Under the pieces are notes generated by a model. It saw only the letters and a list, made by a program, of their open reading frames with translations. It did no database searches and was not told the origin of the DNA. A program made the translations under genes and the position numbers. From contig JACRGB010000014.1 in assembly GCA_016212505.1 (NCBI GenBank), positions 1-54,498 on the forward strand: a DNA stretch of 54,498 nucleotides. Reading direction: 5' to 3'. The stretch comes from Microcaldota archaeon (lineage in GTDB: Archaea; Micrarchaeota; Micrarchaeia; Anstonellales; Bilamarchaeaceae). This document shows, piece after piece, positions 1-54,498 of this stretch. The first letter of the stretch is position 1. Every line of letters begins with the position of its first letter.

Positions 1-2
1 AG

Positions 3-92
3 TTCTTCAGGACGGTTAGTGATGTTGATCTGAAGACTGTAAGAAAATATGTGCAAAATCAATCAGTACAAAAAACTCTTGTGAGTTTTTGA
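3..92 (+). mobile_element. tnpA: C-terminal fragment of an IS200/IS605-family TnpA-like transposase (truncated by window edge)
   Basis: Frame from nt 3 reads FFRTVSDVDLKTVRKYVQNQSVQKTLVSF*, resembling the TnpA (Y1 HUH) C-terminus with ...YVENQ; followed directly by a strong hairpin. Confidence 0.65.
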
Positions 93-137
93 CATCCCAA
101 AAAAGGAAACCCCACCCTTTAGGGTGGGGAGGATGTC
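91..137 (+). repeat. IS200/IS605-like right-end imperfect palindrome
   Basis: Inner stem CCCCACCCT(110-118)/AGGGTGGGG(121-129); outer stem GACATCC(91-97)/GGATGTC(131-137); immediately follows the transposase stop codon. Confidence 0.65.
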
Positions 138-205
138 ATTTACTTCCTATGGTGAAACGCTCGGAAACCGGACTAGGAAAAAATAACTTGTTTATTTGGT
201 TAGGT

Positions 206-1141
206 TTAATCAGAAGACAACTCGTTGTTCCTGACCGCTAGATTGTCCTCCGTTATCTCAATCAGGTCAATAAGGTATTCGCTGATCCGGATGCAGCGCT
301 CTAGGACCGAGCGTATCTGATGGACTTTTTTTCCTGGAGGCGCTTTTTCAAGGTCTTTTGAAAAATCAATCAGGCTCCTTTCGCAGGCAATTGCCCGTTC
401 GAACGTTTCCTCAGAAGATTTTTCAGATAAAAAATTAGTAGTTATGTCCATAAATAATGGCTCAAGGAGATGAAGCGCCCTTGAAATGTGTGGCTCATGC
501 GGAAGGGTGGCGAGGCAGACCTGCTCAATATGGTCCGAAATCCGCTCTATTGTTTTTGCTACGAGTGCGGCATTTATTGCAAATGAGGGCCTGACACTTT
601 CCATACCAAGAATACGGAGTTCGAGGAGGTAGAGCCGGTCGATTTCATTTTCACGCCTTTTGATTTCAATTTCCAAACCCCGTTTGCCTTTCAATACCTG
701 GTTCCATAGGTGGAAAAGTGTAACTGCACTTGAATACATTCTCTGCAATGTTGCATTTGTTGTAAGGCTTTCTCCCCGATAAAGGACTTCAAGGACACTC
801 TGGTTGTTTTTTTCCTCAATTATCTCTATTCCGCTTAGCCTTGTGCGTGCTTCTTCTGCTACGCTTGCTGCGAGTTCCCCATATATTATGATCCTGCGTG
901 CACCTGCCAGGTATGCCGCCATCACCTTCGGCAGGGTTTTATCTATTGAAATGGAACAATGGATTGCCGCAGCGGCACTGATTTTTTTCGGCCGTAATGA
1001 AACAACCAGCGAACCCTCTACCGACTCTGTGATGCTTGCTTGCGTGCCTGCGGTAATGCGGTTTCTTTCTGCCCACTTCTTTGGAAGTGAAATGATGTAT
1101 GTCGTTCCACCTGTCTTTTGTATCCTTCGGAATTCTTCCAT
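206..1141 (-). CDS. phoU: Phosphate uptake regulator, SpoVT/AbrB-like N-terminus plus PhoU domains
   Basis: N-terminal RRIQKTGGTTYIISLPKKWAERNRI (AbrB-like) followed by helical PhoU-like region; next to DUF47 and PiT genes. Confidence 0.85.
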   Translation of the reverse strand: MEEFRRIQKTGGTTYIISLPKKWAERNRITAGTQASITESVEGSLVVSLRPKKISAAAAIHCSISIDKTLPKVMAAYLAGARRIIIYGELAASVAEEARTRLSGIEIIEEKNNQSVLEVLYRGESLTTNATLQRMYSSAVTLFHLWNQVLKGKRGLEIEIKRRENEIDRLYLLELRILGMESVRPSFAINAALVAKTIERISDHIEQVCLATLPHEPHISRALHLLEPLFMDITTNFLSEKSSEETFERAIACERSLIDFSKDLEKAPPGKKVHQIRSVLERCIRISEYLIDLIEITEDNLAVRNNELSSD

Positions 1142-1179
1142 GGGTAATGCCCCCCTTGCAGAATATTTCCATTTTCATC

Positions 1180-1267
1180 TATAGCAAGCCACGAAAGTAA
1201 TGCAACCGGTTTTGCCGATACACACATCGGCGTGGCTTGCTATTGATGCCGCATTTTTATTGCGGCA
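1180..1267 (+). repeat. Two-hairpin dispersed repeat, copy 1
   Basis: ATAGCAAGCCACG(1181-1193)/CGTGGCTTGCTAT(1231-1243) plus TGCCGCA(1247-1253)/TGCGGCA(1261-1267); copy 2 is inverted at 18920-19006. Confidence 0.9.
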
Positions 1268-1466
1268 GCTCTAATTTCTTCTGCTTCTATATAGTTTTAT
1301 TAAATCAATATAGTTTATATAGCAAATATATATAAGCTGGTCCAATCCATCTGCTTTGAAAAGGATAAACTAGGAAGATAAGAAAAAAAAAGAAAATAGA
1401 AAAATAGGAAATAAGAAAATAAGAAACTGATAAAAAAGAAAAGGCGAGAAACCAAGGTGTATTATT

Positions 1467-2105
1467 ATGCCGTTAAACAAGTTAAAGCAATTGTTTGTCC
1501 CTAATGATGGTAATTTTTTTGAACTGATGCAAAAACAGGCTGAAATTGCATGTGCTTCATCGGCTATCCTTTGCGATATGCTAGTCGACCATACTGATCT
1601 GAAGGTAAAAACAAATAAGATCCGGCTTTTGGAGCATGAGGGCGACCAGCTTATGCGTGAAATTTATACTTCCCTAAACAATACTTTCATCGTACCAATA
1701 GACCATGGCGATATTTCCTCCCTTGCAAGCGGGCTTGATGATATTATTGATCTTATCGACCACATCTCCACCTTATTTGTTATCTATAAGCTCGATCAAC
1801 CTTCCCCTCCAATGGTACAACTTTCAAAAATCGTTATGGAACAGGCAACCGAGCTTAAGAGCGCAGTGGCGGCCCTAAACCATTCACGTACCTACGGCCA
1901 GGTTGCCAAGCACTGTAATAAGATCAAGAGCCTGGAAAATAAGGCCGATGAAATTTACCTTCGTGCTATCGAAGAGTTATTTGACCAAAACGATCCGATA
2001 CTGATAATAAAGCAAAAAGAACTCCTCGAATGCTTAGAATCAACGACCGATAAGATCGATAAGGTTGCACAGCATATTTCAGACATAATGATGAGGCACT
2101 CTTAA
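1467..2105 (+). CDS. DUF47 family protein (PhoU-like, Pit accessory protein)
   Basis: 212 aa PhoU-like helices, located immediately upstream of the PiT transporter. Confidence 0.85.
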   Translation: MPLNKLKQLFVPNDGNFFELMQKQAEIACASSAILCDMLVDHTDLKVKTNKIRLLEHEGDQLMREIYTSLNNTFIVPIDHGDISSLASGLDDIIDLIDHISTLFVIYKLDQPSPPMVQLSKIVMEQATELKSAVAALNHSRTYGQVAKHCNKIKSLENKADEIYLRAIEELFDQNDPILIIKQKELLECLESTTDKIDKVAQHISDIMMRHS

Positions 2106-2164
2106 GTCTGCGTATGGGTTCGCGTATGAGTAATTAGTAACTTTGAGCTAAGCGGGTTGATGCT

Positions 2165-3175
2165 ATGTTAGAACTAATAATATTTACGATCCTGATGGCA
2201 CTGGCATTTGATTTTATCAACGGGTTCCATGATAGTGCTAATGCGATTTCGACTGTAGTAGCAACGCGGGTGCTCACGCCTATGCAGGCCGTTTCCATGG
2301 CTGCTGTCGGAAATCTTATCGGACCGCTATTTTTTACAACTGCAATTGCAGCCACAATAGGAAAAGGCATCATAGATACAAAAACCATCCAGGGCCTTCT
2401 TCCCGGAGACACGTTCGTAGTCATGATCCTTGCGGCACTTGTAGGTGCGATAGTATGGGACCTTATAACCTGGTTTTTCGGGATACCGGTTTCGAGCAGC
2501 CATGCCTTGATCGGCGGATTGATCGGCGCGGCACTGGTGGCAGTTGGCCCGAATGTCCTGCTCCTTGATGGCATCGGCAAAGTGCTTCTCTTTATCGTGG
2601 TCTCGCCAGTTGTGGGTTTTGTTGCAGCATTTCTGCTCGCACTCATCCTCATGCGTGTATTTCGAAAGAGCGCGCCAGCAAAAATCAACCACTATTTTAA
2701 GTCACTTCAGCTATTCTCGGCGTTTTTCTATTCAGTAACTCACGGGACTAACGATGCACAAAAAACAATGGGGGTAATAACCATCCTTCTGATCGCAGGG
2801 GGCTTCTTAACAAAATTCGATGTCCCACTCTGGGTTATTTTGGCCTGCCATATTTCAATATCCCTAGGCACCTGGTTAGGCGGTTGGCGGATAGTAAAGA
2901 CCATGGCGCATAAAATTACCCAGTTACGGCCTTATCAGGGGTTTTGCGCTGAAACTGCAGGCGGTGTAGTCCTGGTCCAGATGGCTGCAATGGGAGTTCC
3001 GGTCAGTACTACCCATGCAATTGCAGGTGCAATAATGGGCGTTGGTTCAACAAAGAACCCAAAAAGCGTGCGATGGGGCTTGAGCAGGAGTATAGTCATG
3101 GCGTGGGTAATAACTATCCCGTTCAGCGCGGTTGTTGCAGCCGGCTCGTTTTTGGTCCTGCATTACTTTTTGTAA
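2165..3175 (+). CDS. pit: Inorganic phosphate transporter, PiT family
   Basis: Signature FDFINGFHDSANAISTVVATRVL and second repeat FYSVTHGTNDAQKTMG; many TM segments. Confidence 0.95.
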   Translation: MLELIIFTILMALAFDFINGFHDSANAISTVVATRVLTPMQAVSMAAVGNLIGPLFFTTAIAATIGKGIIDTKTIQGLLPGDTFVVMILAALVGAIVWDLITWFFGIPVSSSHALIGGLIGAALVAVGPNVLLLDGIGKVLLFIVVSPVVGFVAAFLLALILMRVFRKSAPAKINHYFKSLQLFSAFFYSVTHGTNDAQKTMGVITILLIAGGFLTKFDVPLWVILACHISISLGTWLGGWRIVKTMAHKITQLRPYQGFCAETAGGVVLVQMAAMGVPVSTTHAIAGAIMGVGSTKNPKSVRWGLSRSIVMAWVITIPFSAVVAAGSFLVLHYFL

Positions 3176-3241
3176 GCCTCTTGGGCATTTATTTAAATTA
3201 CTTGCGATCTCTAAGGAGATACCAATTGAGGTGAAATAGCT

Positions 3242-3319
3242 ATGGGCGATGATGAAGATGATGAACTAGATGAAGATGAAACTGATGGAGAGGATGAAGA
3301 CGAATCAGAAGAAGATTAA
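3242..3319 (+). CDS. Hyper-acidic 25-aa microprotein MGDDEDDELDEDETDGEDEDESEED
   Basis: ATG preceded by GAGGTGA Shine-Dalgarno-like sequence; 19 of 25 residues are D/E; TAA at 3317-3319. Not in the supplied ORF track. Confidence 0.55.
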   Translation: MGDDEDDELDEDETDGEDEDESEED

Positions 3320-3353
3320 TCTTATTTTTCTCTTAACCTTTCTTTTATTGTAT

Positions 3354-3401
3354 CGGAATTTGTATAATTCCGCTGCTGAAAAATTTTTGCGAAAATTTTT
3401 C
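3354..3401. repeat. Palindromic module array, copy A
   Basis: CGGAATT-TGTAT-AATTCCG (3354-3372) and GAAAAATTTT/AAAATTTTTC (3378-3401). Confidence 0.8.
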
Positions 3402-3511
3402 ATTGTATGGCCAGGACAGTGCCAGGCCGATTTTTTTCTTTTATTAACAGCCGAGAAATCCCACTACTGTCAAATAAATGAATTTATAAAGTTCCAAGAT
3501 GATATTTCCTC

Positions 3512-4477
3512 ATGCAAGTCCTTGACCTAACTTCCGGAAGCCTCATTCAAGGCCCAAAGGAGAAAAATGTCTGGATAAATATCCATCCGGACGAGCTTTC
3601 GCAATTAAAAGGCTTCGGCATTTTTGATGAGGATTTCCAGAAAATAAGAAAACAGCGAATTGCATTTTATCTGGAATTTGAAAAATACACCGGGATGATA
3701 TTATTCGATTTGGATTATTATGAAGGTAATATCAAAAAATTCCCATTAATCATGTTCTTTGATAAGGGCCGAATAATCACAATAAGCGATCTTGATCATA
3801 TTGGAAACTTTTACTCGGATTTTATAGTTCAAAAACAAATGAAGAAAATCGCTATAGAGCAGATCGTTTTTGAATTGCTTGCTGATGTTATAAACAAGAA
3901 CAGTGAAGTTGGCCTAAAACTTGAAAAAGATATTGCAAAACTGGAAGAGAAAATTAATACCACCAAAACTCTTGATGTTAAGGGAACGATTTCACTCAGA
4001 AAAGCTTTGCTTCGGATCAGCAGGCACTATTGGGGTCAGAGACAGATACTTTTTGATTTTAGGGAAAATCGTATCAATATGCTTTCTCCGGGAAAAGAAA
4101 TTGAGAGCAGGCTTTCTGACCTTTACAACTCAATGTTTTTTGACATAAACATGAACGAGCAGTTGCATGCCATTATCGCTGATGTTCGGGAATTGTATAT
4201 GTCCACTGTTTCAAATAAAATAAATGATTCAATAAAAAAATTAACTGTCATCACTGTGCTGCTAACCATAATCGCAACAATAAGCGCGGTACCAAATACA
4301 ATTGCCACTGTTTTTGGGGTGCCCTATCTTCCTCTTAAGGCAGATGTGCCAATCAACCTGCCCGGGTTTTCTTTATTGCCCTGGCAACTTATCGTACTAT
4401 TGCTTGTCCTTTCGACAGTCATCCCGACCTGGCTACTATATTCCTGGTGGAAAAAGAGCTATGGCGACTGGGAATGA
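3512..4477 (+). CDS. corA: CorA-like divalent cation transporter
   Basis: 321 aa with two C-terminal TM helices and ...SAVPNTIATVFGVPYLP...; cytoplasmic helical region typical of CorA. Confidence 0.8.
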   Translation: MQVLDLTSGSLIQGPKEKNVWINIHPDELSQLKGFGIFDEDFQKIRKQRIAFYLEFEKYTGMILFDLDYYEGNIKKFPLIMFFDKGRIITISDLDHIGNFYSDFIVQKQMKKIAIEQIVFELLADVINKNSEVGLKLEKDIAKLEEKINTTKTLDVKGTISLRKALLRISRHYWGQRQILFDFRENRINMLSPGKEIESRLSDLYNSMFFDINMNEQLHAIIADVRELYMSTVSNKINDSIKKLTVITVLLTIIATISAVPNTIATVFGVPYLPLKADVPINLPGFSLLPWQLIVLLLVLSTVIPTWLLYSWWKKSYGDWE

Positions 4478-4530
4478 ACCCAAAATGGGACCCACAATAA
4501 GTTTAAATTTCTTCTTTTCGAGGCTTAGGT

Positions 4531-5226
4531 ATGAAAGATAGGAAAAGTATGAAAAAATTCATCCTATTTGGTTTTCTTTCCATGTTCATCATTCTTTTCC
4601 TTGCAGGCTGTACTGAAGCTGAAACTGCCAAAATGCTTGGTGTTCCAAAAGAAGCAGTGAATACTATTGCAGCAAACCAGGACTGTACCAAGCTTGATGA
4701 ATCTGCCCAACCACAGTGTTGGAGGGAAAAGGCTCTTGCAACCGGAAAGATTGAATATTGCCATAATATTCTTACTGGCGCGAATATGGCAGAATATTCT
4801 GCAGATAGCAACGAATGCTTTTCAAAATTTGCCGAGGAACTTGGTTCCTCTACAGCATGTGATAAAATACTCGGTGATAGTGGTGGTTATACCCGAACTT
4901 CGTGTAAAATAAATGTTGCAGCAAAGAATTTCGATGTTGCCGCATGCAGTGAAATATCTGATAGCCGTGACCGCAACAACTGCTATAATCTGCTCGATCA
5001 GCAAATTTCTGAAAAAGGATGCAATGATGAAAAAGGGGAACCGCGCGTAGTCTGCGTCTACTCGTACGCAAAATTAAAAAATGACCCGGCTATTTGCGAT
5101 CAATACTTCAAGCCAAAAAATGATCCATTAAGAAACTTCTTTCTCAACCAGGATACTAATATAATAGAAACAAGAGCTTCCTGCATGCAATACGTATACC
5201 TTTCCTCTAAAATAGAAAGAGAATAA
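4531..5226 (+). CDS. Cys-rich predicted lipoprotein
   Basis: Signal peptide with lipobox FLAGC; repeated paired cysteines. Confidence 0.65.
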   Translation: MKDRKSMKKFILFGFLSMFIILFLAGCTEAETAKMLGVPKEAVNTIAANQDCTKLDESAQPQCWREKALATGKIEYCHNILTGANMAEYSADSNECFSKFAEELGSSTACDKILGDSGGYTRTSCKINVAAKNFDVAACSEISDSRDRNNCYNLLDQQISEKGCNDEKGEPRVVCVYSYAKLKNDPAICDQYFKPKNDPLRNFFLNQDTNIIETRASCMQYVYLSSKIERE

Positions 5227-5398
5227 CTTGTTATCTGGGCCTTGAGCGAGACGCATAAGTGTGCACTTAATAACATTAATAAATGTTACTGCCCTATTAT
5301 AAAAATATCAAAAACTGGTGCTTAGTATTAGTTAGATTAGGCAAAAAAGTACCATTTTTAAACACTTCCAACCATAGTAGTCTAGAGAGGATGCGCTA

Positions 5399-5545
5399 AT
5401 GTCAAACCAAACTTTAGCTGAAATTAAAAAGCAAAGCAGAATGACAAAAATCATAACAAATTATTGCAACGCTTTTCCTTCTTTGAAAAATATCTTCTTT
5501 ATGAATTTTCTAACTAGCTCAGAGGTGAATGTATATGGGGCGTAG
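5399..5545 (+). CDS. Possible 48-aa small ORF overlapping the next gene start
   Basis: GAGAGGATGCGCTAATG (SD spaced before ATG); MSNQTLAEIKKQSRMTKIITNYCNAFPSLKNIFFMNFLTSSEVNVYGA. Confidence 0.3.
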   Translation: MSNQTLAEIKKQSRMTKIITNYCNAFPSLKNIFFMNFLTSSEVNVYGA

Positions 5546-6698
5546 AATTAGGGCTGGAATACTTGCAGTGTCTATTACCGCTGCAATTGCCGCAACCTTC
5601 TTTTTAAAAAAACCACATCCGGAAGGTCCCATGGAAATCAAAGAAGCGCATTCTTCTGTACCACGATCTAGCAGTATACCTTCACTCTCAGAAGTGCAAA
5701 AAATACAAGCAAAAATGAAATCAAAAATTCCAATTACCCCTAAAGAAGCGGACATGTACGTAAGAGAAAGATACATAGATGCTTTTGCAGCACACGTATC
5801 CCCCATGCAAAGAAATCCTCTAGTCAAAGATAAGAAAAGAATAGTAGCTAGAGTAGAAATCTGCTCAGATGCCAGAACAAAAGTAGGAAACGTGCAATCC
5901 TCTTCTGTAGGGACAATAGTATTTGATTCGCATGCTGGAAATCTTTATCGTAATAGTCCTGAGAGGGATGCAAGACAATATATTTTTGTGGGCCATGGCG
6001 GATATAAGGGTTGTGGCGCAGTTGGAGCTGCCAAAGAACTTAAAAGCAATGGCGAAGAACCTGAAGATCTAGCCATAAAAGCAATAACCCGTGTTGCTCC
6101 AGCAGTATTTAATGAAAAGGTAGAAGATCATTCAAAGCGAAGTGTTATGGCAGAAGCGAAAAGAGCTGAAAAAGATGGCAAGATCGGTTCTGGAATTTAT
6201 GTAAACTTTGAAACAGGTGCTATAGAACTTGTTTATGGTCCTAGGACTGATGAGAACGCTCGAGTCATGAAATTAATTAAAGAAAACTTCCCCAATCCAA
6301 GAGATGCACCAGCATTAAAAACTCAATATGCTAGTTTTATTACATTTGTCCAATCCGGTAGATCTTTAACAGGAAAAACAATCTTAAATTCCGGCCCAAA
6401 TGTCACGTTTGAAGCAAACTTTACAGTTGATGAAAAAGGAGAAGTTACTTTGCATCCTGCAGCTGTGGGATCTGTAGAATATGCTCTTCTTCATGTTCCT
6501 GGGGCAAAGGATAGTAACATAATTGTGGTTATTGATCCTGATGAAAATATTGCCCGAGCAGCTGCCATGGATATAAAGTCGGCTATAAGCAAAAGCAAAA
6601 TCCCCGAACTTAAAGAAATCATCCAGCGTATTACTGTGCTGGCATATCAAGAAGATTGGTTCAATGGGCGATTAAAAGCACTAAATATTAGTAATTAA
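5529..6698 (+). CDS. Membrane-anchored beta-carbonic-anhydrase-like protein with extra C-terminal domain
   Basis: N-terminal TM/signal; beta-CA-like motifs CSDAR, HAGN and GHGGYKGCGAV. Confidence 0.6.
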   Translation: MYMGRRIRAGILAVSITAAIAATFFLKKPHPEGPMEIKEAHSSVPRSSSIPSLSEVQKIQAKMKSKIPITPKEADMYVRERYIDAFAAHVSPMQRNPLVKDKKRIVARVEICSDARTKVGNVQSSSVGTIVFDSHAGNLYRNSPERDARQYIFVGHGGYKGCGAVGAAKELKSNGEEPEDLAIKAITRVAPAVFNEKVEDHSKRSVMAEAKRAEKDGKIGSGIYVNFETGAIELVYGPRTDENARVMKLIKENFPNPRDAPALKTQYASFITFVQSGRSLTGKTILNSGPNVTFEANFTVDEKGEVTLHPAAVGSVEYALLHVPGAKDSNIIVVIDPDENIARAAAMDIKSAISKSKIPELKEIIQRITVLAYQEDWFNGRLKALNISN

Positions 6699-6720
6699 AT
6701 CCAAAAATAAGAACTAGTTT

Positions 6721-8262
6721 TTAGTGCAATAACGATTGTGCCCCAAACTGTAAAGTAAGCATGTATCTAATATCGTCTGCGCTCATCGGATGAGCTGGTA
6801 TTACCATCAATCCCCCCACCTGTCCGCTAAACCCTTTATGACCTAAGTATGCACGGGGGCCAACCATAAAACCACTATAACTTGTATTCTTGGCTTCAAC
6901 TCCAACATCAAGTCCAATTGCAAGAGGATCAATAATTTTGAAAAGAGGTACAGCTGCTAATATTTGCCATAAGGCTAAATCCGGATCGAGTCTACTTACT
7001 ACCGGTCCTCCTATTTCCAAAGCCTTAAGCGTATGAAGCCAATATACTGTTGCGCTTAAGGAAGGTTTTTGATTTTTTACCCATCCCCAGGGCAAAGTGC
7101 CCTGAACAAAGAAAACTCCAGGACCAAGCGGATCAGTGCTAAGTTCTGCAGATACTCTCAAATAATACCAATAATCATATTGAAAGCGGCCACCTAGAAT
7201 TTCTGAAGTGCGACTATTGGTATCTTGGCCTTCTGAAGAACCCTGTATTCTCTGGCCTCCTATTGTAAAAGCAAGCAATATTCCATGTCCGCTATTTCCA
7301 TAAGTGGCACCCAGAATTACATCCCCAGAATGTATTCTTACTGCGCTTTCTGGTTTTAGAGTTAGTCTTGTGCCACCTGATCGGTATCTTAATCCGGTAT
7401 AGGTACCAAATCCTTTCCCTAAATATGTCCTAACATAAGCGGCTATTCCATCAAGATCTCCTTTATTATCATTAAGCTCTGCAAATGTTAATCTCATTGC
7501 TTCTAAGCCTACTGCAAGATTAATTCTATCTTCTGGCTTTGGCACTTCTTTTACAACTGGTGTTGGAGCTTCTTCCACCACTGGTTCAGTTCTTTGTACT
7601 GGAGCAGTGGCTGCCTCGGGCGCTTCTGCTTGTGGTGGTTGTGCAAACGATGTATATTCTAGAACAGTGACAAGACCAAAAGGAGAAATTACACTAACCG
7701 AATGTTCTCCCTCTGGTATCGGAATCATAATACTGACTCCCCCCGCTATTTTTTTACCTTCTAAGAATTTTTTACCAAGCTCGCTCTCAGCTTGAAGCTT
7801 TGATGCAGTTCTCATATTTCCTTTTTCAACTATTATCTCATTATCTACCTTATATGTAATATCAAGATCATTCGTATCATTTAGTGGCGCTGCTTGATCA
7901 ACAACTGCAAAAAATTCGAGCTGTATTTTTGCAGGTCCTTTGACTTTTATTTTTGTCGGTTTACCGGACGGTAGTTCGGACGGATATACTGTGTATATAT
8001 CTGGCTTCACACCTACACTTAGATCAACAATTTGAAATGGTTCTATCCTCTCGACTTTAATTTCTGCAAGAGCTTTTTCAGATCTATCTGCCCTTGCAAC
8101 TGATGATGTCGCAAGCGGAACCAGCAATGCAAGTCCGGTAAATAATGGTGCCAAGTTTCTTACTAACCAGCTTTTTCGTGTTCTTGGCCTTGTTAGCGCT
8201 CGGCTATCTGCGTCTGATTTTCGAGTTAAAACTAGTTGCCCTGATCCTCCTTTTCTTCCCAT
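6721..8262 (-). CDS. Secreted protein with Pro-rich linker and beta-strand-rich C-terminal region (barrel-like)
   Basis: Signal peptide followed by SVARAD; PEAATAPVQRTEPVVEEAPTPVVKEVPKPED linker; alternating amphipathic strands to the C-terminus. Confidence 0.6.
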   Translation of the reverse strand: MGRKGGSGQLVLTRKSDADSRALTRPRTRKSWLVRNLAPLFTGLALLVPLATSSVARADRSEKALAEIKVERIEPFQIVDLSVGVKPDIYTVYPSELPSGKPTKIKVKGPAKIQLEFFAVVDQAAPLNDTNDLDITYKVDNEIIVEKGNMRTASKLQAESELGKKFLEGKKIAGGVSIMIPIPEGEHSVSVISPFGLVTVLEYTSFAQPPQAEAPEAATAPVQRTEPVVEEAPTPVVKEVPKPEDRINLAVGLEAMRLTFAELNDNKGDLDGIAAYVRTYLGKGFGTYTGLRYRSGGTRLTLKPESAVRIHSGDVILGATYGNSGHGILLAFTIGGQRIQGSSEGQDTNSRTSEILGGRFQYDYWYYLRVSAELSTDPLGPGVFFVQGTLPWGWVKNQKPSLSATVYWLHTLKALEIGGPVVSRLDPDLALWQILAAVPLFKIIDPLAIGLDVGVEAKNTSYSGFMVGPRAYLGHKGFSGQVGGLMVIPAHPMSADDIRYMLTLQFGAQSLLH

Positions 8263-8392
8263 GAAACTAGATAATGTGACAATACTTTTAAAAACCCAGT
8301 CTCAGACATCTTCTTACACTCGATTCCTTCCTATGATTTGTAATCTGCGAAAAAAACAACCTGAGAAAAAATATAATTGAAAAAGAACAATT

Positions 8393-9646
8393 TTACTTTT
8401 TTTTCGTAATCCTCCTCACTACGTTCATCACAATTACTAGACCCAAAATCACCCAGACATACCAAAGGTCCAGAACCCTATCCATAATTGTCTTTTGCCG
8501 CACAAGAAGCGAAAAGTCTGCAGAATCGCTCATCTTTTTGCCCTGTGGATCCTCAAAATCAACTAGCACGCTTAGGAGTTGGGTTCCTGCAGATGCTTCC
8601 TTATCTACATGTATTGTGTAGGTCACGTTCTGTTCTTCGCCCGGAGCGAGCGAATCGACATAACGGACGGTACCATCGGTACTAAATGGAAATATTGGTT
8701 TTATCTGCACTTTTAATTTTCTTGCTTCCTGGTATCCGATATTTTTTATTGTGATATTTACGTTCTCGTTTTGCTCAGCCAGCAGCGCTTCAGTTCTTGC
8801 AGCATGTGCGCTAAATTCCGCTTTTGGTTTTATTGGCAGATCAAAAGTAAATTCTGAAGTCCCGTTCTTATTATCTTCTCCAATGTAGTTGAGCTTTGCT
8901 GAAAGCTTATACGTTCCAGGAGCCAAATCCTTATTCGGCTGGATGTTGAATGTTGCAGCTGCACTTCCATGTGCATTTATCTGCCCGATCTCCTGGTTTT
9001 TGCCTGACCATTTTACTTCTATTCCAGGTGAGGCTTCAATAGCAACACGCGCAGATTTTACCATGCTGCTGCCGTTATTCTGGAAAGTTATTGTTATTGC
9101 ACCATTATCCCCAGGATAAATGTCAATTGGGTTCGAACTAGTTACTGATGCAGTAAATGAAGGCGCCCCCCCAACCCTAATGTTGAGCGTATTCGCCTCG
9201 TTAAATACCGAATACCGTTTTTCATAAGTAGTCACCAGCGAAACCTGGTATGTTCCGCTTTGCGCGAGCGGGTCGATCGGTATCAAAAATGAAAATGTTC
9301 CTGTTGAATCAGGATCTCCATAACAGAGGCTATCTACATATTGCGTATCTGGGCCCTGAACCGATAAAGGATAAGTTGTCGAAATCTGTACCGAAACCCT
9401 TCCGGCACAATTATCCCATTCCAAACTTTTCAAATGTATGGTGACATTCAATACGTCCCCGGCTTCTGCCGGAACTTTACTCACAGAATAACTCTGGAGC
9501 TGAATCTTCGGATTTACCGAAGCAAAGCTTATCCCGCTTAGTGCGACCATAACCGCAAATACCAAAACCAACAAAACCATTCCAAAATTTTTCATAGTCA
9601 TCACACCATCAACATTAATCTTCAATATTTTCATTATTTTTCCCAT
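8393..9646 (-). CDS. COG1361/NEW3-like extracellular domain protein with C-terminal TM anchor
   Basis: Repeated Ig-like segments (PGDVLNVTI, IYPGDNGAITITFQNNGSS, NENVNITIKNIGYQEARK) and C-terminal TM plus KKK; adjacent to ABC-2 exporter genes. Confidence 0.75.
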   Translation of the reverse strand: MGKIMKILKINVDGVMTMKNFGMVLLVLVFAVMVALSGISFASVNPKIQLQSYSVSKVPAEAGDVLNVTIHLKSLEWDNCAGRVSVQISTTYPLSVQGPDTQYVDSLCYGDPDSTGTFSFLIPIDPLAQSGTYQVSLVTTYEKRYSVFNEANTLNIRVGGAPSFTASVTSSNPIDIYPGDNGAITITFQNNGSSMVKSARVAIEASPGIEVKWSGKNQEIGQINAHGSAAATFNIQPNKDLAPGTYKLSAKLNYIGEDNKNGTSEFTFDLPIKPKAEFSAHAARTEALLAEQNENVNITIKNIGYQEARKLKVQIKPIFPFSTDGTVRYVDSLAPGEEQNVTYTIHVDKEASAGTQLLSVLVDFEDPQGKKMSDSADFSLLVRQKTIMDRVLDLWYVWVILGLVIVMNVVRRITKKK

Positions 9647-9702
9647 TAATTTTCAAATCAACATCCTCATTGGTTTTCACATCAATATCAGTATAACTTT
9701 TT

Positions 9703-11367
9703 TCATGAAATTTCCCTCTTAAAAAGTATTACGCTCAGCGCTATCATCGCTATGCTAAAGCCTGCAAGGAACGCAATATCCGGAAGTACTGCAGTGAGCG
9801 GGAATCCCTTTATCATAATCCCGCGCAACGCGTCCGCTGCATAAGTTGTAGGCAAAATTGAAGCAAATTTCTGGAGAAAATCCGGCAAGGTCTGAATTGG
9901 GGAAAATACCCCGGAAAGGAATATTATAGGGAAATTTATCATCATAGCAATTGCCATGTATTGTTCCTGGCTTTTTGCAATAACTGAAATAATCATTCCC
10001 ACTCCGGTTGAGCCTAATGCATACAAGCTGATTATTGCAATAATTTCTAACATTCCTCCGGTTACGGTTACTCCGAAAAATGTTATTGCTGCAACCACAA
10101 CCAGGCTCGATCTTATGATTTCAAGAGAAAGATAAAATAAAAGTGTTCCAACTATTATCGTAACATTTGAGGTTGGAGTCAAAAACATTCTTGTTAGCGA
10201 ACCATCCTGGCGCTCGCCAGCTATTGCCCTTCCCAAACCCATGGCAGCTCCCTGGAAAATAATTAATGCCAAAATGCTTGGCAAAAGAAAATCCAGACCA
10301 GTTCTTCCGCTTCCATACGGCTCGATTACGTTCATTTCTATAGGATTTGTCATTGCCTGTCCGGTCTGCTTGTTTATGTCCGCGATCCCGCTCTGCGCTC
10401 TGGTAATCAGGCCTGAGGCTTCGCTTGCATATGCTTGTTTTGTCTGGCTATTTGCAGCGATAATCATTCCATTTGAATAAATTTTTTGCGTATATACTGC
10501 CAATTTAGCAGTGCTTCCACCAAGGCCCTCATAAATCTGGATCTGCTGGATTATTTGTGCCTGTGAATCGCTTGTTGCCAATAGGCCGTATGCTGCAGCA
10601 AGTTCATTTCCAGTCTCCGGATTAATTCCTGCAACTTCATTCGGGACCACGATGAGTCCGAGCTTATTTCTTAAGGATAGGGTCAATTCTGAAACCTGAT
10701 CGCCTGTTTTTTTAGAAAGGCTTTTCGCTTCCCTTAAGTTCGAATCCATTGACCGCTTGCTTGCTTCATCATTGCTCTGCTCGATTTTTTCGACTATTAA
10801 ATTTGCGCTTTGTAACTGCTGCTGCACTTGCATTGCGCTCCTGGGAATGCTGGCTAATCTTTGTGCGGTTAACGTTTGCGATATTCTCTGTATTGCTCCC
10901 AATGTTGATGCTTTGGTTATCTGTGCAACACTTGGATCGGATTCATCTACAATTACTGAAAGCTGCGCAGTTTTACCATCATTAATGTCTTTCTCAAACC
11001 CCGGCGGGATAATGAACAATATCTTGATCTGGCCGCTGTCAATTAATTTTCTTCCTTCCTCCTGGCTCCCAACTTTATGCGCTATTGAAAAGAGCTGGTT
11101 CGCATAAAGTTCCTTTTCCACCTGCATTGATAACTGACTATTATCATAGTCGACAATAGCACCAGGAATATTTTTTGGAACTGCCCCTGAAGTATAGCCA
11201 AAAATAACTATCATAAGTACCGGGAACATAATTAATGGAACTAACCTGGTCTTATCGCGGTTCATTTCGATCCAGTTTTTTATTATTATGACCCAAATCT
11301 TATCAAGATCAAGGAACTTTTCAACAGAACCGTTTCGATTATTTGGTTTATTAGTAGTTGCCATCAC
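9703..11367 (-). CDS. ABC-2 type transporter permease
   Basis: N-terminal TM, large extracytoplasmic region, ABC-2 core ...AMGLGRAIAGERQDGSLTRMFLTPTSN...; overlaps the ATPase gene. Confidence 0.9.
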   Translation of the reverse strand: MMATTNKPNNRNGSVEKFLDLDKIWVIIIKNWIEMNRDKTRLVPLIMFPVLMIVIFGYTSGAVPKNIPGAIVDYDNSQLSMQVEKELYANQLFSIAHKVGSQEEGRKLIDSGQIKILFIIPPGFEKDINDGKTAQLSVIVDESDPSVAQITKASTLGAIQRISQTLTAQRLASIPRSAMQVQQQLQSANLIVEKIEQSNDEASKRSMDSNLREAKSLSKKTGDQVSELTLSLRNKLGLIVVPNEVAGINPETGNELAAAYGLLATSDSQAQIIQQIQIYEGLGGSTAKLAVYTQKIYSNGMIIAANSQTKQAYASEASGLITRAQSGIADINKQTGQAMTNPIEMNVIEPYGSGRTGLDFLLPSILALIIFQGAAMGLGRAIAGERQDGSLTRMFLTPTSNVTIIVGTLLFYLSLEIIRSSLVVVAAITFFGVTVTGGMLEIIAIISLYALGSTGVGMIISVIAKSQEQYMAIAMMINFPIIFLSGVFSPIQTLPDFLQKFASILPTTYAADALRGIMIKGFPLTAVLPDIAFLAGFSIAMIALSVILFKREIS

Positions 11368-12335
11368 TAATCCCTCAGGTCCTTTTTGGTCAGGTTAAGG
11401 AAAACCTCTTCGAGTGATGGTTCACTTATCTTAAATTCCAATATACTTGCTTTTTTATTTTCCAAAAATTTGGTTATTTTACTTACTATTTGCCCATCAT
11501 TTGCATTTATGTGAAGCTCAATTCTTCCCTCTACAACTGAAATGTCCCTTGCATCAGCAAGTTTTTTTAGTTCTTCAAGGAGTTTTTTATCGTATCTCCC
11601 TTCCCCAAATCCATCTAATTCAAGTTCAACCACTCTTCCCTTTCCATATTTTTTCTTAAGTTCATCCGAAGTTCCCTGGGCAATTACGTTTCCATGGTCC
11701 ATGATCACAATTCTATGGCATATCTTGTCCGCTTCTTCCATATCATGAGTGGTATAAACTATCGTCATCCCATGTTCCTGGTTTAGTTTTTTTGTGAGTT
11801 CCCTTATTGCGATCCTGCTTTGCGGATCCAATCCCGTAGTAGGTTCGTCCATGAAAAGTATTTCAGGCTCATGCAATAATCCAACCGCTACTGAAAGCCG
11901 CTGCTTCATTCCGCCTGAAAACCCGCCGCTTATTACGTCTTTTTTATCGTATAAATTTACTACCTTAAGCAGCTCTTCTGCCCTTTTTGTTATCTCTTCT
12001 TTTTTCATTCCATACAAAGTTCCAATATACCAGAAATTTTCCATTGCAGTAAGTGCCTTGAACAATGCAAATTCCTGCGGTATGACTGCGACTTTGCTCC
12101 TTACTAGTGCCCCCTCCCCGGCAAGATCATAATTTGCTATTTTTGCAGTGCCTGATGTCGGAGTTACAAGTGTAGTTAGCATCCCTATAGAGGTTGTTTT
12201 TCCAGCCCCATTGGGCCCTAAGAATCCGAAGATCTCGCCTTTTTTTACTTTGATATCCAGTGATTCCACTGCAGTGAATGCGCCGAATTTCTTTTGCAGG
12301 CCAGTACAGACTATTGCATAATCGTTTTCAGCCAT
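11367..12335 (-). CDS. ABC transporter ATP-binding protein
   Basis: Walker A GPNGAGKTTS, signature FSGGMKQRLS, Walker B ILFMDEPTTGLDP. Confidence 0.95.
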   Translation of the reverse strand: MAENDYAIVCTGLQKKFGAFTAVESLDIKVKKGEIFGFLGPNGAGKTTSIGMLTTLVTPTSGTAKIANYDLAGEGALVRSKVAVIPQEFALFKALTAMENFWYIGTLYGMKKEEITKRAEELLKVVNLYDKKDVISGGFSGGMKQRLSVAVGLLHEPEILFMDEPTTGLDPQSRIAIRELTKKLNQEHGMTIVYTTHDMEEADKICHRIVIMDHGNVIAQGTSDELKKKYGKGRVVELELDGFGEGRYDKKLLEELKKLADARDISVVEGRIELHINANDGQIVSKITKFLENKKASILEFKISEPSLEEVFLNLTKKDLRD

Positions 12336-12363
12336 TTAATGATCTCCTACTCTATATCTTGTA

Positions 12364-12384
12364 ATATTCTATTTATTGGAATAT
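12364..12384. promoter_or_regulatory. Inverted repeat between divergent ABC and PadR genes, candidate operator
   Basis: ATATTC(12364-12369)-N9-GAATAT(12379-12384) in the 58-bp divergent intergenic region. Confidence 0.4.
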
Positions 12385-12393
12385 GTTTAAATA

Positions 12394-12768
12394 ATGTATT
12401 GTTCAATGTCTGTTCATATGACTGCAGCAGTTGATCCAAAAAATTCGGAAAAAAAACTCCCGAATTCAAAAAGAAGGTTCATGTTCCTTTTCCTTATCTG
12501 GTATTTTGACCATCATCCGGGCCATGGTTACTCACTTATTGAGGAACTCAACAGCTTTTCTGTAAGCCCCTGTAAGTCTTCAACCATCTATTCCGTTCTT
12601 GATAAACTGGAAAAGCTAGGCTATGTAAAGTCAAAACCGCAAATGATTGGAAAGCGCCTCAGGAAAATTTATTCTGCAACTGAAAAAGGCAGAGGCGTTC
12701 TTGAATCGGTGAAGAAAAATAAGATCAAAGGGAAGCTTCGGGAATTCATGAGCTTTTTGCTTTCCTAA
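12394..12768 (+). CDS. PadR-family transcriptional regulator
   Basis: winged-helix pattern: HGYSLIEELNSF...SSTIYSVLDKLEKLGYVKSKPQMIGKRLRKIYSATEKG. Confidence 0.85.
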   Translation: MYCSMSVHMTAAVDPKNSEKKLPNSKRRFMFLFLIWYFDHHPGHGYSLIEELNSFSVSPCKSSTIYSVLDKLEKLGYVKSKPQMIGKRLRKIYSATEKGRGVLESVKKNKIKGKLREFMSFLLS

Positions 12769-12842
12769 GTGAAATAAGTCTTGTTTAAACTCGGTAAATT
12801 ATGGAAACTTTCAAATTTTCCTATTAATTCCAGATAATATGC

Positions 12843-13041
12843 CGCTGAATTTCCACAGTCGACTTTTGCTACTATTACTCTAGGAAAGTATGATTTAGCA
12901 CTAGAATTTGTTGTCAAGAATACTAAAGAGTTACGTGAGTTATTAAATAACATAAAACAAAATTTTTCAGAGTACCTAGTTAACTATGACGTTTTCATAA
13001 TGGAAGAACATAGCATAAACTGGTTTCCCTATGAACTTTAG
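12843..13041 (+). pseudogene. Remnant resembling the C-terminal part of a small (Lrp/AsnC-like?) regulator
   Basis: Open frame without start: ...AEFPQSTFATITLGKYDLALEFVVKNTKELRELLNNIKQNFSEYLVNYDVFIMEEHSINWFPYEL*; upstream frame is interrupted. Confidence 0.35.
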
Positions 13042-13093
13042 ACCTTCATCTAGACTTAAAAACATAACTTGCTAAAATCTAATTATGGGATTG

Positions 13094-13118
13094 ACCGCAA
13101 AAAAGCGGTGATTTTTTT
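13094..13118 (+). promoter_or_regulatory. Hairpin + T-tract directly before the DUF5678 start codon
   Basis: ACCGC-AAAAAA-GCGGT followed by GATTTTTTT then ATG at 13119; the hairpin 3' arm overlaps the GGTGA SD-like sequence. Confidence 0.45.
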
Positions 13119-13331
13119 ATGGGAAGCAAGGAATTTGAATTTTATTTAAAGGCTGATCTGCACAAGTACGAAGGAAAATATATTGCCATTGTTGATGATA
13201 AAATAGCTGCCAGTGGAGATAATGCAAAAGAAGTGCTTGAAGAAGCTGAAAGAAAAACTGGTAAAAAACCATTTCTGGCCAAAGTCCCAACAGAAGATAC
13301 GTTTGTTTTTATGGCGATAAAATGGAAATAG
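13119..13331 (+). CDS. DUF5678-like small protein
   Basis: 70 aa with YEGKYIAIVDDKIAASGDNAKEVLEEAERKTGKKPFLAKVP. Confidence 0.65.
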   Translation: MGSKEFEFYLKADLHKYEGKYIAIVDDKIAASGDNAKEVLEEAERKTGKKPFLAKVPTEDTFVFMAIKWK

Positions 13332-13717
13332 AGTTCAAATTTCGGGAAGGGCATTCAAGAATTTTTGGAAAAACGCTAAGACCAGTTGCAGATGTAACTT
13401 TACGTAATGGTGATAGGGATGTAGTGCAGGGAATGATTGTTGATTCTGGTGCAGATGTAACATTAATTCCAAAATCCGTTGGGGACTATATTGGTTTTAA
13501 GATAAATAACGAAAAAATAGTGGAGGTTAAGGGAATAGGGGACCGAGGTATTCCTGTTGTTCTTAAAAAAGCCTTCATAAGAATAGGTGAGAAGGAGATA
13601 GATGCCATAGTTGCATGGAGTTTGATCGAAGAAGTCCCATTGCTTCTTGGTCGCAAGGATGTTTTTGATAAATTTCAAATTATTTTCAAAGATAACACTT
13701 CAATATTTAGATATTAA
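13322..13717 (+). CDS. Retropepsin-like aspartyl protease domain protein
   Basis: VDSGADVTLIPKSVGDYIG active-site motif; ...PLLLGRKDVFDKFQIIFK; overlaps upstream ORF by 10 nt. Confidence 0.8.
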   Translation: MEIEFKFREGHSRIFGKTLRPVADVTLRNGDRDVVQGMIVDSGADVTLIPKSVGDYIGFKINNEKIVEVKGIGDRGIPVVLKKAFIRIGEKEIDAIVAWSLIEEVPLLLGRKDVFDKFQIIFKDNTSIFRY

Positions 13718-13781
13718 ATCCGAATAATTATTCTAATCATCTAGGCAGCAGCTTTATTTACCTGCTCTTTTTTATCATATA

Positions 13782-14264
13782 ATGGAAACCGTACTTGAAA
13801 AAAGATTCGCTGGCAATGCCGCTCGAAAATGGTTTTCCGTCCGCAATCCCATTAGAATTGTTTTCAATTCTTTTTTTGTCACTGTGCTAAAGTACGCCCC
13901 TCCAATAGAGCTCAAAAACATCCTTTATCGCGTTCTGCTTGGCGTCAAGATTGGAAAGGATGTGGCAATTGCGCCTGATGTTATTTTTGATCCGCTTTTT
14001 CCTGAACTTATTGAAATTGGTGATGGTTCTCTCATCGGTTGGGGTGCAAGAATATTTACCCATGAATTTTGGCCTGACCGGGTGAAAGTCAAGCGTGTGA
14101 AGCTGGGAAAAAAAGTTTTCATCGGAGGTTTTTCAGTAATACGACCAGGAGTAAGCCTAAGCGACAATGTGTTTATAGCATCGAATTCCTTTGTCAATAA
14201 ACCGATTGATAAGGCCGGAGTTTATGGTGGAGTGCCGGCAAAACACATAAGGAAAGAACTCTGA
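13782..14264 (+). CDS. Left-handed beta-helix (hexapeptide) acyltransferase
   Basis: KIGKDVAIAPDVIFDPLFPELIEIGDGSLIGWGARIFTHE...GGVPAKHIRKEL. Confidence 0.85.
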   Translation: METVLEKRFAGNAARKWFSVRNPIRIVFNSFFVTVLKYAPPIELKNILYRVLLGVKIGKDVAIAPDVIFDPLFPELIEIGDGSLIGWGARIFTHEFWPDRVKVKRVKLGKKVFIGGFSVIRPGVSLSDNVFIASNSFVNKPIDKAGVYGGVPAKHIRKEL

Positions 14265-14301
14265 ACTTAACCAAGCTTGATCGCTAGTACAATTCACTAG
14301 T

Positions 14302-15990
14302 CTAGTACTTTCTCTCTTCAGGCTTAAATCTTGTTATTTTAACATCCCTATAACTTAGGACCGGCCCGCTGCCCTCTTCGTTTCCTTTTCCCTTTGTGCA
14401 AATAATATGCTTTAACCAGTTTTTATCGTCACGTTTTGGATAATCCGTTCTTGTATGTGCACCTCGACTTTCTGTTCTATTAAGAGCACTGACTGCCGTG
14501 CACTGCGCCAAATCTAGCATGAAAAAAGTTTCATATGCTGCCCGAAGCTCGTGGTTAAACACGCTGCTGTGTTCGCTCACAACAACATTAGCAAACTCTT
14601 TTTTTAGTTTTTTTATTTCGCTAATTGCATTTTTGAGCATGTTCTCGTCCCTAAACGGCCCAACTTCCTCATCCATCAGTTTGCCCATCCTTAACCGGAT
14701 ATCCCTTGGCATTAGTTCGCTGTTTTTAGTATTATCCATCCATTTTTTTGCCCGCGCTTCCTCTTCCTTGACTAATTTCCCATCAACCTCACCAAAACTT
14801 CTTTTTTGTATGTATGCAAGTACACTAATGCCAGTGCGTCTGCCAAAAACTAAAGTTTCCATTAATGAGTTTCCACCCAGCCGGTTTGCCCCATGCACAC
14901 TTACACAGGCACATTCGCCAGCTGCAAATAATCCGGCTATGCTGCTTTTGCAGTCGACATCAGTTGCGATCCCGGCCATGGTGTAGTGCTGGCCGGGCTG
15001 TACAGGAACCGGTTCGTGCAATATGTCGATTCCCAGAAGTTCAATTGCATTTTTTCTAATATCCGGGACCCGTGACATAACTGTTTCCTTATCAAGATGC
15101 CTAAAATCAAGATAAACCGAATCTCCCAAAACACCGCGGCCTTCCTTTATCTCCATGGCCTCGGCCCTTGATATAACATCCCTCGAGGCCAACTCCATTT
15201 TTTCCGGCGCGTATTTTTTCATGAAGCGCTCGCCTTTGGAGTTTATGAGGTAGGCTCCCTCCCCGCGCGCCGCTTCACTAAGTAGTTTGTTCGTCCCCCT
15301 AATTGTTGTCGGGTGGAACTGGACCATTTCCATATCCATAATTTCTGCCCCTGCATTGTAGGCAATTGCAATCCCATCGCCGGTATTTTCCGGGTTGGTG
15401 GTTTTTCCATAAACTCGCCCCGCCCCGCCAGTTGCAAAAATAACTGCTTTAGCAGAAATAGGTAAAAATTGCCCATTGGCCCGATCAAGTGCAATTACTC
15501 CGGTTACTTTACCGGCCTTTGTGGCAAGTGCAACTACTTGCCATTCATTATGAACATGAACCCCTAGTTCGAGCGCTTTCTTATACAATGAATAAATCAG
15601 TGCATGGCCGGTCCGGTCAGCTGCAAAGCAAGTCCTGTGGAATTTTTGGGCCCCAAAAGCCCGCTGGGCGATTTTTCCATCTGTAGTCCGATTAAAGTTT
15701 ACCCCAAACTCTGACATCTCGTTAATTACCCGCGGGGCATCTGAACATAAGACTTCAACCGCATCCTGATCAGCAAGATAATCGCTTCCATAAACCGTAT
15801 CATAAGCATGGTCCTCATAGCGGTCTGCCTTATCTATTGCGGCATTGATCCCGCCTTGCGCTTCAGTTGAATGCGCTTGGTCCGGGTATGTCTTACAAAT
15901 GACTGCAGCATCGCACTTTCCTTTCAGTTCGATTGCAGCGCGAAGCCCGGCTAAGCCCCCGCCTATAATTAGGACATCGTGTTTTAGCAT
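14302..15990 (-). CDS. sdhA: Succinate dehydrogenase/fumarate reductase flavoprotein subunit
   Basis: FAD motif DVLIIGGGLAGLRAAIELK; AHSTEAQGGINAA; QFHPTT; GLFAAGECACVSVHGANRLGGNSLMETLVFGRR. Confidence 0.9.
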   Translation of the reverse strand: MLKHDVLIIGGGLAGLRAAIELKGKCDAAVICKTYPDQAHSTEAQGGINAAIDKADRYEDHAYDTVYGSDYLADQDAVEVLCSDAPRVINEMSEFGVNFNRTTDGKIAQRAFGAQKFHRTCFAADRTGHALIYSLYKKALELGVHVHNEWQVVALATKAGKVTGVIALDRANGQFLPISAKAVIFATGGAGRVYGKTTNPENTGDGIAIAYNAGAEIMDMEMVQFHPTTIRGTNKLLSEAARGEGAYLINSKGERFMKKYAPEKMELASRDVISRAEAMEIKEGRGVLGDSVYLDFRHLDKETVMSRVPDIRKNAIELLGIDILHEPVPVQPGQHYTMAGIATDVDCKSSIAGLFAAGECACVSVHGANRLGGNSLMETLVFGRRTGISVLAYIQKRSFGEVDGKLVKEEEARAKKWMDNTKNSELMPRDIRLRMGKLMDEEVGPFRDENMLKNAISEIKKLKKEFANVVVSEHSSVFNHELRAAYETFFMLDLAQCTAVSALNRTESRGAHTRTDYPKRDDKNWLKHIICTKGKGNEEGSGPVLSYRDVKITRFKPEERKY

Positions 15991-16041
15991 AGGATTAGCT
16001 TCATCGTAACTGCTTTAATATGTTTTTTATTTACTCTGGGC

Positions 16042-16842
16042 ATGCTACTTGTAAAACCCCAAGTTTCAAGAGTGGAACTCATACACCCAACCTTTGCTGA
16101 TGCTCATAAAGTTGCTGCACTTAAGCGGGAAGTTCTCCAATTCAAAGAGAACTATGGGTTTAGTCGCGCTGTTTTACGTGTTCCTACTGGTCTTGCTGAT
16201 GGCCAACACTCCCAAAATGACGGCTTTATTCTTGAGGCGGTTCTAAGAAGTGGATATGGAACAATCGAAATTTTTGGATTTAACGATCCAAACCGCAAAT
16301 TTGGTCAAAGGACTATTGAAGAAGAACTCGGCATAGTTCGTAGAACGGTTAGTGCACCTCGTCGTTCTCTCTATAAAGAATTACCCCTAATTAGACTCGA
16401 ACAGACTGACGACACTGCGCAACAATTATCTGCTCTTTACTCAACTATCTATCGGTCCTACCCTATTCCTCTTAACCCTAAAACTATTTTTGACCTTCTG
16501 GGCTCTTCCATTGCTTATGGAATTGTTGAGCGCGGTTCATTAGCAGCTGTTTTATTCGGAGAAATAATTCAATTTGAAAATCTCCATTTAATAGAACTTA
16601 CTCATGCAGCAGCAGTTCCAAGGCTGCGTGGGGATGGTATAATTACCATTCTTGCAGAAAAAATAAGATCAGAGGCTCAAAGAAGGTTCGGAAAAATTAT
16701 CATTTTTGCAGAAGCCATACCTGGCCCGGTTATGCGTTCCTGCCATGATTTTGGGATGACGCACTGTGGAATTTTAAGGGAACATTCAAATATCGCCATA
16801 GGAGATAGTATTTTTAGTAACCTTTACGTGTGGTCATTATGA
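16042..16842 (+). CDS. GNAT-like acetyltransferase
   Basis: Predicted fold pattern ...ELTHAAAVPRLRGDGIITILAEKIRSEAQRRFGKIIIFAEA. Confidence 0.5.
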   Translation: MLLVKPQVSRVELIHPTFADAHKVAALKREVLQFKENYGFSRAVLRVPTGLADGQHSQNDGFILEAVLRSGYGTIEIFGFNDPNRKFGQRTIEEELGIVRRTVSAPRRSLYKELPLIRLEQTDDTAQQLSALYSTIYRSYPIPLNPKTIFDLLGSSIAYGIVERGSLAAVLFGEIIQFENLHLIELTHAAAVPRLRGDGIITILAEKIRSEAQRRFGKIIIFAEAIPGPVMRSCHDFGMTHCGILREHSNIAIGDSIFSNLYVWSL

Positions 16843-17639
16843 AAGTAGGATTAGTACAGATGGAGATAACCCATGGGAATCTTCAATCTAACTTAATCAA
16901 AATACAAGAATTCATAAAAGAAGGAAAGAAAAAGAAACTTGATATTATTGTATTTCCTGAAGATGCATTAACCGGAATTGTACGTGAATTTCCAGATCTG
17001 GTTGATTCAGAAGGCAAATACCGCTCCATTTTTAGTAGGCTTGCAAAAGAAAATTCAATAGACATTCTTTGCGGCAGTTTTGTTGAACGTGTTGATTCAA
17101 AACTTTACAATACTTCTTGCTATTTTGATAGTAATGGCAAAATTCTTGGCGAATATAGAAAAATTAATCTCTGGCACAGTGAGCGTGAGTATATTCATAA
17201 GGGAAAAAAAATCGTAGTATTCGATACTCGCTTCGGCAAAGCGGCTCTTGCAATTTGTTGGGACCTTTCTAATTCATATCTCTTTCGAAAGATAGCTCAA
17301 AAAGAAGTGAAACTAGTTTTTGTCCCTAGCTTCTGGTCTGATGGAGGTACTCTAAGTTCTGTTTCAGCAGAAGCCCGAAATATAGATTCATTTTGTCATG
17401 TTCGTGCCCTTGAATGCGAAGCTGCAATTATTTATGTAAATGCGGCAGGAACATATCGCAATGAAACTCTTGCAGGCCGTTCCCAAGTTGCTTTGCCTAC
17501 TAAAGAAGCAATAAAAATTACTCATAATAAGGAGGCTTTGCTTGTTGCAGATATTGATTTATCTATTCTTGCCCATGCTGCATCTGTTTATAAAATTAAA
17601 TCTGATCTCTTATCTGGTTATCATGAAATTAAAGCGTGA
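16830..17639 (+). CDS. Carbon-nitrogen hydrolase (nitrilase superfamily)
   Basis: Glu-Lys-Cys layout: FPEDALTG, YRKINLWHSE, ALAICWDLSNSYLFR. Confidence 0.85.
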   Translation: MVIMKVGLVQMEITHGNLQSNLIKIQEFIKEGKKKKLDIIVFPEDALTGIVREFPDLVDSEGKYRSIFSRLAKENSIDILCGSFVERVDSKLYNTSCYFDSNGKILGEYRKINLWHSEREYIHKGKKIVVFDTRFGKAALAICWDLSNSYLFRKIAQKEVKLVFVPSFWSDGGTLSSVSAEARNIDSFCHVRALECEAAIIYVNAAGTYRNETLAGRSQVALPTKEAIKITHNKEALLVADIDLSILAHAASVYKIKSDLLSGYHEIKA

Positions 17640-18960
17640 AATAAATCTTCCAGAAGCCATTCTTTATGGAGTTGGCATCCTTGTCGGTGCGGGAATTTAT
17701 TCGCTAATTGGGATTGCAGCCGGCGTAGCCGGAAATGCTCTTTGGCTTTCCTTTGCCCTTGGCGCTTTCGTTGCAATATGTACGGTATTTAGCTACGCCG
17801 AACTTTCCGGCATTATCAATCGTGATGCAGTTGAATATCATTACACTAAAAAGGCATTTTCAAGTCCAGTTTTATCTTTTATCATCAGCTGGCTGTTAAT
17901 TATTGCATCTATTTTGGTAGCGTCTACTGTTTCAATAGCATTTGCAGGATATTTTTCAGGGTTTTTTGGTGGTTCACCACAAGCAACCCAAGCAATTGCA
18001 ATTTTACTAATACTTGCGATGAGCTCCATAAATTATCTTGGAATAAAATATTCTGCATTATTCAATTCCCTGGCTTCTGTTTTGGCAATTCTGGGTTTGC
18101 TTCTCATAGTGGTTTTTGGATTTCTTTTCGTTCCTCCTGCAGTCACTACGCATGCTAACTTTTTCGAACTTCCCCCATTAGGATTTCTAGGTGTTATTAG
18201 CGGAGTCTCATTGATTTTCTTTGCATATATAGGATTTGAAAATCTTGCAAATTTAGTTGAAGAGATCCAGAATCCTAAGCATAATCTTCCAAAAGCCCTT
18301 ATAATTTCTCTTTTGATTTCCACCATCATCTACATTCTCGTTTCCATTTCAGCAGTCAATATTGCAACTCCTGCAGAACTTGCTTCAACTAATGCCCCTC
18401 TTGCGTTTGTAGGTTCACGCATCTTGGGATCGTTTTCACCTCTCATTTCCATAAGTGCCCTTTTTGCAACTGCAAGTTCCTGCCTGATCTTCCTATTGGC
18501 AGCGTCCAGGATGATCTATGGCATGGCCGAGTCCGGTGCGTTGCCAAAAGTTTTCTTTTCAGTCAATAAAAACGGCACTCCCTCTTTTGCCTTAATGGTT
18601 TCAACAATTGCGGCACTTATCTCACTTTTTTTATTTAGTATGACCAAAGCAGCAGAAATTGCCAACCTGAGCGTTTTCATTGCATATTTAGCAGTTAATA
18701 TTTCTTTGATTGTCCTATCAAAAAGAGCAGCACATCAAAAGAACACTGTTTTTTCCAGTCCAAGAGTATTCGGGATTCCAATTTTTGCATTTTTGGGAGC
18801 GCTATCCTGTATTTTCTTTTTGGCATTCTTTTCGGTTGAAATCTGGGCCATGGGAATAGTTTTTGCTGCTTCTGGATTGTTACTTTGCTTTATGCTGGGT
18901 CGTTTTAGGATTTATGGCCGCCGCAGGAAAAATGCGGCATCAATAGCAAGCCACGCCTAG
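17623..18960 (+). CDS. APC-family amino acid permease
   Basis: INLPEAILYGVGILVGAGIYSLIG and many TM segments; the likely start is the ATG at 17623 overlapping the upstream gene. Confidence 0.85.
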   Translation: MKLKREINLPEAILYGVGILVGAGIYSLIGIAAGVAGNALWLSFALGAFVAICTVFSYAELSGIINRDAVEYHYTKKAFSSPVLSFIISWLLIIASILVASTVSIAFAGYFSGFFGGSPQATQAIAILLILAMSSINYLGIKYSALFNSLASVLAILGLLLIVVFGFLFVPPAVTTHANFFELPPLGFLGVISGVSLIFFAYIGFENLANLVEEIQNPKHNLPKALIISLLISTIIYILVSISAVNIATPAELASTNAPLAFVGSRILGSFSPLISISALFATASSCLIFLLAASRMIYGMAESGALPKVFFSVNKNGTPSFALMVSTIAALISLFLFSMTKAAEIANLSVFIAYLAVNISLIVLSKRAAHQKNTVFSSPRVFGIPIFAFLGALSCIFFLAFFSVEIWAMGIVFAASGLLLCFMLGRFRIYGRRRKNAASIASHA

Positions 18961-19006
18961 GTAAACACCACTAGATTGTGCCGCAAAACTTTCGTGGCTT
19001 GCTATA
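18920..19006 (-). repeat. Two-hairpin dispersed repeat, copy 2 (inverted)
   Basis: ATAGCAAGCCACG(18943-18955)/CGTGGCTTGCTAT(18993-19005) and GCCGCA(18920-18925)/TGCGGC(18933-18938); overlaps the permease 3' end. Confidence 0.9.
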
Positions 19007-19071
19007 GTGGTGCCTCCTCAATTTCCAGCACATTTTTATTCAAACCTAGCTAACTCATTTACGGGAAAACT

Positions 19072-20052
19072 ATGATCACTCTAGGTATAGAATCCACTGC
19101 CCACACCCTCTCGATCGGTATTGTAAAGGACGGAAATGTGCTCTCCAACATTATCGATATGTATTACGCTGGAAACGAAGGCTTAATCCCAAGAAAACTT
19201 GCTGATCATCACTCTGAAGTTTTTGCAAAAGTGTTATCGCAGGCTTTATCATCTGCTTTGCTTAATATGAAAAAAATCGATCTTATCTCATTTTCCCAAG
19301 GCCCTGGAATCGGTGCGCCATTATCTGTTGGTGTTGCAGGCGCAAAATACCTTGCCATCAGATACAAAAAGCCGATAATTGGGGTAAATCACCCATATGC
19401 TCATGTAAAAATCAGTGAGCACTCAACTAAGCTAAATAATCCGCTTGTTTTGTACGTTTCTGGTGGCAACACTCAAATATTAGTTGAAAGAAACGGTCAT
19501 TATATTGTCTTGGGCGAAACTCTTGATATTGGTATTGGGAATTTATTCGACAGTTTTGCCAGAGCAATCAAATTAAAACATGCGCACGGATCAGCGCTCG
19601 AAGCTCTTGCAAAAGGCGGAAAATACGTGGAGCTTCCGTACACGGTTAAGGGCCTAAACCTGGTTTTTTCCGGCCTCCTGACAAAATCAGAGCAGCTCTC
19701 CGTACGCACCGATATCCCGCATAAAGATTTAGCATATTCATTAATGGAAACTGCATTTTCCATGACCTGCGAGGTGGCTGAGCGGGCGTTATTTTTAACG
19801 AACAAAAAAAGTCTGATTGTTTGCGGCGGTGTAGCGCAAAACAAAAGGCTGCAGCAAATGCTCCGGCTTATGTGCAAGGAAGCAGGAGTCAACTTCGGAG
19901 TTGCGCCTGACGAGTTTAACCGGGATAACGGTGCGATGATTGCTTATGCCGGCGAGCTGCTTTACAAAAAATATGGTGGAATGGTTATCGAAGATTGCGA
20001 TCCGATGACGAATTATCGGATTGACCAAATGAATTTTGTTTTTAGATCGTAA
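19072..20052 (+). CDS. kae1: Kae1/TsaD tRNA N6-threonylcarbamoyladenosine synthesis protein
   Basis: LGIESTAHTLSIGIV; GVNHPYAHVKI; YVSGGNTQIL; LIVCGGVAQNKRL. Confidence 0.95.
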   Translation: MITLGIESTAHTLSIGIVKDGNVLSNIIDMYYAGNEGLIPRKLADHHSEVFAKVLSQALSSALLNMKKIDLISFSQGPGIGAPLSVGVAGAKYLAIRYKKPIIGVNHPYAHVKISEHSTKLNNPLVLYVSGGNTQILVERNGHYIVLGETLDIGIGNLFDSFARAIKLKHAHGSALEALAKGGKYVELPYTVKGLNLVFSGLLTKSEQLSVRTDIPHKDLAYSLMETAFSMTCEVAERALFLTNKKSLIVCGGVAQNKRLQQMLRLMCKEAGVNFGVAPDEFNRDNGAMIAYAGELLYKKYGGMVIEDCDPMTNYRIDQMNFVFRS

Positions 20053-20068
20053 TGGAATCAACTTACCA

Positions 20069-20908
20069 TTAACTAAGTATCATAATTAATCCAACTACTA
20101 TCAACACTACTGCCGCATACTTGTATATGCTTAATTTTTCTTTTAGAACAAGGTACGATGCAGGAATATTTATCAGTGGGCTTGTTGCAGCTATTATTGA
20201 TGTTAATGCTGCGCCTATTTGCTCAATAGAATAAGAATAGAATATTGTGCTTAAACAAACAATAAAACTTCGCAAAGCAATTCCGCTCGCACCCTTAGAA
20301 GGAAAAGAAAGATCCTTCTTTTTCAAAAGGTAATATGCGCTAATAGCTAAAGTTAAGCTGGTTTCAAGTGCCAACGTAGTCATATATGCTCCTATCTCAA
20401 AAATTAACGGTTTAATAAAACTGTAATAATACCCCCAGCTAAAAATGGCAATTGCAATATAGAAAACCCCCTTTTCAAATTTAAATTTTGAAATATCTTC
20501 AAAAGCAAGAGTGATTCCAGCAAGTATTACTAAGATCCCACCTAGGATTTGGGTTATGCTCAACTGTTCCCCAAATATAATTATCCCTACTATCACTACA
20601 AGAAGAACGTAAATTGTGGAAAGAGGACCAAGAACACTAACCTTTCCTGATTCAAATGCCTTAAAATAAGCAATTATTCCTATTGCGCCTATTATGGTTT
20701 GTGCAATAAATGGAGCTAAGATTTCTAGAGGAAAAACAAATTTTATATTTAGCAGAAGTGCGCCTATGAACAGAAATATTGAAAGGAAAATGAAACTATA
20801 AACTATGGCCTTATATCTGCCGCTATTTTCTATGTTCCTCTTTATCATTGGGTCGGCAAGGCCTGCGGTTATGGCAGCGCCTAATGCAAAAAGTATTTCG
20901 ATCATCAA
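20069..20908 (-). CDS. EamA/DMT-family transporter
   Basis: About 10 TM helices; two EamA-like halves. Confidence 0.8.
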   Translation of the reverse strand: MMIEILFALGAAITAGLADPMIKRNIENSGRYKAIVYSFIFLSIFLFIGALLLNIKFVFPLEILAPFIAQTIIGAIGIIAYFKAFESGKVSVLGPLSTIYVLLVVIVGIIIFGEQLSITQILGGILVILAGITLAFEDISKFKFEKGVFYIAIAIFSWGYYYSFIKPLIFEIGAYMTTLALETSLTLAISAYYLLKKKDLSFPSKGASGIALRSFIVCLSTIFYSYSIEQIGAALTSIIAATSPLINIPASYLVLKEKLSIYKYAAVVLIVVGLIMILS

Positions 20909-20966
20909 AAAACCCCATACTGGCTATATACTCGGCCAAATTAATAATTCCGATTGTTGGCCGTGG

Positions 20967-21057
20967 CAAGAAACGCTACGCGTTTCTTGACTGTCTTGAA
21001 GCTTTGCTTCAAGGACAAGTATAGTTGATCCAGCTTTTTTTGCTGGATCAGTATACT
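20967..21057. repeat. Palindromic module array, copy B (three consecutive hairpins)
   Basis: CAAGAAACGC/GCGTTTCTTG (20967-20989); CTTGAAGC-TTT-GCTTCAAG (20995-21013); TGATCCAGC/GCTGGATCA with flanking AGTATA/TATACT (about 21018-21057). Confidence 0.85.
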
Positions 21058-21443
21058 GATATTTCCTCGAGTTTCCTTCCAATCGCACTGGCATCGCTCC
21101 AGTTAATTGCAAAACTTTTCTCATTTTCCTTAAATACTGAAAGAGGGACAAAAACCCATGGTTCGCGGCTTCTTCTCCAACCAACATAGCAGTTAATTCC
21201 GCTAATATCCTCCCAGCGCCTCAGGTTGGTGAATTGTTCCCGCGTGATATTCAGATTGTCCTTTTCCCAGGCCTTTGCCTCGATCCCCAATTGGATTCCT
21301 CCCCTAAAAACTAGGATATCCGGGCTAAGGGAATTTACCCCGCTACCCGCAGCCCTGATGACACAAAAGCCGTTTGTAGAGAAATGTTCAATAAGTTCGC
21401 GTTCTGCGCGCGATCCTTTACGGTAACTGAGCATCAAAAACAT
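21048..21443 (-). CDS. hjc: Holliday junction resolvase Hjc
   Basis: KGSRAERELIEHFSTNGFCVIRAAGSG...DILVFRGGIQLGIEAKAW. Confidence 0.9.
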   Translation of the reverse strand: MFLMLSYRKGSRAERELIEHFSTNGFCVIRAAGSGVNSLSPDILVFRGGIQLGIEAKAWEKDNLNITREQFTNLRRWEDISGINCYVGWRRSREPWVFVPLSVFKENEKSFAINWSDASAIGRKLEEISVY

Positions 21444-21477
21444 TAACAGATTAAATTTAATAGACTAGGTGGCCCCT

Positions 21478-22023
21478 TTAGCCATTTGCTACTTCTTCTA
21501 CGATCCTTATGACTTGATCCAAATCATAAGGTTTTCTTATTACTCTCACTGCCCCTGCTGCTATGAACTCTGCCCCTCCATCCACTAACTCTTCTCCAGT
21601 TCCTACTATGGCTGGCGCAATTTCCATTCCGTAGTTTCTCCTCGTTTTAATTTCATTAAGAAGAGTTAACCCATTCATAACCGGCATCCGGATATCAACA
21701 ATGATAATGTCAAATGTTGCTCCGCCATCTACAATATCAAGGGCTTGTTGCCCATTTTCTGCAATTCTAACCCGATGGCCTTCCACTTCTAGGACCAGTT
21801 TAAGCATTCCATTTATATCTCGTTCATCATCAACAACAAGTATGTTAAGGTGTTTTTTCGTTTGTTTTCCACCCAATTTACCATAGGTAATCTCTGGCCC
21901 ACCTGCCCCTCCACCACCACTAAAATCTCCTGAAGCTGCGAATAATATTCTTCTGGTTAAGGCATTTGGCCCTCTGCCTTCTCGGAATTTTTCTCTTCTT
22001 GATGGCTCGGCAAAACTGTTCAC
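21478..22023 (-). CDS. Receiver-only response regulator
   Basis: LNILVVDDERDINGMLKLVLEVEGHRV...FDIIIVDIRMPVMNG...VIRKPYDLDQV. Confidence 0.85.
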   Translation of the reverse strand: MNSFAEPSRREKFREGRGPNALTRRILFAASGDFSGGGGAGGPEITYGKLGGKQTKKHLNILVVDDERDINGMLKLVLEVEGHRVRIAENGQQALDIVDGGATFDIIIVDIRMPVMNGLTLLNEIKTRRNYGMEIAPAIVGTGEELVDGGAEFIAAGAVRVIRKPYDLDQVIRIVEEVANG

Positions 22024-22128
22024 AAATTCACAGTATTACTATATATAACACTATATTTAAAAACCCCAAGATAATGCGATTTTTATTTTCTTCTAATTAA
22101 GATAATTTGCAGTTAGACTTGTGATTTT

Positions 22129-24687
22129 ATGAGCAAACCAGACCCTAAGATGGACCACTATACGATAGCTTGCGGAGCAATACCTTACCATTACGAATTA
22201 TTTTTTGAGCCAAACCTTTCGACATTTGAATTTATTGGCAAAACCACCATAAAACTAAGGGCAGAAAAACCCATTAAATCGATAAAACTTAATTCAAAAG
22301 AACTCAAAATAACTTCCGCAGTGCTAACGATCGCTGGAAAATCACAGGTGCAGGAAGTTCATTTTACGTTAGATAACAGTTCTGAAGCCACATTTAAATT
22401 TTCCAGTCCGGTTAAGGGCGAGTTCGAGTTGGCCATAGACTATGTCGGGGCCCATAACGACCGCCTTTATGGTTTTTACCGCAGCAGTTATCGGCATAAT
22501 GGCAAAACCAGCCATATGCTAAGCACGCAATTTGAGGCCCCAAATGCACGGGCAGCGTTTCCCTGCCTTGATGAGCCGGAATTCAAGGCTACATTTGATG
22601 TATCCATGCTAATTGATTCCGAGCTTGAGGCAATATCCAATATGCCGATAAAAGAAACAAAACTTCTGCCAACTGAAGGGATCGGGAAGAAAAAACTTGT
22701 AACTTTTGAAACCTCTCCGAAGATGTCGACCTATCTCCTTTATCTAGCTGTAGGCAACTTTGATCAGGTACGTGGAAGTGTGGGCAAGGTCAAAATTAAC
22801 GTGTTCGCTACCCCAGGAAAAAATGCTTATGTTGACCTGCCATTAGATTACAGCAAAAGGCTTTTTGCAGATTTACAAACCTACTTTGGGATAGATTATC
22901 CTCTTCCAAAACTTGATTTTCTTGCAATACCTGACTTTGCAGCCGGCGCAATGGAAAACTGGGGTGCAATAGCGTTCCGGGAAACTGCCCTTTTAGGCAA
23001 TGAATTGGAAACGACAGTCGCAGGCAAGCAGAGGATCGCAGAAGTAGTGTCTCATGAAATAGCCCACATGTGGTTTGGCGATTTAGTGACTATGCTCTGG
23101 TGGGATGATATGTGGCTCAACGAAAGTTTTGCCACGTTTATGGAATACAAATCCGTAGACCGTGTTTTCCCGCAATGGAAGGCTATGCTCAAGTATTATC
23201 TCGATTCTGTAGGTACTGCCATGGTTGCGGATGGAATGGTTAATACCCACCCGATAAGCGTCAAAGTCAATACTGCCGGTGAAATTTCCGAGCTTTTCGA
23301 TGCCATAGGCTACCATAAGGGAGGCAGTGTCCTTCTTATGCTTGAAGACTTTGTGGGCCCGGAAATTTTTCAGAAAGGCCTCACCAGGTACCTGAAGAAG
23401 CACTCTTATGCAAATGCAACAAAAAGCGACCTTTGGGCTGCGATAGCAGATGAATGCGAGGCTCAAGGCAAAAATTACCCGATTATTGCAATTATGGAAG
23501 ATTGGATAAATCGGGAGGGATATCCAATAGTAAATGTAAGGGAATCTGGCGAAGGGGTTTTCATCCTTGATCAGGAACGGTTTACCATCTCAGGAAACAA
23601 AAAAGGCAGCGTCTGGAAAATTCCAATAAGTTATCTATCCGAAAAAGGCGAAGGAAAAATCCTTATGGACAACCCAACTGCCCAGATAACAAATGCCGGA
23701 AAATGGATAAAACTCAATTACAAGCAGGCAGGTTTTTACCGTGTGAATTACCAATCCAGGAACCTTGTTGAATTAGGTAAACTCATAAAAGAGAAAACAT
23801 TGTCTGGACTTGATGTATGGGGCATAGAAAATGACCTTTTTGCATTTGTCCGTTCGGGTCAGATGCCACTTACGGAATATCTTGAGTTTGTGAAAAATTT
23901 CTGCAGCGAGTGCCAATATCCTGCCGATGTGAACATATCCGGCCATCTTGGCTGGCTTAACTCAGTTGCCTACGGCCAGGAATTTGTTAAGGGTGCAAAG
24001 AAACTAAGCCTTTCATTGCATGAAAAAATATTGGGCCGGCTAGGATGGGTGGTTGATCCAAAAGAAAGCAGCATAGACACGAAACTGAGGTCCATTGCGA
24101 TCAGCGAGCTGTGCTTTCTAGGGGATCCTGAGGCCGTTCGGAAAGCCAAATCATTATTCGATGGCCTTATGGAAAAAGGCCAAATCTTAAATCCAAACCT
24201 AAAGCGTGCTGTGTATTCTGCTGTTGCATTCAACAAGCCCGACCAACAAACATTTAGTAAGTTCTTAGGGATCTATCAGGGAAGCGGGTCCCCTGAGGAT
24301 AAAATTATTGCACTTTCCGCAATCGGATCTTTCGGTGAGCGCGGTCTTTTGGCAAAAGCGCTGGACCTAAGTCAATCCAAAGAAGTCCGGCTTCAGGACT
24401 CGGTTATACTAACTAGTGGCGTAGCATCCAACCCGCTCGATCGGCAAATTTACCGCAATTGGGCTATGAAGAACTGGCACAGCCTAATGGTTAAATACGA
24501 TCCCTCTTCACATATGCTCAAAAACTGCGTCGGCGGATTTGGGATGCTTGCTGATCGTAAATCCCTCTTTGAATTAGAATCATTCTTTAGCGACAAATCG
24601 AACCTGCGTGATGATATAAAAATCGAAGTAAAGCAGACCCTCGAGCGCATTTCTGCAAACATAAAATTCATAGAACGAAATTCCTGA
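22129..24687 (+). CDS. M1-family zinc aminopeptidase
   Basis: GAMENWGAI and HEIAHMWFGDLVTMLWWDDMWLNESFATF. Confidence 0.95.
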   Translation: MSKPDPKMDHYTIACGAIPYHYELFFEPNLSTFEFIGKTTIKLRAEKPIKSIKLNSKELKITSAVLTIAGKSQVQEVHFTLDNSSEATFKFSSPVKGEFELAIDYVGAHNDRLYGFYRSSYRHNGKTSHMLSTQFEAPNARAAFPCLDEPEFKATFDVSMLIDSELEAISNMPIKETKLLPTEGIGKKKLVTFETSPKMSTYLLYLAVGNFDQVRGSVGKVKINVFATPGKNAYVDLPLDYSKRLFADLQTYFGIDYPLPKLDFLAIPDFAAGAMENWGAIAFRETALLGNELETTVAGKQRIAEVVSHEIAHMWFGDLVTMLWWDDMWLNESFATFMEYKSVDRVFPQWKAMLKYYLDSVGTAMVADGMVNTHPISVKVNTAGEISELFDAIGYHKGGSVLLMLEDFVGPEIFQKGLTRYLKKHSYANATKSDLWAAIADECEAQGKNYPIIAIMEDWINREGYPIVNVRESGEGVFILDQERFTISGNKKGSVWKIPISYLSEKGEGKILMDNPTAQITNAGKWIKLNYKQAGFYRVNYQSRNLVELGKLIKEKTLSGLDVWGIENDLFAFVRSGQMPLTEYLEFVKNFCSECQYPADVNISGHLGWLNSVAYGQEFVKGAKKLSLSLHEKILGRLGWVVDPKESSIDTKLRSIAISELCFLGDPEAVRKAKSLFDGLMEKGQILNPNLKRAVYSAVAFNKPDQQTFSKFLGIYQGSGSPEDKIIALSAIGSFGERGLLAKALDLSQSKEVRLQDSVILTSGVASNPLDRQIYRNWAMKNWHSLMVKYDPSSHMLKNCVGGFGMLADRKSLFELESFFSDKSNLRDDIKIEVKQTLERISANIKFIERNS

Positions 24688-24816
24688 TATTTGGCAAAAA
24701 AGGTAAGAACCTTTATAAATCTTCTTTGGTTTCGATATAATCCCCATGTAGAAATTAGTAATTTAGTGAAAGTATATAGTAACTAGGTATAAGGCGAGCA
24801 AAAGCAGGTGACCAGT

Positions 24817-24942
24817 ATGTTTGGATGGATCTCTAGGACGGATTGGGATATAGATAAGGTTATGGACGCATATCGGAAAATGCATGAGATTACTCCGAAT
24901 ACTGCCAATAAGCCAGAATTGCCCGGTCAATCGGATATTTAA
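24817..24942 (+). CDS. 41-aa small ORF
   Basis: AGGTG SD upstream of ATG; MFGWISRTDWDIDKVMDAYRKMHEITPNTANKPELPGQSDI*. Confidence 0.45.
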   Translation: MFGWISRTDWDIDKVMDAYRKMHEITPNTANKPELPGQSDI

Positions 24943-24965
24943 TTACTATTTTTTCTATCTTATTT

Positions 24966-25724
24966 ATGAAAATACTAAAGATAGGTGGCAGCTTTATAAC
25001 TAATAAATCCGGCTATAAAAGTCCCAATAGTGAGAATATCGAATCTTTTGCAAATGCCGTTAGCTTAATCTGGCACCAGGGAGTACACGATTTTATCCTT
25101 GTTCATGGTGCTGGCTCATTTGGCCATCCTCTTGTTATTAAATATAAAATAAATGATGGAGTAAAATCCCCTGAACAAAAGCTTGGTTTTGCAGACACTC
25201 ACGCATCATGCACTGAATTATCTTCTATGCTAGTTGCAGCATTGGTCAGAAAGGATGTTCCGGCAATTTCAATTTCTCCAAATAGCATAATCGAGCAAAA
25301 GAACAAAAGAATCAGCAAATTCAACAAAAAACTCGTTTTGGATTATCTAAAAAAAGGCTTTTTACCAATTCTTTATGGCGATGCAGTTCCGGATACCGTT
25401 CTTGAAGGATCGGTTTGTTCTGGTGATCAGATAATCGCACATCTTGCAAAAGATGCCGAATTTGCCGTACTTGCAACCAATGTCGATGGCGTTCTGGATC
25501 GTGAAGGAAAAGTTATTGAAAAAATCACAAAAAAGAATTTTAACGAAATAAAAAAACATTTACTGAAAACCGAAAACGATGTTACTGGAGGAATGGAGGG
25601 CAAGCTCCGGGAACTTCTGGCGCTTAAAACTCCATCATACATTGTAAATGCGGCAAATGGCGAAAGAGTAATAGCGCTTATGATGGGAAAGAAGGCGATT
25701 TGCACTGAAGTTAGGAAAGAATAA
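24966..25724 (+). CDS. Isopentenyl phosphate kinase (amino acid kinase fold)
   Basis: MKILKIGGSFITNKSGY; FILVHGAGSFGHPLVIKYKI; VTGGMEGKLRELL. Confidence 0.9.
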   Translation: MKILKIGGSFITNKSGYKSPNSENIESFANAVSLIWHQGVHDFILVHGAGSFGHPLVIKYKINDGVKSPEQKLGFADTHASCTELSSMLVAALVRKDVPAISISPNSIIEQKNKRISKFNKKLVLDYLKKGFLPILYGDAVPDTVLEGSVCSGDQIIAHLAKDAEFAVLATNVDGVLDREGKVIEKITKKNFNEIKKHLLKTENDVTGGMEGKLRELLALKTPSYIVNAANGERVIALMMGKKAICTEVRKE

Positions 25725-25743
25725 TTTTTAAACAAAGACTCAT

Positions 25744-27906
25744 TTACGCCGCCCGTTCTGCTTTTGCTCTTTCTCCAGCTTTTCGTATTTTTTCAGCAAG
25801 TATTGCTGCATTTGTCTGCGTTCCCTGTAAAAACAGGATTCCATTTGACCTGCAGATTGCGCTTGCATTTCCTGCTGCTGCATGGCCCAAATGTGATCCT
25901 TCTATTATTACTATGTCTCCCTCTCTTATGATTGACCTTAAATATGATGCGCTTACCTCTTTGCCTTCTATCCGTTTCACTTCCAATTCAGTCTCGTTAC
26001 CCAGCCTTTCTTCTAATGTCGATCCTGTTTCTTCACCGGCAATTAAGACAATCCGGTTGAATGTTCTTCCCTTAAATTCAGTTACTTCATCAAGATGAGT
26101 TTGAAGCTCAAAACCCACCGAGCGCTCAAGGTCTTCTGGCAGGTAGTCCCTTGCAATCTCATTTAACCGATCGGCAATATGTTCTCCGTTAAATTCCACT
26201 GCCTTTGCAAAGAGATTCCGGTTTTCATAAGATGTAAATATGGCACGAATTATCGGATCGTCAAGAGCACTTGCTTCTACTGCAACCCCATCCATTATTT
26301 CAAGGCCTCTTTTTCTGAGCGTTAAAAATGCTCGGCTTTCTATTCCGAGAGATTCTAACCGTGCACAAATCGTTCGGAAATGATCTATCTGCATCGGGCT
26401 AGCATCATCAAAACGCTTTCGTAGCCTTTCAACAAGATCTGCAGTTTGCTCTTCTTCAATCGCTACCTTGTGCTCTCTTATGACTTCCCTTGCTTCTTCA
26501 AGTTCCCCTTTTTTAATTCTTCTAACTGCCTCATTTGAAATTTTTCTATCCTCACCCGTGCCATTTCCTAATGTTGCCAATTCCTCCCAAACCCCGGATA
26601 GGTAAATGTCTTCTGAGTAACGTATGACATTGCCCGCTACATTCTGCCTTTCATCCGGTCTTCTCCCTGCCAAGAACGCCTCCAGGATATCCTGAAACGT
26701 CTTTCCGTTTGTTCCTACCACTTCATCTGCTATATCGAGAATGTAACTTGCCAATCGGGTTGACTTGAAATTGGTATTTCTGGCAATTCCTTTCTCCGGC
26801 CTGTCCACCAAACTTGCAAGCTCTTCGAACTGCGGCCGGGCCTTGAGTTTTCTGACAAGTTTTGCAGCAGTCCTGCTAGAGCGGGTCCTTATAACTTCAA
26901 ATAACGCAAAACTTCTGCTGCTTGTTTTTAATTCATCTAAGAGGCTAACTAGCGCTGCAAAATTGTCTTTCGGGTTTATCCATTGCGGGTTTTCTGTTAT
27001 TTCTTTGGCAACCCTTTCACTTTTTACTGACTTTGCAATTTCAAATAGTTTTTCTACTGTCGCATCTCCTAAAATCAGCATGTACGGACATTCAAAAGCC
27101 CAGACCGCTAACCGTGTCGTGTCTGCTGTGCGGTCTCTTTCATATAGTGAAAATCGGTGCCCCACATTTTTTGCAATCATAACATAGCACATTGATTTGA
27201 AGCAGTTGAGCTGGGCCGCAGGAAGCCCTCCTCGTTCTTTTCGTGCCAGAGCGCTAAAATGTTCTGCACATTCTGAAAATTTTGCTATGAACCGGTCGAA
27301 ATCAGCGACTACTGCTTCTTCACGATATGCTCCAACTATGTTGAGCCACTTGGTAATGGAGTCAAACTCATGTGCGCGCAGCCCATCCCGGTTTTCCGGC
27401 CTTAGAAGGAATTCTATTTCACTTCGGACTATTATTGGATCTACGCAACCTGCAGTTGATCCCAAACTTATGTTGGCAATGCGGGTCATTTGCTGCTCTA
27501 CCATGGCTATTTGGGCTTCCTGCCCCTTTAATTTTTCTCTAAATTCTGGTACCCTTTCAATGGCCTGCACTATATTTGGATTAGCAAGATATCTAAATTC
27601 TGCCCTGATTTTTTTATACTCATCTTTAATTTCTTCAAGGGCCTTTACCTGATTTCTCTCGCTATTACCCAAACGGTCCATGATTATGGTAAAACTCCTC
27701 AACTGATGATCCATTGCTTCAAGAAAAGCATGCAGTTCTTTTTCTGGAATATGAAATTCGTCTCTTGCTACTTCTTCAATTATTCCTTTGCGATGTTCCG
27801 TATATCTGGCAGCAAGAGCCTCCGGTGATTCCTGGCCATGAAACCCGCCCCTTTGCATAACTGAATTAGGGTCAACTCTTACAATGTGCCTTCGCTTTCC
27901 TCTCAT
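25744..27906 (-). CDS. Uncharacterised 720-aa protein with DUF2325-like C-terminus
   Basis: Long helical N-terminal region; C-terminal GDIVIIEGSHLGHAAAGNASAICRSNGILFLQGTQTNAAIL. Confidence 0.5.
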   Translation of the reverse strand: MRGKRRHIVRVDPNSVMQRGGFHGQESPEALAARYTEHRKGIIEEVARDEFHIPEKELHAFLEAMDHQLRSFTIIMDRLGNSERNQVKALEEIKDEYKKIRAEFRYLANPNIVQAIERVPEFREKLKGQEAQIAMVEQQMTRIANISLGSTAGCVDPIIVRSEIEFLLRPENRDGLRAHEFDSITKWLNIVGAYREEAVVADFDRFIAKFSECAEHFSALARKERGGLPAAQLNCFKSMCYVMIAKNVGHRFSLYERDRTADTTRLAVWAFECPYMLILGDATVEKLFEIAKSVKSERVAKEITENPQWINPKDNFAALVSLLDELKTSSRSFALFEVIRTRSSRTAAKLVRKLKARPQFEELASLVDRPEKGIARNTNFKSTRLASYILDIADEVVGTNGKTFQDILEAFLAGRRPDERQNVAGNVIRYSEDIYLSGVWEELATLGNGTGEDRKISNEAVRRIKKGELEEAREVIREHKVAIEEEQTADLVERLRKRFDDASPMQIDHFRTICARLESLGIESRAFLTLRKRGLEIMDGVAVEASALDDPIIRAIFTSYENRNLFAKAVEFNGEHIADRLNEIARDYLPEDLERSVGFELQTHLDEVTEFKGRTFNRIVLIAGEETGSTLEERLGNETELEVKRIEGKEVSASYLRSIIREGDIVIIEGSHLGHAAAGNASAICRSNGILFLQGTQTNAAILAEKIRKAGERAKAERAA

Positions 27907-28001
27907 TTTTTACTATTTAAACACAAATGTATATAAAAGTAAACTTGTATTGTTTCATTCAGTTATTTTCTTCAATTAATTCCACAAGCAATCAGATCAA
28001 A

Positions 28002-29003
28002 TCAGAACAAGTGTTTCTCCAAATACCTGACTCCTTCCCCAACCTTACAAACCATTATTTTCTCTATCCCGTTCATGTGCTCTAATATCTCGCTAACTTC
28101 TTTTTCGTATTTTTTAGTAGTGTAAATGTGGGCATTTGGTCCGGCATCAAAAGTATATGCTGCAACCGGCCTTCCATAAGAATCATTTAGTTCAATTACT
28201 TTCTCAATAATCTTGAATGAAGTGCTATTCAGATAAATGACTGGTGGCGTGCTATCTAACATCACAGCATGCATGTTATTGCTCTCCTGCATTATTGCTG
28301 GTGCCATCATCTCAAAATCGTTTTCCTTTATTGCTTCCCGAACAACTGCAAGCCGTTTTTCAACCGAGCTTAGCCTTGCCGGATAAAGCGGTGATGTCCT
28401 GGTCGTTATTTTCATTCCGTCGGTTGAACTTACTTTCTTTTCATGCGAATTGGTAATTGCAATTACGTTCCTGAGGTCTTTCCACTTTTCATACGATGCT
28501 AAGGGAACGGCGTAACAGTCACTGCCATCATCCTTAACTCCAGCAAGCCATTCCACTGCTCCACCATAAATAGACCTTGAAGCAGAGCCGCTTCCTCTTC
28601 TTGCAAGTGCAGATAGCTCTTTTTCATTTAGCCGAATTCCAATTGCCTTGCTTGCAGCAGCTGCCATTGCTGCAAAACTCGATGCTGAAGAGGCCAAGCC
28701 CGCGGCTTTGGGGAAAGTATTTATAGAATCTATCTTGGCAAACATCTTTTTGCCGGCCATTTTCCTGACTACATCCAAGAATTTGCTTGCCCTTTTCAGT
28801 TCCTTTTCAGTAGCTGTTTTTCCGTCGATATCCAGTTCGTCCCTTTTCAGCTTTTCTGAAAATTCAACCGTAGTCAATGTTTCCAGCTGGCTATCCATTG
28901 TAAAAGAAATCGAATTGTTATTTGGAAGTATCAGTTCCTCATTTCTCCTTCCCCAATACTTGATGACTGCAATATTTGCATTTGCCGCTGCTGTGGTTTT
29001 CAT
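28002..29003 (-). CDS. mvaD: Mevalonate (di)phosphate decarboxylase family (GHMP)
   Basis: ANANIAVIKYWGRRNEELILPNNNSISFTMD; PKAAGLASSASSFAAMA; GSGSASRSIYGGAVEW; AYTFDAGPNAHIY. Confidence 0.9.
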   Translation of the reverse strand: MKTTAAANANIAVIKYWGRRNEELILPNNNSISFTMDSQLETLTTVEFSEKLKRDELDIDGKTATEKELKRASKFLDVVRKMAGKKMFAKIDSINTFPKAAGLASSASSFAAMAAAASKAIGIRLNEKELSALARRGSGSASRSIYGGAVEWLAGVKDDGSDCYAVPLASYEKWKDLRNVIAITNSHEKKVSSTDGMKITTRTSPLYPARLSSVEKRLAVVREAIKENDFEMMAPAIMQESNNMHAVMLDSTPPVIYLNSTSFKIIEKVIELNDSYGRPVAAYTFDAGPNAHIYTTKKYEKEVSEILEHMNGIEKIMVCKVGEGVRYLEKHLF

Positions 29004-29041
29004 AGACTGGATTAAAACATTACAGTTTTTTATAGTTATTC

Positions 29042-29734
29042 ATGCGGAATAAAAAACTTCTCGGGCGGCTCGGATGGGTTATTCAACAAATGCACACTGA
29101 AGCAGCCAAGCGCGATGCTGCTGTTTTTCGTGCTGAATCCGCCACCGAAGGAAACCCATTTAAGATTCTGGTTTTTACTATGCTTTCAGCAAGAACAAGG
29201 GACGAAAAGACAATAAGAGCAGTGGAAAAAGTTTTCGCAATCGCCAAAACCCCAAGAGAAATCCGCTCTTTGGGTTCGCTAAAACTCGAAAAACTGCTTT
29301 ATGGTGTTGGTTTTTATCGGGTAAAAACCAAAAATTTGTTAAAAATTTGCGAAATGCTAGTAGCCAACGGGGATCGGGTTCCTGATAGTTTGGATGGTCT
29401 TCTCCAATTGCCTGGAATCGGACGAAAAACTGCAAACATAATTCTTTCGCGCGCTTTTGGCAAAGCCGCTTTGGGAGTGGATGTTCATGTCCACCGGATC
29501 AGTAATCGTCTTGGACTAGTTAAGACAAAAAAACCAGAAGATACTGAGAAAGAACTAACCAAAATCATTCCATCAAAATATTTGCGAATGTTTAACCGAT
29601 CTTTTGTTGCTTTTGGCCAGACAATTTGTAGTCCAATAAAACCCAAATGCGATATTTGTCCGCTCAATCAGCTCTGCTATCGGGTTGGAGTAAAAGAACC
29701 ATGCAAAGAATGTGCATTCGGTGTCAAAAGCTAA
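29042..29734 (+). CDS. nth: Endonuclease III
   Basis: LPGIGRKTANIILSRAFGKAALGVDVHVHRISNRLGLV; CSPIKPKCDICPLNQLC Fe-S cluster. Confidence 0.95.
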   Translation: MRNKKLLGRLGWVIQQMHTEAAKRDAAVFRAESATEGNPFKILVFTMLSARTRDEKTIRAVEKVFAIAKTPREIRSLGSLKLEKLLYGVGFYRVKTKNLLKICEMLVANGDRVPDSLDGLLQLPGIGRKTANIILSRAFGKAALGVDVHVHRISNRLGLVKTKKPEDTEKELTKIIPSKYLRMFNRSFVAFGQTICSPIKPKCDICPLNQLCYRVGVKEPCKECAFGVKS

Positions 29735-29798
29735 AATTTAGGAAATAATTTGCGAAATATTTTAATAGCCTATCCATAATAGCACATTAAGGTGAATT

Positions 29799-30848
29799 AT
29801 GGTTGGGAGTTTGGTATTACCTACTGCAAGCACAAGCGCTCCAAAACTTGTCGCACTATCTCAGACATTTCGAAGAGCCCAAATCGACCCTCCAGAACTT
29901 CATCATTTAGCTACTATTTATGAGAAAGCTTGGGGAATTCCTTTGCCGCAAGAAAAACTTAAGGCGCAGATAGGGCATTTTCCAGATGGCCAAATAGTCG
30001 GAACAATAGCTTCAGTTCCACTTCCTATTTCTATGATCAATATTATGCTTACGCTCTTTGATCCACATTCTTTTCTCGGCTTTAGCGCACTTGAAGGCTA
30101 TGAAAGAATTAGTGGGAGTAGAACTTTCCATACTCATGTTTCACTATCCGAAGTACAAAAGAGAAAATTCCAACCTAATCAGCTTGCTCTTGCTTTATGT
30201 ATGTCCATAGTAGTTGATCCAGCATATCAAAAATCTAACTATGCTGTCGAAACCCTTAACCACGCAATTGATTTTGCAGAAAGAGCTGGCGCATTAGCAG
30301 TTCCTTATAGCGCACCAAGAGGTTATGGAAGAGTAAGAGCATTGAATCCGCACCTATCTTTAGAATCTTATCTTAATATGACCCGTCCGATTCTAAAGTC
30401 AAATAAACCACTTTCTTATGATGATCATAAACGAAATATCGAAGCGCTTAATGGCCAAGGCCATAGACAAGTAATTCCATTTAGAGGCCAAATACCTGTT
30501 ATTGATGAAGATACATTTGCTCTTTATCAGCAACTTGAGCACGACTCGCCACTTGTTGATTTTACCTATCCTCATGCATTTGAAACTTTTGTAGTTTTTG
30601 AAGCTCCTCGGTTTGAAGACCATTTCGGAAGAGCAATGACCATGGAGGATATGTGCGTTCTTACCGGAAGGAGACCATATGATCCGACAATGAGCCTGCA
30701 TATAACCAACGGTGCCCGCTATGTTCGTGATGGCAATGGCGAAGTTGTTGCATTTGCCGATTCTCGGCCAGATGATCTCCTTTCTTTCGGATATAATGTG
30801 CTTTTGACTTATACCTATCATCCTGCGCTTGGGCAGGCTTTCCTTTAG
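29799..30848 (+). CDS. Predicted GNAT-fold acetyltransferase
   Basis: LALCMSIVVDPAYQKSNYAVETLNHAIDFAERAGALAVPYSAPRGYGR. Confidence 0.5.
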   Translation: MVGSLVLPTASTSAPKLVALSQTFRRAQIDPPELHHLATIYEKAWGIPLPQEKLKAQIGHFPDGQIVGTIASVPLPISMINIMLTLFDPHSFLGFSALEGYERISGSRTFHTHVSLSEVQKRKFQPNQLALALCMSIVVDPAYQKSNYAVETLNHAIDFAERAGALAVPYSAPRGYGRVRALNPHLSLESYLNMTRPILKSNKPLSYDDHKRNIEALNGQGHRQVIPFRGQIPVIDEDTFALYQQLEHDSPLVDFTYPHAFETFVVFEAPRFEDHFGRAMTMEDMCVLTGRRPYDPTMSLHITNGARYVRDGNGEVVAFADSRPDDLLSFGYNVLLTYTYHPALGQAFL

Positions 30849-31756
30849 CTAGTGGATTGAACTACTGTAGTGAAAGAGCCGAATTTATTCTTATTTAATT
30901 TATCCATTATTTCCCTGGCGTGTTTTTCCTCTCTGGCAAGTATGAGGCAGCATCCTCCTCCTCCTCCACCTGTTACTTTGGCGCCAAGTGCTCCATTTTC
31001 AAGGGCTATTTTTATGATCTGCTCGTTTTTTTCAATTGAAACCCCTATTGCCTTAAGCAATTCTTGATTTTCATTCATAAGTTCTCCAATTAATTTTAAG
31101 TTTCCGCCAGCAACTGCCTCTTCGCCTTTTTTTAATATGTCAAGAGCTTCATCGCAGAGGTCTGAAAATTCCTCCGGCTCATTTTCTTTAAACAGCTTCA
31201 CCTGCCCAACCATCTTTACTGTTGGCGAGGAAATTCCGCTCATTCCGACTACAAAATGCATGGGGCATCCAATTCTTATCTTTTCAAAATCTTTTCCTTT
31301 GGTGAATTTTATCGCCCCTCCATAGGTTGCAACCGTATTATCCACCCCGCTCGGGTTTCCATGAAATGCTTTTTCTCCCTCATATGCATATTTGTTGATT
31401 TCATCATCATTCAGATTCATCTTGTATTCTTTATCAAATGCCCTAGCAAGGGCAACGCAAAATGCAGCACTTGATCCAAGCCCTCCCACTGTAGGAAGAT
31501 CCCCGCTAAGATGAACATGAAAATTATCCTTAATTTTCATTGCTTTCATAAGCAGCGTGATTGCGCTGGTTGTAAGTTCCGGAATTGTTCCCACTGCTGT
31601 TGTAGTATATCTTACTTCTTTGGATTTTTTTATTTCAACAACTGCCTTATTTGATAAGCCTAGCGCTATTGCCGGCAGCCCATGAACAACAAAATGCTCG
31701 CCAAAGAGGATTATTTTCCCATAACCAATTCCAGTGCTCATATGCTCATTGCTCAT
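30845..31756 (-). CDS. mvk: Mevalonate kinase
   Basis: GYGKIILFGEHFVVHGLPAIA; PTVGGLGSSAAFCVAL; GAKVTGGGGGGCCLIL. Confidence 0.95.
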   Translation of the reverse strand: MSNEHMSTGIGYGKIILFGEHFVVHGLPAIALGLSNKAVVEIKKSKEVRYTTTAVGTIPELTTSAITLLMKAMKIKDNFHVHLSGDLPTVGGLGSSAAFCVALARAFDKEYKMNLNDDEINKYAYEGEKAFHGNPSGVDNTVATYGGAIKFTKGKDFEKIRIGCPMHFVVGMSGISSPTVKMVGQVKLFKENEPEEFSDLCDEALDILKKGEEAVAGGNLKLIGELMNENQELLKAIGVSIEKNEQIIKIALENGALGAKVTGGGGGGCCLILAREEKHAREIMDKLNKNKFGSFTTVVQSTS

Positions 31757-31767
31757 AAATAACTTCT

Positions 31768-32547
31768 CTAACCTTTTGGTTTCCTGCCCTTTACCTTAGG
31801 TGGTTTGATATCCGGATAGGCGCTGGTTAACATTCCAGGAGATGGGTATGGAAAGAAAGATAATTTTTCAAATATTTTTAGGATTATGAAAGAATCTTCC
31901 TTTGCACCGGTTAATTTTCCATTTGCCTCATTTAAGGCAGCAGCCAGATTAATGTACGATTTTCGCTTCCCTTTTGTTACTGCATCCGCAACGCTTTCGT
32001 CTTTGCTGATTTTTGCAAAATCAAAATACTTGTTTACTGCAGTGTGGTTAATTCCGCTTAGTATTCCTGAAATTTCATAATCCTGCGCCTTATTTGTACT
32101 CAGTTTCTTAACCGAAATCCAGCCCTTATAGCTTCCAATAAATGCAATTTGTTCCTTATCTTCCTCTTCTTTGCCGGGCAATATGTCGCTTGTTGCTTCG
32201 GGCATGAGTTTAACGTCTGCTTTTTTTAGCAGCTGACTGATAAGATAGGACTCTGCTACAACGCCAAGTTCTTTTTTAGGCACTGCCCCTTCGAGCGCAG
32301 CTTTTATTGTTCCGGGCGAGTTTGCTTCGAAAAATTTTGCAACCGAAGATATTCCTTTACCAGAAATTTTTGCAAAATCATTTACCCTTTTTGTATCGAT
32401 ACCTGAAAATTTGAACGCCTGCTCTTCTACTGCATTACTCACCTGCATGAGTGCTGATGCGACATCCTGCTCATTTTTGCCTTCAAGGTCAAAACGCATT
32501 CCTGCCCTAAAATCCTTAAATGTCCCGCTTAGTATAATCTCGTCCAT
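31768..32547 (-). CDS. Uncharacterised protein, adjacent to mevalonate kinase
   Basis: 259 aa, no recognised motif; same strand, 11-bp gap to mevalonate kinase gene. Confidence 0.5.
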   Translation of the reverse strand: MDEIILSGTFKDFRAGMRFDLEGKNEQDVASALMQVSNAVEEQAFKFSGIDTKRVNDFAKISGKGISSVAKFFEANSPGTIKAALEGAVPKKELGVVAESYLISQLLKKADVKLMPEATSDILPGKEEEDKEQIAFIGSYKGWISVKKLSTNKAQDYEISGILSGINHTAVNKYFDFAKISKDESVADAVTKGKRKSYINLAAALNEANGKLTGAKEDSFIILKIFEKLSFFPYPSPGMLTSAYPDIKPPKVKGRKPKG

Positions 32548-32601
32548 AAAAATCCCGAAGATAGATATAAAAACAGGGATAATAAAAAGCTAATCTAATA
32601 C

Positions 32602-32855
32602 GCCCCTGTAGCGCAGGAAACTTTTTAGTAAAAAGTTTGATCAAAATTAACTTGCTATTGTTGCAATGCAACAATGGCAGTCAAGAAACGCTTTCGCGTT
32701 TCTTGGCATGCTAAAAGTTTACGCAACGGTAGCGCGCGTCCTTGGTAAGGACGAGGTCGCGAGTTCGATTGAGTTTTGTGTCATGAGTTTTCGGTTTAGC
32801 ATTTTTCATAACCCGAAACAGAAAACGCAAAACTCTGGAAATCTCGCCGGGGGCT
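32602..32855 (+). tRNA. tRNA-Thr(GGU) interrupted by two introns (D-loop about 32618-32723; T-loop about 32767-32838)
   Basis: Acceptor GCCCCTG(32602-32608)/CGGGGGC(32848-32854); TA; D stem GCGC(32611-32614)/GCGC(32732-32735); anticodon arm CGTCC-TTGGTAA-GGACG (32737-32753); variable AGGTC; T stem GCGAG(32759-32763)/CTCGC(32843-32847); discriminator T. Confidence 0.85.
32651..32708. repeat. Palindromic modules inside the D-loop intron, copy C1
   Basis: TGCTATTGTTGC-AAT-GCAACAATGGCA and CAAGAAACGC-TTTC-GCGTTTCTTG; the latter stem is identical to copy B. Confidence 0.85.
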
Positions 32856-32872
32856 ATTTCTTTTTTTGTCGT

Positions 32873-33031
32873 ATTGGAATTTGCATGATTCCATGGCAAA
32901 AAGCTGAAAAGCTTTTTGACTGTCGCGGAGCTTTGCTCCACGCCAATTCGCACAAAATTTATGAAATTTTGTGCTTGTATCGTAAATCCTATCGGATTTC
33001 CAATGCTGAAAAATTTGCTGCAAATTTTTCA
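32873..33031. repeat. Palindromic module array downstream of the tRNA, copy C2
   Basis: ATTGGAA/TTCCAAT outer pair (32873/32998) enclosing TGGAAT/ATTCCA, CAAAAAGCT/AGCTTTTTG, GGAGC-TTT-GCTCC, GCACAAAATTT-ATG-AAATTTTGTGC, AAATCC/GGATTT; then GAAAAATTTGC-T-GCAAATTTTTC. Confidence 0.85.
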
Positions 33032-33123
33032 TTAACTTCTTAAAAGTTACTATTTATTGTAAATTAGTATCTAACTGTTTAGATTGTATTCGGGATTGAT
33101 GATTGATTATTCGGGATGAATTT

Positions 33124-33771
33124 ATGAACCAAAGAACTTTCCGCGCAGATGCGCTTGCAACCTTTCCAAATGCATTGGCCCCTTTATTCCGAAACGGGCA
33201 AAAAGAGAGATTCACAAGGGCCTTTGAGCGATTTGAAGCAATAGCTGCAGAGGCAAAAACCAGAATTCCTTCTGGCCCATCACATGTAGGAGCGGGTGTA
33301 TTCTCCATTATTTCCTTTTTAGAAAATGCTGATCTTCTGTTGTCTGTAAAAAGATCCCGGATCCACGAATTATTCCATATTCTTAGTGGGCATCGCGCTC
33401 AAAAGGCTCGTGTTTTGGAAGAAGCTCGAAAAGGTACCTATGATCTTCTTCTACGTATGCGATTTAGTCTGGCCTGCATACCTGCTCCGTCTGAACAACA
33501 TCTACCTGCCCGAAAATACGGGGCAAATGAATCAATACTCGCTTCTTCTACTGTATGCCCCCCATTAGGATTATTTTTGGATGGTATTGGCATAACAAAA
33601 ACTGATTTTGCTAATGATTTGGATGTTTTACGAGAAGCTCTTCTTTCCAAGCCTCCGTTTGCAATGAGAACGGATATTGAAACAATTACGCGCGCAATTA
33701 TGAGGTCCGCAGGAGAATATGTTGATCAAGTTATATCTGCCGAGATCGAGCGTGCTCGTCTTTCTACATGA
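33124..33771 (+). CDS. Uncharacterised protein
   Basis: Long ORF with no overlapping better candidate; start at internal ATG 33124 or 33103 uncertain. Confidence 0.5.
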   Translation: MNQRTFRADALATFPNALAPLFRNGQKERFTRAFERFEAIAAEAKTRIPSGPSHVGAGVFSIISFLENADLLLSVKRSRIHELFHILSGHRAQKARVLEEARKGTYDLLLRMRFSLACIPAPSEQHLPARKYGANESILASSTVCPPLGLFLDGIGITKTDFANDLDVLREALLSKPPFAMRTDIETITRAIMRSAGEYVDQVISAEIERARLST

Positions 33772-33812
33772 TATCAAAAAACATATAAAATTAGCCTGAT
33801 TTAGCAAACCTC

Positions 33813-34361
33813 ATGCGATCATCCCAATTGCCCTTTTTGCTACTGCTAGCAATTTTCATAACTACCGTAACCGCACAAACATCCATCCCAACTCCATCGG
33901 TTCCTCAAGATGTCCAGCAGGCCGGCCATTTTGTAGATGCTATAAACCGGCAATATGAAGCGCAAGTACTGATCGCCCGCACCGTTCCCGAAGGCTACCA
34001 AATAACCGTTAATCCAGGCGTAACTGCTGCTCCCGGCCAGCTCCAAACATTTAGCAAAAGGCTTAGCGCGCTTGGCTTTAAACAGGAAGGAACGGATTTT
34101 TTCTATTTTGTACGGCCCGATTATCCTAACCCCCCGCAAGCTCAGGCAAAACCTCCAATAAATTTAACTCCCGCGAGCCCTTTCAATATTACAAACAGTA
34201 CAAACACTACTAGAAGCAGGTTCAATCAACCCCAATCAATCTCCCCAGTTTATTTGGCAGCACTTGGAATAGGGGGCATTCTATTTTTGGCAACTGCATT
34301 ATTTTTAGCTGCAATTGCTTTTTACTTTTTAACGAAACCAAAACCTAAAAAGAGAAAATAA
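33813..34361 (+). CDS. Secreted/membrane protein with signal peptide and C-terminal TM
   Basis: LLLLAIFITTVTAQT signal; C-terminal TM and basic tail. Confidence 0.6.
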   Translation: MRSSQLPFLLLLAIFITTVTAQTSIPTPSVPQDVQQAGHFVDAINRQYEAQVLIARTVPEGYQITVNPGVTAAPGQLQTFSKRLSALGFKQEGTDFFYFVRPDYPNPPQAQAKPPINLTPASPFNITNSTNTTRSRFNQPQSISPVYLAALGIGGILFLATALFLAAIAFYFLTKPKPKKRK

Positions 34362-34386
34362 GATATAAATCAAACTAAGAGGTAAA

Positions 34387-34527
34387 TCAGAACGAATGGA
34401 AGTTTCCGTCCTTATCCCGTTTAAATTTGTGGGTTAGGTCTATTTTGCACGAAAATACGTGCTCATTACTCTCCGATAACGGAGACCAAAGCCCCTTGTA
34501 TGTGTGGCAGTTCGGACATGCTGGCAT
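34387..34527 (-). CDS. 46-aa zinc-finger-like microprotein (paralogue 1)
   Basis: MPACPNCHTYKGLWSPLSESNEHVFSCKIDLTHKFKRDKDGNFHSF; SD AGGTG upstream; shares pattern with the ORF at 35546-35698. Confidence 0.65.
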   Translation of the reverse strand: MPACPNCHTYKGLWSPLSESNEHVFSCKIDLTHKFKRDKDGNFHSF

Positions 34528-34621
34528 AAGATTTTCACCTGATTCTCAAATGTTGATACTGGTCTGTTAAAATCAACTACCCAGCTCATATTTTAAAATA
34601 TTCTTCTTACTGTATTAGAGT

Positions 34622-35392
34622 ATGACTAGTATAAATAAAATGGGATTTAGCCGGTTTATATCATTTGCCTTTTTGGCTGGATTATTGCTTATCGCAGGAT
34701 GTACATCTCCAACAAAGCCAAAAACGGAAACATTAACCTGCTATGATTATTGTACCTCTCTTCCTGCGCCAGCTTGCACCGGTTCATGGTCCATTTCAGG
34801 CAATTATCCTGATTGTGCCTGCAAGTTTGAATGTGAAAAATCCTCAGATAACCAGACCCAGAAGGTTTCGCCTCCTGCCCCAGTAGTCAATGTGACTGTT
34901 AACGAGAGTTCAAAAACAAACGTGACTGTGGCTCCGCCCCCTCCACCTCCTCAGCCTAAAAAGCCGATTTCACAAACTTTCAATGATACTATAAAACAGA
35001 TTCGGACCGATTTTTATGTTGAAAATCCAGGAAGCTATACTGAATTTGATTATCGTTGGGATGCAACAGTGAATGATAGTTTCGGGTCAAAAGATATCAA
35101 ATTAGGCCAATTCCAGGCAGTTAAATTCAATGGCGCATACATACCGAGCCTCCAGACCTTTGAATTTTATGAATTCAAATCCGCAACAAATCCAAATAAA
35201 ATCGGTATTTACGGGTTGGCACTTATGAATGATACTTCATCTTCCCTTGACAATTATGGTACTTTCTCAACCACCTACCTTCCTGAACTTCAGAACCTTG
35301 ATGGTTGTGTGGTGTCCAAGCGAACCTCGGTTAAGGCAACTGAAGGCGATTATACCCTTTACACCATTTACTGCAGAAGCCTGGTAACTTAA
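34622..35392 (+). CDS. Predicted lipoprotein
   Basis: Lipobox LLLIAGC; Cys-rich region; PPPPPPPQPKKP linker. Confidence 0.7.
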   Translation: MTSINKMGFSRFISFAFLAGLLLIAGCTSPTKPKTETLTCYDYCTSLPAPACTGSWSISGNYPDCACKFECEKSSDNQTQKVSPPAPVVNVTVNESSKTNVTVAPPPPPPQPKKPISQTFNDTIKQIRTDFYVENPGSYTEFDYRWDATVNDSFGSKDIKLGQFQAVKFNGAYIPSLQTFEFYEFKSATNPNKIGIYGLALMNDTSSSLDNYGTFSTTYLPELQNLDGCVVSKRTSVKATEGDYTLYTIYCRSLVT

Positions 35393-35545
35393 GCGAGGTA
35401 CATTGTGACTCAAAAGAAGGGGCAATACTAGGGGATCAAGAGTATCATGAAAAATTTGCAAATTCCATATAAGGACAAATTTTCGCAAAATTACAATACG
35501 AAAACAAAAATTAATTTTTTCTTTTGTTTCCTTTTTCCTCTTTCT

Positions 35546-35698
35546 CTATACTGAAGAAGTCAGGAATCCATCTGTGCCCTGCTTGAACTTATGCTGCGGG
35601 TTTGCGCTGCATTCGAATTTTTCCTCTTTTTTAAATAGAGGCGAATTCATTCCGTAGCTCATGGAGCATTCAGGACATCCTCTCAAAAACTCACTCAT
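35546..35698 (-). CDS. 50-aa zinc-finger-like microprotein (paralogue 2)
   Basis: MSEFLRGCPECSMSYGMNSPLFKKEEKFECSANPQHKFKQGTDGFLTSSV; GGAG SD 9 nt upstream of this ATG. Confidence 0.65.
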   Translation of the reverse strand: MSEFLRGCPECSMSYGMNSPLFKKEEKFECSANPQHKFKQGTDGFLTSSV

Positions 35699-35888
35699 GG
35701 GTTTCATCTCCGCTGCCTTGGGAAAAGCAGCATTTTGGTCGCACCTCTGCTGACCCAGAGAAGCTTTTTAAAGGAATGCCTATTTTTGTTAATTGATTCT
35801 GTGGTAAAAAGTTAAACGATAGGTTTATATACATGTTCTGCTCCAATATGATTAGTTATCCTAAAAATTAATTACCCGAGTTGAAACT

Positions 35889-36812
35889 ATGAGACCCAAA
35901 ATATACGAAATCCTGCCTGATCTGGCTTTTGTTAGGGCACTTTTACATGCTGAAGATGTGACTGTTCGAGAGGCCGCTGGGGCTAAATACGGAGAGCTCA
36001 TCACCGCAGGTGTTCATATGTCTGATTTGGCCAAGTTGCTCGCTCGTTTAACTGACCAGGATGCCCAACTGCGAAGGGATGCTGTTGCTGAACTGCAGGT
36101 GGTCCTAGTTTCAATGGAAATTCGTCTAAAACCAGAGACCTATCAGGCTATTGTGGATGCGATGGCAGAACGGTTGGATATATCCGTTGAACCTGATGAA
36201 GTTGTCCGGGCAAATTGTGTTTTTGGTATTGACTGTGGCAGTAACTCCAGGGCTGATTTAATGCCCTTTGAATCTGCATTAAAATACCTTGCAGAACATG
36301 ACCCATCACTCATTGTAATTAAGGCTGCCCATAACGTTTTAGAATCCCCCATACTTGAGATTATTGACCGTTTAAACCGCAGTGATCTTAATCCTTCTGG
36401 TAGGGATATCCTTCTTAATCTTCGGAGGGCTGCAGCAGCAGACTTACAAAAACTCCTTTCCGGTCCTTTGGATTCTGGCACTACTACACTGATAGTTAAT
36501 GCAATGGCCGATCGATTAAAGACTAAAACCGATGATCCTACTTCGCTAGTCGAGGCTGATGAGCAGGTTAGGAACATATGTATTAATGGTATTCGGGCGA
36601 GTTTCAATCGTCCGGTTGACCTTTCCTTTGTAATGCCTCTACTCAGAGATGTGGCAGCAAAAGATCCCTGCCTTCAAGTACGCGAAACTGCCCAAAGAAC
36701 TTTAGATTTACCTGCTGCAAGAGAAGTCCCAAATCTTCCTCCCCGGCCAATTTATCCTGCTCCTGCCCGTCGCATGGCGCGACCTGCCGCCATTGCTTTA
36801 GGTGGCAACTAA
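35889..36812 (+). CDS. HEAT-like repeat protein
   Basis: Repeating helical units LARLTDQDAQLRRDAVAEL...; LRDVAAKDPCLQVRETAQRTL. Confidence 0.55.
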   Translation: MRPKIYEILPDLAFVRALLHAEDVTVREAAGAKYGELITAGVHMSDLAKLLARLTDQDAQLRRDAVAELQVVLVSMEIRLKPETYQAIVDAMAERLDISVEPDEVVRANCVFGIDCGSNSRADLMPFESALKYLAEHDPSLIVIKAAHNVLESPILEIIDRLNRSDLNPSGRDILLNLRRAAAADLQKLLSGPLDSGTTTLIVNAMADRLKTKTDDPTSLVEADEQVRNICINGIRASFNRPVDLSFVMPLLRDVAAKDPCLQVRETAQRTLDLPAAREVPNLPPRPIYPAPARRMARPAAIALGGN

Positions 36813-37562
36813 ATTCAAATAAATGAGGACAATTCCCACGAGTATTAGCTGGTGGACCAAATAAATCGCGAGTGAGTTTTTACCAAATGTCTCGAGCATC
36901 CTATTTTTTATTATATTGGAATTTGCAAATTCCAATGCAGACAAATTTTTGCTAAAATTTGTCCTTGTGCTTTTTTTGAAAATTTCCCGTCTTCTGATCT
37001 CCTGGCCCAGATAAATCCCGATCAAGACAATCCCGAACCAGGGAAGCAAAGGGTAATGGTCAAGTGCGGTATAATCCGGGCTGGTCAAACCCAGCCAAAA
37101 AAGATAGGGCGTACTTACATAAATCCCCGAAGTGATCAGTCCCAAACCAACAAGGACCAATCCAAACAAAACGTTCCATTTTCCGAATTTGAAAAAGAAC
37201 GGGGCGATTATTGTGCTTAGCGCTATCAGGTGGATTATGCCGAATTTTATGAATCCATCATGCGGATAAATCCATGTCACTGCGGTTATGAGCAGCGCAA
37301 CTCCGCCAAGAAGCAAACCTCTTTTCAGATGATGGGTGTAGCCTTCCTTGTTTCTGTTTTCGCTTATAGTCATAGATATTCCTACAATTGTTAGGAAAGA
37401 AACGCCAATTATTCTCTGAAAAACCACAAGAAAAATATTCTGTAAATTAACCTGTACGATCCCAAAATAGTTTAAATCAAAAATAAAATGATAAATTATC
37501 ATAAGTACTATTGCAATGCCACGAGCAATATCGATTTCTATAATTCTTTTTTCTTTCTCCAT
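36798..37562 (-). CDS. DUF1624/heparan-alpha-glucosaminide acetyltransferase-like membrane protein
   Basis: EIDIARGIAIVLMIIYHFIFDLNYFG; C-terminal LETFGKNSLAIYLVHQ. Confidence 0.75.
   Translation of the reverse strand: MEKEKRIIEIDIARGIAIVLMIIYHFIFDLNYFGIVQVNLQNIFLVVFQRIIGVSFLTIVGISMTISENRNKEGYTHHLKRGLLLGGVALLITAVTWIYPHDGFIKFGIIHLIALSTIIAPFFFKFGKWNVLFGLVLVGLGLITSGIYVSTPYLFWLGLTSPDYTALDHYPLLPWFGIVLIGIYLGQEIRRREIFKKSTRTNFSKNLSALEFANSNIIKNRMLETFGKNSLAIYLVHQLILVGIVLIYLNLVAT
36915..36963. repeat. Palindromic module pair inside the DUF1624 gene, copy D
   Basis: Perfect palindrome ATTGGAATTTGCAAATTCCAAT (36915-36936) and GACAAATTTT-TGCT-AAAATTTGTC (36940-36963). Confidence 0.9.
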
Positions 37563-37656
37563 TGTTAGGTTTAGTTATTTAAAATTATAAACGCATCCTA
37601 AGGGAATTTTATCTACTGCCAGGAAGTAACCTAGCAAATAGTTCTAAGAATGAATC

Positions 37657-39576
37657 TCATTTTTTTTCGTTATACTCTCTTGTTTGAACCTTATCATCAT
37701 CTTTCATGCCAACATACCTTACCTTAACTATTCGTTCATTTTCTAATTCTAGTGCTTCTAGAGCAGCATCCTCTTCTGGTGCAAATACTTTTGCGTTCCA
37801 AGCATCTGCAAACATACCTCCTATTGATCCAATATGTTTTCCTGTAGAACAAGATATAAGAACTACTGTGGGTTTGTCGATAAAAGCGTCTCGTAATTTT
37901 ACCAAATCTTCTTTGTCCCCGAGAACTAACTCTGAAGTCACACTTAATACCATCGAGTCTTCTGTCCCATGTGCTAGGAAAGATATTCCACTTATCTTTT
38001 TTCCACTTTCTTCATTAAATAATTCTATTTTTTCATATAACTCTTTCTTGGTTCTGCTTTCCATAATGACCAAATCAGAAAATTTTAATGCATCCAACTT
38101 GTCTTTATCTTCGTAGAAACTGCCATTGTAATCTTCTGTTGCAGCTGAAAGAATTTGAACTGGCTTTCCTTTTTTTACATCCTGTTTCATTTTTCCTTTC
38201 TCTAGTATTTCAGATGCCTCTAGCATGGCTTTTGTGTATCTTAGGAAGTACTCAATTCCATTGTTTTTATGCAACGCAACTACTTTCCTCTCTCCTATTG
38301 CATTGATCCCATAACCTAAATTCAAACATGTTTCCGGATCCAGCTCATTCAGTTTTAGCTTCTTTGCAAGTTCTTCCCCTTTTTCATATATTTTTAAGAA
38401 ATTTTTAGCATCCGATTCTGATTTTAAGAAATAAGTAAACGCGTTCAAAGCACTTAATAGATTAACTGCACCACTAATTTTATCCAAAAAAAGAAAACCA
38501 TCCTTGCTGAAGCCCGGTTCATCAAAGATGCTTGCCAAGTCATCAAAAATAGATGCGCGAGCCATTAATCTACTATCAGAAGGATAAGTATTTGCTCGTT
38601 GAGCTAAATTTTTACTAAGAGCTACCACATAACTTACTGTTTTTTGACTTAACATTTCGGGGTGATGCTCTCTTATTGAATCCAACAAGCAAAGAATATC
38701 CGGCAATTCATTGTTTTTAAAGTTTCCATTAGATATGAAACCTAAGAATTCAAACTTAAATCCTGGTGTTGAAAGTAAATTAGCCAGATTTTTTAATGCG
38801 ATATCTGGTTGGTGCCATTTAGGCGGCTCCCAACCTGGTTTACTCAACTTGTTCCAAAGTGTATCCCACAAAACCCTCTCCACCACCGTAAGAATCTCGA
38901 CTCTAAAAGGAACTTTTTCTAAAAAATCAAAAAATGGTTCTTTCATTTTTTGCCAACCTGGTACTGTATTTATTGCATTAGTTGTACTTACTAACTTAGT
39001 CGCGAAATTCTCGTCCACCATTTTTGGATCAAAGGACTGATTCTCCCACACCCTTCTGAAACTCCCCCAGACCAACTCTGTGGACCATTCATCGGATTTC
39101 TTTTCATACAAATCCGTAAGCCCGCTAACTGCTATCCGTAGTGCTTCCAAATCTCCTGGGGCTGATCTTATTTTTACCATTCTCAATACTACTTTGTCAA
39201 ACTCAGAAGTTTTGTTATATATTGTTCTATTTTTTACGATTTCTGCTATCTCATTTGCCCATGACGGCACAGTGGCTTTTTTATGCTCAATTGGCCATGC
39301 CTTGACCTTAAATTCGGGTTTTTGTATTATCGTATTTAGTAATTGCAGAGCTAAGTGGATTTCGCCAGTCGTCTGAAGTGATCCAATTACAAATTGGATA
39401 GTTTTATACAATCCCAATTTCTGGATATCGTTTGCACCGTTTTTCTGAAATTGTGCAAACATCTGATCAGTAATTGGCTTGTATTGCGGCGAAATTCTTG
39501 CAAATAATGCGTCAGCTTTAAGCTGTGGAATTAGGTCTTTTAGTGCAAACGGCTCAATAATTACTTGTGGTGGCAT
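37657..39576 (-). CDS. Helical-repeat protein with C-terminal caspase/CHAT-like domain
   Basis: C-terminal GISFLAHGTEDSMVL...KPTVVLISCSTGKHIGSIGGMFADAWNAKVFAP: His-Gly and Cys after hydrophobic strands. Confidence 0.55.
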   Translation of the reverse strand: MPPQVIIEPFALKDLIPQLKADALFARISPQYKPITDQMFAQFQKNGANDIQKLGLYKTIQFVIGSLQTTGEIHLALQLLNTIIQKPEFKVKAWPIEHKKATVPSWANEIAEIVKNRTIYNKTSEFDKVVLRMVKIRSAPGDLEALRIAVSGLTDLYEKKSDEWSTELVWGSFRRVWENQSFDPKMVDENFATKLVSTTNAINTVPGWQKMKEPFFDFLEKVPFRVEILTVVERVLWDTLWNKLSKPGWEPPKWHQPDIALKNLANLLSTPGFKFEFLGFISNGNFKNNELPDILCLLDSIREHHPEMLSQKTVSYVVALSKNLAQRANTYPSDSRLMARASIFDDLASIFDEPGFSKDGFLFLDKISGAVNLLSALNAFTYFLKSESDAKNFLKIYEKGEELAKKLKLNELDPETCLNLGYGINAIGERKVVALHKNNGIEYFLRYTKAMLEASEILEKGKMKQDVKKGKPVQILSAATEDYNGSFYEDKDKLDALKFSDLVIMESRTKKELYEKIELFNEESGKKISGISFLAHGTEDSMVLSVTSELVLGDKEDLVKLRDAFIDKPTVVLISCSTGKHIGSIGGMFADAWNAKVFAPEEDAALEALELENERIVKVRYVGMKDDDKVQTREYNEKK

Positions 39577-39685
39577 AACTACCTGATTTATCTATCCACT
39601 ACCCATTTATTCCTTTGCCCAAATCTAACACCGGCCCAATTCGAGACAATTGTGAATTTAAATATAACCATAAATACTCTCATTT

Positions 39686-40849
39686 ATGCGGAATTATTTC
39701 GACGAAGGCATTTTTCGGGATTCGATAATCCAAAAAGAGGAGTTCCTTCTCCCTGATTATCTTCCGGACGAAATTCTTCATCGCGAGCGGCAACTCCAGG
39801 CTATGGCAGATGCCCTCAGGCCACTTGTAAAAAAAAGCCCTGCAATAAATCTTTTTATTCATGGCCCTGCTGGCGTAGGGAAAACAACCTCGATCAAATA
39901 TATCCTAAAGCAACTCTCAGATTCTTCAACAAACCTGCTCATTGTATTTGTTAATTGCTGGCAAACCCCAACCCAGCTTGGCATCTATAACCGTATAATC
40001 GATGAAATGAAGCTTCCCCTCCCCCGGCGGGGCCTTGCGGCTGATGAGATTTTTGATAAGATCCTAAGCTATATGCGCAACTACAACCGGCCGGTAATTA
40101 TTGTGCTCGATGATGTGGATGGGCTTGAGCACCAGGAGGTATTGTATTCGATTTCACGGTCTAACGATTCAGGATCCAACGATTCAAGGTCCAATGATTC
40201 GAAAATCATATTTGCCATTTTGGCAGTAGCCAACAACAAAAATTATCTTGCGCAACTGGACTTTCGCATCAGAAGCTCGTTGCGGTTTTCTGAGCTTGAA
40301 TTCAGATCCTATTCGGCTGAGGAACTTTTTTCAATAATAAAACTTAGGGCAGAAGCCGCTCTTGTTCCCGGGAGCTATGACGATAAGCTCTTGCTGAAAA
40401 TTGCCAATTCAACTGAAGGTGGTTCTGCCCGCCGTGCCATTGAACTATTGTGGAAGGCAGCAAAGCATGCTGATGGATCGGAAAAGAAAACAATCATGAT
40501 CCAGGACCTTGAGGATGTTTTGGCCGAAAGCGCCTCCGCTTCAATAAAACCCGAGCTAAAAACCAGCCTCAGCAAGGAAGAGCAGCTTATCGTGGGGCTG
40601 CTGAATAAATCTGAAAAAGGGCTTGAATCCTCGGAACTTTATGGCAAATTCATTGCAAAAATCCCAAAGTCAAAAAGGCAGATAAGGAATTATCTTGACT
40701 TGCTGGAAGAAAAAGGGATCATTGTTTCAAAAGATGCCGCGCAGGCAGAAGGCAAGGAAAGCATTATGAAATCAAGGATATTCAGTTTAAAAAGTCCAGG
40801 AAGTTCCGGAAGTGCAGGAAATTCACTTTCTGATTCAGAGCCTAAGTAA
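39686..40849 (+). CDS. cdc6: Orc1/Cdc6 replication initiator
   Basis: Walker A FIHGPAGVGKTTSIKYIL; Walker B IIVLDDVDGLE; C-terminal winged helix. Confidence 0.9.
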   Translation: MRNYFDEGIFRDSIIQKEEFLLPDYLPDEILHRERQLQAMADALRPLVKKSPAINLFIHGPAGVGKTTSIKYILKQLSDSSTNLLIVFVNCWQTPTQLGIYNRIIDEMKLPLPRRGLAADEIFDKILSYMRNYNRPVIIVLDDVDGLEHQEVLYSISRSNDSGSNDSRSNDSKIIFAILAVANNKNYLAQLDFRIRSSLRFSELEFRSYSAEELFSIIKLRAEAALVPGSYDDKLLLKIANSTEGGSARRAIELLWKAAKHADGSEKKTIMIQDLEDVLAESASASIKPELKTSLSKEEQLIVGLLNKSEKGLESSELYGKFIAKIPKSKRQIRNYLDLLEEKGIIVSKDAAQAEGKESIMKSRIFSLKSPGSSGSAGNSLSDSEPK

Positions 40850-41485
40850 GAACGTCGTCCTATACAACCTTTTTCCCTGGCTTCGGCCGATCAGTTTTTT
40901 TGTTATGAATGTTTTTTCCTTTAGCATTACCATAACTTCAACTACTGCCCGGGATTTTCCAACGTAAATATCTAGTCCTTCTTCCTTTTCCTCGCTTTTG
41001 GCGATAAATGTCCGCTTACTTAATTTTTCTATAAGTAGTTCTGATAGTTTTTCGATTTTTCTCGCGTTGCCCCGCAGTTGAATAATCCCCTCATAATATC
41101 CACCGCTCATCCTTGAGCATTCCGGGCATATCGTTGGCCTCAGGTCAAGGGGAATGGGCCGCTCGATCAATTTTGCTTCCCTTCCTTTGGTTATTGTAAA
41201 GTTCATGGCCTTTTTTTCAAAATTATATTCTGCATGGCTATATTCCCCATCGCACTTGGTGAGGATATATTTTTTGATTTTTGATTCGTTATATGGCATC
41301 CATTTTCCCTGCAAAAAAATCCGCTCGCACCTTTTGCACTGCTCAAAATCAATCTTTAGCGGCGTTTCGATCTTATACGGATAGCAGTCCACACAGAAAG
41401 CGTCAAGGAATTCCACTACTTCCTCGCTTCGCCCGCACTTTGGGCACAATAATGCGCTGCTTAAACTTTTTGTACTTGCCATCAA
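40835..41485 (-). CDS. nmd3: NMD3-like protein
   Basis: Zinc motifs CPKCGRSEEVVEFLDAFCVDCYP, CKRCER, CPECSRMSGGYYEGIIQLRG. Confidence 0.85.
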   Translation of the reverse strand: MMASTKSLSSALLCPKCGRSEEVVEFLDAFCVDCYPYKIETPLKIDFEQCKRCERIFLQGKWMPYNESKIKKYILTKCDGEYSHAEYNFEKKAMNFTITKGREAKLIERPIPLDLRPTICPECSRMSGGYYEGIIQLRGNARKIEKLSELLIEKLSKRTFIAKSEEKEEGLDIYVGKSRAVVEVMVMLKEKTFITKKLIGRSQGKRLYRTTFLLRL

Positions 41486-41518
41486 TAATTTAAATCATGC
41501 AGAACGATATTAAAACCG

Positions 41519-43390
41519 ATGACCAGCAACATAAACAAGGCAGTTAATCTTACTTCGTATTTTATCAGTCTCCCGACCTGGCAATACATCGTAGCTGTAA
41601 TGCTGCTAATAGCCGTCGTTTTTGGCTTAATTTTCGATCTGGAAAAAAACCTCACCTTCAAGGCGCCGATAAAGGAAATAACTGACGCGCTGGTTTTGCT
41701 CTTCCTTCCGGCAATTTTGTCATCTTTGATAATTAAATTAATGGTTGGCAGCATGCCCTATCGGCGTATTGCAGCTACTGCATTAGGAGGCGAGCTCGTA
41801 TATGCAATCGCATACGCACTGACTTTGCTTCTTGTTGGCAGCGATCCGTTTTTGGCCCAAATTGTCCTACTGATAGGCTCTGCACTGGTTTTCGTTTTAT
41901 GGTATGTTATTGCCCGGTTTGTTTTTGTCCTAAAATACCGCTCGATCCTTTTTGCAATAATTCAGCTCCTTTTTTACCTTGTTTTCCTGGTGGGGAGCAG
42001 CGCGATTTACGCCCCTGCCGGCCCCTTTCTGGCCATTGCGGCAAAATTTTATTTCTCATCCCTTATCCTGCTTGGTGCTCTTGTATTATTTTTCTTCATA
42101 ATCAATGCGCCGATGAAAAAGAACCTCGGGCTAAAAAGTACCGATGCGATTTCCTACCTTTCGGCGCAATGGCTGTACCATAATAAGGACATGGAAAAGG
42201 CATTTGTGCAGGTTGGTGAGAGGGCTAAAACCATTGTCTCGATAATGGGGTTCAAAAGGAAAAAGGACTCGGTCTTTTTTATTACTCCCTATGTCCATTT
42301 TGGGCCTTTTGGAAACCTTGGCGGCAGCGAATTTTCCTCATTAATTGCACGGGAAGTGGATAATAAATACAAGTCCAAAACCTTCGTTTTTCATGGTACT
42401 GTGACGCACGACCTTAACCCGGTCTCATCTTCAGAGCTTTCCAAGATAACTTCTGCCATCGACCGGATGCTCAAAAAAGCAGATTATGCAAAGGCCAAAG
42501 CCGCGCTGTGTTTGGGAAAATACGAGGAATGCATGAGCCAGACCCTTCTGATAAACGACAGCGCCCTGGTAAGCCTAAGCCGCGCGCCAAATCTCACTGA
42601 AGATATTAATTTCGGGGTTGGCCTTTCGATAATCAACGAGGCTGAAAAATTTGTCAAGCGCGCGATGGTTGTTGATCAGCACAATTCCGAGACCGGCGAA
42701 ATAACCAGCTTTGAGCCCGGCAGCGTAGTCGGGTACAATTACCTTAGTGCAACTACTGACTCATTAGCAAATTCCAATAAGAAAAAATCAAAGTTTGCCC
42801 AGCTAAAAATTGGCGCATCATTTGTCGATCCAGGGGCGCTGGGTTCTATTGGCGGTGCAGGGATAAAGATTGCGGTTTTTTCTACCGAGCCCATGTATGT
42901 GATGGTTGTAATTGACTGCAATGGAATTACTCCCCAGTTCAAGGAATCTTTGGAAAAGGAGATCAAAAATCAGGCAAAGGGAATTGGCAAAAATCCCAAA
43001 GCCGGCGAAACTGGAATCGAAAATGGAATGGAAACTGGAATGGGCTCTGGAATGGAAACTAGGGCCGGATCAGGAATCGAAGTTGGGATCTTCACTACCG
43101 ATACCCATCAGACCAATGTCGTGCGCGGAGTGCTCAACCCATTAAAGGCCGAAGATGAGATACTTGGTAAGATAAAAGACGGGTTCTCAAAAGCCCTTGC
43201 TGATATGCAGGAAGCAGAATTCTTTTCCGATAAGCTCTGGATCGATATCGATGTTATTGGCGCCAAGCAGTCAATAGAAGTCGTTTCAACAATAAATTCG
43301 ATTGTCGCAGTTGCCAAAATAACCTTGCCGCTGATTTTTATCGGTGCAGTGCTCCTTGTATTTGCCATAGCCAGCAGGTTCTGGCATTAA
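41519..43390 (+). CDS. DUF2070 family membrane protein
   Basis: Multiple TM segments; ITPYVHFGPFGNLGGSEFSSLIA; VFHGTVTHDLNPVSS. Confidence 0.8.
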   Translation: MTSNINKAVNLTSYFISLPTWQYIVAVMLLIAVVFGLIFDLEKNLTFKAPIKEITDALVLLFLPAILSSLIIKLMVGSMPYRRIAATALGGELVYAIAYALTLLLVGSDPFLAQIVLLIGSALVFVLWYVIARFVFVLKYRSILFAIIQLLFYLVFLVGSSAIYAPAGPFLAIAAKFYFSSLILLGALVLFFFIINAPMKKNLGLKSTDAISYLSAQWLYHNKDMEKAFVQVGERAKTIVSIMGFKRKKDSVFFITPYVHFGPFGNLGGSEFSSLIAREVDNKYKSKTFVFHGTVTHDLNPVSSSELSKITSAIDRMLKKADYAKAKAALCLGKYEECMSQTLLINDSALVSLSRAPNLTEDINFGVGLSIINEAEKFVKRAMVVDQHNSETGEITSFEPGSVVGYNYLSATTDSLANSNKKKSKFAQLKIGASFVDPGALGSIGGAGIKIAVFSTEPMYVMVVIDCNGITPQFKESLEKEIKNQAKGIGKNPKAGETGIENGMETGMGSGMETRAGSGIEVGIFTTDTHQTNVVRGVLNPLKAEDEILGKIKDGFSKALADMQEAEFFSDKLWIDIDVIGAKQSIEVVSTINSIVAVAKITLPLIFIGAVLLVFAIASRFWH

Positions 43391-43499
43391 TTAGTATAAA
43401 TTGAATTGGCCGATATTGATTATTGCGCTAACCTAAGCATTTTTAAGATTAGGAGAAATATTATAATGAAGGTACTCAAGGATTATTCAAGGTGAAGAT

Positions 43500-45671
43500 G
43501 TGGTTGCAAAAGAAACTTCGGCAGAAACAAAAAGAACTGATTTTTACGATGGTATGAGCCGTGAGCAAATCTCTGCCATCCAGTTCAAGGTAAATCAGGT
43601 ATTTGAGGCACATGCTGGCCACGACCAGCCCCGTAAAATGACCGATGGTGTTGCTAACCAAAATTTTATCGATAATGTCCGAAATGCCCAGGCTTGGCTA
43701 GGGTTTAGAAAACCAGATGGGAATTGGGGTGAAAAGTCTGATGCCAAATATGATAAGAAGATAGGGATCAGTCCTCCCGGATCAGATCAACTCGCCATTA
43801 GGGGTTCCCTCGAAGGAACTCCAAAAACGATTGGGCCACTTCGTGCGGTTTCACCAGGAAAAGTTTCTAGTGGCCCGAGAAGTGCGGAGCGGGTGTTTTC
43901 AACTGAAGATAGTGAATCTTACGTAACTAGGAATAAAGATGGTAAAAAAATATTCAAAATTGAGGAAGGTTTTGTCGTTACTGCCACTCTCTCCCCCGAG
44001 AAAAAACGAGAACTAAAAGAAACAGATGCAAAAGGACAAAAAATTCAATTTCCTGTTTTATCTCCTGAAGAACTGGACAAAGAAGCTGAAAAAGAAGCTC
44101 AAAAACGCCACAACCAAGAAGCTACTGAGCTGGCCAATGCGCTTCGGGTGGAAGGCAACAAGGCCTGGACCGAACTCAAAGAACGAAGAAGGGCAGAACT
44201 TGCGGATGCAGTACTTGCCTTTTCAATGGGCGAGCTTCCTCCTGCCCAGACATTAATTCACCTTGCCGCTGGCCCTGTCAGTAGTTATGCAATTGACGAT
44301 CCGCAATTAACTTTAACCGAAAAAGATGTCCTTTCACACCTAAATGACTCAGTAACCGGAGGAAAATTCCAGCTTGCTGAACTTGGAAGACTAAAGAGAA
44401 TGGATCTTATTAACCAGCAAACTTATCTTGCAGGAATCCAAGCACTCGAAAAAAAATCAAAACCTGCTGCTGAGGCAGTTGCGATTGCTCCTGCAGCTCC
44501 AGCACCCGTAAAAAGGCCAAAAGAAGAAGAAAAACCTCCATCATCACCGCCGGCCGTGGCTGTTGAAGCACCAAAACCTTCTGGTCCGACAATTTTTGAC
44601 CGGGCTCGTGATTTTGTTGGCTCAGTTATTGGCAGTCCGCCTGCACAACTTGCTGATTTTTCCGAGCTCGATAAGATCCGCGCCGCAGTTAATGGCGGCT
44701 CTGCAAGAGTTACCTCAGATGAAAAAAGGTTTGTAACACTTCAAGTCGGCGAGGAAAAATATACCGTAACTACAACGGAATATTCCAGGATGCTAAGACA
44801 AAGAGACGAATTAGTTACTAAACAAAAAAGAGAAGAGGAAGAAGCCCGGGCCAAAGCAGCGCGTGCCGAAGCTGAACCATCAAGGATCCCAAGAGCTGCA
44901 GCCCAAAATGCCCCTACAACTAAACCACCAACTGAGGTAATCAAGATGCCGCCAGAACTTAGGCAACCTCCTGCTGCCCAAAAGGTGGCTAAGCCTCCTG
45001 AAGAAGAGGAAGAAAAACCAGCAAAAAAAGCCCCTAAACCTAGAACTCCCGAGCAAGAAAGAATGGCTCGGGAAATTGCCAATATGGGGTTTCTTCGTCA
45101 ACTTAAGGCACCTAGGCCTCTGGTTTTTGATACTGCTCCTGACCGAGCCTTTGAAGGGGTCGGGGGTCTGAGTGTTAAAGAATCCGAAGGAGGGCTAAAA
45201 ACCCGAGGATCAGGTACAACTGCAACGGTTAAAGGTATCGGTCAGTTGCGTGCTGGCGGGCCTGGTGAAGTTTCCAGCGGTAAAAAAGGAGCTGAAAAAA
45301 CCGGAAAAGCCATCGCAGAAAAACCGCAACTTGATGTGTCCAATCCCGGAGCACTTGAAGATCAACTTCGTACCCGCGCAGATGGGGGCTCCAGTAAATA
45401 TTATGTATTGGTAAAATCCGACATCACCGGTTGCAGTGTCATATTTGAAACTAATAAGGCATTTAATGATCTTTCTGCAGCTGAGCGGAAGCAGGCCATA
45501 AAACGCGAGATAGATGCTGGTCGTATATATGCACCTAATGGCCAACTGGTGGGTAATACAGAGCTTATTGATTTGCTCAGGGGCAAAAAATTAGACTTTG
45601 GGGATGACCCTCGGCAATATCTTGCAGGCAAATTCACCGGCAATATTCGGCTCAAAACTCTCGAGCAGTGA
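43500..45671 (+). CDS. Large low-complexity protein with internal repeat (GTG start)
   Basis: AGGTGA SD before GTG; two copies of GxLRAxxPGxVSSG; Pro/Lys/Glu-rich middle. Confidence 0.65.
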   Translation: MVAKETSAETKRTDFYDGMSREQISAIQFKVNQVFEAHAGHDQPRKMTDGVANQNFIDNVRNAQAWLGFRKPDGNWGEKSDAKYDKKIGISPPGSDQLAIRGSLEGTPKTIGPLRAVSPGKVSSGPRSAERVFSTEDSESYVTRNKDGKKIFKIEEGFVVTATLSPEKKRELKETDAKGQKIQFPVLSPEELDKEAEKEAQKRHNQEATELANALRVEGNKAWTELKERRRAELADAVLAFSMGELPPAQTLIHLAAGPVSSYAIDDPQLTLTEKDVLSHLNDSVTGGKFQLAELGRLKRMDLINQQTYLAGIQALEKKSKPAAEAVAIAPAAPAPVKRPKEEEKPPSSPPAVAVEAPKPSGPTIFDRARDFVGSVIGSPPAQLADFSELDKIRAAVNGGSARVTSDEKRFVTLQVGEEKYTVTTTEYSRMLRQRDELVTKQKREEEEARAKAARAEAEPSRIPRAAAQNAPTTKPPTEVIKMPPELRQPPAAQKVAKPPEEEEEKPAKKAPKPRTPEQERMAREIANMGFLRQLKAPRPLVFDTAPDRAFEGVGGLSVKESEGGLKTRGSGTTATVKGIGQLRAGGPGEVSSGKKGAEKTGKAIAEKPQLDVSNPGALEDQLRTRADGGSSKYYVLVKSDITGCSVIFETNKAFNDLSAAERKQAIKREIDAGRIYAPNGQLVGNTELIDLLRGKKLDFGDDPRQYLAGKFTGNIRLKTLEQ

Positions 45672-45672
45672 C

Positions 45673-45793
45673 AATTTCAAGACCCAGAGCCCCAAAACTC
45701 GAAACCAGCCACTCAAAACCTCAAAACCCAGAACCCAAGACCAGAAACCCAAAACATCATGGCCCAAAACCCGAAACTGGAAAACCGGAAACC
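45673..45793. repeat. T-poor C/A-rich imperfect tandem tract (G/T-rich on the minus strand)
   Basis: Repeated CCCAAAAC/CCCGAAAC-like units between convergent genes. Confidence 0.7.
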
Positions 45794-45796
45794 CGC

Positions 45797-46639
45797 TTAT
45801 GCTCCCACCATCATCCTCAATATGTCCCTTATTCCAGGGGCAAAGCCCATGATCATTATTGCAAGGGCAATAAAGTTGCGGTCCTGCTCATCCATCTTTT
45901 CTTTCTTAAGTAAGTATGCTGCGGCAAAAGAAATCCCGACTTTAACCAGATAAAAGACAAAGAACGTGCCAAATATCTGCCCTATTCCTGCCGAGATAAC
46001 GTGCTGCTCAAAATACTGCTTGCCGCTTATCTTCGAGAAAATATCAATTACAAAAAATGTTGCTGCACCATCAAGCGCGTGCGCCCCAACTATGGCCGCA
46101 AGTATCTTGTCCTTAAAATATAGCCATGCCAAATATGCAGGAATTGCTGCGAGCAGGATTATCGGGATTGCATAAGCCCAGTATGCCATAAACGGGACGA
46201 GCAGCAGAAAGTGCGGGAGCCACAGCGCCAAGCCGACAAAACCGAGCAAATTGGTTTTTTTGAATTTGTACAGGATCGCCAGCGAGACGAGCATGACGGC
46301 GGCAGTTACGATATAGATTCCCGGGCTCACAGTCAGATAGCCATAGTTCCAAATCCCGGATTTTAGTACAAATTCGTGAAATATGCTGACTGGCTTGAAA
46401 ATCCCACTGTCAACTGCATCAGTTACAACGCGTACGGTAGACCCAAAAAGCACAAAGGCCATTACGCTTTTTACAAAATTATCATCCACTTTTACCCGGC
46501 TCTTGAGGCCGCGATAAATAAAATAAATCGCAACTATCGCGATTATCGCGTACGTCAAAGTATTGACGATATTATAGCCCTGCTTGCTCCAAATCGGACT
46601 GATAAAGTAATCGTATATAAAGTTTTCCATAGTTACCAT
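45797..46639 (-). CDS. DUF63 family membrane protein
   Basis: YDYFISPIWSKQGYNIVNTLTYAII...GAHALDGAATFFVIDIF. Confidence 0.85.
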   Translation of the reverse strand: MVTMENFIYDYFISPIWSKQGYNIVNTLTYAIIAIVAIYFIYRGLKSRVKVDDNFVKSVMAFVLFGSTVRVVTDAVDSGIFKPVSIFHEFVLKSGIWNYGYLTVSPGIYIVTAAVMLVSLAILYKFKKTNLLGFVGLALWLPHFLLLVPFMAYWAYAIPIILLAAIPAYLAWLYFKDKILAAIVGAHALDGAATFFVIDIFSKISGKQYFEQHVISAGIGQIFGTFFVFYLVKVGISFAAAYLLKKEKMDEQDRNFIALAIMIMGFAPGIRDILRMMVGA

Positions 46640-46644
46640 CCAGC

Positions 46645-46944
46645 ATGGATATTGTCCGGAAAAAGATTATAAAATCCAGCGTAAGTGATTCAGTGGCTAA
46701 GCTTATCAAGGCTGCTTTTTCATCGTACCGCCAGGGCAACAATTCCCGCTCCAAGAGATACGCTAAAATGGCATTTGAGCTTATAAAAAAACACAAAATA
46801 CATCTTCCAGAAGAACTTAAAAACAGTTTCTGTAAAAAATGCTTGTTGGTATGGTTGCCAGGAACTACTATAACTACAATATACGATAGCAAAAATAACT
46901 GCCTTAGGATACGCTGCCACTGTGGCTATTCCAAAAGGGTGTAA
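46645..46944 (+). CDS. rnp4: RNase P protein component 4 (Rpp21)
   Basis: SKRYAKMAFELIKKHKIHLPEELKNSFCKKCLLVWLPGTT...LRIRCHCGYSKRV. Confidence 0.85.
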   Translation: MDIVRKKIIKSSVSDSVAKLIKAAFSSYRQGNNSRSKRYAKMAFELIKKHKIHLPEELKNSFCKKCLLVWLPGTTITTIYDSKNNCLRIRCHCGYSKRV

Positions 46945-46973
46945 TTAAACCAACTCATTAATGATCGTTAAAC

Positions 46974-47975
46974 TTGGTGTTAATCATGGACATTTACCCG
47001 CAAATAAGACCGCATATCGAAAAGATCGAAAAAATGATGGAAGATGATATAGCCTCCGAAGACCCGCGCGTTTACGGAGTTCTCCTACCCTACCTTCGGA
47101 GTGGTGGAAAGCGCATTCGTCCTGTACTCTCATTGCTTTCTGCCGGAGCTACTGGAACCCCGTACGATTCGGTGATGGAATTAGCCTCAATAATAGAACT
47201 GTTCCATAATTTTACCCTCATCCATGATGATATTGAAGATGGTTCGCAGTTCCGCCGTGGAATCCCGGCACTTCATATTGCCCAGGGCATTCCGATTGCC
47301 CTAAACTCCGGTGATGCCCTTTACACCCTGCTCTGGAAAAAACTGGTCAATGCCAAAAGCCCAAAATTTTCCCCTGCAAAACTGATAAAACTCCAAAAAC
47401 TTTACGCTGATTCTTTTAAGAAAGTTGTTGATGGCCAGGGGATAGAACTTTCCTGGATCAAAGAAGGCAAATTCAATATCACTGAAAAAGATTACCTGGA
47501 AATGATATCAGGCAAGACTGCTGCGCTAATGTCCCTTTCCTGCGAAATCGGGGCACTGCAAAGCTCGTCAAAAAACCGCTCCCTTATGCGTAAATATGGT
47601 TATTCTATGGGCCTGGCATTCCAAATCCATGATGATGTCCTTAATTTAACCGGCTCATTTGAAAAATACAAAAAGGAAATTGGAGGCGACATTTCAGAAG
47701 GCAAAAGGACCCTCATGGTCGTAAAAGCCCTCCAAATCGGCACTGAACCAGATAAGGAGAAGCTTACCTCGATCTTAGCAAGCCACTCCAAAAACCAATC
47801 TGATATTTCCGATGCAATAAACATCCTCAAAAAATATGGTACAATAGAATATGCCCGAAAAGCTGCAATTTCTTATGTTGAAGATGCAAAAAAAGCGCTC
47901 TCCAAGCTTGAGGATTCAACTGACAAACAATCGCTACTTAACCTGGCAGATTATGTGGTCAAGCGCGAGCAATAA
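46974..47975 (+). CDS. idsA: Polyprenyl (geranylgeranyl/farnesyl) diphosphate synthase
   Basis: SGGKRIRPVLSLL; LIHDDIEDGSQFRRG; FQIHDDVLNL. Confidence 0.95.
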   Translation: MVLIMDIYPQIRPHIEKIEKMMEDDIASEDPRVYGVLLPYLRSGGKRIRPVLSLLSAGATGTPYDSVMELASIIELFHNFTLIHDDIEDGSQFRRGIPALHIAQGIPIALNSGDALYTLLWKKLVNAKSPKFSPAKLIKLQKLYADSFKKVVDGQGIELSWIKEGKFNITEKDYLEMISGKTAALMSLSCEIGALQSSSKNRSLMRKYGYSMGLAFQIHDDVLNLTGSFEKYKKEIGGDISEGKRTLMVVKALQIGTEPDKEKLTSILASHSKNQSDISDAINILKKYGTIEYARKAAISYVEDAKKALSKLEDSTDKQSLLNLADYVVKREQ

Positions 47976-48055
47976 TTTCTTAATTTCTTACCACTCTCTT
48001 CTAAGAAGCCCTGGCCCTAGAAAGATTTTTAAATCACCCTTGCTTTAGTTATCCG

Positions 48056-50161
48056 ATGCGCTCCCAAATAATTTTTGTCCTCCTGATAATCTTAGCAATG
48101 TTTCCCCTATCATCTGCATTTAGTGCTTCGGATTATCTGCATGATGGTGAGACAAATTCTAGTGTTAGTTATTCAAATTTTACCCTTAACGGTTCATTCT
48201 ATTCCATCGTTTCAATTAATGGCGCAGAAAATTTTTTGCTAAGGGACAACCAGCTTGTTGCCAACTCATCAGACATCTCGATGGCCCTTCGTTCTTATTA
48301 TCTTAGTGTTTATTACCCCTCTTCGGAGGATATCAACGGCTTGCTTAGTGCAATAGACTCATATAACAAGAGCCGCAATGACGGTTATGACTTTAAGCTG
48401 AAAGAGGAATACACCTGCCGCGATGAGATCTTATTTTCAAACGGAAAAATAAAAATCTCAGGCACTCCCATAACGTGTAAGGATAATGCAACATGTTTCA
48501 AAAATGCACAGATCCTATTTAGCGTCTATGGACAGGGGCTTAACCTCGGCAGTCCACAGGTGATACTTCAACCATTAAAAGATTTTTCCCTCTCAAGCTT
48601 TGCAATGGATGCTTTCCTATCCAATTACACCCAAAGCCTCCAGCAGATTGGCCCTGATAATGTGATAAGTACGATAAGTTATATGAGCAAAACCGCACCT
48701 TCCCTTAGCGAATATCAAAGTAAAATCGAATCAACCGTCTTTAGGACCCCAAGACTCAATGATAGTTCTGATAAGGCGGCCTGCCAGCTTAAATGCTGGG
48801 CCATCTGTCCCTCACTCAGCCTCGACCATAACGGATTAAAAGACATACAAAACCGGATCCAAAACCTCTCTACTAAAGTTGCCCCCCTTACCAACTATGT
48901 TTCTGTTTCTGGAAAAATATCAAATAATACCCAGGCACGGCTCGACTATGTGAAGACCAAGTCCGCAGCTTCTTATTATGCTGACCTTTTCGGTTCGCTT
49001 AATAAAAGCGGTGCCGAGTCAATGGCACTTGCTGATAATGCCCTTTCCCATGTTTCTAATCCCCCATTATCCGAGAAATTAGACCAGCTTAAGCTGCTTG
49101 ATGTCACTATTCCCCTAAATATTGCAAAGAAAAATTTCTCCCATCTTGATGCCGATCTGGCAGACTACTCAGATCTTACAAAAACCGTATCGAGCCTTTC
49201 AACAGGCGTTCTTTCAGAATATAAAAACACCCTTAAGGCAAAAGAAAACATGGACACCCTCACCTTGCTCTTAGACAGCAAGGAAATGGATGCAGGTTCA
49301 ATTGCTTCCTTTGAAATAATTAGGAACCAGACCGCAATACTCGATAGTCGCTTTACTGATGGCCTGACCGTTTCCCAACTTCAGGAATTAAGCCTTGCTT
49401 ATCAAAATATCAGTGCTCAGGAAACCGAACTTTTATCCGGAGAGAGCAACTCCCCGGCCTCTAAAGGCATCATGCTGATGAGGGGATTAAGCCGCCGCCT
49501 TGATGTTAATATAGCGAAAGTTGCATCCGAGAGCAAGCTTTTCCAGCCTTCTCCTGCCCTTAGCGACGCCCCGGTCATTACCGCTATCTTTTCAGCATTG
49601 CTTTTCATTTCACTATTCTCGGTTATGATCCTGTTTTTCCTTCGCATTTCTCCTGCGCTAAATTCAACCCTGCTGAAAATCCTTTTTGCATGCTGTTTTG
49701 TGCTTCTATTGGCCGGGATAGTGCTATTGTATACAGTAATGCTAAAAGCCATCACAAATGCCACGCTTTCTGAATTTTTGAATGACTTTGGTGCCATCCA
49801 TTCAACTTCTGTTTTTGTTGATTCTAGGAATACTTCACTTGCAAATTCCGACCTTATGGCAAGATGCGCAAATACCCTTAGCAATTCCCTTAAGTCTGAA
49901 AACAAGTCCGTAGACCTTCTTATCATTTACCCTGACTTTTGCATAAAGCAGAACTCCGATGGTTCTAATAGTACCCTTACTACCGACCAATGCGCAGAAA
50001 ATTTCGGAGTCCAGAACTCGTCATTTTTCCTCGGATACTCTGATGTAAATGTCCAGCCAAAGTTTTCAATAATTTATGGTGACCATGCCCAGATCGCAGG
50101 AAACTCCCAATACTACCAACTATGCCCGCTTCCCTCACTATTCGGGGCTTCTAAATCCTAA
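48056..50161 (+). CDS. Uncharacterised membrane/extracellular protein
   Basis: Signal peptide, Ser/Asn-rich ectodomain, two TM near the C-terminus. Confidence 0.6.
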   Translation: MRSQIIFVLLIILAMFPLSSAFSASDYLHDGETNSSVSYSNFTLNGSFYSIVSINGAENFLLRDNQLVANSSDISMALRSYYLSVYYPSSEDINGLLSAIDSYNKSRNDGYDFKLKEEYTCRDEILFSNGKIKISGTPITCKDNATCFKNAQILFSVYGQGLNLGSPQVILQPLKDFSLSSFAMDAFLSNYTQSLQQIGPDNVISTISYMSKTAPSLSEYQSKIESTVFRTPRLNDSSDKAACQLKCWAICPSLSLDHNGLKDIQNRIQNLSTKVAPLTNYVSVSGKISNNTQARLDYVKTKSAASYYADLFGSLNKSGAESMALADNALSHVSNPPLSEKLDQLKLLDVTIPLNIAKKNFSHLDADLADYSDLTKTVSSLSTGVLSEYKNTLKAKENMDTLTLLLDSKEMDAGSIASFEIIRNQTAILDSRFTDGLTVSQLQELSLAYQNISAQETELLSGESNSPASKGIMLMRGLSRRLDVNIAKVASESKLFQPSPALSDAPVITAIFSALLFISLFSVMILFFLRISPALNSTLLKILFACCFVLLLAGIVLLYTVMLKAITNATLSEFLNDFGAIHSTSVFVDSRNTSLANSDLMARCANTLSNSLKSENKSVDLLIIYPDFCIKQNSDGSNSTLTTDQCAENFGVQNSSFFLGYSDVNVQPKFSIIYGDHAQIAGNSQYYQLCPLPSLFGASKS

Positions 50162-50172
50162 GGTGCATACTT

Positions 50173-50703
50173 ATGAAAGACATAACGGCAGCTAAGAAGG
50201 ACAATATATCGGAGGATAAAAAGGACGAGAAAAAAAACGATAAAATGAAAATTGCAGCAATTGCTATCCTCTTCATAGCCCTCTGCGTGCTTGCATATTT
50301 TTTCCTCTTTTCAACAAACCCAAATTCTTTTGTTCCAGCCTCACCCATCAAGGTAAGTGATTTTAAGGACACATTCCTTTCTGCAAAAACCATAAACCTC
50401 CTAATGGACGTTCGCGGGCTCAAAAAAGACAATACCAGCCAAAACATACTCCAGTGCGGGGTTGATTTTGCAGGTAGCAGCGGCATGGGCGGAAAAAACG
50501 TAACTTACTTCTCTGCAGCTGATGATGGTTGTACTTCTGTTGACGGGGGCCATCCGATCGATTATTGCTTCTCTTCAATAAAAAATGGCCTAACCATCTA
50601 TATCCACCAGGGAAACTCGACTTCCTATTATTCGAACGGTATGAGCGTAGGCGTTGGCCCTCTTTACAAACAAGGGACATGCGGAATACGGATCGTAGGT
50701 TAA
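50173..50703 (+). CDS. Uncharacterised single-TM protein
   Basis: N-terminal basic region then TM; follows the preceding ORF by 11 nt. Confidence 0.6.
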   Translation: MKDITAAKKDNISEDKKDEKKNDKMKIAAIAILFIALCVLAYFFLFSTNPNSFVPASPIKVSDFKDTFLSAKTINLLMDVRGLKKDNTSQNILQCGVDFAGSSGMGGKNVTYFSAADDGCTSVDGGHPIDYCFSSIKNGLTIYIHQGNSTSYYSNGMSVGVGPLYKQGTCGIRIVG

Positions 50704-51236
50704 TCTAAAAGGCTCTGCCTTCCGTCAAAAATATTTACATTTCTTGCTTTAATTGCTGCCCAGTTTATTGCTGAAACTATTAATCCTACCACGACTGATG
50801 ATAAAAATGCAGGCAATATTATGTTTCCTTCTGGTCTGTATCTTTTTAAGAGACAAGTCAAAATAAGATCAGTAACAACAGTTGTTCCAACAATGGTCAT
50901 TACCGCAATTTTTGTGCCCCTTAGCTTCTGATAACCAACTGGCTCATCTTCAATTTCTATTTCGCTCTGCGCTTTATCAAATCTCTTTATTCTATTTAAC
51001 CGCTTCCATGCAAGTCGGTCGCTAGAACTCGTTCTGGCCAGGTCAATTACCCCATCCTCTAATTTTTGGGTACGGTATTTCCACTCAAGCTTAGGGTTCT
51101 TTATCTGAAAAGGATTTTTGTCAATGCCGCCCGGTCCTCTCCAGATACTTGCCCTGGGGATACTGAAATTAGGATACAAAACATTACCATTTCTTTGTAG
51201 CATCTGATTATTTGTGGTCGATCCAATATTTAACAT
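50700..51236 (-). CDS. Uncharacterised membrane protein
   Basis: Two C-terminal TM segments; start codon overlaps the aRF1 stop codon. Confidence 0.55.
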   Translation of the reverse strand: MLNIGSTTNNQMLQRNGNVLYPNFSIPRASIWRGPGGIDKNPFQIKNPKLEWKYRTQKLEDGVIDLARTSSSDRLAWKRLNRIKRFDKAQSEIEIEDEPVGYQKLRGTKIAVMTIVGTTVVTDLILTCLLKRYRPEGNIILPAFLSSVVVGLIVSAINWAAIKARNVNIFDGRQSLLD

Positions 51237-52471
51237 TATCTTGTCCTATATTTTAAGAAAGCGCCAACTCCGCCAAATCCATTTAGGAATTGAGCGCCTT
51301 CTGTAGTGTCTGTTGATAGGACCTCTACTGGAATGTCATATTGTTTGGCAAGCTCAGCCAGTTCATCAAGCATAAGTTCTTCTTTTTCAATTTTCATCTG
51401 ACCCTTGCATTTAGGGCATTCAATTGTTGGTTCGGGCTTTTCGCGCGAGGATTTGGTGGTTTGGTTTCCACAATTTGCGCAGAGGTATAGGGCGCTTGTG
51501 TGGGTCAATCCTTCAGATAGTAAAACTCTCTCTGCCTGCTTTGAATTTATTGCCTCGCGAACTTCGTTTACCCCATAAACAACTAACCCTTCATCGCTTA
51601 CCAGGCCCTTTATGAACCGGTCGACAATTATCTTTTCTTTTATCGCTTCCTGCTGCGCGAGGATTCCTTCGCTTTTTGCTAATACCTCACGAATGCCATA
51701 CTCTTCAGTATATCCTGTATCAACAACTCCGAGCACTTTTAGCTGGTAATTGAACGGTTTCATCTTAATGAAAAATTCTTTTGTTGGCCCGGGCCCGCCA
51801 ACGATTACCCCTTTGACTGCGCTTTTTTCCTCTTTCAAATAAGCATTATCCATTGCATCTCCGACCCGCTTATAGTAAACTTCGATCTGCTCTTCGATAA
51901 GCCTTTCGTATCTCCTAGCCGATTGACCACCCTTTCGGATCTTGGCATGCGCAGTTGAATTAAGTTTTTTTATTATTTTGATATTTGTCCCTCTTACCGT
52001 TGCAACAGTCGCCTCCCTGCCATCAAGAACTACTATCCCATAAGTGTCCTTCACATCCACTATGGACTGGAGCGGCTCAAGGAAGAATTTGCTGTCGCAT
52101 CTGTACATTCCTATGGTTAAGGGTTCTGGAGGTTCCATTGAAAATAGTTCGATGTCAACTTTGGCAGGGTTATCCGAAACGTTTCCTGCAAAAACAGCTA
52201 GGCCATTAGGAGGAGTTTTCTTAAATGTCTTAAAATAATTCATTATCCGCTCTAATGCCCCGATAACATTTAGCTTTGTTGATTTTGATTTTATGTTGCT
52301 TGCCTGGCCTGCTTCTTCCCGTAATTTATTGTTCATTTCGTGTATGGCTGCTCCTGCTGGTATGTAAACGGAAATTAATTCTGTTCCGCTTCCCCGAAAA
52401 TTTTCGAGCTTTCTAAGCTGTTTTTTAAGCTGGTAACTTTTTTCTGTATCTACCATTCCGTGTTGCTCCAA
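51236..52471 (-). CDS. prf1: Peptide chain release factor aRF1
   Basis: SNIKSKSTKLNV (NIKS), RKGGQSARRYERLIEEQ (GGQ), GGPGPTKEFF; C-terminal zinc motifs. Confidence 0.97.
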   Translation of the reverse strand: MEQHGMVDTEKSYQLKKQLRKLENFRGSGTELISVYIPAGAAIHEMNNKLREEAGQASNIKSKSTKLNVIGALERIMNYFKTFKKTPPNGLAVFAGNVSDNPAKVDIELFSMEPPEPLTIGMYRCDSKFFLEPLQSIVDVKDTYGIVVLDGREATVATVRGTNIKIIKKLNSTAHAKIRKGGQSARRYERLIEEQIEVYYKRVGDAMDNAYLKEEKSAVKGVIVGGPGPTKEFFIKMKPFNYQLKVLGVVDTGYTEEYGIREVLAKSEGILAQQEAIKEKIIVDRFIKGLVSDEGLVVYGVNEVREAINSKQAERVLLSEGLTHTSALYLCANCGNQTTKSSREKPEPTIECPKCKGQMKIEKEELMLDELAELAKQYDIPVEVLSTDTTEGAQFLNGFGGVGAFLKYRTR

Positions 52472-52507
52472 ACCTTAATCTACAAGATTTTATCCCGTAA
52501 AAACTCT

Positions 52508-53575
52508 TTATACTTTTTGGTTTAAACCCATTTGGTATAACCACTCTTTAAAGAATACATCTATTATGTAATAGCTACCGTTTTTATCTATTATCTCTCG
52601 TTTCATCAATGCGCCAAGTGCTTTCTGCAATCCCTGACTACTAATATCAAACTTTTCTAATAGTTCTGAAGAATACACTTCTTTATTTTCTCTTGAAAGC
52701 AAAAGTAATGCTTTCTTCTGTCCTTCTGCCAAGTCTCTGTATGTTTCTTCATAGAAAGGTAAGTTCATAGCCACTATGTCTGAGACAACTTCTTCCACTG
52801 TGCTTTTCGAATTTTTTTGTAGTACTCTATTTTCAAAAAAGAAATGGCACAAATACTGAGTAAAAAAAGGATGGCACTGACTAATGCTTAATATTTTTTC
52901 TAACTCTGCCTTGTTTATACTCGATCCGCTTTTCTTAAACCATCCGCTTATGAAACCTTCAAATTCGGTTGCACCAATTTTTTCCAGTGCAAGTGCATAA
53001 CCAAAGTTATAGAAAATGCCGCGGGGATTAAGGAACATGTGATGCAGTAAATGTCTTTTACTGCCAAGCATCACTACTGACCGCTCCAAAAACTGGACGA
53101 TAGATCGTAATTTGCTTACTAACTGTTTATCTTTTTCATAAATATCCTGAAATTCATCGAATATTATTACGTAGTCCTTGCTGATTTGGGTTATGAGGTC
53201 CTTCAATGTTTCTGATCTTATCTCACTTATATTTACGCCTATGGGATTCACATTTATTGAAAAAACCAGGTCAAATTTTTTAAGCAGCTTTTCTATTACT
53301 GCTACACTGTCTGCTTTTTCTGCATATGAATTCGCTATGTTGTTTATCAAGCTCTTTTCAGTCCCTATGAAAGAGCAATCAATGTAGATGTATTTTGTTT
53401 TGTTTCTTTCAAGAGCATTAATGATCAATGAAGTTTTTCCGTATCTTCTAGGAGATATTATAACAACATGCTGCTTTGCACTTATTCTTTCTTTTAGGTT
53501 ATCCATCTCTTTTTCCCGGTTGCAGAAGTGTTCTCCCCTGACAATTCTGCCAAAAATAAACGGGTTTCCAGTCAT
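52508..53575 (-). CDS. Archaeal AAA ATPase (STAND-like/ATPase_2)
   Basis: ISPRRYGKTSLIINALE; YVIIFDEFQDI; winged helix C-terminus. Confidence 0.85.
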   Translation of the reverse strand: MTGNPFIFGRIVRGEHFCNREKEMDNLKERISAKQHVVIISPRRYGKTSLIINALERNKTKYIYIDCSFIGTEKSLINNIANSYAEKADSVAVIEKLLKKFDLVFSINVNPIGVNISEIRSETLKDLITQISKDYVIIFDEFQDIYEKDKQLVSKLRSIVQFLERSVVMLGSKRHLLHHMFLNPRGIFYNFGYALALEKIGATEFEGFISGWFKKSGSSINKAELEKILSISQCHPFFTQYLCHFFFENRVLQKNSKSTVEEVVSDIVAMNLPFYEETYRDLAEGQKKALLLLSRENKEVYSSELLEKFDISSQGLQKALGALMKREIIDKNGSYYIIDVFFKEWLYQMGLNQKV

Positions 53576-53634
53576 AATTAGTTATTATACCATTTGGTTT
53601 AAAACCGTTTGGTATAATGAAATTTAGCAAGAAC

Positions 53635-54072
53635 TTACTGCTTAAGCTTTTCCTTGAAGTCTTTTAGTTTTGCGGCAATATTTGCATCTCCCAAAGCTAA
53701 AATTTCTGCTGCCAAAACACCTGCATTTTTACCCATACCTATTCCAACGCATGCCACTGGCACATTTGGGGGCATCTGAACTGCAGAAAGTAGTGAATCC
53801 AGGCCATTAAGCGCAGCATTTACCGGAACACCAATAACCGGCTTAGTTGTCCTTGCAGCAACCACTCCTGGAAGCGCTGCGCTGAGTCCTGCAATTGCTA
53901 TGAAGACGTCTGCTGTTGATTCTTTTACCAACCGGTCAACTTTCTCAGGATTGCGATGGGCTGAGGCTACTTCGTATTTGTTAGGAATTCCAAACGCATC
54001 GAGCACAGCCATTGCCTGCTTTGCGATTTCTTCATCAGATTTGCTTCCGGATAGAATGAGCACTTTTTCCAT
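53635..54072 (-). CDS. purE: PurE, N5-carboxyaminoimidazole ribonucleotide mutase class
   Basis: LSGSKSDEEIAKQA; EVASAHRNPEKV; AIAGLSAALPGVVAA. Confidence 0.95.
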   Translation of the reverse strand: MEKVLILSGSKSDEEIAKQAMAVLDAFGIPNKYEVASAHRNPEKVDRLVKESTADVFIAIAGLSAALPGVVAARTTKPVIGVPVNAALNGLDSLLSAVQMPPNVPVACVGIGMGKNAGVLAAEILALGDANIAAKLKDFKEKLKQ

Positions 54073-54104
54073 AGTATCACTTAACGAAGATTATTTTTAA
54101 TTAT

Positions 54105-54202
54105 ATTGGAATTTGTATGAATTCCATTGATAGCTGTTGCTGTCAATTTTTGAAAACTTTCAGTTTTCAATCCAATGCGGACAAAATTTATGAAATTTTG
54201 TC
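54105..54202. repeat. Palindromic module array, copy E
   Basis: ATTGGA/TCCAAT outer (54105/54171) enclosing TGGAATT/AATTCCA, TTGATAGC/GCTGTCAA, TTGAAAACT/AGTTTTCAA; then GACAAAATTT-ATG-AAATTTTGTC (54180-54202). Confidence 0.85.
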
Positions 54203-54219
54203 CTCCTATTCGTCTGCGC

Positions 54220-54498
54220 TTAACTAATTCGACTCAGACGACTTCCATGTGCTGGTGCACGACTTTCTCCTGGACTTGTCTTTCTTCCTAATCGATCTAT
54301 TCTTCCAGCATCAGCACGGGCATCTCTTGCAGATGGTGCAGAAGTACTCCTGTTTCTTATTGCATTTCCTGCAGTACTTCTAATCTCATCAGAAAGATAA
54401 ACTCTGTGCCCCTCTTTATCTTTAACTGCATTATCATTTATCTTTCCAAGTAATTCCCAATTCCCTTCAGATTCAAGCTTAGCAACTACTCTCTTGCC
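54220..54498 (-). CDS. Partial uncharacterised CDS (5' end outside the window)
   Basis: Open frame GKRVVAKLESEGNWELLGKINDNAVKDKEGHRVYLSDEIRSTAGNAIRNRSTSAPSARDARADAGRIDRLGRKTSPGESRAPAHGSRLSRIS*. Confidence 0.6.
   Translation of the reverse strand, partial: GKRVVAKLESEGNWELLGKINDNAVKDKEGHRVYLSDEIRSTAGNAIRNRSTSAPSARDARADAGRIDRLGRKTSPGESRAPAHGSRLSRIS

Follow-up and report, generated by a model that had tools for sequence, protein, structure and literature searches.

The two-hairpin repeat that occurs twice in the window (the whole 54,498-nucleotide stretch of DNA analysed, contig JACRGB010000014.1 of a Microcaldota archaeon) is very probably a MITE derived from an IS630/Tc1-mariner transposon, that is, a gene-free transposon passenger with IS630 ends, as judged by comparison of its ends with those of full-length elements in the phylum. 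It is short (90 bp) and multi-copy, holds no transposase gene, and has terminal inverted repeats and a target duplication. As mobile DNA the element is of an ordinary kind; what sets it apart is mainly that each end has its own hairpin, and we claim no uniqueness for it among MITEs. Our analysis brings to light a family of small mobile elements, phylum-wide in the small-genome Micrarchaeota, together with its parent IS630 transposon. MITE and parent form a clean system in which to ask why MITEs acquire end hairpins that their parents lack.

An earlier note on this DNA had described a dispersed two-hairpin repeat and suggested that it may be a structured RNA or a protein-binding cassette with constant stems and a variable core. 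The repeat itself stands. The evidence favours the alternative that the same note had named, a decayed MITE, on the grounds of terminal inverted repeats shared with IS630, 2-bp TA duplications, many copies spread over many genomes, and loops of 14 to 46 nt; the idea of an RNA structure whose stem is constant and whose core varies thus gives way to the MITE reading.

The two copies in the window

Both copies lie where they had been placed. Their 13-bp arms (ATAGCAAGCCACG) are exact at 1181-1193 (+), 1231-1243 (-), 18943-18955 (+), and 18993-19005 (-), four occurrences in the window against a chance expectation of 0.0016. The loop measures 37 nt in each copy and its sequence largely differs, with 18 of 37 positions identical. 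The second hairpin is likewise present, as TGCCGCA (1247-1253) and TGCGGCA (1261-1267) in copy 1 and as a counterpart in copy 2. As single strands, the two copies fold far better than shuffled sequences (z = -5.3 and -4.2). The limits of the 88-bp unit needed correction: the element is 90 bp long, at 1182-1271 and 18915-19004, with TA duplications flanking it.

Copy 1 is a complete element on the forward strand (1182-1271). Its left terminal inverted repeat, TAGC-N8-AAAGTAATGCAAC (1182-1206, +), matches IS630 ends; hairpin 1 spans 1181-1243 (+) and has a loop of subfamily a, described below, and hairpin 2 (1247-1267, +) lies within the right end of the element. The TA duplications are at 1180-1181 on the left, included in the flank tally given below, and at 1272-1273 on the right, where the terminus of the element reads GCTC rather than GCTA. 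This copy lies in the upstream region of a MazE/PhoU-domain gene (206-1141, -), between that gene and a divergent PhoU_div-PHO4 pair (1467-3175, +) whose PhoU_div gene occupies 1467-2105.

Copy 2, also complete, is on the reverse strand (18915-19004, -), with hairpin 1 at 18943-19005 (-; loop subfamily b), hairpin 2 at 18919-18939 (-), and TA duplications at 19005-19006 (left end) and 18913-18914 (right end). It encodes the last ~14 codons and the stop codon of an amino-acid permease gene (17542-18960, +; PF13520, PF00324), whose product ends in GRRRKNAASIASHA. By inserting at the gene end, copy 2 has given the protein a new C-terminus and the gene a new stop codon.

Copies in the same genome and across the phylum

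The assembly comprises 46 contigs and 1.48 Mb, is ~90% complete, and contains the window as contig C2. A DNA search combined with R1, a covariance model of hairpin 1, found 10-12 copies of the MITE in this genome, so that the repeat is not confined to the two occurrences first reported; six of the further copies also have a 37-nt loop. The eight full-length copies, all with this loop length, fall into two loop subfamilies: subfamily a, AAAGTAATGCAAC(C/A)GGTTTTGCCGAT..., comprises copy 1 and the copies on C24, C30, C10, and C14, and subfamily b, AAAGTTTTGCG.CTCA.TCTAGTGGTGTTTACC..., comprises copy 2 and those on C36 and C43. Over the 37 positions, 30-37 are identical within a subfamily and 18-24 between subfamilies. 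The impression of constant stems around a variable core was a sampling effect, the window holding one copy of each subfamily, and across genomes the stems do vary, with compensatory changes. The C42 copy retains only 14 nt of its loop, and in the C10 and C14 copies other palindromes have been inserted into hairpin 2. On C24 (L054, 4955-5290), ~300 bp of nested palindromes lie inside the arms CGGCTCTGTAGAA and TTTCTACAGAGCCG, with one IS630-type MITE among them.

Beyond this genome, a search of public genomes for the exact 13-bp arms gave no match. Matches to a relaxed arm pattern came from records titled Candidatus Micrarchaeota and 'Candidatus ainarchaeum' and from two contigs of Woesearchaeota. 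With R1, 32 of 148 relatives matched at E<=0.01 (own genome counted), and at a stricter cut 32 of 303 genomes across the phylum did so; the highest load was 52 R1 matches in one genome, both strands counted. The spread is patchy: the MITE is present in 4 of 16 other members of the genus, and most of the 148 relatives are without it. Loop length ranges from 14 to 46 nt across genomes and is therefore not conserved. Viral contigs gave no match.

Several variants accompany the family. Solo-hairpin or ~44-bp versions with TA on both sides (L168:483-529 in G110, L227:2526 in G051, and L237:2404 in G001) are possibly half elements or internal deletions. G102 holds ~8 copies of a ~140-bp derivative starting TAGCAAACCCGAAAAGTAATTCGACG (L219-L226), several of them at contig ends. 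Loci bearing the end motif in G102, G051, G124, and other genomes are derivatives, and those inspected held no transposase between their paired ends. Woesearchaeota JACPMR, of another DPANN phylum, carries a very similar element with two hairpins (L081:3605-3651 and L083:175-221), which suggests transfer or a common parent transposon.

Element ends and target duplication

The cross-genome consensus begins with a flanking TA followed by TAGC-N8-(G)AAAGTAATGCRAC, a variable stretch, an inner arm, and GCTA; after 2-5 nt comes the second hairpin, which closes with GC(T/A)(A/G) and a flanking TA. The 3' side of hairpin 2 bears the inverse motif (ATTACTTTT). In the genus of G107, G110, and G141, hairpin 2 is itself scored as a hairpin 1 in inverted orientation, two bases from the first, and hence the whole element is an inverted pair of hairpins.

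Among 62 complete elements read by eye, ~58 have TA on both flanks. Three have another dinucleotide at the left, and two of these repeat the identical dinucleotide at the right: CA/CA in the C24 copy (L054) and GA/GA in L137. The co-occurrence of non-TA flanks at left and right has P ~0.005 before identity is counted, and the matching identity lowers it further. Correction of palindromes does not explain these CA and GA repeats, whose orientation is direct rather than inverted. A tandem pair in G110 reads TA-MITE-TA-MITE-TA, with a single TA common to the neighbours. From these flanks, we read the flanking dinucleotide as a 2-bp target duplication. G110 and G107, the closest pair of carriers compared, share ~70% DNA identity, and no empty site was recovered from that comparison.

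IS630 transposons as probable parents of the element

A search with the IS630 DDE_3 domain found a truncated IS in G301 with ends TAGCTGACCAAGAAAGTCTTTTGG and TAGCTTTCCTTGAAAGTTTTTCGG, each preceded by TA. A MITE in the same genome begins TATAGCAAACCAAGAAAGTCTTCCGG, and the IS and MITE ends are identical at 21 of 26 positions. The best-inverted-repeat score around this IS (17/22) was equalled by 5 of 30 shuffles and is not significant alone, so the argument is built on the match of its ends to the MITE consensus and on the other IS elements. G301 is the only genome in which an IS and MITEs were paired, as one truncated IS beside them. With the G301 transposase as query, matches were found in 40 of 303 genomes and included full IS630 elements of ~1.15 kb with both ends (L247, L256, and L257), whose proteins of 346-349 aa carry DDE_3 (PF13358) and HTH domains.

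The sequence TAGC-N8-AAAGT..., preceded by TA, stands at both ends of the transposons in L241, L247, L256, and L257. Counted across 18 IS loci, the end motif occurs 17 times in 12 of them, where we estimate ~0.3 by chance. The IS consensus TATAGC...CC...AAAGT..T.c.ac agrees with that of the MITE (TATAGCAAACCAcGAAAGTAATgCgAC) wherever both are conserved. Elsewhere in the phylum, full-length transposons of the IS630 family have this 27-nt MITE end as their terminal inverted repeat, and this comparison identifies the conserved portion of the supposed variable core as the probable inner part of a transposase-recognised end. L247, L256, and L257 share the ends and the TA target with the MITE; unlike it, they encode a transposase, and their ends are not self-complementary.

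We propose that an IS630 transposase supplied in trans binds the 27-nt ends (TAGC-N8-AAAGTAATGCRAC), excises the MITE, and inserts it at a TA dinucleotide, which would thereby be duplicated, as the ends and flanks lead us to infer. This inferred binding is the sole support for a protein-binding cassette. The left end comprises the 5' arm of hairpin 1 together with the first part of its loop; the right end, formed by the 3' portion of hairpin 2, is degenerate in the window's own genome. The inner arms let each end fold on itself, something that the MITE does and its parent does not. The middle of the element would drift freely, which would account for loops that are alike in length and unlike in sequence: beyond its first part, a loop lies outside the transposase end.

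Neither the window's own genome nor the heaviest carriers G102, G107, and G110 (assemblies 89-90% complete) yielded an IS630 transposase, so its source in trans is lost, absent from the assembly, or in another organism. An autonomous partner in the same genome is usual for a MITE and not required, as relics and supply in trans are known. In the open-access literature we found no report of IS630 or of MITEs for DPANN or Micrarchaeota.

Hairpins at the element ends

The first 12 nt of 36 MITE ends have a complementary partner at a set distance (9-12 of 12 positions), whereas the best partner of 16 IS630 ends reaches 6-9 of 12, the same as in shuffles; the end hairpin is therefore a feature of the MITE. 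In a covariation test of stem 1, 10 of its 12 pairs show double changes. There are 70 double-change cells, where shuffles give 7.8 +/- 2.5, and the covariation score is 0.322 against 0.074 in shuffles and at most 0.05 in slid controls; because the alignment had been fitted to the model, it is biased towards pairing. Either selection on the hairpin or template-switch correction at palindromes could give rise to this covariation. Loop changes between the window copies restore local pairing (CTCAG to ATCGG opposite CCGAT, and CTCAG to CTAGG opposite CTAG), which, on our reading of the copies, fits template switching. Stems kept by compensatory change, beside parental IS630 ends that are unstructured, would also be expected of a phylum-wide class of double-hairpin MITEs whose self-complementary ends are selected structures, the hairpins (as extruded DNA or as RNA) being needed for spread or for host use. 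We offer this idea tentatively and consider it rather unlikely.

The same strong compensatory change in stem 1, and the good folding of both window copies, are what a conserved structured RNA or RNA-processing cassette would display, with hairpins that act in transcripts and an element that spreads or is kept for that purpose. We regard this explanation as very improbable. Template-switch correction at palindromes can also keep the arms alike, and the fitted alignment weakens the argument from stem 1. No Rfam covariance model matched in the window, and the contexts of the copies are unlike one another (a divergent promoter region, the 3' end of a gene, the inside of other repeats). The element is missing from most relatives, including most of its own genus, and the sole conserved part of the loop is the IS630 end.

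Comparison with known mobile repeats

Inverted hairpin pairs, arrays, and singles are described for REPINs (PMC3116915), in which a Y1 (RAYT/IS200-type) transposase mobilises a pair of inverted REP palindromes in single-stranded form. REPINs and BIMEs with RAYT resemble the MITE in these respects, since its two related inverted hairpins lie 2-5 nt apart and occur sometimes in arrays and sometimes alone, and a contig of UBA10214 (G024) holds both a Y1 fragment and a MITE copy. We nevertheless consider such an origin scarcely credible. Y1_Tnp is absent from the window's own genome and from G102, G107, G110, and G141, the latter being four of the heaviest carriers, so that the MITE has no Y1 partner there, and the presence of Y1 shows no correlation with MITE carriage. 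The 2-bp TA target duplication and the ends shared with IS630 point to a DDE transposase; Y1 elements are not known to make a target duplication. Integron attC sites were dropped as candidates, as the stems lack the GTTRRRY core.

By description, the IS630-type MITE resembles bacterial MITEs that target TA, namely Correia/NEMIS (Neisseria), RUP (S. pneumoniae, linked to IS630-Spn1), and ERIC, which are likewise ~100 bp long and non-coding, have terminal inverted repeats with 5'-TA and a target duplication, fold strongly, and are dispersed in intergenic regions and gene ends (PMC2229807). It differs from them in its DPANN host, in ends that match a Micrarchaeota IS630 group, and in the covarying hairpin at each end. 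It can also be likened by description to the Sulfolobus and haloarchaeal MITEs, which are archaeal and non-autonomous; a 2024 review of prokaryotic MITEs covers both, and its archaeal list names no DPANN genome (PMC10969869).

Other hairpin repeats

Another dispersed repeat with two hairpins, TATTGGAATT-n-AATTCCAAT-GC(A/G)-GACAAATTTT..AAATTTGTC, is present in at least 7 copies in the stretches read: in the window at 36910-36963, 54103-54205, 32870-32974, and 3350-3402, and elsewhere at L054 5180-5232, L055 4925-4982, and L056 2100-2160. The copies at 54103 and 32870 have extra hairpins inserted in the first hairpin. Small two-hairpin units, for example CAAGAAACGC..GCGTTTCTTG-ACTGT-CTTGAAGC..GCTTCAAG-GACA, were seen at 20967-21060 and 32610-32710 of the window and at L058 5090-5140; some are nested in other repeats, and short direct repeats (TCCA, CATG) occur at some insertion borders. 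Similar nested hairpin clusters in UBA10214 (L063, 3220-3500 and 3770-3870), one of them in an open reading frame, adjoin an IS200-like Y1 transposase fragment.
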